Made by a program: the position numbers and the translations under genes. The notes beneath the pieces were generated by a model. It ran no database searches and was not told the DNA's origin. It was given only the letters and a program-made list of their open reading frames with translations. Below, one piece after another: positions 1 through 64,000 of a DNA stretch of 64,000 bases (position 1 is the first letter of the stretch; each line of letters begins with the position of its first letter). This stretch comes from Streptomyces antimycoticus (GTDB taxonomy: Bacteria > Actinomycetota > Actinomycetes > Streptomycetales > Streptomycetaceae), in the NCBI RefSeq assembly GCF_005405925.1, contig NZ_BJHV01000001.1, positions 4,526,001-4,590,000 of the forward strand, read 5' to 3'.

Positions 1-524
1 CAGGTGTCGAGCAGGGTGATCCGGATACCGGCCTCGGCCGCGGCCGCGATCAGGGCCTCCCCCATCGCGTTGGGGTTGCCGTAGCGGGCGCCGCCGGGCG
101 CGTGGTGGAGGTAGTGGAACTCCCCCACGCAGGTGATCCCGGCCATCGCCATCTCGGCGTAGACGGCGCGGGCCAGCGCGAAGTAGCTGTCCGGGGTCAG
201 CCGGTCGGCGACCCCGTACATCACCTCGCGCCAGGTCCAGAAGGAGTCCGGCGCGCCCGCCGTCCTGGTCCCCGCCTCGGCCCCCGCCTCGCTCTCCGCC
301 TGTACGACACCGCGCAGGGCCCGGTGGAAGGCGTGGCTGTGGGCGTTGGCCAGACCGGGGATGGTCAGACCACGGAGCGTGACGGACCCGGCGGGCGGCC
401 GTGGGCTGCCGGGCACCACCGCCGCGATCCGTCCGTTGGCCGCGGCCACGATCACCACGTCCGACCGCACGCTTCCGTTCACCCAGGCGTGCTCCGCCCA
501 GTACGTCTGCGCCGTCAGTGACAC
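1..524 (-). CDS. hutF: Formimidoylglutamate deiminase HutF, N-terminal part (cut by window edge)
   Basis: Hydrolyses N-formimidoyl-L-glutamate to N-formylglutamate and ammonia in the five-step histidine pathway. About 174 N-terminal residues are visible. They read QTYWAEHAWVNG, then the amidohydrolase-superfamily metal motif GLANAHSHAFHRALRG, then EMAMAGITCVGEFHYLHH, all typical of HutF. The start is GTG at 524 and overlaps the TGA of the upstream amidohydrolase by 10 bp, so the two are probably translationally coupled and share the hutU promoter. The C-terminus lies outside the window. Confidence 0.88.
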   Translation of the reverse strand, partial: MSLTAQTYWAEHAWVNGSVRSDVVIVAAANGRIAAVVPGSPRPPAGSVTLRGLTIPGLANAHSHAFHRALRGVVQAESEAGAEAGTRTAGAPDSFWTWREVMYGVADRLTPDSYFALARAVYAEMAMAGITCVGEFHYLHHAPGGARYGNPNAMGEALIAAAAEAGIRITLLDT

Positions 525-1837
525 GCCAGGCCCTCCAGTACCTCCGCGAGTGCGGCCACACCGGCGAGGCAATCGTCCTCGCCCGCCGTCTCCGCGGGTG
601 AATGCGAGACGCCGGTGGGGTTCCTTACAAACAGCATGGCCGTAGGAACGGACGCGGACAAAATGCCGGCGTCGTGCCCGGCCCCGGTCGGCAGCACCGG
701 AACGCCGCCCAGCAGCCCGGACAGCCGGTCCCGGAGGTCGTGGGCGAACTCGACGACCGGGGTGAACGACTCCCGGGTGACCCGGACGTCCACCCCGTCG
801 CGCTCCCCGCGCTCGAGCGCGGCGCGCTCGATCTCGCCGACCACGGCGGCCAGGGTCTCCTCGTCGGCGGCGCGTGAGTCCAGCCAGCCGCGGACCAGGC
901 TCGCGATCGCGTTGACCCCGTTCGGCTCGACGCTGACCTTGCCGAACGTCGCCAGCGCCCCGGCGATCCTGGCCTTCTTACGGGCCGCGAGGACGGTGTT
1001 GGCGTAGGTGAGCATCGGATCGCGGCGGTCCTCGATCCGGGTCGTCCCGGCGTGGTTGGCCTCGCCGTGGAAGTCGAACCGCCAGCGGCCGTGCGGCCAG
1101 ATCGCGGACGCGACGCCCACGGCGTCGTTCGTGTCCGCCAGGGCACGCCCCTGCTCGATGTGCAGCTCGACAAACGCGCCGATGCGGGCCAGCCGCTCCG
1201 GGTCGGGCCCGATGGCGTCCGGATCGTATCCGGCGCGCTCCATCGCCTGGGGGAGGCTCAGCCCGTCCGCGTCGCGCAGCTGGTGCGCCTGGTCCGTGGT
1301 GAGCTGCCCGGCGGTCAGCCGGGAGCCCACGCAGGCCAGACCGAAGCGGGCGCCCTCCTCATCGCCGAAGTTGACGATGGCGAGCGGTTTGGTGGGGTGC
1401 GCACCCCGTGCTCGCAGCTCGTCGAGGGCGGCGAAGGAGGAGACGACGCCCAGCGGGCCGTCGAAGGCGCCGCCGTCGGGGACGGAGTCGAGGTGGGAGC
1501 CGGTGACCACGGCGTTTCCGGCGGTGGGGTCACCCAGCCAGGCCCATTGGTTGCCGTTGCGATCTACTTCGTAGGTGAGGCCGCGGGTTTGGGCTTGCTC
1601 CTTGAACCACGTTCGGCAGTCGGCGTCGGCTTCCGTCCAGGCGTAGCGGCGGTAGCCGTTTGTTGTTGTGTTGCGGCCGATGGGGGCCAGGTCGCGCCAC
1701 ATCTCGTGGAACGACGCGCTTGTGGTCGCGGGTGCGCCTGCCGCCGCCGGTCCTTCCGTTTCGTGGGCGGGTGCGGCCGAGTGGGTGGGTTGTGCCCACC
1801 CGTCCCGCCCCGCGGGACGATTGCCCACAACACTCAC
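515..1837 (-). CDS. M20-family Zn amidohydrolase (allantoate amidohydrolase / N-carbamoylase type) in the hut operon
   Basis: Binuclear-zinc amidohydrolase of the hydantoinase/carbamoylase branch of peptidase family M20. Visible metal-ligand motifs are [15 protein letters not shown] and GDEEGARFG, followed by [10 protein letters not shown], the dimerisation lid [10 protein letters not shown] and a C-terminal GAGHDAG. The GTG start overlaps the hutU stop (GTGA), with GAGGGAAG a few bases upstream. The first 40 or so residues are low complexity; the family core starts near SFHEMWRDL. Such proteins are usually annotated as allantoate amidohydrolase. Lying between hutU and hutF, with no recognisable hutG here, it more plausibly hydrolyses N-formylglutamate; that role is inferred from context. 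Confidence 0.85.
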
Positions 1838-3492
1838 TGCGCTTCCCTCATCGGGATGCGGACGTCTCGTTCCTCCGCCACCTCGTCCGCGCGGTCGTAG
1901 CCCGCGTCCACGTGGCGGATCACACCCATGCCGGGGTCGTTCGTCAGCACCCGGCGGATCTTCTCGCCCGCCAGCGCCGTGCCGTCGGCGACCGTGACCT
2001 GGCCCGCGTGGATCGAGCGGCCCATGCCGACTCCGCCGCCGTGGTGGATGGAGACCCAGGACGCGCCCGAGGCCACGTTGACCATGGCGTTGAGCAGCGG
2101 CCAGTCGGCGATCGCGTCCGAGCCGTCCAGCATGGCCTCGGTCTCGCGGTACGGGGAGGCCACCGAGCCGCAGTCGAGGTGGTCGCGGCCGATCGCCAGC
2201 GGTGCGGCGAGCGTGCCGTCGGCGACCATCTCGTTGAAGCGCTCGCCGGCCTTGTCGCGCTCGCCGTAGCCGAGCCAGCAGATACGCGCGGGCAGCCCCT
2301 GGAAGTGGACCCGCTCCCCCGCCATCTTGATCCAGCGGGCCAGCGACTCGTTCTCCGGGAAGAGCTCCAGCATCGCCTTGTCCGTGGCCGCGATGTCCCT
2401 CGCGTCGCCGGACAGGGCGGCCCAGCGGAAGGGGCCCTTGCCCTCGCAGAAGAGCGGCCGGATGTAGGCGGGCACGAAGCCGGGGAAGGCGAAGGCGCGG
2501 TCGTAGCCCGCGAGCTGGGCCTCGCCGCGGATCGAGTTGCCGTAGTCGAAGACCTCGGCGCCCGCGTCCATGAAGCCGACCATGGCCTCCACGTGGCGGG
2601 CCATCGCCTCGCGCGCCCGCTGGGTGAAGTCGGCGGGCTTCTCGGCGGCGTACGACGCCATCTCGTCGAAGTCCACGCCGATCGGCAGATACGCCAGCGG
2701 GTCATGGGCGCTGGTCTGGTCGGTGACGATGTCGATCGGGGCGTTCATCGCGAGGAGCTGCGGGACCAGCTCGGCCGCGTTGCCCAGCACGCCGATCGAC
2801 AGGGGGCGCCGGGCGTCGCGCGCCTCGGTGGCCAGCTGCAGGGCGTGGTCCAGGCTGTCGGCGCGGACGTCCAGGTAGCGGTGCTCGATACGGCGCTCGA
2901 TGGCGCGCGGGTCGCAGTCGATGCAGATCGCGACGCCGTCGTTCATGGTGACCGCCAGCGGCTGGGCGCCGCCCATGCCGCCGAGGCCCGCGGTGAGGGT
3001 GATCGTTCCCGCCAGGGTGCCGTTGAACTTCTTGGCCGCCACGGCCGCGAAGGTCTCGTAGGTGCCCTGGAGGATGCCCTGGGTGCCGATGTAGATCCAG
3101 GACCCGGCGGTCATCTGGCCGTACATGGTCAGGCCCAGCGCCTCCAGGCGGCGGAACTCCTCCCAGTTGGCCCAGTCGCCGACCAGGTTGGAGTTGGCGA
3201 TCAGCACCCGCGGCGCCCATTCGTGCGTCTGCATGACGCCCACCGGGCGGCCCGACTGGACCAGCATCGTCTCGTCCTGCTTGAGCGTGCGCAGGGTGCG
3301 GACCATGGCGTCGAACGAGCGCCAGTCGCGGGCCGCCTTACCGGTGCCGCCGTAGACGACGAGCTTGTCGGGGTGCTCGGCGACCTCCGGATCGAGGTTG
3401 TTCTGCAGCATCCGCAGGGCGGCTTCCTGCTGCCACCCCCGAGCGCTGAGCTCTGCACCACGCGGCGCCCGTACGGGTCGCGGTCCTGTCAT
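1834..3492 (-). CDS. hutU: Urocanate hydratase HutU
   Basis: Second enzyme of histidine degradation: NAD+-dependent hydration of urocanate to imidazolonepropionate. The protein is about 552 aa, the usual family length, and starts [12 protein letters not shown]. The central region has the NAD-binding [14 protein letters not shown] segment, and the C-terminal region carries [22 protein letters not shown] at 3492 was chosen over longer in-frame starts because GGGAGG lies 9 bases upstream and the family N-terminus begins here. It is first gene of the leftward operon hutU, M20 amidohydrolase, hutF, with overlapping stops and starts. The 10-bp palindrome at 3554-3563 lies in its promoter region. 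Confidence 0.96.
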
Positions 3493-3553
3493 GGGGCCAA
3501 GCCTCCCTGCCATCGATTGGATCGAGTTATTCACATCTTGATGCCGATGAATA

Positions 3554-3563
3554 TGACTAGTCA
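3554..3563. promoter_or_regulatory. Candidate hut operator (palindrome TGACTAGTCA)
   Basis: A perfect 10-bp palindrome lies about 60 bp upstream of the hutU start. On the minus strand it begins with TTGACT, which could serve as the -35 box of the hutU promoter, so a bound regulator would block RNA polymerase. Which protein binds is not visible in this window. The divergent reductase gene begins about 130 bp away on the other side. Confidence 0.4.
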
Positions 3564-3692
3564 ATACCGTGGAGCTGCACATACACCCGGGTGGTTCAGC
3601 GGCGCGGGCTCGCGGGGACGCGACCGGCCCTGTCCGGCCCCCCGGGGTAGCGTCACCGGGAGGTGTCCGCTCCGCCCGCCGAGGAGCCCCGC

Positions 3693-4709
3693 GTGTCCCT
3701 TCCCGCCACCCATCGCGAGGTCCGTCTGGCAGCCCTGCCCGAAGGGGCGCTCACCCCCGGTCACTTCGAGGTCGTCACCGCTCCCGTCCCCGTCCCCGGC
3801 CCCGGACAGGTGCTGGTGCGCAACCGGCTGATGAGCGTGGCCGCCGTGATGCGCCCGCTCACCCTCGCCGACCCCGACACCTTCGGCCTTCCCCAGCTCC
3901 TGCACAAGACCGGCGAGGTGATGCGGGGCCCGGCCCTCGGCGAGGTTCTCCGCGCGCCGGGCACGGAACTCGCCCCCGGGACCCTCGTCCGCCACCGCGC
4001 GGGCTGGCGCGAATACGCGCTGCTCGACGCCGCACAGGCGTCGCCCATCGACCCCGAGGCGCTGCCGGACCCCGCCGCCCATCTGTCGCAGGGGTTCGCC
4101 GCCTGGCTGGGGGTGGTGCGCGGAGCCGGGGTGCGGCGCGGCGACACGGTGTTCGTGACCGGCGCGGCGGGCGGCGTGGGCTCCCTGGCCGGGCAGTTCG
4201 CCCGGCTGCACGGCGCCGAACGGGTCATCGGCTCCACCGGGTCCCGCCACAAGGCCGACCGGCTGACGCGGGAGCTGGGCTACGCCGCGGTCGTCCTCCG
4301 CGGGGCCGGACCGATCGAGGAGCAGCTCCGCGCGGCCGCCCCCGACGGCATCGACGTCCTCCTCGACACCGTCGGCGGCGAACAGCTCCGGGCCGCCCTG
4401 GCCCTGGCCCGCCGCAACGCTCGTTTCGCCCTGGTCGGCGCGCTGGCCGCGCAGCTCTCGGACGACGCGTCGGCCCCGACCGGGATCAGCACCCTGGCCC
4501 TCATCGCCCGGGGCGTCACGCTGCGCGGCATCAGCGCGATGGACCACCAGGACGCGATGCCCGCGTACCTGCGCGAGTTCGGCCGGGCGCTGCGCGAGGG
4601 CACCCTCATCTATCCGTACACCCGGCTGACGGGGATCGGCCAAGCGCCACGCGCGCTGTGCGAGTTGGTGGCGGGCCGTCACCTCGGGGCGGTGCTGGTG
4701 GAGCTGTAG
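3693..4709 (+). CDS. MDR-family NADPH-dependent oxidoreductase (CurA / prostaglandin reductase-like)
   Basis: Zinc-independent medium-chain dehydrogenase/reductase of 338 aa, divergent from hutU. The Rossmann motif [28 protein letters not shown] follows an N-terminal GroES-like domain ([15 protein letters not shown]). [10 protein letters not shown] and the C-terminal [16 protein letters not shown] with the ending [11 protein letters not shown] are typical of 2-alkenal or prostaglandin reductases that reduce C=C bonds with NADPH. GTG at 3693 is preferred over GTG at 3663 because GAGGAG sits 6 bases before it, whereas the upstream GTG overlaps its own Shine-Dalgarno. The substrate is unknown. 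Confidence 0.85.
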
Positions 4710-4711
4710 AC

Positions 4712-4770
4712 CTCGGGCGGTGTGCTGGGGGTGGAGCCCTCGGGCGGTGTGCTGGGGGTGGAGCCCTCGG
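4712..4770. repeat. 27-bp direct tandem repeat, two copies
   Basis: A 27-bp unit beginning cctcgggcggtgtgctgggg is repeated twice directly after the reductase stop, and a third partial copy begins cctcgggg. It lies between convergent genes. It may be a slippage product; no coding role is seen. Confidence 0.7.
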
Positions 4771-4800
4771 GGCGGGGCTGGTGCGGGTGGCCGAGCGCGG

Positions 4801-5741
4801 TCAGTCCGAGGCCAGCAGCCGCTCCGACGTCGCCCAGAGGCGGTCGGCACCCTCCGGATCGAGGGCGTACGGGGCGACCCCCGCCATCATGGCGATGACG
4901 TCCTCGGGGCGGCGGCTCACCGGCACGGCCTCGGCGCAGTCCGCGAAGTAGCGCCCGCCGACTCCCTCCAGCAGCGGCGAGGCCGCCAGCAGCACCGAGG
5001 TGGCCGCCCCCTGCTCCGGGGTCTTCCACGCCACCGCCGGGGCCGTGAGGGTCCCGACGTGGCGCTGCAGATTGGTCCGGATGCCCCCGGGGCTGAGGGC
5101 GTTGGCCGTGATGCCGTCGCCCGCCCAGCGCGCCTGGGCGCCCACCGCGAAGAGCACGTTCGCGGTCTTGGACTGCCCGTACGCCTGCATCGGTTCGTAC
5201 GGCCGGTAGTCGAAGTGGAGGTCGTCGAAGACGACCGGTGAGCGCAGATGCGCGGCCGAGCTGACCGAGACGATCCGCGCGCCCCCGGCGGCCGCCAGGG
5301 CGCCGTGCAGGCCGCGCGCCAACGCGAAGTGGCCGAGGTGATTGACGGTGAACTGCCGGTCCCAGCCCTCGGGTGTACGTCCCTCGGGCAGGGCCATGAC
5401 GCCCGCGTTGTTCACCAGGATGTCCAGCGGCCCATCCCACACATCGGCGAACGCGGCGACCGAGACCCGGTCGGCCAGGTCCAGCGGTGCGACATGCAGC
5501 CGCTTGTTGCCGGTGTGGCGGTGATGTCCTCGGCGACCCGGGCCCCGGCCTCGAGGTTCCGCACCGCGAGGGTCACCTCGGCCCCCGCCCCGGCCAGCGC
5601 TCGCGCGGTCTCGATGCCGATGCCGGAGGCGGCCCCGGTGACCACCGCGCGCCTGCCCGAGAGGTCGATGCCGTCGATCACCTCGGCGGCGGTGGAACGG
5701 GCACCGAAAGGTGTCGTGATGCGTGTTTCGTTCTGGTCCAT
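4801..5741 (-). pseudogene. Short-chain dehydrogenase/reductase, frameshifted in this sequence
   Basis: Classical SDR of about 313 aa. The N-terminal part, from ATG 5741, carries the cofactor motif VVTGAASGIGIETARALAGAG. The rest, in another frame, carries LVNNAGVMA, the catalytic S in SVSSAAH and YGQSK (YxxxK), then NALSPGGIRTNL. The frame changes near 5517, where one extra base in a G run would restore EDITAHTGNKRL, so the gene is probably intact in the organism. It is transcribed away from the MmyB-like regulator at 6022; SDR/MmyB-like regulator pairs are a known actinomycete arrangement, so it is probably that regulator's target. Confidence 0.85.
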
Positions 5742-5783
5742 GCCCCCAGCGTCGCTCCGCCCATCGCCCCCAGCCAGACCCCA

Positions 5784-5822
5784 CGCATCCTGGGAGTCAC
5801 AGGGACAGGCTCAGACCGCGCC
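5784..5822. repeat. 39-bp direct repeat, copy 1 (SDR promoter side)
   Basis: Starts cgcatcctgggagtcacagg and ends ctcagaccgcgcc. It is identical over 39 bp to the copy at 5964-6002, exactly 180 bp away. It sits about 42 bp upstream of the SDR start and contains CTGGGAGTCACAGGGACAGG, which looks like promoter or operator sequence. Confidence 0.85.
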
Positions 5823-5963
5823 ACCGCCCCCACGATCACCCGAGGCCGCTCCCGCGCACCCGCGCCCCGCGCCCCCGGACGACAGACGGGCCGGACGCCC
5901 CCACGGACGGGGCAAGCCCGCTCCCCCCCCATCGCCCGCCACCCGACCAACCCGTTCCGCAGC

Positions 5964-6002
5964 CGCATCCTGGGAGTCACAGGGACAGGCTCAGACCGCG
6001 CC
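5964..6002. repeat. 39-bp direct repeat, copy 2 (regulator promoter side)
   Basis: Second identical copy of the 39-bp repeat. It ends 20 bp before the ATG of the MmyB-like regulator at 6022. One copy next to each of two divergent genes suggests a duplicated regulator binding site and promoter. Confidence 0.85.
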
Positions 6003-6021
6003 GGGCGCCTAGCGTGGAGGT

Positions 6022-6927
6022 ATGGCGGAGAGCGCGAATCGGCTGGGTGAGTATCTGCGGGCGCGCCGCGAGCTGGTGCGGCCCGAGGACGTCGGGCTGC
6101 CCGCCGTGGGGCGGCGCCGGGTGCCCGGGCTGCGCCGTGAGGAGCTCGCACTCCTCGCGGGCATCAGCAGCGACTACTACCTGCGGCTGGAGCAGGGCCG
6201 CGACCGCCACCCCTCCGAGCAGGTGCTCGACGCCCTGGCCCGCGTGCTGCGGCTCGACGACGACGCCACCGCCCATCTGCACCGGCTGGCCCGCCCCGCG
6301 CCCCGCCGCCGCCGTCCGCGGCGGCCGGAGCGGGTGCCCGCCGGGATCCAGCAGCTCGTGCGGTCCTGGACGCGGAACCCCGCCTTCGTCCAGAGCCGCT
6401 ATATGGACATCCTCTTCGCCAATCCGCTGGCCATCGCCCTCTCCCCGCTCTGCAGACCCGGTGTGAACGTGGTCCGCGCGCTCTTCCTCGACCCGGAGAT
6501 CCGCGAGGCGCACGGCAGCGACGCCACCACCGCCGGTGTCGTGGCCGGTCTGCGCGCGCTCGTCGGCCCCGATGTCGACGATCCGCCCCTCGCCGAGCTG
6601 GTGGGTGAGCTGTCGGTCAGGAGCGAGCGGTTCCGGCGGTTGTGGGCCCGCCATGACGTCAAGCCCAAGGCCGGCGCCGGTACGTCCACCTTCCGGCACC
6701 CGCAGATCGGCCCGATCGAGCTGAGCTACGAGAAGCTGGCCGTCACCGGCACCGAGGGCCAGCTCCTGGTGGTCTACCACGCCGCCCCGGACAGCCCCGC
6801 CGAACAGGCCCTGGCGCTGCTGTCGGGGCTCGCGGCCGACGCCGGGCAGGACTCCCGGAGCGGCCCCGGGAGCGGCCCCGGGGCAGTTGGTCCGCAGCCG
6901 TCCCCGGATGGTTGGCTGAGGTCATGA
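6022..6927 (+). CDS. XRE-family regulator with MmyB-like ligand-binding domain
   Basis: Transcription factor of 301 aa. The N-terminal helix-turn-helix (residues 10-75) contains the family signature RRVPGLRREELALLAGISSDYYLRLEQGRDRHPSEQVLDALARVL. The rest is the MmyB-like ligand-binding domain (RYMDILFANPLAIAL, then FRRLWARHDV and the ending PIELSYEKLAV...LVVYHAAPDSPAEQAL). Such regulators usually control an adjacent SDR gene, here the divergent one at 4801-5741, probably through the repeated element between them. The stop overlaps the next start (ATGA at 6924). Confidence 0.93.
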   Translation: MAESANRLGEYLRARRELVRPEDVGLPAVGRRRVPGLRREELALLAGISSDYYLRLEQGRDRHPSEQVLDALARVLRLDDDATAHLHRLARPAPRRRRPRRPERVPAGIQQLVRSWTRNPAFVQSRYMDILFANPLAIALSPLCRPGVNVVRALFLDPEIREAHGSDATTAGVVAGLRALVGPDVDDPPLAELVGELSVRSERFRRLWARHDVKPKAGAGTSTFRHPQIGPIELSYEKLAVTGTEGQLLVVYHAAPDSPAEQALALLSGLAADAGQDSRSGPGSGPGAVGPQPSPDGWLRS

Positions 6928-8288
6928 CATCGAAACCGGTGGCGATGGCCGCCCGGCGCGAACGGGCCGTTCGGGCCGCCGTGGAGCAGGGGCTGCTGGG
7001 CCCGGATCGGCCCGTCGTCGGGCTGCTGGACGTGGCCGGGATCCGCGCCGCCGCCGCCGAACTGCGCGCGGCCTTCGAGGACGTCGTCACGCCCGGCACC
7101 CCCGTGCTGCACGCCTTCGCGGTCAAGGCCGCCGCGCTCGTCCCGGTCCTGCGGCTGCTGGCCGACGAGGGCCTGGGCTGCGAGGTGGCCAGCCCCGGCG
7201 AGCTGGCGCTGGCCCGCGCGGCGGGGGTGACGCCCGACCGGATCGTCCTGGACTCCCCCGCCAAGACCCCAGCGGAGCTGCGCGAGGCCCTCGACCTGGG
7301 CATCGCCGTCAACGCCGACAACCCGCAGGAGCTGGACCGGCTCGGCGCGCTGGTGGGGGACAGCGCGGACCCGCCCGCGCCCCTGGGCCTGCGGATCAAC
7401 CCGCAGGTGGGCGGCGGCAGCATCGACGCGATGAGCACGGCCACCGCGACCTCCAAGTTCGGCGTCGCCCTCCAGGACCCGGGGGCGCGCGAGTGGGTCG
7501 TCCGCGCCTTCGCCGAACGCCCCTGGCTGACCCGGCTGCACGCCCACGTCGGCTCCCAGGGCTGTCCCCTGGAGCTGATGGCGGCGGGCATACGGGTGGC
7601 CTACGAACTGGCCGAAGAGATCAACGGGGCGGTCGGCCGGCAGCAGATCGACGCCCTCGACATCGGCGGCGGCCTCCCGGTGAACTTCGCCTCCGACGAG
7701 ATCACCCCCAGCTACCGGGAGTACGCACAGCTCCTGCGGACCACCGTGCCGGGGCTCTTCGACGGGCGGTACAAGCTGGTCACCGAGTTCGGACGGTCCC
7801 TCCTGGCCAAGTCCGGCCTGGTGCTGGCGCGGGTCGAGTACGCCAAGTCCGCGGGCGGCCGTCCGATCGCGGTCACCCACGCGGGCGCCCAACTCGCCAC
7901 CCGTACGGTCTTCGCCCCCGAGGCCTGGCCCCTGCGCGTCACGGCCTACGACCCGGAGGGCCGCCCCAAGGCCGGGGGCTCCTCCGACGGCCAGGTGCCC
8001 CAGGACATCGCCGGTCCCTGCTGTTTCGCGGGCGACCTGGTCGCCCGCGACCGGCCCCTGCCTCAGCTGGCGGCGGGCGACCTGGTCGGCCTGCTGGACA
8101 CGGGCGCGTACTACTTCTCCAACCACTTCGCGTACAACAGCCTGCCCCGCCCCGGGATCTACGGCTTCGACGCCACGAACGGCGACGGCGAGGTGCGCTT
8201 CGCGACGGTGCGGGAGCCGCAGACGGTGGACGAGATCGTGGCCGAGAGCGGCGCGGCACATGCACTGGGGCTCAGCCGCCTGCGGTAG
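6924..8288 (+). CDS. Fold-type III PLP-dependent decarboxylase-like protein (Y4yA / diaminopimelate decarboxylase family)
   Basis: 454-aa alanine-racemase-fold enzyme. The Schiff-base lysine lies in HAFAVKAAALVPVL; GCEVASPGELALA, HAHVGSQG, DIGGGLPVNF and the C-terminal LVGLLDTGAYYFSNHFAYNSLPRPGIYGF are hallmarks of the diaminopimelate/ornithine decarboxylase superfamily. It is more like the Y4yA subgroup than true LysA, so its amino-acid substrate is uncertain. The ATG start overlaps the regulator's stop by 4 bp, so the two are co-translated and the gene is probably in the regulator's transcript. Confidence 0.8.
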   Translation: MTSKPVAMAARRERAVRAAVEQGLLGPDRPVVGLLDVAGIRAAAAELRAAFEDVVTPGTPVLHAFAVKAAALVPVLRLLADEGLGCEVASPGELALARAAGVTPDRIVLDSPAKTPAELREALDLGIAVNADNPQELDRLGALVGDSADPPAPLGLRINPQVGGGSIDAMSTATATSKFGVALQDPGAREWVVRAFAERPWLTRLHAHVGSQGCPLELMAAGIRVAYELAEEINGAVGRQQIDALDIGGGLPVNFASDEITPSYREYAQLLRTTVPGLFDGRYKLVTEFGRSLLAKSGLVLARVEYAKSAGGRPIAVTHAGAQLATRTVFAPEAWPLRVTAYDPEGRPKAGGSSDGQVPQDIAGPCCFAGDLVARDRPLPQLAAGDLVGLLDTGAYYFSNHFAYNSLPRPGIYGFDATNGDGEVRFATVREPQTVDEIVAESGAAHALGLSRLR

Positions 8289-8379
8289 CGCTCCGCACCC
8301 GGGCGCGCCGCACATCGAGAAGTGCGCCCAGGCCGCATGGCCCCAAGGTCCGCCGCGCGACCACCGCTTCGTCTCGCTT

Positions 8380-8775
8380 GCCGCCCTTTGAGCATCGGGG
8401 CAGGTGGCGGCGGGCGCGGACGGCGTCGCCGAACACCGGGCCGGTGGGAGCGAAGCCCGGTGGCGGCCCTGTGATCCGGAGCCGAGGCCGCTGCCGGACC
8501 GCGGGTCCCCGCGGCCCGGCGACCACACCCCCGGCCCAGGCACCCAGGCCGGGCTGCACCGCGCACTCGCGGGTCGCCGAAGAGCCGACGTGTCCCGGGC
8601 GGCCCGACGTCCCACTCGCATGCCCGGCCACCTCCACCCGGTGGGGGTACCCCCTTCCAGAAATCGCTTGATCCAACGCAACTAATTCATCAAACGATTT
8701 CGAGAGGGGTCCCCCAACCCCCCGCAGTCCGGATCGGCGCGAAGCCCGGGCCGGAGGGGCGCCGCAACCGGAGCT
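8380..8775. repeat. Interspersed intergenic element, copy A, with AT-rich hairpin core
   Basis: This stretch lacks a credible gene and resembles the segment at about 24150-24575. The shared flank includes ccggagccgaggccg and gcgccgcaa. Its core at 8661-8700 is an unusually AT-rich hairpin with arms AAATCGCTTGAT and ATCAAACGATTT (11 of 12 paired) around a 16-base loop containing GCAACTAATTC, framed by runs of G and C. The core orientation is opposite to that of copy B. It looks like a degenerate mobile or REP-like element. Confidence 0.5.
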
Positions 8776-8777
8776 CT

Positions 8778-9345
8778 CTACGCCGTGAAGAAGTCGGCGA
8801 GCGCGCGGCCGATGTGGTCGGGGGCGTTCTCCATGGGGATGTGATCCGCATTCCGGATGCGGATGAGCGTGGTGCGGGGCATCTCTGAGGCGAACCGTTC
8901 GGCGTATTCCACCGTCTCGTGGAGGTCGTCTTCGCCCCAGATCAACAGCTTGGGAGTCGTGGACCGCTGCAGGGCGGGAACGAGGTCAAGGGTGTAGCGG
9001 TTGTCGGCCGCGCCCGCGAGGGCCGCCCAGGAGCGGCGCACTCGCTCATCGGTCCACGGATCCACGTAGTCCGCGATCAACGACTCAGTGGCGACACCGG
9101 CCAGCACCCTCGTAATCGCCTGCCGACGGGCGGCGAGCACACCCTCGCCCGCGCCCCCGCCCCGGAATTGGGCCACGTGGGGCGCGGGCCAGGAGTCGTA
9201 GAGGACCGAGTTGACCAAGGCGAACCGGGACACGTCGAGCCGGTTCCGGGCAAGGAGGTACTGGGCGATGGCGCCGCCGATGTCGTGTCCTGCCAGGGCG
9301 ATGGGGCCGGAGAGGTTCAGCGCGGAGACGAATCGCGTCACCCCT
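8778..9345 (-). pseudogene. Alpha/beta hydrolase (epoxide hydrolase/dehalogenase type), N-terminus deleted
   Basis: Only the C-terminal two-thirds of an alpha/beta hydrolase remain: the nucleophile elbow LAGHDIGGAIAQYLL (Asp type), the cap domain, the acid region LLIWGEDDLHETV and the catalytic histidine in NADHIPMENAPDHIG. Roughly 90 N-terminal residues, including the oxyanion-hole HG motif, are missing. At about 9340 the hydrolase sequence changes directly into the truncated AraC-type gene on the opposite strand, so both genes lost their 5' ends and shared promoter in one deletion. The remaining ORF can start at 9356 but is unlikely to make an active enzyme. Confidence 0.8.
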
Positions 9346-10365
9346 CTGCAGACCACCGCCGGCTACGCGATGCTCGTCGACGCCGGGCTGGAGGCCCTGG
9401 AGCAGGCGGACACCGTGGTCATCCCCGGCTGGCAGCCGCCCGGCACACCCGTGCCACCGATCATCACGGCGGCACTGCGGGGTGCCCACCGGCGCGGCGC
9501 GAGGATCGTCGCCATCTGCACGGGGGCCTTCGTCCTCGCTCAGGCCGGACTGCTGGACGGCCGCCGCGCCACCACCGACTGGCGCGACCCGGCCCGGCTC
9601 GCCGCCGCCTTCCCCGAGGTGCGGATGGACCATGACGTGCTCTTCGTGGACCACGGCGACGTGGCGACCAGCGCCGGAACAGGCGCGGGCATCGACCCGT
9701 GCCTTCACCTGGTACGTGCCGACCACGGCGCGGCATACGCCGCCCAGATCGCCCGGAACATGGTCCTGCCGCCGCACCGGGAAGGCAGCCAGCTCCAGTA
9801 CGCCGCACAGCCCGCCCCGGCCAAGGCGGACGAGTCATTGGCACCCGTACTGGAGTGGGCCACCTCCCGGCTCGACACCCGACTGACCCTCGCCCACCTC
9901 GCCGAACGCGCCGGGCTTTCCGGCCGCACCCTCGCCCGGCGGTTCGCCGAACAGCTCGGCACCAGCCCGGGACAGTGGCTGATCGGCCAGCGCATCGACG
10001 CGGCACGGGTATTGCTGGAACAGACCGACCTGCCGGTCGAGGCCATCGCCACCCGCGTCGGACTCACCTCGGCAGTCAACCTGCGCCGCCGCTTCCGGAC
10101 GCATCTGGGCACCACGCCCGGCGCCTACCGACCGACGCACCTTCAGTCGAACCTGATGACGGAGCTGGATCTCAGCGCGCGGCCGCCGCCGCGGTCCGCG
10201 AGGAGCGGCGCGCGCCGCCCGGTCCCGCGTCCCCGGCCACGATGCCCGTCGTCTGGTAGGCGTCCACCGCCTTGCCCGCGGGCCGCCCGCCGGAGACCCG
10301 CTCCGTGCGGACCCACAGCAGCACCTCGTTCGCGCGCTCCCAGCGGCCCAGCCACAGCGCTTTGA
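9341..10365 (+). pseudogene. GlxA-like AraC-family regulator (DJ-1/PfpI + AraC HTH), N-terminus deleted
   Basis: The remnant begins inside the DJ-1/PfpI domain (LQTTAGYAMLVDAGLEALEQADTVVIPG, then AICTGAFVLAQAGLLDGRRATTDWR) and keeps both AraC helix-turn-helix motifs (LTLAHLAERAGLSGRTLARRF and VEAIATRVGLTSAVNLRRRF). About 70 N-terminal residues and the start region are absent. Homology ends near YRPTHLQ at about 10145, and the frame then runs on to 10365 over the opposite membrane-protein gene, so the natural C-terminus may also be damaged. The intact ancestor probably controlled the divergent hydrolase. Confidence 0.8.
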
Positions 10366-10762
10366 CCCACAGCCCGGCGCCGAGCCCCGCCATCAGCATC
10401 CCGCCCGCCGCCGGAACGGCGAAGGACGAGCCCATCGCGGCGAGGAAGGCCAGCAGCAGCCACCACCGCAGGGCGCGTCGGCGCGTCCTTACGGTCACCG
10501 CACGGTCCTGGAGGAAGACCGACTTGCTCGCGCGCGAGGCACCGCGCGCCAACTCCAGATACCGCTTCCTGCGCACCGTGAACACCACGACCGCCGCGAT
10601 CAGGAAGAGCGCCGCCCCGGCGAGCACTCCGATCCGGCGCCCGGTCAGCCCCGGCACCAGCGCTCCGATCCCCGCGGCCAGCACACCCGGCCACCACAGC
10701 CACCCCGCAGGGGCCCTCACGACCACCGCCACCCGTGCCAGCGCATACGCCCCGCGCCCCAC
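10172..10762 (-). CDS. Conserved integral membrane protein, function unknown
   Basis: 196-aa membrane protein. Two pairs of hydrophobic segments (GWLWWPGVLAAGIGALVPG and IGVLAGAALFLIAAVVVF, then LLLAFLAAMGSSFAV and GGMLMAGLGAGLWV) are split by a basic loop, and a cytoplasmic-type tail with arginines follows. GTG at 10762 is preferred because a perfect AGGAGG lies 6 bases upstream; an upstream GTG at 10777 overlaps that Shine-Dalgarno. I do not recognise a named family. Confidence 0.75.
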   Translation of the reverse strand: MGRGAYALARVAVVVRAPAGWLWWPGVLAAGIGALVPGLTGRRIGVLAGAALFLIAAVVVFTVRRKRYLELARGASRASKSVFLQDRAVTVRTRRRALRWWLLLAFLAAMGSSFAVPAAGGMLMAGLGAGLWVKALWLGRWERANEVLLWVRTERVSGGRPAGKAVDAYQTTGIVAGDAGPGGARRSSRTAAAAAR

Positions 10763-10934
10763 GACCGACCTCCTCACCCTGGCGAATCCCTGATGAAATC
10801 CCTGTCGAATCGAGGAATCTAGCCAGGATGCCTGAGAATTGGGTGAGAGGAACGGAGGTTGTCACACAGAGCGGCCCGGAAATCTTGAGCAGCCCAAGAG
10901 CCCCGAGAGCGCCCCGAGAGCCTTCAACCGTGGC

Positions 10935-11960
10935 TCATTCCACGAACAGCCCCCGCTCCGCCGCCTTCGCGTCGAACTCCTCCAGCCGCGCCTGCGCCTC
11001 CGGCAGCGCGTCGCACATCGCCTCCAGCAGCACCCGCCCCAGCAGCATCGGCGCACACGCGGTGTCGAAGGCCAGGCCCGTGCCGACCGCCGCGGGCAGC
11101 AGCAGATCGCTGTGGCGGGCGATCGGGGCGAAGGCGCTGTCGGCGACGGCGACCACGGTCAGGCCCGCCTCCTGGGCGTACTCCAGACCCTCCACGACCT
11201 CCCGCGGATGCCGCGGCAGCGCGAAGCACAGCAGCGCCGTCGCGCCCGCGCGCTTCGCCGCGTCGACGCGGTCGGCGAGCATCGTTCCGCCCTCGTCGAG
11301 CAGCCGCACGTCCGGATGGACCTTGCGCGCGAAGTAGGTGAAGCCGCGCGCCTGCGCGGAGGCGGCGCGCAGCCCGAGGACCAGCAGCGGGCGGGAGTCG
11401 GCGAGCAGCCGGCCGGCCCGGACGACGGGGGCGGGGTCGGCCAGCAGCGCGGCGAGATGGCGCAGATTGTCGATCTCGGACTGCACGGCCTGCTGGTACT
11501 CGTTGTACGACCCCTCGTCCGCCTCCGGCTCGGCGGGGGCGACATCGCGCAGATGCTTGCGCAGTGCCGGATAGCCGTCGAAGCCGAGGGCGACCGCGAA
11601 GCGGGTCACGGACGGCTGGCTGACGCCCGCGAGTTCGGCCAGCTCGACGCTGGAGAGGAACGGCGCGTCCGCGGCCCGCCGCACCATGCAGTGGGCGATC
11701 CGCCGCTGGGTCGGGGTCAGCCGGTGGCCCTCGAAGAGCGCCTGCAGCCGAGCGGCGGTCGAGGCACCGGAAGCGGTCGAGGCGACCGAACCAGTCGAAG
11801 CGCCCGAACCCGTCGTAGCGATCGAGCCGCCCGCGCCATCCGCACCGGCGGAGCCACCCGCCCCCACCGAGACCCCCGGCGGCGCCACCGCGACCTCCTC
11901 GGCCGCGGGCGCCATCCGAGCACCGCTCACCCCGTCGCTCACCCCATTGTCCGTACTCAT
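10935..11960 (-). CDS. RpiR/MurR-family transcriptional regulator (HTH + SIS)
   Basis: 341-aa regulator. A low-complexity Ala/Ser/Gly/Thr N-terminus (residues 1-70) precedes the HTH_6 domain (RLTPTQRRIAHCMVRRA...LAELAGVSQPSVTRFAVALGFDGYPALRKHL) and a C-terminal SIS domain (VLGLRAASAQARGFTYFARKV...LLCFALPRHPREVVEG...ADSAFAPIA). SIS domains usually bind a phosphosugar, but RpiR proteins also control other catabolic clusters. ATG 11960 has AGGAGG 5 bases upstream. It follows the ammonia-lyase-like gene by about 30 bp on the same strand and probably regulates it and the divergent importer. Confidence 0.9.
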   Translation of the reverse strand: MSTDNGVSDGVSGARMAPAAEEVAVAPPGVSVGAGGSAGADGAGGSIATTGSGASTGSVASTASGASTAARLQALFEGHRLTPTQRRIAHCMVRRAADAPFLSSVELAELAGVSQPSVTRFAVALGFDGYPALRKHLRDVAPAEPEADEGSYNEYQQAVQSEIDNLRHLAALLADPAPVVRAGRLLADSRPLLVLGLRAASAQARGFTYFARKVHPDVRLLDEGGTMLADRVDAAKRAGATALLCFALPRHPREVVEGLEYAQEAGLTVVAVADSAFAPIARHSDLLLPAAVGTGLAFDTACAPMLLGRVLLEAMCDALPEAQARLEEFDAKAAERGLFVE

Positions 11961-11991
11961 CGCGTCCTCCTGACCCTCGTACCCTCGTCCC

Positions 11992-13518
11992 TCATACCCC
12001 CGCCAGCCGGTCGAGCAGGCGCGCGGCCACCGCCACATCCTCCGTCAACGGCCGGTCCTCCATCCGGGGATCGAGCACTTCCGACGCCATGGCGAAGGCG
12101 ACACCGGCCGGGAGCTCCGGGTCCGGTTCCAGACCGCGCTGACGCAACGCCCGTACGGCCGCGACAAGTTCGCAGCCCAGCACCAGCCGGTAGTGGTCGG
12201 CGACGCGGAGCGTCTGGCGGGCGCCGAGCGAGGCGAAGCTGGCCTGTTCCTCGACACCGCGGGAGAGCACGGCATGCCCCAGCGAGGCGGGGTGGGAGAC
12301 CGCGCGCATCTCGCCGAGGGCGGCCCCCGCCGCGTATTCGAGGATCATCACGCCCGAGCTGGCGGGCGCGGCGTCGCCGAGGAAGGGGCGCAGCCGGGTG
12401 AAGTCGGGTTCGCTGAGCGCGGCGAGCCGGGCCGTGGAGAGCCGGGCGGTCTGCAGCGCGGCGAGCCGGAAGGCGTCCAGGGCGAGGGCGGCGTGCGCGG
12501 CGTAGAAGTTGCCGTGGTGGTAGGCGGCCTCGTCGGCGGAGCTGATCAGCGGGTTCTCGGTGGCCGCGTTGAAGTCGACGGTCAGCACCCGCTCCAGCGC
12601 CTCCGCCGCGTCCAGCGCCGGTCCGTGGATCTGCGGCAGACAGCGGAAGCCGTACGGGTCCTGTATGCGCCCGAGCGGCGGGGTGGGCCGGGCCGGGGCG
12701 CCGAGCAGGGCGCGCATCCGGGCGGCGGCCTCGACGGAGCCGGGGTGCGGCCGGGCGGCGTGCACGGGTTCGGCGTACGCCTCGTACGACCCGCCGACCG
12801 CGATCAGCGAGAGCGCGGCCACCGAGAGCGAGGCGGACAGCAGCCGCTGCAGCTCGGCGAGGGCGAGCGCGGACTGGCCGAGGGTGAGGGCGTTGCTGCT
12901 GATGAGCGCGAGGGCGTCGTTGCTGTCGAGCACGATCGGGTCGGGGGCGCGACGGCCCGGGGCGACCTCGGTGAGGTCCCAGGGGTGCTCGCCGACGAGC
13001 GCGAGACCGGTCTGGGCGAGCGCGGCGAGGTCCCCGGTGCCGACCGCGCCGTATTCGTTGATCACCGGGTGGGCGCCGCTGTCGAGCCCCTCGACGAGCG
13101 CGGTGACGACGGCGGGGCGCAGCCCGGCGCCGCCCGCCAGCAGCTGATTGGCGCGGACGGTCATCATGGCGCGCACCTCGCGCGCGGGCAGCGGTGCGCC
13201 GATCGCGCCGGCGTGGCTGCGCAGCAGCCGCAGCCCGTGGTCGGAGTCGGCCGGGCCGACGTCCTCGGTACGGTTGGCGCCCACGCCGGTGCTCCGGCCG
13301 TAGACGCGGCCGGTGGCGGCCAGCCGATCCGCGGTCTCCCAGGCGCGCTCGGCCAGGGCGAGCGCGGTCGGGTCGGGCGCCGCGGGCCGGCTGATGCGGT
13401 CGGCCAAGCGGGCGATATCGACGACGCGTAGGCTCCGGCCGTCCAGTGTGATCCGCTGAGCTGTGCCGCCTGTGCCCTCGGCCGCCGCGGCATCAGCATC
13501 CAGCATGTGAGACAACAT
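11992..13518 (-). CDS. Aromatic amino acid lyase (HAL/PAL family) paralogue with altered MIO motif
   Basis: 508-aa member of the histidine/phenylalanine ammonia-lyase family. Family landmarks are YGRSTGVGANR (catalytic-Tyr loop), QDPYGFRCLPQIHG, DFNAATENPL, HHGNFYAAH and GVEEQAS. The MIO-forming segment is unusual: canonical G-x-x-G-(A/C)-S-G-D-L is here GAVGTGDLAAL, with Thr161 in place of Ser and one residue fewer. Authentic HutH is encoded separately at 59312-60856. ATG 13518 has GAGAGGGG 9 bases upstream. It is divergent from a betaine-type importer and followed by an RpiR gene. The substrate may be a histidine derivative such as a betaine; that is inference. Confidence 0.82.
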   Translation of the reverse strand: MLSHMLDADAAAAEGTGGTAQRITLDGRSLRVVDIARLADRISRPAAPDPTALALAERAWETADRLAATGRVYGRSTGVGANRTEDVGPADSDHGLRLLRSHAGAIGAPLPAREVRAMMTVRANQLLAGGAGLRPAVVTALVEGLDSGAHPVINEYGAVGTGDLAALAQTGLALVGEHPWDLTEVAPGRRAPDPIVLDSNDALALISSNALTLGQSALALAELQRLLSASLSVAALSLIAVGGSYEAYAEPVHAARPHPGSVEAAARMRALLGAPARPTPPLGRIQDPYGFRCLPQIHGPALDAAEALERVLTVDFNAATENPLISSADEAAYHHGNFYAAHAALALDAFRLAALQTARLSTARLAALSEPDFTRLRPFLGDAAPASSGVMILEYAAGAALGEMRAVSHPASLGHAVLSRGVEEQASFASLGARQTLRVADHYRLVLGCELVAAVRALRQRGLEPDPELPAGVAFAMASEVLDPRMEDRPLTEDVAVAARLLDRLAGV

Positions 13519-13594
13519 CCAGGGCAACCCCTCTCAAAACGCCCATTCCGGGCCAGCCGCCAGGGCACTTCGTCCACATCGCGAGCAGAAGTAA

Positions 13595-13679
13595 CCGGTG
13601 ATTAACGCAAACCTCTTGACTTCTATTCACTCGACTATGACTGTGCATGACTATATGCAGACAGGGCAAGGGGAAGCGG
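13595..13679. promoter_or_regulatory. Divergent promoter/operator region of lyase-like gene and ABC importer
   Basis: On the plus strand TTGACT at 13616 resembles a -35 box. Downstream is ATGACT, then TGCATGACTATATGCA (arms TGCAT and ATGCA), immediately before the importer's Shine-Dalgarno AGGGGAAG. The motif TATGACT also occurs in the hutU promoter (ATATGACTAGTCA at 3551). A regulator, possibly the RpiR protein encoded at 10935, may bind here. Confidence 0.4.
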
Positions 13680-14869
13680 ATGATCAGCTTCAAGGACGTC
13701 AGTAAGCACTACCCGAACGGCACCACAGCCGTGGACCGACTCAGCCTCGAACTCCCGGAAGGGGGCATCACGGTTCTTGTCGGCTCGTCGGGCTGCGGCA
13801 AGACCACCACCCTCCGCATGGTCAACCGCATGGTCGAGCCGAGCAGCGGCACGGTGAGCGTGGCGGGGCGTGATGTCCTCGCGGCGGACGCCGCCGAGCT
13901 GCGGCGCGGGATCGGCTATGTGATCCAGCAGGCCGGGCTCTTCCCGCACCGTACGATCCTCGACAACATCGCCACCGTCCCGCTGCTGCTGGGCTGGGGC
14001 CGCCGCAAGGCGCGGGCCCGCGCGGCCGAGCTGCTGGAGCTGGTCGGGCTGCCCGGCGACTCCGGCAAGCGCTATCCGCACCAGCTCTCGGGCGGTCAGC
14101 AGCAGCGCGTCGGGGTCGCCCGCGCGCTGGCCGCCGATCCGCCGGTGCTGTTGATGGACGAGCCGTTCGGCGCGGTCGACCCGGTCGTACGGACCCAGCT
14201 CCAGAACGAGCTGCTGCGGCTGCAGAGCGAGCTGCGCAAGACGGTCGTCTTCGTCACCCATGACATCGACGAGGCGGTACGGCTCGGCGACCGCATCGCG
14301 ATCTTCCGCACCGGCGGCCATCTCGTCCAGTGCGCACCCCCCGCCGAGCTGCTGGCGAGCCCCGCCGACGACTTCGTGGCGGGCTTCCTGGGCGCCGAGC
14401 GCGGGCTGAAGCTGCTCTCCCTGTCCACCCTCGGGACCTGCCACAGGAGCCCGTCCCCGCCGATGGGGACCGCTGGCGGCTGGTCACCTCCGAGCGCGGT
14501 GAGCCGCTGGGCTGGCGCGACACCGAGGGGCCGGAGGGCGACCGGGCGCCACTGCTGCCGGTGCGGGCGCTGCGGGACGGCGATTCGCTGCTCACCGCCC
14601 TGGACGAGTCGCTGGCCTCCCCCGCCGGCCTGGTGGCCCGCGTGGACGCCGACGGCGTCCTGACCGGGGTCACCGGGCGCGCGCGGATACACGAGTTCGC
14701 GGGACGCCGCCACGCGGAGGCGGGCCGCGCGGCGGCCCTCAAGAACGCCACGGAAGCCGCCGAAGCCTCCCGGGCCGCCGAGACCCGTGGCGAAGCCGAC
14801 GACGAGGGCACCCAGGGCTCCGCGGGCTCCGACGACACCCCGGCCTCCGACCCGAGCGTGACCGCATGA
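13680..14869 (+). pseudogene. Betaine-type ABC importer ATPase (OpuBA/ProV-like), frameshifted in this sequence
   Basis: ATPase of the quaternary-amine/osmoprotectant importer class. It has Walker A GSSGCGKTT, the Q-loop, signature LSGGQQQRVGVARALA, Walker B VLLMDEPFGAVDP and the switch His in FVTHDIDEA. A C-terminal extension with CBS-like character (WRLVTSERGEPLGW...GLVARVDADGVLTGVTG) is read in another frame. The frame changes at about 14433-14435, where one more G gives STLGDLPQEPV, so a base is probably missing from the sequence. ATG 13680 has AGGGGAAG upstream. The stop overlaps the permease start (ATGA), so the operon continues. Confidence 0.85.
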
Positions 14870-15507
14870 CCGTCGACTGGGGCTGGTTCCCCGATCACCA
14901 AAGCGACCTGGTCACGCTCACCCTCGACCACCTCTCCACCGCCGTCCCCGCCGTCCTCTTCGGCCTGCTGATCGCGCTGCCGCTGGCCGTCATCGCCCAC
15001 CGGGTGCGCGCCCTGCGCGGACTCCTCCTCGGGCTCTCGAACATCCTGTTCACGATCCCGTCCATCGCGATCTTCGTCCTGCTGCTGCCGATCACCGGCC
15101 TCACCCGCACCACCGCCATCACCGGCCTGACCATCTACACCCTGGTCGTGCTGCTCCGGAACACCGTCGAGGGGCTCGACAGCGTCCCCACCAAGGTCCG
15201 CGAGGCGTCCACCGCGATGGGCGCCCGTCCGCTGCGCACCCTGCTCACCGTCGAGCTGCCGCTCGCCTTCCCGGTGATCATGGCGGGCGTACGGGTCGCC
15301 ACGGTGATGGCGATATCCCTGGTCAGCGTGGCCAGCTACATCGGGTACGGCGGTCTCGGCCAGCTGTTCACCGACGGCTTCCAGCGCAACTACCCCACCC
15401 CCGTCGTGGCCGGGGTCCTCCTGTCCCTGCTGCTCGCGCTGGTCGCGGACGCCGTGCTGGTCACCATCCAGTGGCTGTGCACCCCGTGGCTGAGGAGGCG
15501 TGCCTGA
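14866..15507 (+). CDS. Betaine-type ABC importer permease 1 (OpuBB/OpuCB-like)
   Basis: 213-aa inner-membrane permease with about five or six transmembrane segments. It carries the BPD_transp EAA loop (REASTAMGARPLRTLLTVELPLAFPVIMAGVRVATVMAI) and the FTIPSIAIFVLLLPITGLTR segment typical of OpuCB/OpuCD. The start overlaps the ATPase stop and the next permease begins 1 bp after its stop, so the subunits are co-translated. The imported compound cannot be read directly; the class imports glycine betaine, choline, proline or histidine betaines. Confidence 0.9.
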   Translation: MTVDWGWFPDHQSDLVTLTLDHLSTAVPAVLFGLLIALPLAVIAHRVRALRGLLLGLSNILFTIPSIAIFVLLLPITGLTRTTAITGLTIYTLVVLLRNTVEGLDSVPTKVREASTAMGARPLRTLLTVELPLAFPVIMAGVRVATVMAISLVSVASYIGYGGLGQLFTDGFQRNYPTPVVAGVLLSLLLALVADAVLVTIQWLCTPWLRRRA

Positions 15508-15508
15508 C

Positions 15509-16186
15509 ATGATCGAACTGCTCAAGGACCTCCTCCGCTGGCTGACCAGCGGCTCCCAGTGGTCCGGGACCGACGGCATCGGGACCCGCCTCCTGGAACA
15601 CCTCCAGTACTCGCTGCTGGCCACCCTGGTCGCCGCCGCCATCGCCCTCCCGGTCGGGCTGCTCATCGGCCACACCGGACGCGGCGCGTTCCTCGCCATC
15701 AACCTCTCCGGCTTCGGGCGGGCACTGCCCACCGTCGGCCTGGTCACCCTGGTCTTCCTGGCCAGCGGGCTGAGCATGTGGCCGGTGTACATCTCGCTGG
15801 TCGCCCTCGCGGTCCCGGTGATCGTCACCAATACGTACGCGGGCATGGCCGCCGTCGACCCCGAGGTCCGGGACGCGGCGCGGGGCCAGGGCATGCGCTG
15901 GTACCAGGTGCTGTTCCAGGTCGAACTGCCCCTCGCGCTCCCGCTGATCATGACCGGGCTGCGGCTGGCCTGCGTCCAGGTCGTCGCCACCGCCACCATC
16001 GCCGCGTACGTCAGCTTCGGCGGGCTCGGCCGCTACGTCTTCGACGGGCTCGCCCAGCGCGATCTCGTGCAGGTGCTGGGCGGGGCCGTGCTGGTCGCCG
16101 TGCTGGCCATCGCCCTGGACCTGGCGCTGGCCGGAGTGCAACGCCTGCTGTTCCGCAACCGCCCCCCGCGCGCCCACGCGCACTGA
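15509..16186 (+). CDS. Betaine-type ABC importer permease 2 (OpuBD/OpuCD-like)
   Basis: 225-aa second permease of the importer. The EAA loop reads RDAARGQGMRWYQVLFQVELPLALPLIMTGLRLA, followed by TIAAYVSFGGLGRYVFDGLAQRD. Hydrophobic segments such as YSLLATLVAAAIALPVGLLIG and VGLVTLVFLASGLSMWPVYISLVALAVPVIV span the membrane. ATG 15509 is chosen over GTG 15500 because GAGGAGG lies 10 bases before it and the GTG would touch the Shine-Dalgarno. With permease 1 it forms the membrane heterodimer. Confidence 0.9.
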   Translation: MIELLKDLLRWLTSGSQWSGTDGIGTRLLEHLQYSLLATLVAAAIALPVGLLIGHTGRGAFLAINLSGFGRALPTVGLVTLVFLASGLSMWPVYISLVALAVPVIVTNTYAGMAAVDPEVRDAARGQGMRWYQVLFQVELPLALPLIMTGLRLACVQVVATATIAAYVSFGGLGRYVFDGLAQRDLVQVLGGAVLVAVLAIALDLALAGVQRLLFRNRPPRAHAH

Positions 16187-16223
16187 CGTCACCGACTCAC
16201 TCCGGATCCGAGGAGAGCACCCC

Positions 16224-17162
16224 ATGAACCGCAGGAAACTGCTCGGCGGCCTGCTCGCCGGCGCCTCCGTACCCGCGCTGGCCGCCTGTAGCGGCGGCGT
16301 CACCTCGCTCAAGGGCGACGGCGGCAGCGGCGGCTCGGGCGGCGGCAGCAGCCTGGGCGGCCTGGTCATCGGCACCGCCAACTTCACCGAGAACCAGCTG
16401 CTGGGCTATCTCTACGCCGAGGCGCTGAAGGGCGCGGGCATCAAGACGAGCGTGCGGCCCAACCTCGGCTCCCGCGAGATCGTCATCCCCGCCCTCCAGC
16501 AGGGCGATATCGATCTGCTCCCCGAGTACCAGGGCAATCTGCTGCTCCACTTCGACGACAAGGCTCCCCAGACCGAGGCCGGGGACCTCCAGAACGCCCT
16601 CACCGTCGCCCTCCCCAGCGGCCTGGAAGCCCTGTCGTACGCGGCCGCCGAGGACAAGGACGTCTTCTGCGTCACCCATGAGACCGCGCAGAAGCACGGT
16701 CTGCGCAGCTTCGCCGACCTCGCCAAGCAGAACGGCAAGCTGGTCTTCGGCGGCCCGGCCGAGGACAAGAAGCGCGTGGTCGGCCTGGTGGGCCTCAAGG
16801 ACCGCTACGGCGTGACCTTCAAGGAGTTCAAGGCCCTCGACGCCTCCGGCCCCCTGGTCAAGGGCGCGTTGAAGAAGGGCGATGTCGACGTCGCCAACCT
16901 CTTCTCCACCGACCCCGACATCGAGGCCAACGACTGGGTGATCCTCGCCGACCCCAAGGCCCTCATCCCCGCCCAGCACATCGTGCCCGTCGTCCGCTCC
17001 GCCAAGGCCGACACCAAGGTCCGCAAGGCCCTGGCCCGCCTGGGCGGCGCCCTCACCACCCAGGAACTGGCCCGGCTCAACAAGCTGGTGAGCAACGACA
17101 AGAAGGACCCGGACCGGGTCGCCGCCGACTGGGCCGCCAAGAACGGCCTCACCAAGAAATAG
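16224..17162 (+). CDS. Betaine-type ABC importer substrate-binding lipoprotein (OpuBC/OpuCC-like)
   Basis: 312-aa lipoprotein. MNRRKLLGGLLAGASVPALAAC gives a Tat-like signal with lipobox LAAC, then a Gly/Ser linker. The OpuAC-type domain shows IGTANFTENQLLGYLYAEALKGAGI, LGSREIVIPALQQGDIDLLPEYQGNLL and a C-terminal ALARLGGALTTQELARLNKLV. It captures the substrate outside the membrane and hands it to the two permeases. GAGGAGAG precedes the ATG. The pocket residues cannot be assigned by eye, so betaine, choline, proline or histidine-derived ligands all remain possible. Confidence 0.9.
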   Translation: MNRRKLLGGLLAGASVPALAACSGGVTSLKGDGGSGGSGGGSSLGGLVIGTANFTENQLLGYLYAEALKGAGIKTSVRPNLGSREIVIPALQQGDIDLLPEYQGNLLLHFDDKAPQTEAGDLQNALTVALPSGLEALSYAAAEDKDVFCVTHETAQKHGLRSFADLAKQNGKLVFGGPAEDKKRVVGLVGLKDRYGVTFKEFKALDASGPLVKGALKKGDVDVANLFSTDPDIEANDWVILADPKALIPAQHIVPVVRSAKADTKVRKALARLGGALTTQELARLNKLVSNDKKDPDRVAADWAAKNGLTKK

Positions 17163-17178
17163 CGGCAGGAGCACCCTT

Positions 17179-18654
17179 ATGCCCGAATCCCCCGCCTCCC
17201 GCGACTCCCACGACTCCCGCGACGCCCTCGACTCGCTCGTCGAGAAACGCTCGATCGACGTCGTCCCCGACGCGGAGCGCCATGGCACCGCCTTCAGCCA
17301 GTTCACCCTGTGGCTCGGCGCGAACCTCCAGATCACCGCCGTCGTCACCGGCGCGCTGGCCATCGTCTTCGGCGCGGGCGCCTTCTGGTCGATCATCGCC
17401 CTGCTGCTCGGCAACCTGCTCGGTGGAGCCGTCATGGCGCTCCACTCGGCGCAGGGCCCCCGGCTCGGCCTCCCCCAGATGATCTCCTCCCGGGCCCAGT
17501 TCGGGGTCCGGGGCGCGATCGTCCCGCTGCTGCTGGTCATCGTCATGTACGTGGGATTCTTCGCCAGCGGCAGCGTGCTGGCGGGCCAGGCGGTCGGCGA
17601 ACTCACCCATCTCGGCGACACCACCGGGATCATCCTCTTCGCCCTCATCACCGGCGTGGCGGCCGCCGTGGGCTACCGCCTGATCCACACCCTGGGCCGG
17701 ATCGCCGGCGTGGTCTGCGCCCTGGCCTTCGTCTACCTGGGTATCCGACTGCTGGACCGCACCGACCTGGCCACCCTGCTCCACGACCGGACCTTCGACT
17801 TCCCGCTGTTCCTCCTCGCGGTGTCGCTGTCCGCCTCCTGGCAGCTCGCCTTCGGCCCGTACGTCGCCGACTACTCCCGCTACCTGCCGCGCACCACCTC
17901 CCCCAAGGCCACCTTCTCCTGGACCCTGGCCGGCACCGTCCTCGGCTCGCAGTGGTCCATGACCTTCGGCGCCCTCGCGGCCGCCGCGGCCGGCCACGCC
18001 TTCGTCGGCAACGAGGTCTCCTACATCGTCGGCCTCGGCGGCGGCGCGGCCGTGATCACCTCACTGCTCTACTTCGTCATCGCCCTCGGCAAGCTGACGA
18101 TCAACGTCCTGAACACCTACGGCGGCTTCATGTCGATGGTGACCAGCATCAGCGGCTTCCGCGGCAAGGCCACCCTCTCCCCGCGCGGCCGGGCCGCCTA
18201 CATCGCCGGGATCATGGTCGCGGGCACGGCGGTCGCGCTGCTCGGCAAGAACAGCTTCCTGTCCTCCTTCAAGGACTTCCTGCTGTTCCTGCTGACCTTC
18301 TTCACCCCGTGGAGCGCGATCAACCTCGTCGACTACTACGCCATCGCCAAGGAGCGCTACGACATCCCCGCCCTCAGCGACCCGGGCGGCCGCTACGGCG
18401 CCTGGCGCTGGAAGGCCCTGTCCACCTACGCCGTGGGCGTCCTGGCCCAACTCCCCTTCCTGTCAACGCACTTCTACACCGGCCCCCTCGTCGCCCCGCT
18501 GGGCGGCGCGGACATCTCCTGGCTCGTCGGCCTCGCCATCCCCGCCGCCCTCTACTGGCTCCTGGCCCACCGCGACACCGCCCACGTCCCCGACCACATG
18601 ATCCTCGCCCCGGAGCCGTCCCCCGACCGGCCGTACGCCACCGAGCCCGGGTGA
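17179..18654 (+). CDS. NCS1-family purine/cytosine permease-like transporter
   Basis: 491-aa secondary transporter with about 12 hydrophobic segments. The N-terminal motif VEKRSIDVVPDAERHGTAFSQFTLWLGANLQI and GPRLGLPQMISSRAQFGVRG are signatures of NCS1 nucleobase:cation symporters (cytosine, purine, hydantoin, allantoin). It begins 17 bp after the binding protein, with GGCAGGAGC as ribosome site, so it is probably the last gene of the importer operon. An uptake system for a second, ring-containing substrate or a breakdown product would fit beside an ammonia-lyase-like enzyme. Confidence 0.88.
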   Translation: MPESPASRDSHDSRDALDSLVEKRSIDVVPDAERHGTAFSQFTLWLGANLQITAVVTGALAIVFGAGAFWSIIALLLGNLLGGAVMALHSAQGPRLGLPQMISSRAQFGVRGAIVPLLLVIVMYVGFFASGSVLAGQAVGELTHLGDTTGIILFALITGVAAAVGYRLIHTLGRIAGVVCALAFVYLGIRLLDRTDLATLLHDRTFDFPLFLLAVSLSASWQLAFGPYVADYSRYLPRTTSPKATFSWTLAGTVLGSQWSMTFGALAAAAAGHAFVGNEVSYIVGLGGGAAVITSLLYFVIALGKLTINVLNTYGGFMSMVTSISGFRGKATLSPRGRAAYIAGIMVAGTAVALLGKNSFLSSFKDFLLFLLTFFTPWSAINLVDYYAIAKERYDIPALSDPGGRYGAWRWKALSTYAVGVLAQLPFLSTHFYTGPLVAPLGGADISWLVGLAIPAALYWLLAHRDTAHVPDHMILAPEPSPDRPYATEPG

Positions 18655-18735
18655 CGGCAGGACCCCGGGTGACAGCAAGGCCCCGGGTGACAGCAAGGCC
18701 CCGGGTGACAGCAAGGCCCCGGGTGACAGCAAGGC
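18646..18735. repeat. 18-bp tandem repeat, five units, starting in the permease stop codon
   Basis: Unit cccgggtgacagcaaggc is repeated in perfect register four times after a first degenerate unit that contains the last codons and TGA of the NCS1 permease. Because 18 is a multiple of 3, every unit has a TGA in the same frame. It lies between convergent genes and is likely to vary in copy number. Confidence 0.85.
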
Positions 18736-18756
18736 CCCGGGAGCCTGGGGCCGGGG

Positions 18757-20136
18757 TCAGGCCGGGGGCAGGAGTTTCTTCTGCGGCTTGCCCATGGCGT
18801 TGCGGGGCAGGGCCTCCAGGAAGCGGACCTTGCGGGGGCGCTTGTGGACGGAGAGCTGGGTGGCGACGAAGTCGATCAGCTCCCGTTCGCCGATGCCATC
18901 GGCCACGACGTAGGCGACGATCTCCTGGCCCAGATCCTCGTGCGGGGCGCCGACGACGGCGGCCTCGCGGACGGCGGGGTGGTCCAGGAGGGCGTTCTCG
19001 ACCTCGCCCGCGCCGATGCGGTAGCCGCCGGACTTGATCATGTCGGTGGAGGCGCGGCCCACGATGCGGTGGAAGCCGTCCGGGTCGACGGCGGCGATGT
19101 CGCCCGTGCGGAACCAGCCGTCCTCGGTGTACGAACCGGCCGTGGCCTCCGGCCGGTTCAGATAGCCGTCGAAGAGGGTGGGGCCGGTGAGCTGGAGTTC
19201 GCCGATCTCGGCGCCCTCCTCGGCGGCGATCCGGGTGCGGATGCCCGCCAGCGGGGTGCCGACATAGCCGGGACGGCGCTCGCCGTCGGCCCGGGTACTG
19301 ATCGTGATGAGGCTCTCGGTCATGCCGTAGCGCTCGATGGGCCGCTGGCCGGTGAGCCGCTCGAGGTCGCGGAAGACCGGGGCGGGCAGCGGGGCGCTGC
19401 CGGAGACCAGCAGCCGGGCGGAGGCCAGGGCGCGGGCGGAGTCCGGGTCCTGGACGATCCGGTTCCAGACCGTGGGAACCCCGAAGTAGAGGCTGCCGCC
19501 CGCGGCCGCGTACGCCGCCGGGGTCGGCTTGCCGGTGTGGACGAGGCGGCTGCCCGTCCGGAGCGCGCCCAGGACGCCCAGCACCAGGCCGTGCACATGG
19601 AACAGCGGCAGCCCGTGGACCAGGGTGTCCTCCGCGGTCCAGGCCCAGGCCGCGGCGAGCCCGTCCAGGTCGGCGGCCACCGCCCGCCGGGAGATCAGCG
19701 CGCCCTTGGGCGCCCCCGTGGTCCCCGAGGTGTAGAGGATGAACGCCGTGGATTCCGCGTCCGGCTCCGGCTTCGTCCACGCAGCCCGCTCGGCCGGGTC
19801 CACCGGGACGGTCTCGATCGGGGCCTCTACGGCCTCCCCGGTGAGCAGCAGGGTGGCGCCCGAGTCCCGGAGTATGTGGTCGCGCTCGGCCGGACCGGAG
19901 TCCGGCGGTACGGGCACCACCGGCACCCCGGCCAGCAGCGCGCCGACCACCGCGACCACCGTCTCCGGGGTCGCGGTCGCCCGGACCGCGACGACCGGCG
20001 CACCGGCGATACGGGCCGCCACCGCGCCCGCGGCACCGAGCAGTTCCTCGCGCGAGAGGGAGCGGCCGCCGACGCTCAGCGCGTCGGGGCGGTCGCCGCC
20101 GGGCGCGGCGAGGGACGTGAGGAGAGGTGCGGTCAC
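18757..20136 (-). CDS. matB: Malonyl/methylmalonyl-CoA synthetase-like acyl-CoA ligase (MatB family)
   Basis: 459-aa ANL-superfamily ligase that would make malonyl-CoA or methylmalonyl-CoA from the free diacid, ATP and CoA. Motifs: P-loop ILYTSGTTGAPKGA, LVHGLPLFHVHGLVLGVLG, LLVSGSAPLP, ERYGMTE, GWFRTGD, IKSGGYRIGAGEVEN and the C-terminal catalytic lysine in PRNAMGKPQKK. The short length and HGLPLFHVHGLVLG/ERYGMTE wording resemble Streptomyces MatB more than long-chain FadD. GTG 20136 has AAGGAG 8 bases upstream. It could supply polyketide or fatty-acid extender units. Another small-acid specificity remains possible. Confidence 0.75.
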   Translation of the reverse strand: MTAPLLTSLAAPGGDRPDALSVGGRSLSREELLGAAGAVAARIAGAPVVAVRATATPETVVAVVGALLAGVPVVPVPPDSGPAERDHILRDSGATLLLTGEAVEAPIETVPVDPAERAAWTKPEPDAESTAFILYTSGTTGAPKGALISRRAVAADLDGLAAAWAWTAEDTLVHGLPLFHVHGLVLGVLGALRTGSRLVHTGKPTPAAYAAAGGSLYFGVPTVWNRIVQDPDSARALASARLLVSGSAPLPAPVFRDLERLTGQRPIERYGMTESLITISTRADGERRPGYVGTPLAGIRTRIAAEEGAEIGELQLTGPTLFDGYLNRPEATAGSYTEDGWFRTGDIAAVDPDGFHRIVGRASTDMIKSGGYRIGAGEVENALLDHPAVREAAVVGAPHEDLGQEIVAYVVADGIGERELIDFVATQLSVHKRPRKVRFLEALPRNAMGKPQKKLLPPA

Positions 20137-20253
20137 GGAACTGACTCCTTCCACAGCGGACCGGGGTACCAGGGGGGTACCTCTTCGCGCCCGCGCGTCT
20201 TTCGGGGCTAGCCCTACCGACAAAGCGTCCCCGCGACCGTACCGTCATTAAGC

Positions 20254-20697
20254 ATGGACGCCCGTGACCCGGATCTGAAAAAGGAACTCGACGCGGCCCT
20301 GCAGACCCGTAAGGAGCTGGGTGCGGAGTACGAGTCGGAGCTGGTCGACTCCTTCATGGACAAAGTCGAGCAGCGCTTCAACGATACGGCGGACCGACAT
20401 GTCCGCCGCCAGCTCGCCGAACAGCAGATGGCCGCGGCCCGCGGCACCCGCCCGTACGCCACCGGCACGCATCCGGACCAGGCCCATGGCATGGGCATCG
20501 GCGAGCGCTTCGCCTTCGTCGGGATCTCCCTGGTGCTGGCGATCCCGCTGTCGGCGATCGGCGTGGTGAACGAGGGCCTGCCCGGCCTGTTGATCACCTG
20601 GGCCGGGATCTTCGGGGTCAACGCGGTCCACGCGGCGGGAGGCTTCTCCTGGCTGCGGCAGGGCCGTAGGCCGTCCGGCGACCGCGATGGGGAGTAG
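20254..20697 (+). CDS. Conserved small membrane protein, function unknown
   Basis: 147-aa protein. The N-terminal half is charged and helical (LKKELDAALQTRKELGAEYESELVDSFMDKVEQRF), probably cytoplasmic coiled coil, followed by two transmembrane segments (FAFVGISLVLAIPLSAIGVV and LPGLLITWAGIFGVNAVHA). It is divergent from the matB-like gene, with about 115 bp between starts. I do not recognise a characterised function. Confidence 0.75.
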   Translation: MDARDPDLKKELDAALQTRKELGAEYESELVDSFMDKVEQRFNDTADRHVRRQLAEQQMAAARGTRPYATGTHPDQAHGMGIGERFAFVGISLVLAIPLSAIGVVNEGLPGLLITWAGIFGVNAVHAAGGFSWLRQGRRPSGDRDGE

Positions 20698-21247
20698 CCG
20701 GCCGGGCCCGCGTCACGCCGCCGGACGCGCGGTCGTGGCTGTGGCCGTGGGCGTGGGCGTGGGCGTGGGCGTCTGAGCCAACAGCCGCTTCGCCCACGCG
20801 CCCCGGCGGGTGACGACCGTAACGGTGTGGCTGTGGGTCCTGGACCGGCTGTCGCTCGGTGGATTCAGGATGAGCGCCCCGGAGGCGAACCGAGCCCCAA
20901 GAAGACTGCGCGGGGACCGCCGCACCCCGGTGCTGGGCACCGAGGGCGGGACGACGGCGGTCCCCGCGGGGGACGCGGGCCGGGTCAGGGCCGGACTTCC
21001 GCGTCCAGGCGACCATGGAGGTCCGGGAGCCGCTCCGGAGGTCCTGTCGCCTCATCCTGGGTGTCGGTGTCGTCCTTCCGACACCCACTAATCTGCCGGA
21101 GCTGTGTTAACCCTGTGCTGCGGGCGCGTGACACGTGCGTACCACTTCCCCGAAGCCCTGGCGGGCCTCCCGCGAAGGGCAGTTGGGGCCCGTTCGGGTC
21201 CCGGCCGGGCCCCGGCGGGGTCCCGTTTCAGCCCCCTTGATGAGCCC
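20698..21247. other. Gene-free stretch between membrane protein and cystathionine beta-synthase
   Basis: No convincing gene is seen. It contains a hexamer repeat (GTGGGC and variants, about 20737-20775) and an imperfect stem TGGGTGTCGG / CCGACACCCA at 21057-21086 with a 10-base loop, possibly a terminator for the rightward membrane-protein gene. A 75-codon minus ORF ending in repeated Thr-Pro over the hexamer repeat was judged spurious. Confidence 0.5.
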
Positions 21248-22633
21248 CTACTTGACGCCGCTGGCCAGATACGCCAGCAGGTCCTGCCGGCTCACCACGC
21301 CCTTCGGCTTCCCCTCCACCAGCACGATCGCCGCGTCCGCCGTGCCCAGCACCGCCATCAGGTCCTCGACCGGCTCGCCGGAGCCGACGTGCGGCAGCGG
21401 CGGGCTCATGTGCTTCTCCAGCGGGTCGGTCAGCTCCGCGCGGCGGGCGAACAGGGCGTCCAGCAGTTCGCGTTCCACCACCGAACCGATGACCTCGGCG
21501 GCCATCACATCCGGGTGCCCGGCGCCCGGCTTGACGATCGGCATCTGCGAGACGCCGTATTCGCGCAGGACGTCGATGGCCTCGCCCACCGTCTCGTCCG
21601 GGTGCATATGGACCAGCGAGGGCAGTCCGCCCTGCTTGCCCTGGAGGACATCGCCGACGCGCACCGAGGGGCCGTCCTCCTCCAGGAAGCCGTAGTCGGC
21701 CATCCACTCATCGTTGAAGATCTTGGACAGATAGCCACGGCCGCTGTCGGGCAGCAGCACGACCACCACATCGTCCGGGCCGAGCCGCTCGGCGACCTTC
21801 AGCGCGCCCACGACCGCCATTCCGCAGGAGCCGCCGACCAGCAGCCCCTCCTCCTTGGCCAGCCGCCGCGTCATCTGGAAGGCGTCCTTGTCGGAGACCG
21901 CGACGATCTCGTCCGCGACGGTCTGGTCGTAGGCGGTCGGCCAGAAGTCCTCACCGACGCCCTCGATCAGATACGGGCGGCCGGAGCCGCCGGAGTAGAC
22001 CGAGCCCTCGGGGTCGGCGCCGATCACCTGGACCCGGCCCTCGCTGGCCTCCTTCAGATAGCGGCCGGTGCCCGAGATCGTGCCGCCGGTGCCGACGCCC
22101 GCGACGAAGTGGGTGATCTTCCCCTCCGTCTGCTCCCACAGCTCGGGGCCGGTGGACTCGTAGTGGGAGAGCGGGTTGTTCGGGTTGCTGTACTGGTCGG
22201 GCTTCCAGGCACCCGGCGTCTCGCGGACCAGCCGGTCGGAGACGTTGTAGTACGAGTCGGGGTGCTCGGGGTCCACGGCGGTGGGGCAGACCACCACCTC
22301 GGCGCCGTAGGCCCGCAGCACGTTGATCTTGTCCGTGGACACCTTGTCCGGGCAGACGAAGATGCACTTGTAGCCCTTGCGCTGGGCGACCATCGCGAGG
22401 CCCACGCCCGTGTTGCCGGATGTCGGCTCGACGATGGTGCCGCCCGGCTTGAGCTCACCGGAGCGCTCGGCCGCCTCGATCATCCGGACCGCGATCCGGT
22501 CCTTCACCGAGCCGCCGGGATTGAAGTATTCGACCTTGGCCAGGACGGTTGCCCGGATGCCCTCGGTCACGGTGTTGAGCTTCACCAGCGGGGTGTTGCC
22601 GACCAGCTCAATCATCGATTCGTAGTACTGCAC
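21248..22633 (-). CDS. cbs: Cystathionine beta-synthase (PLP domain + two CBS domains)
   Basis: 461-aa enzyme that condenses homocysteine and serine to cystathionine, the first transsulfuration step. The PLP domain carries GNTPLVKLN, the Schiff-base lysine in NPGGSVKDRIA, PTSGNTGVGLA and GVGTGGTISGTGRYLKE. From about residue 340 there are two C-terminal CBS domains (VGDVLQGKQGGLPSLVHMHPDETVGEAIDVL and HVGSGEPVEDLMAVLGTADAAIV), as in actinobacterial Cbs rather than CysK. GTG 22633 has AGGAG upstream. The GDSL hydrolase at 22831 is divergent, leaving about 200 bp of promoter region. Confidence 0.95.
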   Translation of the reverse strand: MQYYESMIELVGNTPLVKLNTVTEGIRATVLAKVEYFNPGGSVKDRIAVRMIEAAERSGELKPGGTIVEPTSGNTGVGLAMVAQRKGYKCIFVCPDKVSTDKINVLRAYGAEVVVCPTAVDPEHPDSYYNVSDRLVRETPGAWKPDQYSNPNNPLSHYESTGPELWEQTEGKITHFVAGVGTGGTISGTGRYLKEASEGRVQVIGADPEGSVYSGGSGRPYLIEGVGEDFWPTAYDQTVADEIVAVSDKDAFQMTRRLAKEEGLLVGGSCGMAVVGALKVAERLGPDDVVVVLLPDSGRGYLSKIFNDEWMADYGFLEEDGPSVRVGDVLQGKQGGLPSLVHMHPDETVGEAIDVLREYGVSQMPIVKPGAGHPDVMAAEVIGSVVERELLDALFARRAELTDPLEKHMSPPLPHVGSGEPVEDLMAVLGTADAAIVLVEGKPKGVVSRQDLLAYLASGVK

Positions 22634-22830
22634 ACCTGCTCCTGGTCCGGTTCCGCGGGATCTCCGCGTCGGGGCGGCCGCCATCGCGGCGCCGTGCTGC
22701 CAGCTTATTGCGCGCCCCCGCCCCGCGACCCGTGCGTTGGGAGGAAGGCTGTGCGGGGCAACAAGTTGTTAGCGAGGCGTACAAAGGAGAAAGAAGCGCG
22801 TGCGCGTGCGGACGGAGGTGGGCTGGACCC

Positions 22831-24141
22831 ATGTCGATGTCGAGGGCGAGGGTGGCGCGGCGGATCGCGGCCGCGGCGGCGTACGGGGGCGGCGGGATCG
22901 GGCTGCTGGGCGGGGTGACCGCCGTGTTGTTGCTCACTGAGGTGTCCCATGCGAAGCGGGTCGTGGGCGGATCGGACGATCCTCCGCCGCGCGCGGACGG
23001 CCGATATGGCTTCGCCTTCGCCCGCAGGACCGGCCAGCCCCCACTGCGGCTGGCCTTTCTCGGCGACTCCACGGCCGCCGGGCAGGGCGTCCACCGCCCT
23101 AGTCAGACACCGGGCGCGCTGCTCGCCTCGGGGCTCGCGGCGGTCGCCGAGCGCCCGGTGGACCTGCGGAACGTAGCACTGCCGGGGGCGCAGTCCAGCG
23201 ATCTGGAGCGCCAGGTCACGCTGGTGCTGGAGGATGCGGAGCTGCTTCCCGATGTGTGCGTGATCATGATCGGCGCCAATGACGTGACCCGCCGGATGCC
23301 GCCCGCCAAGTCGGTGCGGCTGCTGTCGGACGCGGTGCGCAGGCTGCGCGAGAGCGGCTGCGAGGTGGTGGTGGGCACCTGTCCCGACCTCGGCACGATC
23401 GAGCCCGTCTATCAGCCGCTGCGCTGGGTCGCGCGGCGGCTGAGCCGACAGCTGGCCGCCGCGCAGACGATCGGGGTGGTGGAGCAGGGCGGGCGTACGG
23501 TCTCGCTGGGCGATCTGCTGGGCCCCGAGTTCGCGGCCAATCCGCGCGAGCTGTTCGGCCCGGACAACTTCCACCCCTCGGCGGAGGGGTACGCGACGGC
23601 CTCGATGGCCGTTCTGCCGACCCTGTGCGACTCGCTGGGCCTGTGGCCCGAGGAGGCGCCGGAGATGCTCGACGAGGGCATCCTGCCGGTCGCCACGGCG
23701 GCGGCCGAGGCGGCCGCGGAGGGTGGCACCGAGGTCACGGCGGCTCGGGGCCCTGGGCTCGGTTGTTGCGGCGTCATCAGCCCGCGACGAAGGAGCCGGC
23801 GGCCGTGTCCGGCTCCACCGACGCGTCGTCCCCGAGCTCCCCGCCCCCATCGGGCTGCTGACCCCGGCCGGGCCCGCCTGGGGCGCGGGCCCCCGCCCAA
23901 CCCAGGCCTGCGGCCCCCAGCCCCCCGGGCCCGCGGGCCCGCGGGCCTGCGGGCCCGGGGGCCCGGGGGCCCGGGGGCCCGGGGGCCCGGGGGCCCGGGG
24001 GCCCGGGGGCCCGGGGGCCCGGGGGCCCGGGGGCCCGGGGGCCCGGGGGCCGGGCTGCCACGCAGCCGCCGGACTTCGACTGCCGTGCCGCCACGGCGGT
24101 GGCCGCTTCCCGGGCCGACATGCTCCTCCGGGACGGGCTGA
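22831..24141 (+). CDS. SGNH/GDSL hydrolase with repeat-derived C-terminal tail
   Basis: The first 310 or so residues form an exported SGNH esterase/lipase-like domain: an N-terminal hydrophobic anchor (YGGGGIGLLGGVTAVLLLTEV), block I AFLGDSTAAGQG with the nucleophile Ser, block III IGANDVTR and block V DNFHPSAEGYA with the catalytic Asp and His. After about residue 305 (position 23745) the sequence becomes Arg/Pro/Gly-rich and crosses the 8-bp repeat array at 23949-24052, then runs into the interspersed element. The normal end was probably near 23750, so the 130-residue tail looks like readthrough of non-coding sequence. GGAGG is 13 bases before the ATG. Confidence 0.8.
   Translation: MSMSRARVARRIAAAAAYGGGGIGLLGGVTAVLLLTEVSHAKRVVGGSDDPPPRADGRYGFAFARRTGQPPLRLAFLGDSTAAGQGVHRPSQTPGALLASGLAAVAERPVDLRNVALPGAQSSDLERQVTLVLEDAELLPDVCVIMIGANDVTRRMPPAKSVRLLSDAVRRLRESGCEVVVGTCPDLGTIEPVYQPLRWVARRLSRQLAAAQTIGVVEQGGRTVSLGDLLGPEFAANPRELFGPDNFHPSAEGYATASMAVLPTLCDSLGLWPEEAPEMLDEGILPVATAAAEAAAEGGTEVTAARGPGLGCCGVISPRRRSRRPCPAPPTRRPRAPRPHRAADPGRARLGRGPPPNPGLRPPAPRARGPAGLRARGPGGPGARGPGGPGARGPGGPGARGPGGPGAGLPRSRRTSTAVPPRRWPLPGPTCSSGTG
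23949..24052. repeat. Array of 8-bp self-complementary units (GGGGGCCC)n
   Basis: About 13 uninterrupted copies of GGGGGCCC, preceded by degenerate gcccgcgg units from about 23925. Each unit holds the palindrome GGGCCC, so either strand can fold back in many registers. In the GDSL frame the array reads as an eight-residue cycle of Gly, Pro, Ala and Arg. It is likely to slip, and copy number may be mis-assembled. Confidence 0.9.
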
Positions 24142-24149
24142 TCTGCCCG

Positions 24150-24575
24150 GCCCGGCGCGGGTTTCGTCTCGCGCCTTCGGCGCAATTGAGCAGCGGCGAC
24201 GCAGATGCCCAGCCGAGCCCTCGCCGCCGACCACCGAGCCGGAAGGGGCGAAGGCCGGTCGCGGCTCCCGCCACCGGAGCCCGAGGCCGACGCCGGACAG
24301 CGGGCCGTGGCGGGCCGGGCCTGCCGCCGGGGCGGTGGCGGCTTCCGTGGTCCAGGGGGTTGGGGTACCCCTCTGGAAATCGCTTGATGAATTAGTTGCA
24401 TCAGAGCAAGTACTCGTCGGCAGGGGCGGGGCGCCGGGGCCGGGACTGCCTGCTCGGTTGGGAGCGGGCGTCCGCCCCGCGTTCGGGGCCCGGGGGCCTG
24501 GCGGCGGCGCCCGGGGGCTGTCGGCGGCCCGTGGAGCGCCGGGGGAAGGGCGCCGCAAACGGGGCGAACCCGGGG
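24150..24575. repeat. Interspersed intergenic element, copy B, with AT-rich hairpin core
   Basis: Related to copy A at 8380-8775. It shares the flank ccggagcccgaggccg, the end aagggcgccgcaaa and the core GAAATCGCTTGATGAATTAG at 24376, next to GGGGTACCCCTCT. The core loop GAATTAGTTGC is the reverse complement of the copy A loop, while the left flank has the same orientation as in copy A. No gene is seen between the GDSL stop and the thiolase start at 24699. Confidence 0.5.
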
Positions 24576-24698
24576 CCACTGAGCGTACGCTTGGAAAAAA
24601 GAGTTCCGCGTCACAGCCCGCACCCCGTGACCCTGCCGATACGTGCAGGTAACTTCCCTCAGAGTCCCAGCCCGCACCCCCGCCCCCATGGAGCCGTG

Positions 24699-25919
24699 AT
24701 GCCCGAAGCAGTGATCGTCTCTGCAGCCCGTTCTCCCATCGGCCGCGCCTTCAAGGGATCGCTCAAAGATCTGCGCCCGGACGACCTCACCGCCGAGATC
24801 ATCCAGGCCGCGCTCGCCAAGGTCCCCGAGCTCGATCCGCGCGACATCGACGACCTGATGCTCGGCTGCGGGGCGCCCGGCGGCGAGCAGGGGCACAACC
24901 TGGGGCGGGTCGTGGCCGTGCAGATGGGGATGGACCATCTCCCCGGCTGCACGATTACCCGCTACTGCTCCTCCTCCCTCCAGACCTCGCGGATGGCGAT
25001 GCACGCCATCAAGGCGGGCGAGGGCGACGTCTTCATCTCGGCGGGCGTCGAGATGGTCTCGCGGGCCAAGAAGGGCACCTCGGACGGGCTGCCGGACACC
25101 CACAACCCGCTGTTCGCGGACGCCGAGACCCGTACGGCCACGCGCGCCGAGCAGGGCGGTGAGGACTGGCACGACCCGCGCGAGGACGGCCTGCTTCCCG
25201 ATGTGTACATCGCCATGGGCCAGACCGCCGAGAACCTGGCCCGGCTCAAGGGCGTCACCCGCGAGGACATGGACGAGTTCGGTGTCCGGTCCCAGAACCT
25301 CGCCGAGGAAGCCATCAAGAAGGGCTTCTGGGAGCGTGAGATCACCCCGGTGACCACCCCCGACGGCACGGTCGTCAGCCAGGACGACGGCCCCCGCGCG
25401 GGCACCACCCTGGAGGCCGTGCAGGGCCTGAAGCCCGTCTTCCGCCCCGACGGCCGGATCACCGCGGGCAACTGCTGCCCGCTCAACGACGGCGCCGCGG
25501 CGCTGGTGATCATGTCCGACACCAAGGCGCGGGAGCTGGGCGTGACCCCGCTGGCCCGGATCGTGTCGACCGGCGTGTCCGGCCTCTCCCCCGAGATCAT
25601 GGGGTACGGACCGGTCGAGGCGTCCAAGCAGGCGCTGGCCCGCGCCGGGATGTCGATCGGCGACATCGACCTGGTGGAGATCAACGAGGCGTTCGCCGCG
25701 CAGGTCATCCCGTCCTACCGCGATCTGGGCATCGACCTGGACCGGCTCAACGTCAACGGCGGCGCGATCGCCGTGGGCCACCCCTTCGGCATGACCGGCG
25801 CCCGGATCACCGGCACGCTGATCAATTCGCTGCAGTTCCACGACAAGCAGTTCGGCCTGGAGACCATGTGCGTCGGCGGCGGCCAGGGCATGGCGATGGT
25901 CATCGAGCGCCTGAGCTGA
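24699..25919 (+). CDS. Acetyl-CoA C-acetyltransferase (thiolase)
   Basis: 406-aa thiolase; interconverts acyl-CoA plus acetyl-CoA and 3-ketoacyl-CoA. The N-terminal VIVSAARSPIGRAFKGSL, nucleophilic Cys in ITRYCSSSLQTSRMA, NEAFAAQVIPS, GGAIAVGHPFGMTGAR and the second catalytic Cys in MCVGGGQGMAM are all present. The reading frame is open far upstream, but ATG 24699 fits the family N-terminus and has GGAG 5 bases before it. It stands alone, with the repeat element upstream and a long leader region downstream, so its partner genes are elsewhere. Confidence 0.93.
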   Translation: MPEAVIVSAARSPIGRAFKGSLKDLRPDDLTAEIIQAALAKVPELDPRDIDDLMLGCGAPGGEQGHNLGRVVAVQMGMDHLPGCTITRYCSSSLQTSRMAMHAIKAGEGDVFISAGVEMVSRAKKGTSDGLPDTHNPLFADAETRTATRAEQGGEDWHDPREDGLLPDVYIAMGQTAENLARLKGVTREDMDEFGVRSQNLAEEAIKKGFWEREITPVTTPDGTVVSQDDGPRAGTTLEAVQGLKPVFRPDGRITAGNCCPLNDGAAALVIMSDTKARELGVTPLARIVSTGVSGLSPEIMGYGPVEASKQALARAGMSIGDIDLVEINEAFAAQVIPSYRDLGIDLDRLNVNGGAIAVGHPFGMTGARITGTLINSLQFHDKQFGLETMCVGGGQGMAMVIERLS

Positions 25920-26218
25920 GCCGGGCTGAGCCGGGCGGCCGAGCCCGGCCGAGCCGCTGGACCGATCCGGACCGGACCGAGGCGCCGAGCCGCCCCGCGT
26001 CTGGGACACTGGTTTCGATCGAGCCGTGACCGAATCTCCCCCAGGATGTGACAAAGGTCCTGGGGAGAGTCGTCTGCCCAGCTCAGCACGGGTGACCAAA
26101 GGCCCTTCCGGTACCGAATTCTGTCCATTTGGTGATGGTATGCACTGAGGTCGAGAGGCGATAAGCCTCAAGCTGAGGTAGGAATTCGGGGGATCAACAG
26201 CCAACCGGGAGTACGTCA
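25920..26218. promoter_or_regulatory. Structured intergenic/leader region with strong hairpin
   Basis: The stretch between the thiolase and the next gene holds a near-perfect hairpin at 26035-26068 (arms TCTCCCCCAGGA and TCCTGGGGAGA, 11-base loop). A second small hairpin lies at 26154-26168 (GAGGC-GATAA-GCCTC), about 50 bp before the GTG start at 26219. The first could terminate the thiolase transcript. The pair could also form a structured 5' leader of the downstream gene. No known riboswitch consensus was recognised. Confidence 0.45.
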
Positions 26219-27139
26219 GTGAGCCCCACGACTCTTGCCCTCCTCCTGGCCGCGGTGACCGCCACGGCCGTAGGGGCGGCCGCCCTGCACACCGCCCGCG
26301 GTATGCGCCGGCAGATCTGTGAGCTGCGCGCCGAGCTCGCGGCCACCGTCGCCGTCGGCGCCCAGGCGGCCAAAGGCGGCGAGGAGAACGGCGTGACGGT
26401 GCCCGCACCCCGCGCCACCCCGGCCGCCGAGATACGCGCGGCCGTCGCCGAGGCGCTCGCCGAGGAGCGGGAGCGCGAGCTGGCCGAGGCGCGGGCCTTC
26501 TGGGCCGCCCAGGAGGCCAGGGACTCCGCCGGAACGGCCGACGCCCACTCGCTGCTGGGCGGGCCGGGCGGGTACGGCGAGGACTCCGTCCAGGACGCGC
26601 AGCTCTTCGTGCCCCGCCAGGCCGATCTGGCCGGGCTCGAACCGCTGCTCGGCCTGGACGCGCTGGGTCCCGAGGCGCTGGACTCCGCCGGGGACCAGGA
26701 GCCCGAGGTCGAGGCCGAGGTGGAGCTGGAGCTGGGTGTCGAGCCGGAGCCGGCGGCCGAGCCCCGGGAGTCGGCCGAGCTCGCGGCGGCCCGCCGGCGC
26801 CACCCCTCCCACCCCGACTTCTCCCCGTCGTCACCCGTGGCCGACCACGACCGTACGGTGACCCGGATCACCGAGCTGGCCGACGCCCGCACCCCGCTGT
26901 CCGATGTGCGCCCCGGGCCCCTCGGCACCCTCGATGTCTATGTCTTCGTCGACGGCACCACGATCTGCATGACCCCGGGCCACCGGGAGACGGCCGAGCG
27001 GCTGGCGGACGCGCTGCGCGAGGGCACCACCCCGGTGCTGCTCGGCGGCTCGGGCGTCTCCGGTGCGTATGCGCTCACGTTCGGTTGCGGCGAGGACAAT
27101 GTGTACGTCCTGGCCGACCGCGTCATCGCCTCGCTGTGA
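26219..27139 (+). CDS. Conserved hypothetical protein with N-terminal membrane anchor and acidic linker
   Basis: 306 aa. An N-terminal transmembrane or signal-anchor (TLALLLAAVTATAVGAAALH) precedes a helical region rich in Ala/Glu (ELRAELAATVAVGAQ...EALAEERERELAEARAFWAAQ). A very acidic low-complexity linker follows, then a C-terminal globular part (DVYVFVDGTTICMTPGHRETAERLADALREGTTPVLLGGSG...NVYVLADRVIASL). GTG 26219 has GGGAG upstream. I do not recognise the C-terminal domain. Confidence 0.75.
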   Translation: MSPTTLALLLAAVTATAVGAAALHTARGMRRQICELRAELAATVAVGAQAAKGGEENGVTVPAPRATPAAEIRAAVAEALAEERERELAEARAFWAAQEARDSAGTADAHSLLGGPGGYGEDSVQDAQLFVPRQADLAGLEPLLGLDALGPEALDSAGDQEPEVEAEVELELGVEPEPAAEPRESAELAAARRRHPSHPDFSPSSPVADHDRTVTRITELADARTPLSDVRPGPLGTLDVYVFVDGTTICMTPGHRETAERLADALREGTTPVLLGGSGVSGAYALTFGCGEDNVYVLADRVIASL

Positions 27140-27185
27140 GCCCCGGTACGAACCCGCGGTAAGCCCCGGTACGAACCCGCGGTAA
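27140..27185. repeat. 23-bp direct tandem repeat, two copies
   Basis: Unit gccccggtacgaacccgcgg plus taa is repeated exactly twice immediately after the stop of the preceding gene and before the convergent gene at 27205. Confidence 0.8.
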
Positions 27186-27204
27186 GCCTCGGCGACCGGC
27201 GCCC

Positions 27205-27546
27205 TCAGACCCCGCAGCGCCCGGCCGTCTCCACCACGAGCGCCACCGCCTCGGTGACCCCCTGCGCCACCCGCCCGCCCCCGGAGCCGCCCGGCGCACG
27301 CTCCAGCGCATGCACCAAGTCATGTCCGGCCACCGCGACCTGGTCGGCGACCACGAACAGCCCCGCGTCCGGCATGATCCGCGGCGGGGTTCCCGGCTCC
27401 TCCAGACGCTGTGCACGCGCCGACAATTCCCTGGCCAGCGCCAGTCCTTCGGCCGCCGCGCCCGCGCGCAGCCGGGACTGCGGAAGGGCCCGCAGCCGGT
27501 CGGCGAGCCGGTCGACGGCGGTCAGGAGAGGGGTCGTATCATCCAC
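27205..27546 (-). CDS. Small conserved hypothetical protein
   Basis: About 113 aa from GTG 27546. It is largely helical, with Ala/Arg/Leu-rich segments (LLTAVDRLADRLRALPQSRLRAGAAAEGLALARELSARAQRLEEPG). No signal peptide, membrane segment or recognised motif is visible. The start is uncertain; the frame is open to 27594. Codon use is typical of a real Streptomyces gene. Confidence 0.6.
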   Translation of the reverse strand: MDDTTPLLTAVDRLADRLRALPQSRLRAGAAAEGLALARELSARAQRLEEPGTPPRIMPDAGLFVVADQVAVAGHDLVHALERAPGGSGGGRVAQGVTEAVALVVETAGRCGV

Positions 27547-27666
27547 GCTCCGAGCGTATGCGCCACTGAGGGACTGTTGCCAACGGGCGAACACTCAGGC
27601 ACGGTGAGCTGAAGGAAACCCGGGCCATGGACCCGGGGGCCGGCATGGAAGCGTCCGGAGGCGCCG

Positions 27667-27897
27667 ATGTCCCAAATCTTCTCCGACGAGACTCACCGGA
27701 ACCTACTCTCCCGCATCCCCCAGTGCACGGGCCGTGAAGTTGCCGACTGGCTGCGCACGGTCGACGATGGCCCCGCTTTCTTCCGCTTCGAGGAGAAGGT
27801 CAGCTGGTTGCGCGGCGAGCACCAGCTCGCTTACGGCCACGCGAAGGCCATCATCCATGAACACGACTTGAGGCGTGCGGCGCGCAAGTTGCTGTAG
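27667..27897 (+). CDS. DUF4287-type small protein
   Basis: 76-aa cytoplasmic protein. Family-like sequence: LLSRIPQCTGREVADWLRTVDDGPAFFRFEEKVSWLRGEHQLAYGHAKAIIHEHDLRRAARKLL, with the central WL.GEH..GYGHAKAI-type helix that suggests a helical nucleic-acid or protein-binding fold. The biological role is unknown. A strong terminator lies 70 bp downstream. Confidence 0.85.
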   Translation: MSQIFSDETHRNLLSRIPQCTGREVADWLRTVDDGPAFFRFEEKVSWLRGEHQLAYGHAKAIIHEHDLRRAARKLL

Positions 27898-27965
27898 CCG
27901 CTGCCCGGAGGCAGAAGCGTGTATGACAGACCCACCGAACCGGGCGGCTTAAGCCGCACAGGAAG

Positions 27966-28001
27966 AAGGGCCCGCGGAGGTCATCGCCTCCGCGGGCCCT
28001 T
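27966..28001. terminator. Bidirectional intrinsic terminator
   Basis: Perfect 15-bp stem AAGGGCCCGCGGAGG / CCTCCGCGGGCCCTT with a 6-base loop, lying between the rightward DUF4287 gene and the leftward Bax-inhibitor gene. Confidence 0.9.
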
Positions 28002-28055
28002 TCAGGTGGTGCGGGTTCGAGCGGGTGGTGCGGACAAGGCCCGCACCACCGGGCG

Positions 28056-28934
28056 CTAGTCCCTGAAGATCGAGATCAGCCGGAGCAGCTCCAGGTAGAT
28101 CCACACCAGCGAGAGCGTCAACCCGAAGGCCGCCAGCCAGGACTCCTCGCGCGGAGCGCCGTACCGGACGCCGTCCTCGATCTGCTTGAAGTCCATCGCC
28201 AGGAACGCCGCGCCGAGCACGACACCGACGAGGCCGAAGACGATGCCGAGGCCACCGCTGCGGAAGCCGAGGCCGTCCCCACCGCCGAAGGCGGCGAACA
28301 GCAGGTTGACCGCCATCAGCAACACGAAGCCGATGGCGGCGGCGAGCACAAAGCGCTGGAATCGCGCGTTCACCCGGATGAGACGGGTCTTGTACGCGAC
28401 GAGCACACCGACGAACACGGCCATCGTGCCGAGCACGGCCTGCATCGGGATGCCGGACCAGCGCTCGTTGTACACCTGGCTGATGACGCCGAGAAAGAGG
28501 CCCTCGAAGAGGGCGTAACCCATGATCAGCGCAGGCGAGGCCGTGCGCTTGAACGACTGGACGAGGCCGAGCACCATCGCCACGAGCGCGGCGCCGATGC
28601 CCACGCCCACCGGAAGCTGCGCGATCCACGCGGCCGCGGCGGCGACGATGACGGTGCCGAGCGTCATACCGGTGCGCATGACGACGTCGTCCATCGTCAT
28701 CCGGCCGGTCTGCAGCGGGCCCGCCGGCGGCGCGCCGTACATCTGCTGCAGCTGCTCGGGGGTCAGATTCTGCTGGTCGCCCGCCGCATAGGGGTTCGTG
28801 GGCGCCTGTGTCTGCGCGTACGGATTGCCCTGACCGGCGACGGGGCTCCCGGCCTGCGGCGCCGCGCCGAAACCGGCGTAGCCGCCGCTGCGGCTGAACC
28901 CCCGTCGCGAGAAGACCGGGTTGCTGCTCCTCAT
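28056..28934 (-). CDS. Bax inhibitor-1 / YccA family membrane protein
   Basis: 292 aa. A Gly/Pro/Gln-rich cytoplasmic N-terminus (residues 1-60) precedes seven transmembrane segments, among them GTVIVAAAAAWIAQLPVGVGIGAALVAMVLG, PALIMGYALFEGLFLGVISQVYNERW and AAFLAMDFKQIEDGVRYGAPREESWLAAFGLTLSLVWIYLELLRLI. The charged C-terminal Asp/Glu region is typical of BI-1/YccA proteins, which in other systems act as pH-sensitive Ca2+ leak channels. ATG 28934 is preceded by GGAG. It ends at the terminator near 27985. Confidence 0.92.
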   Translation of the reverse strand: MRSSNPVFSRRGFSRSGGYAGFGAAPQAGSPVAGQGNPYAQTQAPTNPYAAGDQQNLTPEQLQQMYGAPPAGPLQTGRMTMDDVVMRTGMTLGTVIVAAAAAWIAQLPVGVGIGAALVAMVLGLVQSFKRTASPALIMGYALFEGLFLGVISQVYNERWSGIPMQAVLGTMAVFVGVLVAYKTRLIRVNARFQRFVLAAAIGFVLLMAVNLLFAAFGGGDGLGFRSGGLGIVFGLVGVVLGAAFLAMDFKQIEDGVRYGAPREESWLAAFGLTLSLVWIYLELLRLISIFRD

Positions 28935-29119
28935 CTCACTCCTCCATGGCCGCCGGGCGCGACCTTGACTCAAGAGTAATAGGTAAGCAAAGAAAGCACC
29001 CTAGTGCCCAAGGAGGATCTTTTCATGCAGGGAGAGACCGCGCGAGGCCCCTGCGGGCCCCGCGCACGCACATTGGGCGACCATCCACACACGCTGAGTG
29101 CGCCCACCGGATCTGAAGG

Positions 29120-29202
29120 TGCCCGGAACCGGACTTGAACCGGTACGCCCGCGAGGGGCAGCGAGGTTTAAGCTCGCCGTGTCTGCATTCCACCATCCGG
29201 GC
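29120..29202 (-). tRNA. bldA: tRNA-Leu (UAA), bldA
   Basis: The minus strand folds as a class II tRNA: acceptor GCCCGGA pairs with TCCGGGC, the anticodon stem is GCGAG/CTCGC with loop CTTAAAC (anticodon UAA), then a long variable arm and a T-loop GGTTCAAGTCC. CCA is not encoded (the genome reads ACCT after the acceptor). This is the only tRNA reading the rare UUA codon in Streptomyces and is the classical developmental switch bldA. Two genes in the window contain TTA codons (positions 45827 and 54499). Confidence 0.97.
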
Positions 29203-29605
29203 GGCGGTTCCCCCTGGGCCGTACGGAGCGCATACGGCCCTCCCCTGAAAGAGAGCAGCACGAGCCTATCCGGGGACATGCCCCCGCACAGTGAATCCGC
29301 GGACCGAGGTTGTCTTATTTTATTGGCAACTGAGGGTGCATCAGCAGCGGGGCGGGGTACCCGAAGTTGCCGACGGCCATTGGACCTGCCGATATGCCCT
29401 GAACCCCCATTAACTGGGGATTGACGCAATCTCGACGCCCCGCCCGGGGTGTCTTCTCCTCCTCAAGGAGGACTCCGCCACCACCACCTACATCGCGAGA
29501 CCCCCCGCAGAACCGGAGCACGGGCTGATCCCGTCCCCCTTCACAACCGGAACCATGGAGTGACGTCCCGCCCACTCCCGCAGAGCACGACAGGAGTCAT
29601 CCACC
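29203..29605. promoter_or_regulatory. Regulatory stretch between bldA and the ABC exporter
   Basis: The region is gene-free. On the minus side it holds the bldA promoter, possibly TAGGCT at about 29262-29267 as -10. On the plus side TTGACG at 29421 resembles a -35 box, and TCCTCC-TCAA-GGAGGA at 29457-29472 forms a small hairpin about 130 bases before the exporter start. An AT-rich run lies near 29310-29325. Confidence 0.35.
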
Positions 29606-30388
29606 GTGACCACCACCCCCTTCGGCGTCGAAACCGCCCACCGCACCTCAGCGGCGGCCGCCCGGGCCACCGATCTCTCCAAGGTCTACGGCGAGGGCGA
29701 GACCCAGGTCATCGCCCTGGACTCGGTCTCGGTCGAGTTCCGTCAGGCGGAGTTCACCGCGATCATGGGCCCCTCCGGGTCCGGCAAGTCGACGCTGATG
29801 CACTGCATGGCGGGTCTCGACACGATCTCCAGCGGCTCGGCCCGGATCGGCGACGTCGAACTGACCACGCTCAAGGACAAGAAGCTCACCCAGCTGCGCC
29901 GCGACAAGATCGGCTTCATCTTCCAGGCGTTCAACCTGCTGCCGACGCTGAACGCGCTGGAGAACATCACCCTCCCGATGGACATCGCCGGTCGCAAGGC
30001 CGACTCCGCGTGGCTGGACCGGGTCGTGGCCACGGTCGGCCTGGCCGGCCGGCTCAAGCACCGGCCCAACCAGCTGTCGGGTGGTCAGCAGCAGCGCGTG
30101 GCGGTGGCCCGCGCCCTGGCCGGCCAGCCGGAGATCATCTTCGCCGACGAGCCGACCGGAAACCTGGACTCCCGCTCCGGCGCCGAGGTCCTGGGCTTCC
30201 TCCGCAACTCGGTGCGGGAGATGGGCCAGACGATCGTGATGGTGACTCACGACCCGGTCGCCGCGTCCTACGCCGACCGCGTCGTCTTCCTCGCCGATGG
30301 CCGCATCGTGGACGACCTGCGCAACCCCACCGCCGACTCGGTCCTGGACCGTATGAAGCGGTTCGACGCCAAGGGCCGTACGAGCTGA
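29606..30388 (+). CDS. MacB/LolD-type ABC transporter ATPase
   Basis: 260-aa ATPase with Walker A GPSGSGKST, signature LSGGQQQRVAVARALAG, Walker B IIFADEPTGNLD (the TGNLD wording is characteristic of the MacB/LolD class) and switch His in MVTHDPVAA. It pairs with the FtsX-like permease starting 66 bp downstream. GTG 29606 has AGGAG upstream. Members of this class drive conformational work on extracytoplasmic substrates, such as peptide or lipoprotein export, rather than nutrient import. Confidence 0.92.
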   Translation: MTTTPFGVETAHRTSAAAARATDLSKVYGEGETQVIALDSVSVEFRQAEFTAIMGPSGSGKSTLMHCMAGLDTISSGSARIGDVELTTLKDKKLTQLRRDKIGFIFQAFNLLPTLNALENITLPMDIAGRKADSAWLDRVVATVGLAGRLKHRPNQLSGGQQQRVAVARALAGQPEIIFADEPTGNLDSRSGAEVLGFLRNSVREMGQTIVMVTHDPVAASYADRVVFLADGRIVDDLRNPTADSVLDRMKRFDAKGRTS

Positions 30389-30454
30389 CGCGAGGCGCCC
30401 CCATATCCGTACGCCGCCTCGCACTCCCCTCCCCACCCCTCAGGACTGACACTC

Positions 30455-32997
30455 ATGCTCCGTACAGCCCTGCGCAATGTGCTTGCGCACAAGGCCCGGT
30501 TGCTGATGACCGTGCTCGCCGTGATGCTCGGCGTGGCCTTCGTCGCCGGCACCCTGGTCTTCACCAACACCATCTCCGACGCCTACCAGAAGAGCTCCCA
30601 GAAGGGCTTCCAGGGCGTCGACGTCGCCATCAGCCCGGACAAGAAGGACGACGACTCGGCCATCCCCGGTGAGGCCCCCCGGCTGAGCCAGCAGGTGCTC
30701 GACAAGGCGGCCAAGGTGCCCGGCGCCGCCTCCGCCTACGGCGTCGTGAACGGCTACTCCGCCCTCGCCGACAAGAAGGGCGACCTGCTCGGCGGCGGCT
30801 TCTCCAACCGCGGTGGCAACTACTACCCGGGGGCCGACGGCAAGGACGCCCGGTACACGATGACCGAGGGCCGCGCCCCCAAGGCCGCGGGTGAGATCGC
30901 GCTCGACTCCAAGACCGCCGAGCGCGGCAAGTACAAGGCCGGGGACTCCATCCGGGTCTCCGTCGACGGCCCGGTGCGCACCGAGAAGGTCGTCGGCGTC
31001 TTCACCACCGACGACGGCAATGTCGCGGCCGGCGGCACCCTCGCCCTCTACGACACGGTCACCGCCCAGAAGCTGTTCGCCAAGCCCGGGCAGTTCGACG
31101 AGATCGACGTGAAGGCCGCCGCGGGCACCTCGCAGGCGACGCTGAAGTCCGCGCTCGACAAGGTCCTGCCCGAGCAGGCCAAGGCCACCACCGGCAAGAA
31201 GCTCGCCAAGGACCAGGCCAAGGCGATCGAAGAGGGCATGAGCAGCATGCAGACCGCGATGCTGGTGTTCGCCGGGATCGCGCTCTTCGTCGGCATCTTC
31301 ATCATCGTCAACACCTTCTCCATGCTGGTCGCCCAGCGCACCAGGGAGCTCGCCCTGATGCGCGCGGTGGGTGCGACCCGCCGTCAGGTGACCCGGTCGG
31401 TGCTGATGGAGGCCACCTTCGTGGGCGCCGTCGCGGCCGTGGTGGGCCTCGCGGCCGGTGTCGGCATCGGCGCCCTGCTGCGCTCGGTGCTCAACTCCAC
31501 CGGGGCCAGCGTCCCGGACGGTCCGCTCATCGTCGCGCCGACCACCGTGCTGGTCTCGGTGCTCGTGGGCGTCGTGGTGACCGTGCTCTCGGCCTGGCTG
31601 CCCGGCCGCCGCGCCGCCAAGATCCCGCCGGTCGCCGCGATGAACAGCGTGCACGCCGCGCCGACCACCCGTGGTCTGGTGGTCCGCAACACCATCGGCT
31701 CGCTCTTCGCCGCGGCCGGTGTCGCCCTGGTGGTGTCCGGTGCGGGCATGGGCGGCAGCGACGGCCAGGGCCCGATGGCATTCGGCGCGGCCGTCCTGGT
31801 GATCGGCGTCTTCATCCTCACCCCGCTGCTGTCCCGGCCGATGATCGCGGCCGCCTCCCCGGTGCTGCGGATCTTCGGGATGCCCGGCAAGCTGGCCCGG
31901 CAGAACGCGGTGCGCAACCCGCGCCGTACCGCCGCCACCGCCTCCGCCCTGATGGTCGGCCTCACCCTGATCACCGGCATGACGGTGATCGCGGGGAGCA
32001 TGCAGAAGGGCATCAACAACATGGCCGCCGACGGGCTGAAGTCCGACTACGTGGTCAGCATGGGCGGGGACGGCGTACGGCCGCTGTCGCCGGAGGTGTC
32101 CAAGAGCCTGGCCAAGGTGCCCGAGGTCACCGCGATCAGCCCGCTGCGCTCCTCCCCGGCCCGGGTCGCCGGTGACACCGAGACCCTGATGGGCGTCGAC
32201 CCCAAGGCCATCAAGGAACTGGTGAACGTCGACTTCACCGAGGGCTCCTTCGGCGCGCTCGGGGCACCAAAGTCCTCGTCGACGACAAGATCGCCGACGA
32301 GAACCACTGGAAGGTCGGCTCCGCCTTCCCCGTGACCTACGAGGACGGCAGCAAGGGCCGGCTGACCGTGGGCGGTGTGTACGAGGGCAACCAGATGGTC
32401 AACGGCGTCATGCTCGACAGCGCCACGGTCAGCCCGCATATGACGACCGTCGCCGACTTCCAGGTGATGCTGAAGACCAAGGGCGGCGCCACGCAGGACA
32501 CCCAGGACCTGCTGAAGAAGACGCTCGGCGACAACCCCGCGATCAAGATCCAGAACAAGCAGGACCTCTCGGACGAGATCGCCAAGGCCTTCACCCTGAT
32601 GCTGAACATGCTCTACGGGCTGCTCGGCATGGCCGTGATCGTCGCGGTGCTCGGGGTCATCAACACCCTGGCGATGTCGGTCTTCGAGCGGTCCAAGGAG
32701 ATCGGCATGCTGCGGGCGATCGGCCTGGACCGGCCCGGTATCAAGCGGATGGTGCGGCTGGAGTCCCTGGTCATCTCGCTCTTCGGCGGGGTGCTCGGCA
32801 TCGGCCTCGGCGTCTTCTTCGGCTGGGCGGCCGGTGAGCTGATCGCCGCCGAGCTGCCGACCTACGAGCTGGTGCTGCCGTGGGCCCGGATGAGTCTGTT
32901 CCTGCTGATGGCCGCGCTGGTCGGCGTGATCGCCGCGCTGTGGCCGGCCCGGCGGGCCTCCAAGCTCAACATGCTGATGGCCATCAAGGCCGAATAG
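30455..32997 (+). pseudogene. MacB/FtsX-like ABC permease, frameshifted in this sequence
   Basis: Large permease of about 847 aa with two FtsX domains. N-terminal LLMTVLAVMLGVAFVAGTLVFTNTI is followed by a periplasmic-type domain, then three helices including AMLVFAGIALFVGIFIIVNTFSMLVAQRTRELALMRAVGATRRQV. A second copy ends with VFERSKEIGMLRAIGLDRPGIKRMVRLES and PARRASKLNMLMAIKAE. The frame breaks at the GGGG run 32261-32264; one more G restores GALGGTKVLVDDKIADENHW. It is the partner of the ATPase at 29606 and is probably intact in the organism. Confidence 0.88.
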
Positions 32998-33024
32998 CGG
33001 CGAGCCGATCGGCCAACCGCTGCC

Positions 33025-33068
33025 GGACGTCCCTGTCCGCCCCCTCTGCGGGGCGGACAGGGACGTCC
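33025..33068. terminator. Bidirectional intrinsic terminator
   Basis: Perfect 19-bp stem (GGACGTCCCTGTCCGCCCC with its complement, 6-base loop) between the rightward ABC permease and the leftward cfa gene. Confidence 0.9.
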
Positions 33069-33073
33069 GCGTT

Positions 33074-34387
33074 TCAGCCGCGCCAGTCGCGGGCGCGCAG
33101 CGGCAGCCCCGAGGTCCCGCTCTCGGGGGTGCGGACGGCGAGGATCTGGTTGACCCCGATCTTGTTGCGTTCGAAGGAGAGGGCGGAGGCCGCCATGTAG
33201 AGCCGCCAGACCCGGGCCCGGCCCGGGGAGGTCAGCCGCACGGCCTGGCTCCAGGACCGCTCCAGATTGGCGACCCAGCTGCGCAGCGTGAGCGCGTAAT
33301 GCTCACGGATGGCCTCCACATCGCGCACCTCGAAGCCCGCCTCCTCCAGCTGGGTGACCGTCCGGCCGACCGGGGCGAGCTCACCGTCGGGGAAGACATA
33401 CCGGTCGATGAACTCGTCCACGTGGTACGCCTCTTCGTCCGGCTGGGGGCGCCGGGCGATCTGGTGGTTCAGCACCCGCCCGCCGGGCCGCAGCAGCCGG
33501 TGCAGGATGGCGGTGTACTCGGCGTAGCGCACGGAGCCCACATGCTCGGCCATACCGATGGAGGAGATGGCGTCGTAGGGCCCGTCCGGAACCTCGCGGT
33601 AGTCCTGGACCCGGATCTCCACCTGGTCGGTGAGCCCGGCGTCCGCGATGCGCTTACGGGCGTACGCCGCCTGCTCCTCGGAGAGCGTGACGCCGACGGC
33701 GCGCACCCCGTACTCGCGGGCCGCGTGCAGCACCATCGAGCCCCAGCCGCACCCCACGTCCAGCAGCCGCTGGCCCGGCTGCAGGGCCAGCTTGCGGCAG
33801 ACGAGGTCCAGCTTGGCGCGCTGGGCGTCCTCGAGCGCCGCATCCGGGCTGTCCCAGTAGGCGCAGGAGTAGACCATCGAGGGGCCGAGCACCAGCTCGT
33901 AGAAGTCGTTGCCGACGTCGTAGTGGTGGCTGATGGCCTTCTTGTCGCGGCGCAGGGAGTGCAGCGGGCCGAAGCCGGTCCGCGCCTCCTCGCGGGGCGG
34001 GGGCGGCGGCAGCCCGGGCCCGGCGAGCGCGATCAGCTTCCGGGCGGCGGTGCGCAGCGCGGGGTCGCGCAGCGCCTGGATGCCGGTGCTGAGCCGGGAC
34101 CGCGGCGCGGTGGCGGGGCCGCGCTCCCACAGCAGCCCGGACAGGCGCTCCAGGGCGTCGTACAGATCGCCCTCGACATCCAGGTCTCCGGCGACCCAGG
34201 CGCGGGCCAGGCCCAGCTCGCCCGGCCGCCACAGCAGCCGGCGCAGCGCGCGGCGGCGCCGGATGACCAGGGTGGGGGCGCCGGGCGGGCCGGTCTCGCT
34301 GTGGTCCCAGGCGCGGACGCGGATCGGGAGGGGCTCTCCCAGCACCTCCGTGGCCAGGGTGGCGATCCGCCCAGCGGCGTCGGACAT
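33074..34387 (-). CDS. cfa: Cyclopropane-fatty-acyl-phospholipid synthase family methyltransferase
   Basis: 437-aa SAM-dependent enzyme expected to add a methylene bridge across double bonds of membrane phospholipid acyl chains. The C-terminal two-thirds is the Cfa/CmaA domain: HYDVGNDFYELVLGPSMVYSCAYW, SAM motif LLDVGCGWGSMVLHAAREYG, then FIDRYVFPDGELAPVG. The N-terminal 120 residues form the lipid-side domain. ATG 34387 has GGAGG upstream. It is next to ndh, with a terminator in between. Confidence 0.92.
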   Translation of the reverse strand: MSDAAGRIATLATEVLGEPLPIRVRAWDHSETGPPGAPTLVIRRRRALRRLLWRPGELGLARAWVAGDLDVEGDLYDALERLSGLLWERGPATAPRSRLSTGIQALRDPALRTAARKLIALAGPGLPPPPPREEARTGFGPLHSLRRDKKAISHHYDVGNDFYELVLGPSMVYSCAYWDSPDAALEDAQRAKLDLVCRKLALQPGQRLLDVGCGWGSMVLHAAREYGVRAVGVTLSEEQAAYARKRIADAGLTDQVEIRVQDYREVPDGPYDAISSIGMAEHVGSVRYAEYTAILHRLLRPGGRVLNHQIARRPQPDEEAYHVDEFIDRYVFPDGELAPVGRTVTQLEEAGFEVRDVEAIREHYALTLRSWVANLERSWSQAVRLTSPGRARVWRLYMAASALSFERNKIGVNQILAVRTPESGTSGLPLRARDWRG

Positions 34388-34522
34388 GTCACACCTCCGT
34401 GATGGCGAGTCAAGAAGATTCACTCACCACGTAAACACCACGGAACCCGCCGTTCAGTCCCGCCGACACGTCTGGAATTGGCAAAACAGCTTCAAAAGGC
34501 GGGCCATCGGCGGGCAGACGAA

Positions 34523-34554
34523 AGGGCGTCCGCCCCACGGATGGCGGACGCCCT
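34523..34554. terminator. Intrinsic terminator downstream of ndh
   Basis: 12-bp perfect stem AGGGCGTCCGCC / GGCGGACGCCCT with an 8-base loop, about 30 bp after the ndh stop on the minus strand. Confidence 0.85.
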
Positions 34555-34585
34555 CGGCGTCAGATGTGCGGGTCCGGCCCGGAGG

Positions 34586-35965
34586 TCAGGACGCCTTGGC
34601 CTTCTCGGCCGGTGCCGACGGCTTGACCGCGGCGGCGGCGCTGACCGGGGAGGCGGCCTCGTAGAACTCCTCGCGGGGGTTCTCGATGGCGCCGAGCGAG
34701 ACGACCTCGCGCTTGAGGAACATCCCCAGCGTCCAGTCGGCGATCACCCGGATCTTGCGGTTGAAGGTCGGCATGGCCATGCCGTGGTAGCCACGGTGCA
34801 TGTACCAGGCGAGACGACCCTTCAGCTTGATCTTCATCTTGCCGAAGACGATCATCGCGACGCCCTTGTGGAGGCCCAGGCCCGCGACGGCGCCCTTGTT
34901 GGCGTGCTTGTAGTCCTGCTGCGGGAAGCCCCGCATACCGGAGATCACGTTGTCACCGAGGACCTTGGCCTGGCGCAGCGCGTGCTGGGCGTTCGGCGGG
35001 CACCAGGCGCCCTCGCCGACGGCGAGGTCCGGGACCTGGGCGTTGTCGCCGGCGGCCCAGATGTAGTCGGTGCCCTGGACCTGGAGGGTCGGGGCGGTGT
35101 CCACATGGCCGCGCGGGCCGAGCGGGAGGCCGAAGCGGGCCAGCGCCGGGTTGGGCTTGACGCCGGCGGTCCACACGATGGTGTTGGAGTCGACCTCGAG
35201 GCCGTTCTTGAGGACGACATGGCCGTCGATGCAGGAGTCCATGGAGGTCTTGAGGTAGACCTCGACACCGCGCTTCTGCAGGTGCTCCAGACCCCACTGG
35301 CCGAGCTTCGGGCCGACCTCGGGGAGGATCTTGTCGGCGGCGTCGACGAGGACGAAGCGCATGTCCTCGCGCTTCACGTTCGGGTAGTACTTGGCCGCGT
35401 CACGGGCCATGTCCTCGATCTCGCCGATGGTCTCCGCGCCGGCGAAGCCACCACCGACGAAGACGAAGGTGAGCGCCTTGCGGCGGATCTCCTCGTCCGT
35501 GGTGGAGTCGGCCTTGTCGAGCTGCTCGAGGACGTGGTTGCGCAGGCCGATGGCCTCCTCTATGCCCTTCATACCGATGCCGTTCTCCGCGAGACCGGGG
35601 ATCGGGAAGGTGCGGGAGACCGCGCCGAGGGCGATGACCAGGTAGTCGAAGGGCAGCTCGTACGTCTCGCCGACGAGCGGCTGGATGACGGCGACCTTGC
35701 GGTCCTGGTCGATGGTCGACACTCGGCCGGTGAGGACCTCCGCCTTGGGGAGCACGCGCCGCAGCGGAACCACGACGTGGCGCGGGGAGATGCTGCCGGC
35801 CGCAGCTTCGGGGAGGAAGGGCTGGTACGTCATGTACGAGCGGGGGTCGACGACCGTGACGGTCGCCTCGCCGTATCGCATCTTCTTGAGGATGCGGCGT
35901 GCCGCGTACAGGCCTACGTACCCACCGCCTACAACGAGGATCCTGGGACGCTCCGTGGTGCTCAT
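34586..35965 (-). CDS. ndh: Type II NADH dehydrogenase (NDH-2)
   Basis: 459-aa membrane-associated flavoenzyme passing electrons from NADH to menaquinone without proton pumping. The N-terminal FAD-binding motif is ILVVGGGYVGLYAARRIL; the second Rossmann motif FVFVGGGFAGAETIGEIEDMA binds NADH. YQPFLPEAAAGSISPRHVV and the C-terminal GRLAWYMHRGYHGMAMPTFNRKIRVIADWTLG are typical of actinobacterial Ndh. ATG 35965 is preferred by family N-terminus (MSTTERPRIL), although the Shine-Dalgarno is distant. Two Rex-like sites lie upstream, at 36000 and 36271. Confidence 0.93.
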   Translation of the reverse strand: MSTTERPRILVVGGGYVGLYAARRILKKMRYGEATVTVVDPRSYMTYQPFLPEAAAGSISPRHVVVPLRRVLPKAEVLTGRVSTIDQDRKVAVIQPLVGETYELPFDYLVIALGAVSRTFPIPGLAENGIGMKGIEEAIGLRNHVLEQLDKADSTTDEEIRRKALTFVFVGGGFAGAETIGEIEDMARDAAKYYPNVKREDMRFVLVDAADKILPEVGPKLGQWGLEHLQKRGVEVYLKTSMDSCIDGHVVLKNGLEVDSNTIVWTAGVKPNPALARFGLPLGPRGHVDTAPTLQVQGTDYIWAAGDNAQVPDLAVGEGAWCPPNAQHALRQAKVLGDNVISGMRGFPQQDYKHANKGAVAGLGLHKGVAMIVFGKMKIKLKGRLAWYMHRGYHGMAMPTFNRKIRVIADWTLGMFLKREVVSLGAIENPREEFYEAASPVSAAAAVKPSAPAEKAKAS

Positions 35966-35999
35966 GTTTCGAGTATCCAGCACCTCCCGAGGGGGACCT

Positions 36000-36015
36000 C
36001 GTGAGCCCCTTCACA
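36000..36015. promoter_or_regulatory. Candidate Rex (NADH/NAD+ sensor) operator at the ndh promoter
   Basis: CGTGAGCCCCTTCACA matches the Rex consensus TGTGAA-N4-TTCACA at 10 of 12 defined positions, with the right half perfect. It lies 35 bp upstream of the ndh start, where a repressor could block transcription when NADH is low. The match and placement are read from sequence; binding is inferred. Confidence 0.45.
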
Positions 36016-36044
36016 AGCATGGTGACGGTATCTGCTACACTCCG

Positions 36045-36265
36045 CCGCTCCCGTGACGGATGCCATATCCGCAGGGGGAACCATGAGGCGGATCGGCACG
36101 TTCCCGACCCCTCTGAGCAGGGCTTGTGGTTGAACTCGGGAGTAGACCAGACGGTCCGCGCCGATGCCCGCGACACCCCCCTGACGCCTCACGATCCGGT
36201 CAGTAACGGGGCCCGGCCACCGAAACCGCCCCGGAGGGCCGCATCGGTCGGCCACCAGGCGGCTT
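36045..36265 (+). ncRNA. Candidate small RNA between ndh and ppx
   Basis: No gene is seen in this intergenic stretch. On the plus strand TTCACA (36011) and TACACT (36035) could form a promoter. A structured G/C-rich segment follows and ends in GCCGC...GCGGC and TTTTTC at about 36253-36269, like an intrinsic terminator. Both flanking genes read leftwards, so such a transcript would serve neither. I did not recognise a known RNA family. It could instead be the long antisense of the ndh leader. Confidence 0.28.
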
Positions 36266-36270
36266 TTTCA

Positions 36271-36286
36271 TGTGAAGAGTTTCACG
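36271..36286. promoter_or_regulatory. Second Rex-like site
   Basis: TGTGAAGAGTTTCACG matches TGTGAA-N4-TTCACA at 11 of 12 defined positions. It lies about 305 bp upstream of ndh and 75 bp past the ppx stop, so if functional it would act on a distal ndh promoter or on the candidate small RNA. Confidence 0.4.
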
Positions 36287-36359
36287 AACTTTCTCGGAGG
36301 CGGTTCACGGAGGGCTCCCGAAGGGCGTTCCGTGGCCGCTCATACGTTATTCCGCCCGC

Positions 36360-37319
36360 TCAGGCGATGCTCCAGGCGATGCCGTCGAGGATGTCATGTT
36401 CGCTCACCACGACCTCCTGGGCGCCGGTCCTTTCCATGATCGAAAGCAGGATGACCGCCCCCGCGCCGATCACATCGACCCGCCCCGGATGCATCACCGG
36501 AATCTCCGCCCGCTCGGCGTGGGTGGAGCCGAGCAGCTTCGCGGTGATCTCGCGGACCTGGTCGACGGTGATCCGCGAGTGGTGGATCGCGGAGGAGTCG
36601 TACTCCTCAAGACCCAGCGCGATCCCGGCCACGGTGGTGACCGACCCGGCCAGCCCGACCAGCGCATGGCCGTCCGCGGGACGGCAGGCGCGGGTGAGCG
36701 GCACGGTCTGCTCGGCGAGGTCCAGCGCCGCGTCCACATCGCCCTTTATGGCGGCGAGCTGATCCTCCGTCGGGGGGTCGGTGATCTCACCGTCGACCAC
36801 CAGATGGCGCTCGGTCAGCCGGACGCAGCCGATGTCCACACTGCGGGCCGCCCGCACCCCCTCGCCGCCCTCGACGAACTCCGTCGAACCGCCGCCGATG
36901 TCCACCACCAGATACGGCCCGGCCACATGATCATGACCCATGAGCTCCTTGGTGGCCCCGGTGAAGGAGAACTCCGCCTCCTGGTCCCCGGTGATCACCT
37001 CGGGTTCCACGCCCAGGATCTCCACGACCCCGCGCACGAACTCCTCGCGGTTCTCGGCGTCCCGGGAGGCGGAGGTGGCCACGAAGCGGATGCGCTCGGC
37101 GCCCAGCTCCCGGATCACCTGCGCATACTCGCGGCAGGCGGCGAAGGTGCGCTCCAGGGCCTCGGGGGCGAGCCGTCCCGTACGGTCCACGCCCTGGCCC
37201 AGCCGGACGATCTTCATCCGGCGGTCGAGCTCGCTCAGCTCCCCGGTGGCCGGATCGGCGTCCGCCACCAGCAGCCGGATCGAATTGGTGCCGCAGTCCA
37301 CGGCGGCGACGCGGGTCAT
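36360..37319 (-). CDS. ppx: Exopolyphosphatase / pppGpp phosphohydrolase family protein
   Basis: 319-aa Ppx/GppA protein of the actin-like ATPase superfamily. The phosphate-1 motif AAVDCGTNSIRLLVADAD, LVVDIGGGSTEFVEGGEGV (phosphate-2) and VGLAGSVTTVAGIALGL are visible. It would hydrolyse polyphosphate or pppGpp; the short single-module form lacks the C-terminal HD domain of E. coli Ppx. ATG 37319 overlaps the DUF501 stop by 4 bp, so it is co-translated in the ftsB-DUF501-ppx run. Confidence 0.92.
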   Translation of the reverse strand: MTRVAAVDCGTNSIRLLVADADPATGELSELDRRMKIVRLGQGVDRTGRLAPEALERTFAACREYAQVIRELGAERIRFVATSASRDAENREEFVRGVVEILGVEPEVITGDQEAEFSFTGATKELMGHDHVAGPYLVVDIGGGSTEFVEGGEGVRAARSVDIGCVRLTERHLVVDGEITDPPTEDQLAAIKGDVDAALDLAEQTVPLTRACRPADGHALVGLAGSVTTVAGIALGLEEYDSSAIHHSRITVDQVREITAKLLGSTHAERAEIPVMHPGRVDVIGAGAVILLSIMERTGAQEVVVSEHDILDGIAWSIA

Positions 37320-37864
37320 GCGCTCTCCTCCCGGCCCGTGCCCTCGGCCCCGCAGGGGCTCACACACGGGCCCTTGCGCCACCACTCCGGCAGCATCGCC
37401 AGCGCCTCGTCCCCGAGCGGATTGACCCCGGGCCCGGCCGCGAGGGCGTGGGCGACCAGGACGTGCAGGCACTTCACCCGGTCCGGCATCCCGCCCGCGC
37501 TGGGGAAGCCCTGGAGCACCTCGATGGCGTCGCGGCGCGCGAGGTAGTCCTCGTGGGCGGCGCGGTAGGCGGCGGCGAGCTCGGGGTCGGTGGCCAGCCG
37601 GGCCGTCATCTCCTTCATCACGCCCTCGGCCTCCAGCGTGCCGATCGCGGACGCGGCACGCGGACAGGTCAGGTAGTAGAGGGTGGGGAAGGGCGTACCG
37701 TCCTCGAGCCGCGGCGCGGTCTCCACGACGTCCGGATTGCCGCAGGGGCAGCGGTGCGCGATCGCACGCAGGCCCCGGGGCACACGGCTGAGCTGCTCCC
37801 GTACGGCGTGAATGTCCGCGTCGGTGGGCGCGGTGGGCTCCGTCTGGGGCGGGGGCGTATCCAT
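37316..37864 (-). CDS. DUF501 protein
   Basis: 182-aa protein of the actinobacterial DUF501 family, always found between ftsB and ppx. RVPRGLRAIAHRCPCGNPDVVETAPRLEDGTPFPTLYYLTCPRA contains a CxC motif and a later Cys, possibly a metal site. KEMTARLATDPELAAAYRAAHEDYLARRD and GMPDRVKCLHVLVAHALAAGPGVNPLGDEAL complete the family. The function is unknown. It lies 70 bp after ftsB and is translationally coupled to ppx. Confidence 0.92.
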   Translation of the reverse strand: MDTPPPQTEPTAPTDADIHAVREQLSRVPRGLRAIAHRCPCGNPDVVETAPRLEDGTPFPTLYYLTCPRAASAIGTLEAEGVMKEMTARLATDPELAAAYRAAHEDYLARRDAIEVLQGFPSAGGMPDRVKCLHVLVAHALAAGPGVNPLGDEALAMLPEWWRKGPCVSPCGAEGTGREESA

Positions 37865-37933
37865 GAGTGGGAAAGTTCTTCTTCTTCGTTTCGATTCGTC
37901 ACCGGGTGCGACCGGCGGCCGGAGCGCGGCGCC

Positions 37934-38416
37934 TCAGCGGCGCGCGCTGCCCGCCCCCGCCGCGTCCGCCGTGTCCACGGCGTCCCAGAGGTTGGAGTAC
38001 CAGGGGCGGCCGGCCGCGCCCTGATCGGTGGAGCGCTCGCTGGAGCCGCTGCCGTCCACCACGCTGTAGCCGGTCTCCCCCGGCATCAGGAAGTGCAGCC
38101 GCTCCCGGGCCTGCTGCTCGGTGTAGGCGGGGTCGCGCAGCCGGGCCTTCCGCTCCCGCAGCTTCTTCACGTCCTCGCGGGCCCGCTGGGCCTCGCTCCG
38201 CTGCTCGGCGATGTCGGAGCGCTGGGAGATGTACTGCCGCATCGGGTAGGCGAGCGCCACCACGAGGGAGCAGACGACCAGCGCGAGCAGGGCCGCGCGG
38301 CCGGTCAGCCGGCCCCGGCGGCGCTTGGTCCGCACCCGGTAGACCCGGGCGGCGGCATGCTCGCCGAGCGCCTTGAGCCTGGTCGCGGTGGAGAACCGTT
38401 CGCGATCCGCCGGCAC
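37934..38416 (-). CDS. ftsB: FtsB/DivIC-like septum formation initiator
   Basis: 160-aa bitopic membrane protein of the divisome. A basic cytoplasmic N-terminus, one transmembrane helix (AALLALVVCSLVVALAYPM), then an extracellular coiled coil (YISQRSDIAEQRSEAQRAREDVKKLRERKARLRDPAYTEQQARERLHFLMPGE) with the ARxxLxxxxPGE ending of DivIC proteins. GTG 38416 has GGGGAGG upstream. It sits just downstream of eno, the conserved actinobacterial order, with a stem-loop between. Confidence 0.9.
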   Translation of the reverse strand: MPADRERFSTATRLKALGEHAAARVYRVRTKRRRGRLTGRAALLALVVCSLVVALAYPMRQYISQRSDIAEQRSEAQRAREDVKKLRERKARLRDPAYTEQQARERLHFLMPGETGYSVVDGSGSSERSTDQGAAGRPWYSNLWDAVDTADAAGAGSARR

Positions 38417-38458
38417 GTCGCCTCCCCGGAGATGACTTCGCTTGAGTGACGCGTAACG

Positions 38459-38497
38459 CCGTCCCCGGTCACGGTACGGGACCGCGGCCGGGGACGG
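38459..38497. terminator. Stem-loop between eno and ftsB
   Basis: 10-bp perfect arms CCGTCCCCGG / CCGGGGACGG separated by 19 bases, between the eno stop (38535) and the ftsB start (38416). It is likely to terminate or attenuate the eno transcript. Confidence 0.6.
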
Positions 38498-38534
38498 GTG
38501 TCAGACGTGTCTGCTACGTGAGGACGTACGCAGG

Positions 38535-40019
<1,485 letters not shown>

Positions 40020-40037
40020 TCAGGAGCTCACGGTGGC

Positions 40038-40940
<903 letters not shown>

Positions 40941-41032
40941 ACGGTGCTCGCGGTGGCGAGCGGAAAGACGTTAAACACACCTCCCGAGAACGTTCAAACA
41001 CCCCAATGGCAGCGAATGGGGCTGTAATTGAT

Positions 41033-41071
41033 CTCACCCGGCCCACATCGGCGCAGGTAGGGCCGGGTGAG
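41033..41071. terminator. Intrinsic terminator after the second Rpf gene
   Basis: Perfect 12-bp stem CTCACCCGGCCC / GGGCCGGGTGAG with a 15-base loop, about 85 bp past the end of the minus-strand Rpf gene and upstream of the riboswitch promoter. Confidence 0.8.
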
Positions 41072-41154
41072 GAGAGATCGGACAGGAGGTGCGGCCCGGA
41101 AATTGTGACGAGATGTATGTCTCATCGGAACCAGATCGGGCAATTCCCCCCGAA

Positions 41155-42161
41155 TCACTGCTCCCTGATGGAGAGATCAAGTCGCTGACCAGGGATGATC
41201 AGGTCGGGGTCGATTCCGATGAGCTTCTCGTTGCTCTCGTAGAGCCCTTCCCAACCTCGGGACACATTCCGGTCCTCGGCGATCCCTGACAGATTGTCAC
41301 CGGGGCGAACAGTGTAATCGTCGCCCGTGGGGCTCTGGTCGCGGTCCGCGGCGTCGCGCGAAGCGTGGCGCCCGGAGGCCTGCCCGTCCGCCGCATCGCC
41401 GCCCTCGGCCCGCTCCCCGGCGTCCGGGGAGCCGCGGTGGCGGCCGGAGGGCGAGGGATCGGCGGAGGGATCAGCCGAGGACCCCTTCGAGCCGTCCGAC
41501 GCCGAGTCGCCCGAGCCGTCCGATGCCGGGTCATCCGAGGCCGAACCGTCCGGCGTCCGGGTGTCCGACGCCGAGCCGTCCAGCCCGTCGGGGGACTTGG
41601 AGGTGTGGGGGGCCTTCGACTCCTCGGTCGATCCGGACGAATCCGGCTTACCGGCGCTGTCGGACGTCCCCGAACGGTCCGCCTCCGGCGAGGAGGAGCC
41701 GTCCCGCCCCGGTCCCCCGCCTCGCCCCGGCCCGTCCCCGCATCCGGGGTGGCCGTGCCGCCGGGGTTCACATCGGGGGCGCCGCCGCCGTCGGTGAGCC
41801 CGGCGCCCAGCGCACAGCTCGGCCAGGCGTCGGGGCCGCGGTCGCCGAGGATCGACTGGGCGACGGATATCTGCTGGGAGCGGCTGGCCAGGTCGGGGCG
41901 CGGGGCGTACTCCGTGCCGCCGTAGTCCTTCCACATGTCGAGGGTCAGCTGCAGTCCGCCGTAGAAGCCGTTGCCCTCGTTGGCGCTCCACATGCCGCCG
42001 CTCTCGCACTCGGCGACCTGATCCCAGGTGGCGGTGTCGGCGGCCTGGGCGCCCGAGGCCCCGAAGAGGGGCAGGGCGATGCTCGCTCCCGTGACCCCCG
42101 CCGCGACGATGATGGCCGGAGCCTGACGGGGGCGACGGTGTCGACCATTACCGGAACGCAT
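41155..42161 (-). pseudogene. Second Rpf-like LysM cell-wall hydrolase, frameshifted in this sequence
   Basis: A second secreted Rpf protein of about 335 aa: signal peptide (AIIVAAGVTGASIALPLFGASGAQA), Rpf domain WDQVAECESGGMWSANEGNGFYGGLQLTLDMWKDYGG, a very long Ser/Asp/Gly/Pro linker, and a C-terminal LysM (YTVRPGDNLSGIAEDRNVSRGWEGLYESNEKLIGIDPDLIIPGQRLDL) in another frame. The break lies in the C run 41714-41718; one more base joins the frames. GAGAGGG precedes ATG 42161. It is tandem with rpfA but lacks a riboswitch of its own. Confidence 0.88.
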
Positions 42162-42307
42162 GCGATTGCCCTCTCTATGACGAACTCGGTTGCCGGTGAA
42201 CATAGCGAGGGCACTCGATCATCACAAGCCGATGTATCCCAGGTCACGCCGAGGTCACACGACTGATCATTCGTCACCAATGTCCGTACGTACGGGGCTT
42301 GGACGCC

Positions 42308-43585
42308 TCAGCGGCCCACGGAATTCCAGGTCACCGGGAGCGTGCGCAGTCCGCGCATGATGAGCCCGCCGCGCCACCGCAGATCCTCCGGATCCGCCGC
42401 GAGCCGCAGTCCGGGCAGGCGCCGCAGCAGGGTGGCGATCGCGGTCTGCGCCTCCAGCCGGGCGAGCGGGGCGCCGAGGCAGTAGTGGATGCCGTGGCCG
42501 TAGCCGAGGTGCTGGTTGTCGCGGCGGGTGAGGTCGAGGACATCGGGCTCCGCGAACCGCTCGGGGTCCCGGTCGGCCGCGGCGAGCACCACCAGCACCG
42601 GCTCCCCTTCGGCGATGCGTTGCCCCGCGAGGGTGAGCGGCTCGGTGGCGAACCGCCAGGTGGCGATCTCCACGGGCCCGTCGTAGCGCAGCAGCTCCTC
42701 GACCCCGGCGGCCAGCAGCCGCTCGTCCCCTTCTTCCAGGGCCCGCCGCATGACGGCGCGCTGCTCCGGATGGCGCAGGAGTGCGTAGACCCCGTTGCCG
42801 ATGAGGTTGACGGTGGTCTCGAAGCCGGCGAACAAGAGGATGAAGGCCATGGCCGCGGCCTCGTTCTCGGTGAGGTGCTCACCGTGGTCGCTGGCCCGGA
42901 TCAGCCCGGAGATCAGATCCTCCCCGTCCTCTTCCTCCCTCCGCTCCACGAGCTCCAGGCGCTTGCGGTGGATCAGCTCGCCGAGATACGCGCGGATCCT
43001 CTTCACGGCGCGGGCCACCCCGCCGCGCGGGCCTCCGCCGTGCCGGATCATCGCGCCGGCCCAGTCCCGGAAGTCGTCCTGGTCCTCGCGCGGCACCCCG
43101 AGCAGATCGCAGATCGCATAAATAGGGAGGGGGAAGGCGAACTCATGGATGAGGTCCGCCTCTCCCCTTTCCTCGAAGGTGTCGATGAGCTGATCGGTGA
43201 GGGTCTGCACGCGAGGGGCGAACGCGGCCACCCGGCGCGGGGTGAACGCCTTGGAGACCAGGCGTCGCAGCCGGGTGTGGTCGGGAGGGTCGATATTGAG
43301 CAGATGTGTCATCAGATCGGCACGTTGTTCGCCGGGAATGCCCACCTTGCCCTTTGCGTGGGCCGCCGCGCTGTGCCGCTGGGGGTTCTTGGAGAGCCGG
43401 GGATCGGCCAGTGCCTTCCGGGCATCGGCGTAACGGGTCACGAGCCAGGCGTCGACGCCACTGGGCAGCGTGGTCCGGTGCACCGGGGCGTGCTCGCGTA
43501 GCCAGGCGTACGCCGGGTAGGGATCGGTGGCGAACTCCCAGGTGAAGAGGGTGGGAGCGGAGCTGTCACGGGGCTGTTCCGACAC
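42308..43585 (-). CDS. Cytochrome P450 monooxygenase
   Basis: 425-aa bacterial class I P450. The oxygen-activation motif LLFAGFETTVNLI (AGxxT), K-helix EELLRYDGP (ExxR) and heme loop LGYGHGIHYCLGAPLARLE are all intact, so it should be catalytically competent, unlike the conservon P450 at 46734. No ferredoxin gene is adjacent. It stands alone and its substrate is unknown. A 650-bp gene-free region separates it from the divergent conservon. Confidence 0.93.
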   Translation of the reverse strand: MSEQPRDSSAPTLFTWEFATDPYPAYAWLREHAPVHRTTLPSGVDAWLVTRYADARKALADPRLSKNPQRHSAAAHAKGKVGIPGEQRADLMTHLLNIDPPDHTRLRRLVSKAFTPRRVAAFAPRVQTLTDQLIDTFEERGEADLIHEFAFPLPIYAICDLLGVPREDQDDFRDWAGAMIRHGGGPRGGVARAVKRIRAYLGELIHRKRLELVERREEEDGEDLISGLIRASDHGEHLTENEAAAMAFILLFAGFETTVNLIGNGVYALLRHPEQRAVMRRALEEGDERLLAAGVEELLRYDGPVEIATWRFATEPLTLAGQRIAEGEPVLVVLAAADRDPERFAEPDVLDLTRRDNQHLGYGHGIHYCLGAPLARLEAQTAIATLLRRLPGLRLAADPEDLRWRGGLIMRGLRTLPVTWNSVGR

Positions 43586-44235
43586 GCCCCGACGATACCC
43601 GCGACCAGTCCCCCCTCCGGCCTGTCGGAAGTAACGGGCAACACGAGAAATAAGTGAATAAGCAGAACAAAGAGAATAAGAGAGTAATGACCGGGATGAA
43701 TGTCAGGCGGAATTCCCCATTCATCTCCACACATCCTTCACCACCCATGCACAGCGCGGGTCGAATGCCCGGATATCTGATGGCTGCGACCATCGTTCGG
43801 CGGTTGCTCGCGCCGCCTCGATACGAACCCCCGGGACATGCCCTGACGTCGGTCAACGCGGTGAACTGGCGGTCTGGCTGAAACGGCGTCAGGTCAACGA
43901 ATGGGACTGGGGCACATGCACGGGGCCCAGTGATACCGGTGATACGATCACCGCGCTTGCCAGGCGAGCCAAGGGCGCGTAAGACACACGGCGATCCGGC
44001 ACATCAGCCGAGAGGATCCCCACTCTGAGGAGCATTATGCCGCCAGTTGGGCATATGGAGCCGTTCCGGCGCACCGACGCCTGCGCGCTGCCGCCGGCAA
44101 GACGAGTGCGATGTCCCCGGAACCCGCGGGCGCCGTACGGGCGCTGACTTACCGCTGCTCAGGCACATTCCAGACGCATAACGCACCACACCTCCCTAAA
44201 GTCCCTGGCGGTCTAGTCGTTTAAAGAGAGTCTTA
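43586..44235. promoter_or_regulatory. Long intergenic region upstream of the conservon
   Basis: No credible gene. It includes a run of AT-rich, purine-biased sequence (about 43635-43700) that is unusual for this genome, and the near-operator palindrome CGGTGATACGATCACCG at 43937-43953 (7-bp arms, 3-base centre). A weak GAGAG precedes the conservon ATG at 44236. A 75-codon ORF at 43654 was judged spurious. Confidence 0.4.
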
Positions 44236-45393
44236 ATGACGCAATATCTACAGGATCCAGCACTCTGGGCCCTGATCGCTGGCACGCCTCTCGCCGCAAC
44301 CGCCATTGTTCGCGGGCGAAAGGCGCGGGCGAATCTGCGCCAGGAGAAGGCGGAGCTAGAGAAACGCGCGGCCGACCTCGAGAACAATTACGCCGACGCG
44401 GTGCAGGAGGCTCACAACCGCGCTGAGGAGGCCACCAAGAGCGCGCTGAAGTCCGCTATGCGTACGCTTCAGGGCCTCGCCAACGAGCAGCAGCTGGCCA
44501 TCTCCAAGACACAGGACAAATACGGCGAGCATCAGCTTCTCCAGGACCTCCTGGAGATCGACCACATGAACTCGCAGTTCGGGCGGCGTGCACAGTCCAT
44601 CGCGGTGCTGTGTGACGGCTGGCTGGGCCGGCAGCGCGCGGTGGCGTCGGTGTACGACGTGGTCCGCAGCGCCAAGGGCCGCATCCGTCACTACACCCGG
44701 GTGGAGATCCGCTCACAGAGCAACTTCGCTCTGGTCAGCCGGGCCGTGGAACCGGTCGCGCTGGCGCTGGCCGAGCTTTTGGACAACGCGACCAGTTACT
44801 CCGCGCCCGACTCGCCGATCGACATCACCATCCGCACCGTCCCCAAGGGCGTCTGCGTCATCATCGACGACGCCGGTGTCGGTATGAACGAGGAGGAGAA
44901 GAACCGGGCGGACAAGCTGCTCTCGGCCACGCACGCCACCGGTGTAACAGGACTCGGCAATCCGCCGCAGTTCGGTTTCGCGGTGATCGGTGTGCTCGCC
45001 GCGCGCTATGGCTTCACGGTGTCCGTCGATTCGGCCTCTCCCTACGGTGGTGTACGCGCGGTCGTGCTTCTCCCCGAGGACCTTCTGACCAATATGCCCG
45101 AGCCGGAAGAGCAGCCGACGACCCACGTTCCCGCCGCGGCCGAGCAGCCGCAGGCGAGCGGTTCCACCATGACCGGTTCCACCGTCAGCGGTTCGACCGT
45201 GAGTGGTGCCACTGCCGGGGGCCTGCCCAAACGTCGCCGTAAGGGGTCGATTTCCATCGTTCCCAGAGCAGACTCCACCAGTGCCCCGGCACGGACGAGC
45301 GAGGAATCCGCATCGATCATGGGCGCGTTCCAGCGCGGCACGCAGTCCGGACGCTCAGCAAACCCGAACAGGGAAGGGCATGATCCTCAGTGA
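44236..45393 (+). CDS. cvnA: Conservon sensor kinase-like protein CvnA (RarA type)
   Basis: 385-aa membrane protein. One N-terminal transmembrane segment (LWALIAGTPLAATAIV), a long coiled coil (RKARANLRQEKAELEKRAADLENNYADAVQEAHNRAEEATKSAL), then a histidine-kinase-like ATPase domain with the N box ALAELLDNATSYSAPDSP, G1 IIDDAGVGM and GFAVIGVLAARYGF. No phosphoacceptor-His H-box is evident. The short form resembles RarA rather than the large CvnA proteins. It is the first gene of the cvnABCD-P450 operon, whose members form a membrane-associated, G-protein-like complex. The stop overlaps cvnB (GTGA). Confidence 0.9.
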   Translation: MTQYLQDPALWALIAGTPLAATAIVRGRKARANLRQEKAELEKRAADLENNYADAVQEAHNRAEEATKSALKSAMRTLQGLANEQQLAISKTQDKYGEHQLLQDLLEIDHMNSQFGRRAQSIAVLCDGWLGRQRAVASVYDVVRSAKGRIRHYTRVEIRSQSNFALVSRAVEPVALALAELLDNATSYSAPDSPIDITIRTVPKGVCVIIDDAGVGMNEEEKNRADKLLSATHATGVTGLGNPPQFGFAVIGVLAARYGFTVSVDSASPYGGVRAVVLLPEDLLTNMPEPEEQPTTHVPAAAEQPQASGSTMTGSTVSGSTVSGATAGGLPKRRRKGSISIVPRADSTSAPARTSEESASIMGAFQRGTQSGRSANPNREGHDPQ

Positions 45394-45791
45394 ACAACGA
45401 CCTGTCATGGATGCTTGAGAGCGCCCTGGAAGTACCAGGGGCTCGTCATGCGATCCTGGTCTCCGCCGACGGTCTGCTGATGGCCCGTTCTCAAGAGGTC
45501 CAAAAGGACGAGGCCGACACCGTTGCCGCGGCGATGAGCGGCATCCAGTCGCTCAGCCGCACCATGGCCGGCTTCTGCGGTGGCACCCATATGACATGGC
45601 GCCAGACCCTGGTCGAGTTCGACGGTGGCTGGGTCTTCCTCATCTCCGCGGGTGAGGGCGCGTATCTGGCGGTCTCCTCCGCCCCGGATGTCGACATGGC
45701 CGACATCACCTTCCGGATGCAGCAGCTTGTCGGGCAACTCGGCAAGGCGCTGACCACACCACCTCGCGAAAACAGCGGTATTGAGGCATGA
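45390..45791 (+). CDS. cvnB: Conservon roadblock/LC7 protein CvnB
   Basis: 133-aa roadblock/LC7-fold protein (LSWMLESALEVPGARHAILVSADGLLMARSQEV, then AMSGIQSLSRTMAGFCGG and AYLAVSSAPDVDMADITFRMQQLV). It is like bacterial MglB-type GTPase regulators and is expected to act on the Ras-like CvnD. GTG 45390 overlaps the cvnA stop, and its own stop overlaps cvnC (ATGA). Confidence 0.93.
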   Translation: MNNDLSWMLESALEVPGARHAILVSADGLLMARSQEVQKDEADTVAAAMSGIQSLSRTMAGFCGGTHMTWRQTLVEFDGGWVFLISAGEGAYLAVSSAPDVDMADITFRMQQLVGQLGKALTTPPRENSGIEA

Positions 45792-46159
45792 CGGCACCAG
45801 GCGAGCAGGAGCCCGAGTCCGCTCAATTAGTGCGACCGTATGTCATCACCAACGGTCGAGGGCTCCCGGAGAATGACCAGTTCAACCTGATCACGCTGGT
45901 CACCGCCTCCGAACAGAGACCTCCCAGTCATCTCGATCCGGAGAAGCGCAGGCTCTTGGAGCTGTGCGCGGGTGGTTATCTCTCGGTTGCCGAGATAGCG
46001 GGGCATATGGGGCTCCCGATCGGCATCGTGAAGGTCCTGCTGTCCGATCTCTCATCGGACGGGTACCTCATCACCCGTGCCCCCGCGCCTCCCGCGCAGC
46101 TTGTCGACGTTTCGCTCCTTCAGGAGGTGCTGGATGGGCTCCAGGCCCGTTTCGGATGA
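45788..46159 (+). CDS. cvnC: Conservon DUF742 protein CvnC, with a TTA codon
   Basis: 123-aa DUF742 protein: RPYVITNGRGLPENDQFNLITLVTA, then a winged-helix-like segment RRLLELCAGGYLSVAEIAGHMGLPIGIVKVLLSDLSSDGYLITRAPAP. It is the third conservon subunit and bridges CvnA and CvnD in the known complex. Leu14 is encoded by TTA (45827-45829), so translation should need the bldA tRNA; downstream genes may be affected through coupling. It overlaps both neighbours. Confidence 0.92.
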   Translation: MTAPGEQEPESAQLVRPYVITNGRGLPENDQFNLITLVTASEQRPPSHLDPEKRRLLELCAGGYLSVAEIAGHMGLPIGIVKVLLSDLSSDGYLITRAPAPPAQLVDVSLLQEVLDGLQARFG

Positions 46160-46724
46160 CGGCGTCTATCTGAACGAAGCGGTGCAGATCGCGGCCAAGA
46201 TCCTGGTCGTGGGTCATTTCGCGGTCGGAAAGACGACGTTCATCGGCACCATGTCCGAGATTCCTCCGCTGCGCACCGAGGAGCGGATGACTCAGGCCGG
46301 AGCCCACGTCGACGACCTGATGGGCACCCGAGGCAAGACCACGACCACCGTGGCCATGGACTTCGGCCGTCTCACGCTCAGCGAGAGACTTGTCCTGTAT
46401 CTCTTCGGCACGCCCGGACAGGAACGCTTCGTCCAGGTGTGGGAGGACATGACCCGAGGCGCTCTCGGGGCACTGATCCTCGTCGATCCCGAACGCATCA
46501 AGGAATCCTTCCCGGTGATCGACCTGGTGGAGCACTACGGACTCCCCTATGCGATTTCCGTCAATCACTTCGACGGCACGCCGGTCCGCCCCGACGAGGA
46601 ATTGCGCGAGGCGCTCGATCTGCTGCCCGAGACCCCCATCGTCACCTGTGACGCACGTGACGAGAAGTCATCGGCCAATGCCCTGATGGCGCTTGTCCGT
46701 TACCTACAGGAACGTACCCGCTAG
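46134..46724 (+). CDS. cvnD: Conservon Ras-like GTPase CvnD
   Basis: 196-aa small GTP-binding protein. P-loop VVGHFAVGKTTFIGTMSEI, switch region RGKTTTTVAMDFGRL, G3-like FGTPGQERF and G4-like NHFD, as expected for conservon GTPases. It would cycle between GTP and GDP forms under CvnB and signal from CvnA. ATG 46134 lies inside the cvnC 3' end (26-bp overlap) with AGGAGG 6 bases upstream. It precedes the P450 by 9 bp. Confidence 0.93.
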   Translation: MGSRPVSDDGVYLNEAVQIAAKILVVGHFAVGKTTFIGTMSEIPPLRTEERMTQAGAHVDDLMGTRGKTTTTVAMDFGRLTLSERLVLYLFGTPGQERFVQVWEDMTRGALGALILVDPERIKESFPVIDLVEHYGLPYAISVNHFDGTPVRPDEELREALDLLPETPIVTCDARDEKSSANALMALVRYLQERTR

Positions 46725-46733
46725 GAGCACCTG

Positions 46734-48080
46734 ATGAACATGCAATCGGATTTCTCGGCGGTGCCACCACCCGGCTGCCCCGCCCATGGCAGCGGCAAGC
46801 GGGTGCCGCTGTACGGGCCGGAGTTCGCCGCCGATCCGGGTGCCTATTACACGTATATGCGCTCGTACGGCCCGGCCGCACCGGTCGAGCTCTCCCCGGG
46901 GGTCGAGGCCACACTGGTCACGGACTACTCGGCGGCACTTCAGCTGCTGCAGAACCCCGACACCTTCCGGAAGGACTCGCGCCGCTGGCGCGATTACAAC
47001 GAGGGCAAGGTCACCCGGGACAATCCGGTCGTCCCGTTGCTGGAATACCGGCCGAACTGCATGTTCACCGATGGCGCCGAACATATGCGGCTGCGTCAGG
47101 CGGTGACCGACAGCCTGGCCAAGGTGGATACGCATCGGCTGAGCCGCCATGTCGAGCGCGTCGCGGACTATCTGATGGACCAGTTCATCTCCCGCGGCTC
47201 GGCCGATCTGCTCAATGACTATGCCAAACTGCTGCCGCTGTTTGTTTTCAATGAGCTCTTCGGATGCCCGGCGGAAATCGGCGACCGGGTCATCTTCGGC
47301 ATTTCCGGGATTTTCGACGGAATCAATGCGGAGAAGGCGAACGAGGTGCTCGGCCAGAGCGTCAGCGAACTCGTCGCACTGAAGCGCAGGCAGCCCGGGG
47401 AAGATGTCACCTCCTGGCTTATGCAGCACCATGCCCAGCTGACCGATGAGGAAATGGTCCACCAGCTGGTGCTGCTGCTGGGATCCGGCGCCGAGCCGCA
47501 GCGGAACCTCATCGCCAACGCGCTGCTCCTGCTGCTCTCCGACGAGCGGTACGCGGGAGCCGGGCTGCTGGTCGAGGACGCCCTCGACGATGTGCTGTGG
47601 AACAGCCCGCCGATGTCCAACTACGCCCCCCATTACCCGGTTTCCGACGTGGATTTCGCCGGAACCCGGCTGCGGGCGGGCGATCTGGTGCTGGTCTCCA
47701 TCGCGGCGGCCAACAGCGACCCCGCGCTGTCGGCCTCCCGGCAGCAGCTCAGCAAGCGGGCACACCTCGCCTGGAGCGCGGGTCCGCACGCCTGCCCGGC
47801 CAAGGACACCGCTCAGCTCATCGGTGTGGTGGCCATCGAAAAACTGCTCAATCAGCTGCCCGACATTGAGCTCGCGGTGCCCGAGTCGAGCCTGACTTGG
47901 CGCCCCGGTCCGTTCAACCGCGGGCTGACCGCACTGCCTGCCCGATTCACTCCGATACGTACGGACAAACAGCCCGTTGCACAGCAACAGATCCCGACGG
48001 GCGACCATCGCGGCCACGCCCAGAATAAGCAGGAGAAGGGCGGCTTGTGGAGTTCGTTCCTCTCGTGGTGGAGAGCGTGA
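46734..48080 (+). CDS. cvnE: Conservon cytochrome P450 (RarE/CYP157-like), lacking ExxR
   Basis: 448-aa P450-fold protein. The heme thiolate Cys354 lies in WSAGPHACPAKD, but the usual glycine after it is replaced. The K-helix position reads DVLW (residues 286-289) instead of ExxR, and the I-helix GSGAEPQRNL (about 250-259) lacks the AGxxT threonine. CYP157 members of conservons are known to lack ExxR. A C-terminal tail ending GLWSSFLSWWRA is amphipathic, possibly membrane-binding. AGGAG precedes the ATG. A signalling or structural role is plausible. Confidence 0.88.
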   Translation: MNMQSDFSAVPPPGCPAHGSGKRVPLYGPEFAADPGAYYTYMRSYGPAAPVELSPGVEATLVTDYSAALQLLQNPDTFRKDSRRWRDYNEGKVTRDNPVVPLLEYRPNCMFTDGAEHMRLRQAVTDSLAKVDTHRLSRHVERVADYLMDQFISRGSADLLNDYAKLLPLFVFNELFGCPAEIGDRVIFGISGIFDGINAEKANEVLGQSVSELVALKRRQPGEDVTSWLMQHHAQLTDEEMVHQLVLLLGSGAEPQRNLIANALLLLLSDERYAGAGLLVEDALDDVLWNSPPMSNYAPHYPVSDVDFAGTRLRAGDLVLVSIAAANSDPALSASRQQLSKRAHLAWSAGPHACPAKDTAQLIGVVAIEKLLNQLPDIELAVPESSLTWRPGPFNRGLTALPARFTPIRTDKQPVAQQQIPTGDHRGHAQNKQEKGGLWSSFLSWWRA

Positions 48081-48183
48081 TCCACACCACATCCGGAACC
48101 CATTTCATACCGCATGAATGTTCAACTGAACGGGTAGGCACTATCGCGCAATTTTTGTTGGCCCATTCCTAAGAGGAGCTGTC

Positions 48184-48426
48184 GTGAGGTCTCCCGCCGC
48201 CGACGACATCACTGTCGGTCGACGATCCGCGGTTTCACTCATATCCCGACCGCACCACCCCCGCGGCCAATCGAACACCTACCCTAATTTCGCGGAAGCA
48301 CACGCGATGGGAGCCGAGATACCCGCCCCACCGGGCGGGTATCTTCTCGTGGGGCATGACCGCCCGATAACCCCGCCACACAAACCCAAACAGCCGTTCC
48401 TCTCGATTCAGCGGGAGGTTCGATGA
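48184..48426 (+). CDS. Possible small leader ORF coupled to the prenyltransferase
   Basis: 80-codon ORF starting at GTG 48184 with a strong GAGGAG 5 bases upstream. Its TGA overlaps the prenyltransferase ATG (ATGA). The product (MRSPAADDITVGRRS...SIQREVR) has no recognised domain and no Trp. A perfect 12-bp hairpin lies inside it. It may be a real small protein, a translational coupler or a leader peptide. Codon bias is weaker than in neighbouring genes. Confidence 0.4.
   Translation: MRSPAADDITVGRRSAVSLISRPHHPRGQSNTYPNFAEAHAMGAEIPAPPGGYLLVGHDRPITPPHKPKQPFLSIQREVR
48317..48344 (+). terminator. Hairpin within the prenyltransferase leader (attenuator-like)
   Basis: AGATACCCGCCC / GGGCGGGTATCT, a perfect 12-bp stem with a CACC loop followed by TCTCG. 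It lies 79 bases before the prenyltransferase start and 235 bases after the P450 stop. It may terminate the conservon transcript or attenuate the downstream genes. Confidence 0.6.
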
Positions 48427-49586
48427 ACGGTTTCCGTTCGGGTGAGACGCTGCTCGGCGACCTCGCCACGGGTCAGCTGACCCGGCTGTGCCAGGTGGCG
48501 GGGCTGAGCGAGGCCGATACGGCCGCCTACACAGGGGTACTGATCGAGAGTCTGGGCGCCTCGGCCGGACGGCCGTTGGCGCTGCCACCCCCGTCACAGA
48601 CCTTTCTGTCCGACGACCACAGCCCCGTGGAGTTCTCCCTGGCGTTCCTGCCGGGCCGGGCTCCGGACCTGCGGGTCCTGGTGGAACCGGGCTGCTCCCG
48701 GGGCGATGACCTCGTGGAGAACGGCCGGGCCGGTCTGCAGGCGATCCATGCCATGGCGGACCGCTGGGGGTTCTCGACCGGCCAGCTCGACCGGCTCGAG
48801 GACCTGTTCTTCCCCCACTCCCCCGAGGGCCCGCTGGCCCTGTGGTGCGCCCTGGAGCTCCGCCCCGGCGGTGTCCCCGGCGTCAAGGTCTACCTCAACC
48901 CCTCGGCGAACGGCGCCGACCGGGCCGCCGAGACGGTACGCGAGGCGCTGGCCAGGCTCGGCCATCGGCAGGCGTTCGACTCGCTGCCCCGGGCGGACGG
49001 CTTCCCGTTCTTCGCCCTGGACCTCGGCGACTGGGACGCCCCGCGGGTGAAGGTCTACCTCAAGCACCCCGGCCTGTCCCCCACCGAGGCGGGCTCCCTC
49101 CCCCGGATGTCGCCCGCACCGGGCCGGGAACGGCTGGAGGAGTTCTTCCGCACCGCGGGGGACCTCCCCGCCGCCGACGACCTCCCCGCCGCCGACGACC
49201 TCGCCGCCGATGAGGACGCCGACCGGCTCACCGGACGCCCCGCCCTCACCTGCCACTCCTTCACGGAGACGGCGACCGGACTGCCCAGCGGATACACCCT
49301 CCACGTGCCCGTCCGCGACTACGTCCGGCACGACGGCGAGGCCCGGGAACGGGCGGTGGCCGTGCTGCGCAGCCATGACATGGACAGCACAGCGCTCGAC
49401 CGGGCGCTGGCCGCCGTGAGCCCGCGCCCCCTCGGCGACGGGGTGGGCCTGATCGCCTACCTGGCGCTGGTCCACGAGCGCGGCCGGCCCCAGCGGGTGA
49501 CCGTCTACGTCTCCTCCGAGGCGTACCGGACACGGCCGCCCCGCGAGACGGTCCCCACCCGCGACCGGGTGCGGGCACGGCTGTGA
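48423..49586 (+). CDS. Indole prenyltransferase, DMATS/ABBA family (6-dimethylallyltryptophan synthase-like)
   Basis: 387-aa protein of the aromatic prenyltransferase ABBA fold. Typical strands are LCQVAGLSEADTAAYTGVLIESLG, VEFSLAFLPGRAPDLRVLVEPG, GVKVYLNPSANG, PRVKVYLKHPGLSP and LIAYLALVHERGRPQRVTVYVSSEAY, much like bacterial 6-DMATS enzymes. It would attach a dimethylallyl group to tryptophan or indole, independent of DDxxD motifs. A short duplication (AADDLPAADDLAAD) lies near residue 245. GGGAGG precedes the ATG. The stop overlaps the tryptophanase start (GTGA), so substrate channelling or co-regulation is likely. Confidence 0.85.
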   Translation: MNGFRSGETLLGDLATGQLTRLCQVAGLSEADTAAYTGVLIESLGASAGRPLALPPPSQTFLSDDHSPVEFSLAFLPGRAPDLRVLVEPGCSRGDDLVENGRAGLQAIHAMADRWGFSTGQLDRLEDLFFPHSPEGPLALWCALELRPGGVPGVKVYLNPSANGADRAAETVREALARLGHRQAFDSLPRADGFPFFALDLGDWDAPRVKVYLKHPGLSPTEAGSLPRMSPAPGRERLEEFFRTAGDLPAADDLPAADDLAADEDADRLTGRPALTCHSFTETATGLPSGYTLHVPVRDYVRHDGEARERAVAVLRSHDMDSTALDRALAAVSPRPLGDGVGLIAYLALVHERGRPQRVTVYVSSEAYRTRPPRETVPTRDRVRARL

Positions 49587-51007
49587 CATCCGCCGAGACA
49601 CCGAACAACGAGAAGACAGGAGCAGCGGTCAGCGTGGAGCCGTACAGGATCAAGGTCGTCGAACCGATCCCCTTCACCACCCGGCAGCAGCGCGAAGAGG
49701 CGCTGCGGCGTGTGAACTACAACCTCTTCGATCTGCGCGCCGAAGAGGTGACCATCGACCTGCTCACCGACTCGGGCACCGGAGCGCTGTCCGCCGCCCA
49801 GCTCGCCGCGGGGATGGCCGGCGACGAGTCCTACTCGGGCTCCCGCTCGTTCTACCGGTTCCACGAGACGGTCACCGAGCTGACCGGTTACGCGCATATC
49901 CTCCCCGCCCACCAGGGGCGCGCCGCCGAGCGGGTGCTGTTCACCACCCTGCTGGAGCGCGGCGACCTCGTGCTGTCGAACACCCACTTCGACACCACCC
50001 GGGCCAATGTCGAGCTGAACGGGGCCGAGGCGCGCGATCTGCCGTGTCCCGAGGCCAAGAACCTCGACAGCACCGAGCCGTTCAAGGGCAACATCGACCT
50101 GGAGGCGCTCGCCCGGACGCTGTCCGGGCCCGACGGCTCCCGGGTCGCCGTGGTGGTCATGACCATCACCAACAACGGCGGCGGCGGCCAGCCCGTCTCC
50201 ATGGACAACCTCAAGCGGACGGCGGCCCTGTGCCGTCAGCACGGCGTCCCGCTCTTCCTGGACGCCGCCCGGTTCGCCGAGAACGCCTGGCTGGTCACCC
50301 GCCATGAGGAGGGCTACCGCGACCGCACCCCCCGGCAGGTCGCGGAGGAGGCGTTCCGGCTGGCGGACGGCTGCATGATGAGCGCCAAGAAGGACGGCAT
50401 CGTCCACATCGGCGGCTTCATCGGCACCAACGACCCGGAGCTCGCCCAGAAGTGCGAGCTGCTCCTCATCGCCACCGAGGGGTTCGCGACCTACGGCGGT
50501 CTGGCCGGACGCGACCTCGACATGATGGCGCAGGGGCTGACCGAGGTGACCGAGCCGAGCTATCTCGCCGAGCGCGCCGAGATCGCCTCGCACCTCGCCC
50601 ACCGGGTCCGCGCCGCGGGCGTGGACATCGTCGAGCCGCCGGGCATGCACGCGCTCTACCTCAACGCCGGGCGTTTGCTGCCGCACATCCCGCCGCACCG
50701 CTACCCCGGCCACGCCCTGGCCGTCCAGCTCTACCTGGAGGGCGGCATCCGCTCGGCCGAGCTGGGCTCGCTCTACCTCGGTGAGGAGGACGAGCACGGG
50801 AACCCGATCAAGAGCGCGCCGTACGAGCTGGTCAGGCTCGCCCTGCCGCGCCGGGTCTACACCCGCAGCCACTACGACCACGTGGGCGAGACGCTCGCGA
50901 AGATCGCCAAGAACGCGGACCAGGTGTACGGCTTCCGGATCACCGACCAGTCGCCGATCCTGCGCCACTTCCGCGCCACGCTGGTGCCGGTGCCCATCAC
51001 GGGCTGA
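49583..51007 (+). CDS. Tryptophanase / tyrosine phenol-lyase family beta-eliminating lyase
   Basis: 474-aa PLP enzyme of the TnaA/TPL family. Signatures: PFTTRQQREEALRRVNYNLFDLRAEEVTIDLLTDSGTGALS, DESYSGSRSFYRF, ILPAHQGRAAE, SNTHFDTTRANVE, LDAARFAENAW, the PLP lysine in MSAKKDGIVHIGGF, and VRLALPRRVYTRSHYDHV. It should split tryptophan, or its prenylated form, to an indole, pyruvate and ammonia. With the coupled prenyltransferase this predicts a 6-prenylindole-type product. Tryptophanase versus tyrosine phenol-lyase specificity cannot be settled by eye. GTG 49583 overlaps the upstream stop. Confidence 0.9.
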   Translation: MTSAETPNNEKTGAAVSVEPYRIKVVEPIPFTTRQQREEALRRVNYNLFDLRAEEVTIDLLTDSGTGALSAAQLAAGMAGDESYSGSRSFYRFHETVTELTGYAHILPAHQGRAAERVLFTTLLERGDLVLSNTHFDTTRANVELNGAEARDLPCPEAKNLDSTEPFKGNIDLEALARTLSGPDGSRVAVVVMTITNNGGGGQPVSMDNLKRTAALCRQHGVPLFLDAARFAENAWLVTRHEEGYRDRTPRQVAEEAFRLADGCMMSAKKDGIVHIGGFIGTNDPELAQKCELLLIATEGFATYGGLAGRDLDMMAQGLTEVTEPSYLAERAEIASHLAHRVRAAGVDIVEPPGMHALYLNAGRLLPHIPPHRYPGHALAVQLYLEGGIRSAELGSLYLGEEDEHGNPIKSAPYELVRLALPRRVYTRSHYDHVGETLAKIAKNADQVYGFRITDQSPILRHFRATLVPVPITG

Positions 51008-51029
51008 CCGCCGCACCATAGGGGACACG

Positions 51030-51073
51030 GACGAGGGCCCGGCACCGGACACCACCGGTGCCGGGCCCTCGTC
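51030..51073. terminator. Bidirectional intrinsic terminator
   Basis: Perfect 19-bp stem (GACGAGGGCCCGGCACCGG with its complement, 6-base loop), 23 bp after the tryptophanase stop and before the convergent DUF6479-like gene. Confidence 0.92.
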
Positions 51074-51146
51074 ATGCGCCTGGGCCGCGCAGGGCAGCCC
51101 GTACCCCGGCGCCCCCGTACTGGTGGCCCGTGGCCGGGTCCGCGCC

Positions 51147-51566
51147 TCAGCCGTTGCCGAACGAGCCGCTGCTGCCCTCGGTCCAGGTCGGCCGGCCCTC
51201 GGCGCCGCCCTTGCCGGAGTCCCGCGTCCCCGAGCCGCCCAGCTCGGACGGAAACCGGCGGCCGCGGTCCCGGTCCAGCTCATCGGGCTCGCGGTGCTGG
51301 GTGACATAGCCGACGCCGGTGTCGTCGTCCTGATGCCCCGGGCCATGGCCGGCCTCCCGCGCCTCGTGGTCGGCCTCCTGGGCCTTCTGCCAGGCGCCGG
51401 CGCGGGGCTGCGGATGCTGGGGCGGGGCCGGTTCACGGGCCCGTAGCCGTATCCCCCACCACACGGCCCCGAAGCACAGGATGACGACCACCAGACCGAC
51501 GATGAACGGCCCGGTCCCGACCAACAGGTCCCGGGTCACGGCGAGATCCTCGGTGTACGTATCCAT
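51147..51566 (-). CDS. DUF6479-like small membrane protein
   Basis: 139 aa. A short N-terminus, one transmembrane segment (TGPFIVGLVVVILCFGAVWWGIRL), then a long charged, His/Gly/Asp/Glu-rich cytoplasmic tail of low complexity ending in Ser/Gly. Such proteins are common in Streptomyces and uncharacterised. ATG 51566. Confidence 0.75.
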   Translation of the reverse strand: MDTYTEDLAVTRDLLVGTGPFIVGLVVVILCFGAVWWGIRLRAREPAPPQHPQPRAGAWQKAQEADHEAREAGHGPGHQDDDTGVGYVTQHREPDELDRDRGRRFPSELGGSGTRDSGKGGAEGRPTWTEGSSGSFGNG

Positions 51567-51684
51567 GACGGCCGGGTACCCGGACCCGCCCGGATATCAC
51601 TCCGGCCCCACGGGCGTCACACCCCGCCCGCGTCACCGCCCCGGATCACCGCGCCGCGGCACCACGTCACAGCACCGCGCCGCG

Positions 51685-52686
51685 TCACCGTCCCACGGAG
51701 CCCTCCGCCGCCCGTATCGTGTCGCGGTAGGCGCGGGCCGCCGCGCGCAGCGCCGCCTCCGGGTCCACACCGTCCGCCTCGGCGCGCACCGCGAGCGCCA
51801 GCAGCTCGTAGCCGATGCCCGTCCCGTCCGGCAGGGCCACGTCGAGGGCGGCCGTACGGGCGCGAGAGGCCAGCTTGGCGGTCAGCGCGAGCGCGGGCTG
51901 ACCGAGTGGCACCCCTTCGGTGACCGAATCGCGTTGTTTCTCGGCCGCCTTGGTCCGCAGCCAGTGCCTCTGGACGTCCTCGGGGGTCTCGGCGGCCTCG
52001 TCGCCGAAGACATGCGGATGGCGGTGGATCAGCTTGTCCACGATGCCGCCCGCCACATCGTCGATCGAGAACGGGTCCTCGGGGTCGTCCTGGGCGATCC
52101 GGGCGTGGAAGACGACCTGCAGCAGCACATCGCCGAGCTCCTCCAGCAGCGCCTCGCGGTCGCCCTCCTCGATGGCCTCGACGAGTTCGTACGCCTCCTC
52201 GATGCCGTACTTCACCAGCTCCTCGTTGGTCCGGGTGCCGCTCCACGGGCACTCGGCGCGGATCCGGTCCATGACCTGCACCAGATCGAGCAGCCGTGCG
52301 CCCGGCAGATCGTAGGAACCGGGCAGCAGCTCCAGGTCCGGCATCGCCTCACGGCCGGATCCGGCCAGCCGCGCCAGCCCGTCGGTCAGCTCGGACTCGC
52401 CCTCGGCCGAGGTGAGCACGACGGCCGTACGGCCGCCCTCCGCCACGCAGTAGTCGACCAGCTCGCGCGCGGCCGGTGAGCCCGGCTCCACCGCGACGCC
52501 CGCCTCCCGCAGATACGGCAGCTGCGGATGGTCCGGATCGCCGGAGAGCACCCGGTCCGCGCCGTGCAGCGCCTGCCAGGCGGGCCAGGACAGCAGCCCC
52601 GGCGCCACCCGGTGGGTGGTGGTGAGGAGGACGATGCGGCCGGTGGGGGCGGCGTCGGCGGGGACGGGCGAGTCAGCTGCGGTCAC
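51685..52686 (-). CDS. mazG: Nucleoside triphosphate pyrophosphohydrolase MazG
   Basis: 333-aa NTP pyrophosphohydrolase. The N-terminal 140 residues form an actinobacterial extension of methylase-like type. The all-alpha MazG core follows: LVQVMDRIRAECPWSGTRTNEELVKYGIEEAYELVEAIEEGDREALLEELGDVLLQVVFHARIAQDD, with the EExxE...ExxD metal-binding pattern, then IHRHPHVFGDE. It cleans up non-canonical NTPs. GTG 52686 begins just after the SurA-like gene's stop, so the two are likely co-transcribed. Confidence 0.93.
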   Translation of the reverse strand: MTAADSPVPADAAPTGRIVLLTTTHRVAPGLLSWPAWQALHGADRVLSGDPDHPQLPYLREAGVAVEPGSPAARELVDYCVAEGGRTAVVLTSAEGESELTDGLARLAGSGREAMPDLELLPGSYDLPGARLLDLVQVMDRIRAECPWSGTRTNEELVKYGIEEAYELVEAIEEGDREALLEELGDVLLQVVFHARIAQDDPEDPFSIDDVAGGIVDKLIHRHPHVFGDEAAETPEDVQRHWLRTKAAEKQRDSVTEGVPLGQPALALTAKLASRARTAALDVALPDGTGIGYELLALAVRAEADGVDPEAALRAAARAYRDTIRAAEGSVGR

Positions 52687-52700
52687 CCTTGCAACGTAAC

Positions 52701-53318
52701 TTACGCCTGCTCCGGGGTGCCGCCGGAGGTGCGCAGCCATGCCTCCCTGGCGAGGACGGCGGTGCCCTGGGTGTTGTCCCACTTTCCGTAGCGGGGGTTC
52801 ACCTTGATGTCGAGCGCCTTGGAGGTCCGGGCGAACACCTCGTTGACCTTGGAAGTGCCCAGCTTGCGCAGCAGGGCGTTGCGCGTGAGGTCCATCCGGA
52901 CGGCCTCGTCGATCCCGGCGGGCGCGATGCCCTGCTGCAGATACAGGGCGCGCAGGGCGGTGGCCCCGCCGCTCTGCGTCTCGGCCGCGGAGCGGGCGCG
53001 CTGGATCTCGCGGCGGGTGAGGCTGATCCCGTTGTCCTTACCGGCCCGCTCGATCACCCGGAACTGGATCATCCGGATCAGCGTGTCCTGGCTCAGCCGG
53101 CCGCTGCCCGCGACCATTTGAGCCGCCCTCGGGTCATTGCGCTGCGCCTCCCGGACGGCCTTGACCTGCCCCTGGAGCTCGGACACGGTGATCCGGCCGC
53201 CGTCCATGACCGCCGCGGCGCCGGGCCGCGGGGCCTCGCCGCACGCGGTGAGCAGCGGGGCGGAGAGGAGGAGCGCGGACGCGGCAGAGACGGAGAGCGC
53301 AGTATGGCGGCGGATCAT
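52701..53318 (-). CDS. SurA N-terminal domain lipoprotein
   Basis: 205-aa lipoprotein: signal peptide (IRRHTALSVSAASALLLSAPLLTAC) with lipobox LTAC. A SurA-like helical domain follows (GGRITVSELQGQVKAVREAQRNDPRAAQM...LSQDTLIRMIQFRVIERAGKDNGISLTRREIQRA). No PPIase domain follows, so a chaperone or holdase role outside the membrane is more likely than isomerase activity. ATG 53318 has GGGAGG upstream. It sits directly upstream of mazG, the usual actinobacterial pairing. Confidence 0.9.
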   Translation of the reverse strand: MIRRHTALSVSAASALLLSAPLLTACGEAPRPGAAAVMDGGRITVSELQGQVKAVREAQRNDPRAAQMVAGSGRLSQDTLIRMIQFRVIERAGKDNGISLTRREIQRARSAAETQSGGATALRALYLQQGIAPAGIDEAVRMDLTRNALLRKLGTSKVNEVFARTSKALDIKVNPRYGKWDNTQGTAVLAREAWLRTSGGTPEQA

Positions 53319-53465
53319 TGAGCCTCCCGGCAGAGATCGTGCGGCGCGACAAACGATCTGGCGTTGATCGATGGTATGGAGTCGGCGCGGCCTAGGCCAC
53401 TGCTTGGACAACGATTCACCGCGGTCTTGGTCAGCCTCCGGCCGTCATCGGCCGGAGCGGGCCCA

Positions 53466-53625
53466 GGGGGTGTCTGGTCGATCAGGCCGGATCAGCGAGC
53501 GGCGTCCGGTGCGGTGCATCGCATGTCGCGTGCGGAGAGCGCAGCGGCGCTGCGTGCGACGAGCGCGGCGCCGCGAGGTGCCGCACCGGACGCCGGGAGC
53601 CCGGCATGATCGGCGAGACACCCCT
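53466..53625. mobile_element. MITE-like inverted-repeat element
   Basis: About 160 bp with terminal inverted repeats: GGGGTGTCTGGTCGATCAGG on the left matches the complement of the right end (AGACACCCC preceded by a GATCA-containing arm) with few mismatches. A second nested perfect pair is GGCGTCCGGTGCGG (53501-53514) / CCGCACCGGACGCC (53581-53594). The whole can fold into one long hairpin and codes for nothing credible. Its right end touches the stop codon of the HNH gene at 53624. The remaining bases back to 53319 show no gene. Confidence 0.6.
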
Positions 53626-54322
53626 AGCGGCCGCCGGAGCGCGCGGGCAGCTTCGCCGTCGGGCAGCCGCCCAACACCCGCTTCATCGCACCCTTCTCGG
53701 CCTCGGTGACCCACAGCCCGTACGCCTTCTTCACGGCCACCTGATGCGCCACATAGTCGCAGCGGTACGCCTTGTTGGGCGGCAGCCAGGTCGCCGCGTC
53801 GCCATCTCCCTTACGGCGGTTGGCGGACGCGTCCACGGCGATCAGACTGAGCGGATCGTTGGCGAACGCCAGGCGTTTGTCCCGGTCCCACTTCTGGGCG
53901 CCCTTCTGCCAGGCGTCCGACAGCGCGACCACATGGTCGATGTCGACCTTGCTGTGGCCCCGGACGAACCGCACATCGCGGCCGGTGTACGGATCGTCGG
54001 TGAGCGTGCCCGAGGCGACCAGGCAGTGGCCGTCGCGGAACCTCACGTCCTTCAGGTCCCGCTTGAGGATGTCATCGCGGGTCCCGCAGCCGTTGTCGTC
54101 GGTGTCCACCCACGAGCTGCCGAACTCGCTGCGCTCATAACCCGTCTTCGGCGCACGCCCCTTGACTGTGAGCGAGGACACAGCCGTAAGGGCCGGTCCG
54201 GACGCCGTGGGCGCGCTCGAAGCGCCCCCGCCCTTGCCGCCACCCTGGTCACCGGCCTGGTCACCGGCCTTGCAGCCGCCGGCCGCCAACAGCGCGACCA
54301 GCACCGCCACAGAACTCCGCAT
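53624..54322 (-). CDS. HNH endonuclease-family lipoprotein (DUF1524/GmrSD C-terminal type)
   Basis: 232-aa exported protein: a short hydrophobic signal with a lipobox-like Cys (VAVLVALLAAGGC), a Gly/Ser/Ala linker, then the HNH-like domain (KTGYERSEFGSSWVDTDDNGCGTRDDILKRDL, SKVDIDHVVALSDAWQKGAQKW, LAFANDPLSLIAVDASANRRKGDGDAATWLPPN). DHVV and the later Asn/Arg residues form the beta-beta-alpha-metal motif. It may be an extracellular nuclease for nutrient DNA or competition. The TAG stop lies at the edge of the MITE-like element. Confidence 0.88.
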   Translation of the reverse strand: MRSSVAVLVALLAAGGCKAGDQAGDQGGGKGGGASSAPTASGPALTAVSSLTVKGRAPKTGYERSEFGSSWVDTDDNGCGTRDDILKRDLKDVRFRDGHCLVASGTLTDDPYTGRDVRFVRGHSKVDIDHVVALSDAWQKGAQKWDRDKRLAFANDPLSLIAVDASANRRKGDGDAATWLPPNKAYRCDYVAHQVAVKKAYGLWVTEAEKGAMKRVLGGCPTAKLPARSGGR

Positions 54323-54405
54323 CGGTATGCGAAACCGTCCCTGCAACCTTCCCGCCCCCTTCGCGTATCTTTTCGCACAGACCGCCCACACGATAAGGAC
54401 CCTGG

Positions 54406-55869
54406 ATGGACACGGCCGCAACCGCTCCGCCCGGCACCGGCGCCGAGAGGGCGACCGCCGTCACCACGGGGCGTACCCGGCTCGTCGCGAGAGCGGGTTT
54501 ACTACGGCATCCGCGGGCCGATCCGTACTGGCTGGCCCTCGCCCTCTTCGCCGCCTTCACGGCGCTGTCGGTCTGCCGCTACCGCCGCATGGCCACCATG
54601 TCCTGGGACCTGGGCATCTTCGAGCAGGCGATACGGGCGTACGCCCACTTCCAGGCCCCCATAGCCGATCTCAAGGGCCCCGGCGCCAATATCCTCGGCG
54701 ACCACTTCAGCCCCATCACGGCGCTGCTCGGCCCCGCCTACCGGCTCTTCCCCGGCCCCGTCACGCTGCTGGTCGCGCAGGCGGCGCTGTTCGCCGTCTC
54801 CGCCGTTCCCGTCACCCGTGTCGCCGCCCGGCTGCTGGGGCGCGGCCGGGGGCTCGCGATCGGCATCGCCTACGGGGTCTCCTGGGGCCTCCAGCGCGCC
54901 GTGGACTTCGACTTCCACGAGATATGTTTCGCCGTTCCGCTCATCGCCTTCTCCCTGGAGGCGGTGATCCGCAAGCGCTGGTACCCGGCGATGCTGTGGG
55001 CCGCCCCGCTGGTCTTCGTCAAGGAGGACATGGGCGCCACCGTGGCCGCGATCGGCGCGGTCGTGTGGATCCGCGCCCGGCGCGACCCCGAGCGCGGCCC
55101 CCGCGCCGTACCGCTGGCCGTCGTGCTGATGGGCTTCGGCGTCATCGTCTCGGCGCTCGCGCTCGGCGTCGTCATCCCCGGCTTCAACGGCGGGGGTTCG
55201 TACGACTACTGGGACAAGGTCGGCAGCGGCGGTGAGCAGACCGGCACGATCCCCTTCGGTACCGCGCTGCGCACCCTGCTGTGGATCCTGCTGCCGACCA
55301 CCGGTCTGCTGGCGCTGCGCTCCCCGCTGCTGCTGGCCGCCGTTCCCACCCTCGGCTGGCGCTTCCTCTCCCACGACGACCACTACTGGGGCACCGACTG
55401 GCACTACAACGCGGTGCTGATGCCGGTCGTCCTGCTGGCCCTGGTGGACGCCCTGGACCGCACCCGCGCCACCCGGCGGCCCTGGCTCGCCTCGTACGCC
55501 CGCCAGCTGCCCGCCGCGGTCTGCGGCGCGGCCCTGGCGCTGTCGTCCTCCATGCCGCTGTACAGCCTCACCCAGGGCGCCACCTACGACAAGCCGCCGC
55601 ATGCGGGCGCGGTGGAGCGGCTGCTGGACCGGATCCCGGACGGGGCGACGGTGGAGGCCAACGTCGGGCCGATAAGCCGGCTCACCAGCCGCTGCCGGGT
55701 GCTGTGGGTCGGCGCCACCGAGGACATACAGCCGGACTACATAGCCCTGCAGGAGCCGCCGGAGCGCACCGAGCGGCAGGTGGTCGACTACGCGGGGCAG
55801 CTCCACCCGGACACGCGGTACACGCCCGTCGGCTCCACCTCGGGCTACTTCGTCCTCAAGCGGGGCTGA
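54406..55869 (+). CDS. DUF2079 multi-spanning membrane protein, with a TTA codon
   Basis: 487 aa with about 10 hydrophobic segments. SWDLGIFEQAIRAYAHFQAP...GDHFSPITALLGPAYRLFPGPVTLLVAQAALFAVSAVPV is the DUF2079 signature, glycosyltransferase-like in its DxGxFxQ start; YYWGTDWHYNAVLMPVVLLALVDALDR follows. It may be a lipid-linked sugar transferase-like enzyme, but its function is unproven. Leu32 is TTA (54499-54501), implying bldA-dependent translation. AAGGA precedes ATG 54406. It is divergent from the HNH gene. Confidence 0.9.
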   Translation: MDTAATAPPGTGAERATAVTTGRTRLVARAGLLRHPRADPYWLALALFAAFTALSVCRYRRMATMSWDLGIFEQAIRAYAHFQAPIADLKGPGANILGDHFSPITALLGPAYRLFPGPVTLLVAQAALFAVSAVPVTRVAARLLGRGRGLAIGIAYGVSWGLQRAVDFDFHEICFAVPLIAFSLEAVIRKRWYPAMLWAAPLVFVKEDMGATVAAIGAVVWIRARRDPERGPRAVPLAVVLMGFGVIVSALALGVVIPGFNGGGSYDYWDKVGSGGEQTGTIPFGTALRTLLWILLPTTGLLALRSPLLLAAVPTLGWRFLSHDDHYWGTDWHYNAVLMPVVLLALVDALDRTRATRRPWLASYARQLPAAVCGAALALSSSMPLYSLTQGATYDKPPHAGAVERLLDRIPDGATVEANVGPISRLTSRCRVLWVGATEDIQPDYIALQEPPERTERQVVDYAGQLHPDTRYTPVGSTSGYFVLKRG

Positions 55870-55944
55870 GGTCTCAAGCGGGGCTGGGGCCCTCAAGCGA
55901 GCTGGGCGGGCCCGGGCGGGGTCCGCGCTGGTTCGGCCCGCGGC

Positions 55945-56727
55945 TCAGCTCATGGGCTTCGGGGCGATGAGGGCGAACGGCGCCCCCTGCGGGTCCTTCA
56001 CCAGGGACATCCGGCCCGCGATCATGTCGTACGGCGGGCGGAGGACCGTGCCGCCCTCCGCGGACACCTTGGCCGCGGCACGGTCGGCGTCCTCGACGGC
56101 GAAGTAGACCAGCCAGTGCGGGGGCACCTCCGGCGGCATCCCCTCCCGCAGCGGCTGGAGCCCGCCGACCGTACGGCCGTCGACGGAGAGCGCGAAGTAG
56201 CCCTCGGCGCCCTCCATCGGCGTCGACTCCAGACCCAGCGCCTCCGCGTAGAACGCCGAAGCCGCCTCCCGGTCGGTGGTGTTGAGCTCGTTCCAGATCA
56301 GCGTGCCCGGCTCGTTGACGAGACCGGTGCCGGAGAAGCCGAGCGGCTGCCAGACGCCGAAGACGGCCCCCAGCGGGTCGGCCGCCACCAGCATCCGCCC
56401 CAGGTCCATCACATCCATGACCGGCAGCAGCACGGTGCCACCGGCCCGGCTGATGGCCTCCGAGGTGGCCTGGGCCTCGGCGGAGCAGAAGTAGGTGGTC
56501 CACACGGTCGGCGGCGGGCCCTCCCCGGACATCGACTGCGCCGACATGACCCCCGCGACGGGCTTGCCCTTCAGGGTGCACATCGCATAGCCCCCGGACT
56601 CCGGAGGGCCGACCTCCGCCTCCCAGCCGAACAGCCCGGAGTAGAAGTCCAGGGCGGCCCGTTGGTCGGGGACCATCAGATCGATCCAGCAGGGCGTTCC
56701 GGGCTGATAGGACGTGACTTCGGGCAT
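55945..56727 (-). CDS. VOC-family protein with two glyoxalase-like domains
   Basis: 260 aa with two vicinal-oxygen-chelate repeats: WIDLMVPDQRAALDFYSGLFGWEAEVGPPESGGYAMCTLKGKPVAG and WNELNTTDREAASAFYAEALGLESTPMEGAEGYFALSVDGRTVGGL, each ending in a domain-typical DP.GA.F segment. This pattern is common for Streptomyces proteins annotated as glyoxalase or hydroxylase. The ligand is unknown. GGAGG precedes ATG 56727. Confidence 0.9.
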   Translation of the reverse strand: MPEVTSYQPGTPCWIDLMVPDQRAALDFYSGLFGWEAEVGPPESGGYAMCTLKGKPVAGVMSAQSMSGEGPPPTVWTTYFCSAEAQATSEAISRAGGTVLLPVMDVMDLGRMLVAADPLGAVFGVWQPLGFSGTGLVNEPGTLIWNELNTTDREAASAFYAEALGLESTPMEGAEGYFALSVDGRTVGGLQPLREGMPPEVPPHWLVYFAVEDADRAAAKVSAEGGTVLRPPYDMIAGRMSLVKDPQGAPFALIAPKPMS

Positions 56728-56901
56728 GGGGCCGCCTCCGTATCGCCACCTCCGGCCGGGCGCGGCCGGATGGGATGGCCCCCTGTGGCCCATTCTCCTC
56801 CGGCCGGGCAGGCACGCCACTCGACGGGGATCGCTTCCGCGCGCACCGGCCCGTGACCGGCCGCGCACACGGCTTCCGGACGTTCTCGAGTCCGCCGCGA
56901 A

Positions 56902-56947
56902 ACCGCCGGGCGGCGGCCGGCCCGAAGGCCGACCGCCGCCCGGCGGT
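56902..56947. terminator. Intrinsic terminator after the L,D-transpeptidase gene
   Basis: 21-bp stem with one mismatch (arms starting ACCGCCGGGCGGCGG and ending CCGCCGCCCGGCGGT) around a CGAA loop, just past the end of the minus-strand gene at 56965. Confidence 0.85.
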
Positions 56948-56964
56948 GGTGAGGAGACGGTGTG

Positions 56965-58230
56965 TCAGGCGCCGCCGATGGCGCTTCCGGACACCCACTG
57001 GCTCCAGTCCATGTTCCATCCGTTGAGGCCGTTGTCCGGCTGGATGGTCTTGTCGTTGGAGTTCTTCACGACGACGACGTCGCCGACCTGGGAGTTGTTG
57101 TAGAACCAGGCGCCGTCCGTGTTGGCGTCGCCCGCTCCCTTGGTGTCCGACAGGCCGACACAGCCGTGGCTGGTGTTGACGTTGCCGAAGATGGACTTGG
57201 CGCCCCAGTAGTTGCCGTGGATGAAGGTGCCCGAGGTGGACAGCCGCATCGCGTGGGGCACGTCCTTGATGTCGTACTCGCCCTTGCCGTCGTCATCCGT
57301 GAAGCCGACCGTCGCACCGTTCATCCGGGTCTCCTTGAACTTCTCGGAGATCACCATCTGACCGTTGTAGGTCGTGTTGTCGGGGCTGCCGGCCGAGATC
57401 TTGATGGTCTTCAGCAGCTTGCCGTCGCGGACGACCTTCATCTCCTTGGACTCGGCGTCGACCGTCGAGACCTGCGAGTGGCCGATCTTGAAGTTGACGG
57501 TCTTCTCCTGAACGCCCTTGACACCCGGCGCCGCCTCGACGCCGTCCAGGTCGAGCTTCAGGGAGACGGTCGAGCCCGCCTTCCAGTAGTCCTTCGGGCG
57601 CAGGTCCAGCCGGTTCCCGTCGAACCAGTGGCCGACCACCTGCTGGCCGCTGCTGGCGGTGACCTTGATGTGCGACTCGACGTCCTTCTTGTTGGTCACC
57701 GCCTTGTCGAACCGGATCGACACCGGCATGCCGACGCCGACCGTGGAGCCGTCCTCGGGCGTGAAGTTGCCGATGAAGCTGTTGGCGGGCGAGACGGTGG
57801 TGAAGGACGAGTTCTCGGTCGCCTTACGGCCCTTGGAGTCCTCGGCGGACGCGGAGATCTTGTACTGGGTGGCCCGCTCCAGCTGCCCGCTCGGCTTCCA
57901 GGACGTCTTGTCGGGCGATATGGTCCCGGCCACGGTGTTGCCGGTCGCCGCGGACGTCATCGTGACGGAGTTGAGCTTGCCGCCACTGACCGTGACCTTG
58001 GTGTCACTGTTGATGCCCGCGTTTGTCGCACCGGCCTTCGGCGTGATCTTGATGTGGGCGTCCGACGCGTCCTTGGCCGCTGCCTCGTCGACCTGCGACT
58101 GCGACTTGTTCCCGTCGTTCTTGGCGTCGTCGTCGCCGCCGCCATCCCCGCCGCATGCGGCGAGAGTGAGTACGCCGCCGAGCACGGCGGCCGCGGCCAC
58201 CAGCCCCTTACGGCGCTTGCCGTCCGTCAT
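56965..58230 (-). CDS. L,D-transpeptidase lipoprotein (Ig-like domains + YkuD)
   Basis: About 421 aa. Signal peptide with lipobox LTLAAC, a Ser/Asp/Lys linker, two Ig-like domains (ASDAHIKITPKAGATNAGINSDTKVTVSGG... and FIGNFTPEDGSTVGVGMPVSIRFDKAV...), then the YkuD catalytic domain with GTFIHGNYWG and the catalytic SHGCVGL. It makes 3-3 peptidoglycan cross-links. The start is ATG 58230 (GGAG 8 bases upstream) or ATG 58245 five codons earlier; both give the same signal peptide core. Confidence 0.93.
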   Translation of the reverse strand: MTDGKRRKGLVAAAAVLGGVLTLAACGGDGGGDDDAKNDGNKSQSQVDEAAAKDASDAHIKITPKAGATNAGINSDTKVTVSGGKLNSVTMTSAATGNTVAGTISPDKTSWKPSGQLERATQYKISASAEDSKGRKATENSSFTTVSPANSFIGNFTPEDGSTVGVGMPVSIRFDKAVTNKKDVESHIKVTASSGQQVVGHWFDGNRLDLRPKDYWKAGSTVSLKLDLDGVEAAPGVKGVQEKTVNFKIGHSQVSTVDAESKEMKVVRDGKLLKTIKISAGSPDNTTYNGQMVISEKFKETRMNGATVGFTDDDGKGEYDIKDVPHAMRLSTSGTFIHGNYWGAKSIFGNVNTSHGCVGLSDTKGAGDANTDGAWFYNNSQVGDVVVVKNSNDKTIQPDNGLNGWNMDWSQWVSGSAIGGA

Positions 58231-58497
58231 CACACGCTTCTCCATTTGACCTGGATCTTGATCTGGACCCCAGAAACCCCGGACCTGCCTGAAAAGAACG
58301 CCGGTACCTTTTGGCCGGTTCCACGCACAGTAAAACTGTGCGCAAGGCCACTTAGCAAAGACACCGGACAAGCCTAAGACCCGTTGGCACCCGGACCCGT
58401 ACGGCTCAGCCGTCTTCGCCGCCCTGAGCCCCCTCGGTGCCGCTCTGAGCCGCCATGTGCGCCGCCCGGGGCCGCCGTGGGCGCGCCGCCCGGCTCC

Positions 58498-58824
58498 TCA
58501 GTCGTCCTCGTCCAGGTCGGCGAAGGCCCCGGACCACTCGGCGGCGCGAGGATCGTAGTCGATGTGCTCGCTGCTCCAGGACGCCTGGGCCAGTTCGACC
58601 CCCGGCACCTCCTCCACCATCTCGAACGGATCGACCAGATACGCCAGCGCCTCGGCCTCGTCCGACTCCACCATGCGGCGCGCGTGTCCTCGCTCCTCCG
58701 CGGCCAGGGACTCATCGCTGTCGATCCGCTCGTACGTCGCGCGCCGCAGTCCGTCCGGATCGGTGATCTCCACCACGAGCTCCACGCGAAGCCGGACAAA
58801 CCGGGATGTCTCGGTACTCGTCAT
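58498..58824 (-). CDS. Conserved hypothetical protein
   Basis: 108-aa acidic soluble protein: RFVRLRVELVVEITDPDGLRRATYERIDSDESLAAEERGHARRMVESDEAEALAYLVDPFEMVEEVPGVELAQASW. Start ATG 58824. It lies between the L,D-transpeptidase and a divergent surface protein. No recognised domain. Confidence 0.7.
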   Translation of the reverse strand: MTSTETSRFVRLRVELVVEITDPDGLRRATYERIDSDESLAAEERGHARRMVESDEAEALAYLVDPFEMVEEVPGVELAQASWSSEHIDYDPRAAEWSGAFADLDEDD

Positions 58825-58929
58825 GCGACGGAGGTTAGGGGTCCTACCCGTCTCGCTTCCGCACGACCCGCAGTTGTCACTACGATCGGCGCACGGGGTC
58901 AATTTGCCGCAGCCTCAAGGAGGATGCCG

Positions 58930-59220
58930 TTGTCCGCACGCCGACCGCTGCTGACGGCCGCCGCTGCCGGTTCGCTGCTGTGCGCCCTGTGGTTCGTTCC
59001 GTCCGCCAACGCGACGGTGGAGGACCCGGGGTCGTCATCGGCGCCCTCGCAGACCCAGCCCGGATCCGGGCCCAGGACCGAGGCCGTGCCCGACGGGGAT
59101 CTGGCCGACACCGGCAGCGTGGACATCACCCCGTATCTCTTCGGCGGCACGGCCTTTCTGGGCCTGGGCGTCGCGATGGTGACGGCCTCCGTGCGGCGGA
59201 CCCGCCCGGAGGCGTACTGA
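58930..59220 (+). CDS. Small secreted protein with LAxTG-type sortase signal
   Basis: 96 aa. Signal peptide (RRPLLTAAAAGSLLCALWFVPSANA), a short Ser/Pro/Gly/Thr mature region, then LADTG (residues 58-62), a hydrophobic stretch (YLFGGTAFLGLGVAMVTAS) and a basic tail RRTRPEAY: a sortase sorting signal of the LAxTG type used by Streptomyces class E sortases. TTG 58930 is preferred over ATG 58924 because AAGGAGG touches the ATG but is 6 bases from the TTG. Confidence 0.75.
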   Translation: MSARRPLLTAAAAGSLLCALWFVPSANATVEDPGSSSAPSQTQPGSGPRTEAVPDGDLADTGSVDITPYLFGGTAFLGLGVAMVTASVRRTRPEAY

Positions 59221-59311
59221 CACCGCCGGCGCGGCGCGTTCGGTCCGGGCGGACCCTGCGGTGCACTCGGCCCGTTCGCTCCACGCGGATCGTCCCGTCC
59301 ACGCGGACTGT

Positions 59312-60856
59312 TCAGTCCAGGCGGCCCGTCACCGACTCCACGGCATCGATCAGCTCGCCGGATCGGACGAACGCGTCCGCCGCCGCCAAGTCGGGCGCCA
59401 GATAGCGGTCCCCGCCCGGCCCTTCGACGCCCGCCCGGCGCACCGCCGCCAGCACCGCCCGGCTCGCGGGCGCGGGCTCCAGCCCCTCGCGCAGCTCGAC
59501 GCCGCGGGTGGCGGCGACCAACTCGACGGCCAGGACACGGGCCAGGTTGTCCACCGCCGTACGCAGCTTGCGCGCCGCCGACCAGCCCATCGAGACATGG
59601 TCCTCCTGCATCGCGGAGGACGGGATGGAGTCGACCGAGGCGGGCACCGCCAGCCGCTTCATCTCGCTGACCAGCGCCGCCTGGGTGTACTGGGCGATCA
59701 TCAGCCCCGAGTCCACGCCCGGGTCGCCGGCCAGGAAGGGCGGCAGGCCGTGGGAGCGGTTCTTGTCCAGGAGCCGGTCGGTGCGGCGCTCGGCGATCGA
59801 GGCGAGGTCGGCCGCCGCGATGGCGAGGAAGTCCAGGACATACGCCACGGGGGCGCCGTGGAAGTTGCCGTTGGACTCCACCCGACCGTCCGGCAGGACG
59901 ACGGGGTTGTCCACGGCGGAGGCCAGCTCGCGGTCGGCGACCAGCCGGGCGTGCGCGAGGGTGTCCCGGCCCGCACCCGCGACCTGCGGGGCGCAGCGGA
60001 TCGAGTACGCGTCCTGGACGCGCGGCGCGTCGTCCTGGTGGTGCCCGGTGAGCCCCGAACCCTCCAGCACCCGCAGCATGTTGGCGGCGCTGGCGGCCTG
60101 CCCCGGGTGGGGGCGGATGGCGTGGAGCTCGGGCGCGAGGACGCGGTCGGTACCGAGCAGCGCCTCCAGCGAGAGGGCGGCGGTCACATCGGCGACGGTG
60201 AACAGCCGGGCGAGATCGGCACAGGCCATGATCAGCATGCCGAGCATCCCGTCCGTGCCGTTGAGCAGCGCGAGCCCCTCCTTCTCGCGGAGCTCGACCG
60301 GCTCGATGCCGTGCTCGGCCAGCAGCTCGCCGGCCTGCCGGACCACCCCGTCCGGGCCCTCGGCCTCGCCCTCGCCCATCAGGGTCAGCGCGCAGTGGGA
60401 CAGCGGCGCGAGGTCCCCGGAGCAGCCCAGCGAGCCGTATTCGTGCACCACGGGGGTGATCCCCGCGTTGAGGAGTGCGGCCATCGTCCCGACCACGACG
60501 GGCCGGACCCCGGTACGGCCGGACGCGAGCGTCTTCAACCGCAGGAACATCAGCGCCCGCACCACCTCGCGCTCGACCCGCGCGCCCATGCCGGCGGCGT
60601 GCGAACGGACGATGTTGCGCTGCAGCTGGGCGCGGAGCTCGGGGCTGATATGGCGTACGGCGAGCGCGCCGAAGCCGGTGGAGACGCCGTAGACGGGCTC
60701 GGGCTTGGCGGCGAGATCGTCGATCACCTGCCGCGAGGCCGAGACGGCCTCGAGCGCCGCCTCGGAGACCTCGACGCGCGCGGCGCCGCGTGCCACGGCG
60801 ATGACATCGTCGGCGGTCGTTCCGGACGTCCCCACGACCACAGAGTGCATATCCAT
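59312..60856 (-). CDS. hutH: Histidine ammonia-lyase HutH
   Basis: 514-aa enzyme, the first step of histidine degradation (histidine to urocanate plus ammonia). It has the canonical MIO triad in GSLGCSGDLAPLSH, catalytic Tyr in YGVSTGFGALA, QDAYSIRCAPQV, NGNFHGAPVAY and QEDHVSMG. It supplies urocanate for hutU at the left end of the window; hutH stands apart from hutU/hutF in Streptomyces. It differs clearly from the paralogue at 11992. ATG 60856 is the chosen start; ATG 60850 is possible. Confidence 0.96.
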   Translation of the reverse strand: MDMHSVVVGTSGTTADDVIAVARGAARVEVSEAALEAVSASRQVIDDLAAKPEPVYGVSTGFGALAVRHISPELRAQLQRNIVRSHAAGMGARVEREVVRALMFLRLKTLASGRTGVRPVVVGTMAALLNAGITPVVHEYGSLGCSGDLAPLSHCALTLMGEGEAEGPDGVVRQAGELLAEHGIEPVELREKEGLALLNGTDGMLGMLIMACADLARLFTVADVTAALSLEALLGTDRVLAPELHAIRPHPGQAASAANMLRVLEGSGLTGHHQDDAPRVQDAYSIRCAPQVAGAGRDTLAHARLVADRELASAVDNPVVLPDGRVESNGNFHGAPVAYVLDFLAIAAADLASIAERRTDRLLDKNRSHGLPPFLAGDPGVDSGLMIAQYTQAALVSEMKRLAVPASVDSIPSSAMQEDHVSMGWSAARKLRTAVDNLARVLAVELVAATRGVELREGLEPAPASRAVLAAVRRAGVEGPGGDRYLAPDLAAADAFVRSGELIDAVESVTGRLD

Positions 60857-61469
60857 ATTCAGGCACCCTAGAGAGTGAATCGCCCCCTGTCACCCCGCTG
60901 GACCTTTCCCCCACCCCACCCCTTCCCGAACCGGGGCCCCGCCCCACACCCCCACCGAGGCTCAGCCCCGGACCCCGCTCCTCAATCGCCGGAGGGGCTG
61001 AGGGTTGGGGCTCAGCCCCCGGTCTCGGGGAGGGAGGGAGTGTGGGGCGGGAGCCCCGGCGCGGGAGCGCAGCCCCCGCTCCGGGGACAGAGCCCACCAG
61101 GCCCCGGGGCGCAGCCCCCCGTCAGCGCCCGGGACGGAGCCGACCAGGGCTCGGGGCCGTAGCCCGTCAAGCCCCGGGGGCGCGGCACCGCCGGAGGCCC
61201 GGGGCGGAGCCGGATCTTCCAGCCCCTCCGGCGATTGAGGAGCAAGGCCCGGGACGGAACCCGATCTTCCAGCCCCTCCGGCGATTGAGGAGCGGGGTCT
61301 GGGGCGGAGCCCCGGTTCGGGAAGGGGCGGGGTGGGGAACGAAACGCTTCTCGCCCGACGCCCACCGGGCAGGGTGAGGAACGGAGCGCGCCTCACCCGT
61401 ATGCCAAGGTCTGGGGCGGAGCCCCATCGGGGCCCGGCGCGGGGTGGGGAACGGAGCGCGCCGTGCGCC
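60857..61469. repeat. Gene-free region rich in REP-like repeats
   Basis: Three copies of CAGCCCCTCCGGCGATTGAG (plus GAGC): inverted at 60977-61000 and direct at 61220-61243 and 61270-61293, with the last two exactly 50 bp apart within a longer duplicated segment. Variants of gcggagccccgg and ggggtggggaacgga recur around them. I recall this motif as widespread in Streptomyces intergenic regions. ORFs here have repeat-like compositions and no homology signals. Confidence 0.8.
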
Positions 61470-62701
61470 CTAGCGGCGCCCCCGGAATCGGCGACGCTCC
61501 GGCGGGTGCGCGGCAGACGTATCGGCCAGCCGAATCACCGAGTCCTCCGTACCCCCATCCCGCCCCGCCACCACCGGCTTGAGCGACCGCGCCGCCTTGG
61601 CCCGATACTGCGCCGCGTCCGCCAAGCGAAAGAGGCGGCGAGCCGACGGCACAGGCCCGATCGGATCGCCCGTGGAGGCGATCCCGCAGGCAACCCCCTC
61701 CCCCATCTCCAGCTCGGCGGCCCGGCGGCACAGCTCATCCGCCACCCGCACCACCTCGTCCGCCGGAGGCCCGACCCCCAGCAGACAGAACTCATCGCCG
61801 CCCAGCCGGGCCACCAGCGCCCCGGGCAGCATCGCGCCGCACAGCGAGAGCAATGAGCCAAACCGTTCCAGCAGGCGATCACCCACCGCATGGCCAAGCG
61901 TGTCGTTGACCCGCTTGAGGCCGTTGAGATCGCAGACCACCAGGCTCACCACGGTGCCGTCCGCGTGATGCGCCTCCAGCGCCTCGTCCAGCCGTATGTC
62001 CACCGCGCGGCGGTTGCCGAGGCCGGTCAGCGGATCGGTGAAGGCGAGGCGGCGGGCCTCCTCCAGGCGTTCGGTCTGGGCCAGCCCGGCGGCGGTCACC
62101 GAGGCCAGCACGGTCGCGAAGTCGGCGTCGTCACGGTCGAAGACGGGCCGCCCGGCCGCCCGGGCCACATACAGCTCGCCCCACGCCCGCCCGTGCAGCA
62201 CGATCGGGGCCACCACGCAGCTGCCGCGACCGCGCCGCCGCAGGGCGGCCACCCTCCCCCAGCTACCGCTGGCCGGCGCCCCCTTACGGCCGGGCGGGGT
62301 CGCGCCGGGACGTACGCCGTCCGCGGTCTCGACCCAGGCGTGCGGCTCCCCGCCCGCGGCCCAGTGCTCATGCAGGAACTCGGCGATCTCCGGGAAGTCG
62401 TGCACCGGATACGACTCGTCCTCCGGCAGCGGCTCCTCCCCCGCCATCAGCTCGCCCACGTTGACCAGCACCCGCAGCCGCCCCGCGCACGCTCCCACAC
62501 CGAGATCGCCGCGAAGCCGCCGTCGAGGGCGCGGCGGGCCGCCTCGGCCGCCGCGCCCACCGACTCCTGCGGGGTGTGCGCCGCCGCCATCCCCTGGGCG
62601 AGCCCCACGACGGCCCGCAATCGTCCATCGACCCCGCCGGGCCGTCCGCCGATCTCCCCGTTGTCCGTCACGACGGCCTCGCATTCCTCACGGCCATGCA
62701 T
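61470..62701 (-). pseudogene. GAF-GGDEF diguanylate cyclase (CdgE-like), frameshifted in this sequence
   Basis: About 410 aa. N-terminal GAF-like domain (LRAVVGLAQGMAAAHTPQESVGAAAEAARRALDGGFAAISVWERA... continuing in another frame LRVLVNVGELMAGEE), then a GGDEF domain: FTDPLTGLGNRRAVDIRLDEAL, VCDLNGLKRVNDTLGHAVGDRLLERFG, the active-site RLGGDEF, and ADAAQYRAKAA. It should make c-di-GMP, a developmental signal in Streptomyces. The frame breaks at the C run 62481-62484; one more base restores WERARGRLRVLV. The position beside hutH matches CdgE. Confidence 0.88.
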
Positions 62702-62966
62702 CGTTCGCTCTGCTCTCCAGCGTAAGAACGTCGAGAACAATCCGCTGCGGGCCGTTCACCCCGGGTATCCGAGCGAACGGTCACCCCCGGTGACCGCGCG
62801 CTCCCCGGGCCGGGGCCACTCCCCGGATCCGGTCAGCTTCCCCGGTCCGGGATCCCTACTCCCCCGGCCCCCTACTCCCCCGGCCCCAGCCGGTCCGGCG
62901 GACGGTGAACGTGCTTCCCACCCCCGGCCAGTCCAGCCAGACCGCCCAGCCCGGCCGGCCCGCTCC

Positions 62967-63761
62967 TCACTCCCCCGGCCAGTTCGGCGACCGCTTCTCG
63001 TTGAACGCGGCAACGCCCTCCGCCCGGTCGCCGGAGAAGGCCACCGTCCGCCACGCCGCGTCCTCGACCTCCAGACCGGCCCGCAGATCCAGCCCCTGCC
63101 CCAGCCGCAGCGCCTTCTTGGCGGCCCGCAGACCCACCGGGGAGTTGGCGGCGATGCCCCGGGCCAGTTCCACCGCCTCGGCCCGGTCCTCGCCCTCCGC
63201 CGCCAGCCGGTCCACCAGGCCCAGCTCATGGGCCTCCGCGGCGGCCACCCGGCGCGCGGAGAAGATCAGCTCGGCGGCGCGTGCGGCGCCCACCCGGCGC
63301 GGCAGCAACTGGGTGCCGCCACCGCCCGGGATCACCCCGACCGACACCTCGGGCAGCCCCACCACGGCGGTGGGGTCCGCGACGATCACGTCACAGGACA
63401 GGGCCAGCTCGAAGCCGCCGCCCAGCGCGAAGCCGTGCACCGCGGCGATGGCGGGCATCGGCAGCTCCAGCACCCCGGTGTAGGCGGCGCGGGAGACCGG
63501 CCGGTGCCGCAGCATCTCGGCGTCGGAGAGCGAGTTGCGCTCCTTGAGGTCCGCGCCCACACAGAAGGCCCGCTCATGGGTCGAGGTCAGCACGACGGCC
63601 CGCACGTCACGGTCCTCGGACAGTGCCGCGCAGGCCGCCGTGATGCAGCGCGCCATCTCGGAGGAGACGGCGTTCATGGCCTTGGGCCGGTCCAGCACCA
63701 GCTCGGCCACGAAGCCGTCCCTGCGGACCGCGACCCACTCCCCGTACCGCTGCTCACTCAT
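62967..63761 (-). CDS. Enoyl-CoA hydratase/isomerase family protein
   Basis: 264-aa crotonase. Motifs: VLDRPKAMNAVSSEM, ERAFCVGADLKE (oxyanion-hole loop), MPAIAAVHGFALGGGFELALSCDVIVA and GLPEVSVGVIPGGGGTQLLPRRVG with the catalytic Glu in PEVSVG. It would hydrate a 2-enoyl-CoA in fatty-acid or branched-chain breakdown. ATG 63761 has GGGAG 8 bases upstream; a GTG one codon earlier is also possible. Confidence 0.92.
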   Translation of the reverse strand: MSEQRYGEWVAVRRDGFVAELVLDRPKAMNAVSSEMARCITAACAALSEDRDVRAVVLTSTHERAFCVGADLKERNSLSDAEMLRHRPVSRAAYTGVLELPMPAIAAVHGFALGGGFELALSCDVIVADPTAVVGLPEVSVGVIPGGGGTQLLPRRVGAARAAELIFSARRVAAAEAHELGLVDRLAAEGEDRAEAVELARGIAANSPVGLRAAKKALRLGQGLDLRAGLEVEDAAWRTVAFSGDRAEGVAAFNEKRSPNWPGE

Positions 63762-63854
63762 CACGCACTCTCCCGGTTAACGACCGTGAACCCAATGCGG
63801 CGATCATTTCAGCTCCCCGGGGTGTGCGGAACCTGTGAGCCACCCGGACCGGGC

Positions 63855-64000
63855 CTAGCGGGTTCGCCGCCACCGGTTCAGGAAGCCCAGCAGGACCGAC
63901 TGTTTCTGCCCGTCCTCCCCCTGCTCCTCCAAGTCCGTCCCCTCCAGGGGCTCACCTCCGGACACCGACGCCCCCTCGGTGGCGAGCGGCAGCGAGAGCG
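63855..64000 (-). CDS. C-terminal end of an unidentified protein (cut by window edge)
   Basis: The last 47 codons of a minus-strand gene are visible (...SVSGGEPLEGTDLEEQGEDGQKQSVLLGFLNRWRRTR, TAG). The sequence is acidic linker followed by a short basic end. Too little is present to name it. Confidence 0.55.
   Translation of the reverse strand, partial: LSLPLATEGASVSGGEPLEGTDLEEQGEDGQKQSVLLGFLNRWRRTR

Follow-up and report, generated by a model that had tools for sequence, protein, structure and literature searches.

A histidine ammonia-lyase relative without MIO, divergent from a quaternary-amine importer in Streptomyces antimycoticus, is predicted to be a hercynine lyase

Streptomyces antimycoticus encodes a PF00221 lyase without the MIO site of its family, and we propose that this protein is a MIO-independent hercynine (N-alpha-trimethylhistidine) trimethylammonia-lyase, which would release trimethylamine and feed urocanate into the hut pathway. 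We put the probability of this reading at roughly 0.7, based on the loss of MIO, the residues that are kept, and genomic linkage. Gene content, MIO loss, conserved residues, and linkage were computed, and from these we infer substrate, product, mechanism, and regulation. The gene belongs to a module at positions 10935 to 18654 of the window, meaning the whole 64,000-nucleotide stretch that was analyzed, in an assembly of 11.17 Mb in three contigs. The features are as follows, in window coordinates.

1834 to 3582, minus strand: HutU, urocanate hydratase, the predicted next enzyme (TIGR01228, 900 bits)
10935 to 12038, minus strand: RpiR-family regulator (HTH_6, weak SIS), adjacent to the lyase gene at most Streptomyces loci
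11992 to 13518, minus strand: PF00221 lyase without MIO (377 bits), predicted hercynine (histidine betaine) trimethylammonia-lyase
12235 to 12255, minus strand: VEEQASF segment of the lyase, with the E414-equivalent residue
13024 to 13050, minus strand: MIO-site segment GAVGTGDLA of the lyase (G.xGASGDL or G.xGCSGDL in HutH)
13207 to 13221, minus strand: RSHAG segment of the lyase, with the S82- and H83-equivalent residues
About 13519 to 13679: shared divergent promoter region, between the lyase and ATPase genes
13644 to 13659: conserved palindrome TGCATGACTATATGCA, candidate operator, inside the shared intergenic region
13680 to 14663, plus strand: QAT-type ABC ATPase, nucleotide-binding domain complete, reading frame broken near 14434
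14866 to 15507, plus strand: QAT-type ABC permease 1 (BPD_transp_1, passes the Pfam cutoff)
15509 to 16186, plus strand: QAT-type ABC permease 2 (BPD_transp_1, passes the Pfam cutoff)
16224 to 17162, plus strand: OpuAC substrate-binding lipoprotein (SBP; OpuAC 174 bits, cluster F-III fold, atypical cage)
17179 to 18654, plus strand: NCS1-family permease (PF02133), 16 bases past the lipoprotein gene
59312 to 60856, minus strand: true HutH with a CSGD MIO site (TIGR01225, 694 bits)

All genes named by an initial annotation of this DNA are present where it had placed them, and their families pass the Pfam cutoffs, apart from the weak SIS domain of the regulator (21.1 bits, cutoff 25; its HTH_6 domain scores 43.1 bits, cutoff 28.3). 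The two divergent units that it had described do start from one intergenic region. The regulator more likely begins at the ATG at 11960, just past the lyase stop codon, and the last four plus-strand genes (permeases, lipoprotein, and NCS1 permease) are separated by gaps of 1, 37, and 16 bases. The lipoprotein has the OpuAC domain and F-III fold of the QAT class, and the NCS1 permease scores 199.2 bits to PF02133 (cutoff 23.5) and 129.2 bits to TIGR00800, under the cutoff of 353.1. Near 14434, the ATPase gene lacks one base that two near relatives have, which shifts the reading frame of the last ~76 residues and removes the normal C-terminal part. The nucleotide-binding domain precedes this frameshift and the continuation is readable in 14330 to 14869; the frameshift may be an assembly error. 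HutU lies 8.4 kb from the module, with its amidohydrolase at 515 to 1837. A PLP-dependent decarboxylase of the Orn/DAP/Arg type is encoded at 6924 to 8288, and 15 of 44 clustered loci, the window included, have a relative of it close to the lyase.

With up to 2 mismatches allowed, the palindrome TGCATGACTATATGCA occurs just once in the window; 17 of 100 shuffles gave at least one match. Counted by eye, 45 of 124 regions have it at the same position ahead of the lyase, all in the genus of the window strain; two of the 124 are HutH regions and one locus was counted twice. The rest of the genome holds no excess of palindrome sites. The palindrome is likely the operator of the RpiR protein, which would probably control both units through it.

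By its sequence, the window lyase is not a HutH. It shares with HutH (TIGR01225) the fold and the imidazole-end residues S82, H83, and E414, but it lacks the MIO tripeptide, carries Ser at Asn195, and scores 291.5 bits to the hutH NCBIfam model, under the cutoff of 539.15. Its nearest named relatives are Streptomyces proteins. The separate true HutH that had been placed elsewhere in the window is confirmed. MIO-dependent enzymes form their electrophile out of an Ala/Cys-Ser-Gly tripeptide. The lyase segment GAVG-TG-DLA aligns with GSLGCSGDL of the HutH of the same strain, and across 242 clade rows (database and locus proteins, 220 of them distinct by the last 300 residues), the MIO site is GTGD in 239 and GTAD in 3, compared with ASG or CSG in HutH. 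As Ser is always absent and the Gly is not fixed, a Thr-derived ring appears unlikely.

The rest of the active site is largely conserved. In what we take to be Pseudomonas putida HAL numbering, Tyr53 is kept in 239 of the 242 clade rows (the other 3 are gaps) and Q277, R283, and E414 in every one, and Asn195 is replaced by Ser throughout. Among 31 GTG rows, position 82 is Ser in 30 and Thr in one, and H83 and E414 are invariant. When 65 proteins were compared, S82, H83, and E414 were common to HutH and the GTGD clade; six MIO-containing proteins of the PAL/TAL-like kind carry H, L, and Q at these positions, an MIO-containing aminomutase carries S, H, and Q, and another MIO-containing protein carries A, V, and Q. 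With MIO lost and the histidine-type pocket kept, what is left is a histidine-type site without the group needed to expel ammonia. In the mechanism that we propose, the active-site Tyr would take the beta proton off hercynine, and the quaternary ammonium, a good leaving group by itself, would depart without the MIO electrophile, while the imidazole would be held by the His and Glu retained at the ring end. Urocanate would then be converted to glutamate by the hut pathway. In some actinobacteria, hercynine would itself be derived from ergothioneine by a thiol dioxygenase and a sulfinate desulfinase whose genes adjoin that of the lyase.

Genomic neighborhoods of the lyase are consistent with this route. 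We called and clustered genes in 41 loci (40 plus the Nonomuraea locus L033) and in 80 named GTDB loci; L072 of the first set is L156 of the second, giving 120 distinct loci. Hut genes (HutU, HutF, or HutI) accompany the lyase within ~9 kb in 17 of 41 and 35 of 80 loci. In the 80-locus set, this linkage occurs in Streptomyces, Kribbella, Dactylosporangium, Actinoallomurus, Actinomycetospora, and an Actinomycetota MAG, with differing gene orders; in Streptomyces, it may partly reflect old synteny. The two HutU proteins that were scanned are true urocanate hydratases by score (863 and 900 bits) and fall below the thiourocanate hydratase cutoffs (649.6 against 930 for the window HutU). Neither hut genes, the importer, nor a dioxygenase/desulfinase pair was found within reach of the lyase in 33 of the 80 and 8 of the 41 loci, some of which are incomplete.

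A dioxygenase-like and a desulfinase-like gene form a pair near the lyase in 12 of 41 and 8 of 80 loci (20 of the 120 distinct loci). The dioxygenase-like protein matches PDB 8qfl, deposited under the name "Cysteine dioxygenase," with an E value of 9e-78, and other cysteine dioxygenases at 1e-5 or worse; we take 8qfl to be ergothioneine dioxygenase. Its desulfinase-like partner has an amidohydrolase fold with only weak PDB matches, to metal-dependent decarboxylases, and matched no Pfam family. In work of the Seebeck group from 2024, actinobacterial ergothioneine dioxygenase is reportedly followed by a sulfinate desulfinase that yields trimethylhistidine (hercynine) and SO2, so that the predicted product of this pathway would be the predicted substrate of the window lyase. 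In Actinoallomurus spadix (L151), the genes are ordered importer, lyase, LacI regulator, EgtD (PF10017, 391 bits), EgtC (above the TIGR03442 cutoff), EgtB type (FGE plus DinB), one further gene, desulfinase-like, and dioxygenase-like. This egt linkage is independent support for the hercynine reading and does not need our assumption about 8qfl. Another locus, L249, holds the importer, lyase, dioxygenase/desulfinase pair, HutU, and HutH within ~16 kb. An alternative Streptomyces layout occurs in L077, L079, L091, L092, L094, and L098 (and partly in L093), with the lipoprotein beside the lyase and the ATPase and permeases past a set of sensor kinase, Roadblock, DUF742, and ATP-binding protein genes.

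Co-occurrence across genomes also points to an association of the lyase with the dioxygenase. The lyase is found in 61 of 150 Streptomyces genomes (E value of 1e-100) and the dioxygenase in 12 (1e-45), all of which carry the lyase (p of 1e-5, kinship ignored); in 5 of these 12, the lyase is on another contig or megabases away. In a class sample of 296 genomes, the lyase (1e-65) occurs in 8 of 16 dioxygenase genomes versus 15 of 280 others (p of 3e-6, kinship ignored). The 8 dioxygenase genomes of this sample that gave no lyase match at 1e-65 count against an obligate link between the two. Two of these eight (G202 and G232) each hold a single PF00221 gene, with a HutH-like score. The window strain differs from the dioxygenase genomes in that no dioxygenase ortholog was found in it (best match 5e-15, 36% identity), so it would use hercynine directly. 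It does carry an EgtD-type gene, and therefore probably makes hercynine itself and would need the lyase under control.

The QAT importer and the NCS1 permease would probably supply the substrate. The initial annotation had named a lack of co-conservation of the lyase gene among the grounds for giving up its reading. Importer and lyase instead adjoin in 25 of 41 and 35 of 80 loci, though not in the rest, and the gene-order survey that it had called for finds the pairing recurring in several genera. Compared with the ergothioneine importer EgtU (PMC9732360), the window SBP differs at the equivalents of G244, F293, Y341, and Y443. At EgtU positions 244, 293, 339, 341, 419, and 443, the window SBP carries F, Y, D, D, F, and Q, a cage without two of the tyrosines that is neither the EgtU pocket nor the usual aromatic cage.

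It is possible, if somewhat doubtful, that the importer simply takes up osmoprotectants or histidine and stands beside the lyase by chance. SBP matches (E value of 1e-35) are far more widespread than the lyase (1e-65), at 122 and 23 of the 296 class genomes, respectively, and in Kribbella the importer genes come after HutH-HutU. Among 19 SBP neighborhoods away from a GTGD lyase, none has a HutU, HutF, or HutI match and 16 are without a lyase-family gene, but the other three (L223, L229, and L239) hold another MIO-less lyase. A chance association is also at odds with a search of PF00221 in 128 genomes, in which matches were split into HutH-like high scorers and others, and 15 MIO-minus and 38 MIO-plus genes were classified, the 38 being those fetched out of about 80 listed. 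Among the matches listed, an OpuAC-type lipoprotein lies within ~9 kb of 12 of the 15 MIO-minus genes, which are not independent because most belong to the GTGD clade, versus 0 of the 38 MIO-plus genes (p of 2e-9). If permease-only matches are counted, the MIO-plus figure becomes 2 of 38 (p of 1e-7), again among the matches listed. One of these two cases is G178, counted as importer-less, with an OpuAC match ~7 kb away. The MIO-minus gene of G168, on a 3.4-kb contig with no room to show an importer, was counted as importer-less, and the importer of G219 was taken from locus L082. PF00221 fragments without the MIO region (G204, one G216 piece, G229, G261, G164, a G168 piece, and G198) and one sub-cutoff row of G219 were left out of the table.

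The initial annotation had proposed that the module imports a histidine- or aromatic-derived betaine or heterocycle and eliminates its amine. Amine elimination from a histidine-derived betaine is well supported, by the MIO loss, the imidazole-type pocket, and the hut and dioxygenase/desulfinase linkages, with egt linkage at one scanned locus. Import of the same betaine by the importer is less well supported, given the atypical pocket and an SBP type that many Actinomycetes have without the lyase. The annotation had also left the substrate class open, hydantoins and aromatics included, and had made no MIO argument.

Ergothionase, an ergothioneine trimethylammonia-lyase, is the closest functional precedent, and PMC13405746 describes it as an enzyme without MIO that splits ergothioneine into trimethylamine and thiourocanic acid. 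The Treponema denticola enzyme (PDB 6s7j) has the histidine ammonia-lyase fold without MIO, as does the window lyase. For its clade, we used as a proxy L036 (Agrobacterium pAtA6), which we take to be an ergothionase by its gene neighborhood, and which has a betaine importer alongside, as at the window module. The window lyase would work like ergothionase, yet it falls outside this clade. In a tree of 65 proteins, read without a root and with 6s7j outside it, the GTGD clade groups together (support 100/100) and apart from the clade of L035, L036, and a Priestia gene, and the MIO loop is GSVGY---L in L036 versus GxxGT-GDL in the window clade. That the window lyase is itself a true ergothionase, turning ergothioneine into thiourocanate and trimethylamine, is improbable given this separation. 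The two hydratases scanned for the window clade score, moreover, as true HutU, under the thiourocanate hydratase cutoffs, and the co-encoded dioxygenase/desulfinase pair, if it acts as reported, would strip the sulfur first.

Slightly less probable still is that the lyase acts on another N-alpha-methylated or otherwise substituted histidine, such as dimethylhistidine or an N-tau-methylated form, and that the importer is suited to this same compound. The SBP has Asp and mostly Gln or Glu at the two EgtU cage-tyrosine positions, which would suit a less methylated, cationic amine, and the lyase keeps a histidine-type pocket; however, the same SBP residues are widespread without the lyase and hence say little about its substrate, and without MIO, an amine with fewer methyl groups leaves less readily. 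Very improbable is a lyase fold kept without lyase catalysis, or for another reaction such as an addition, at a hut position that is a relic of HutH duplication, since the losses of MIO and Asn195 and a Streptomyces hut linkage that could be old synteny are set against the near-invariant Tyr53, Q277, R283, and E414, hut linkage in other genera with different gene order, and a dioxygenase link that holds in the five genomes where the genes are not neighbors.

In the unrooted tree, a single split sets the GTGD, SAG/AAG, and AAD/ASD types apart from the MIO-plus side. The AAD, ASD, SSD, and AGD types group together (97/96), the SAG/AAG type is a weak sister of GTGD (89/87), and the Y-deletion type (L036 and L035) joins the Priestia gene (98/98). 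Because this last group is nested within the MIO-plus side, MIO-less enzymes have at least two origins. Position 83 is Arg, not His, in the AAD, ASD, SAG, and AAG types, so other substrates are likely for these. A wider proposal, which we would back at even odds, is that absence of MIO in the superfamily signals a change to the elimination of quaternary amines in place of ammonia, with MIO-less types (GTGD, SAG/AAG, AAD/ASD, and Y deletion) of at least two origins repeatedly beside QAT importers, and that the GTGD clade is the hercynine lyase closing an aerobic route from ergothioneine through hercynine and urocanate to glutamate in ergothioneine-making actinobacteria. If so, many Streptomyces genes named "aromatic amino acid ammonia-lyase" or "histidine ammonia-lyase" would be misnamed betaine lyases, and leaving-group chemistry would be predictable from a cofactor loss readable in sequence. 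The enzyme would supply a missing step of ergothioneine recycling in actinobacteria, connecting the turnover of this compound with the hut pathway and with the release of trimethylamine in soil. It would also become directly testable how organisms that produce ergothioneine break it down as well.

Several individual relatives can be described. SAG/AAG lyases without MIO adjoin QAT importers at L223:12550-14052, L229:5269-6753, and L249:8997 on, the last placed between the dioxygenase/desulfinase pair and HutU. At L239:14125-16544 (genome G087), an MIO-less lyase (GSIGASDL) is followed directly by a desulfinase-like gene, with a QAT importer 2 to 4 kb off. MIO-less lyases with the site GSIGAADL and Arg83 are encoded at L037:7830-9335 (Rhizobium leguminosarum pRL12) and L189:7872-9368 (Rhizobium sp. 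CCGE531); the neighbors of the former are CoA transferase, SDR, and MaoC genes and a QAT importer whose cage is mostly normal. Both are possible betaine lyases for a non-imidazole aromatic betaine. Finally, the MIO site shows the Y-type deletion in two genes annotated as hutH, L186:5878-7416 (Priestia aryabhattai p-LAD2) and L035:7917-9401 (Aminobacter), which are probably misnamed.
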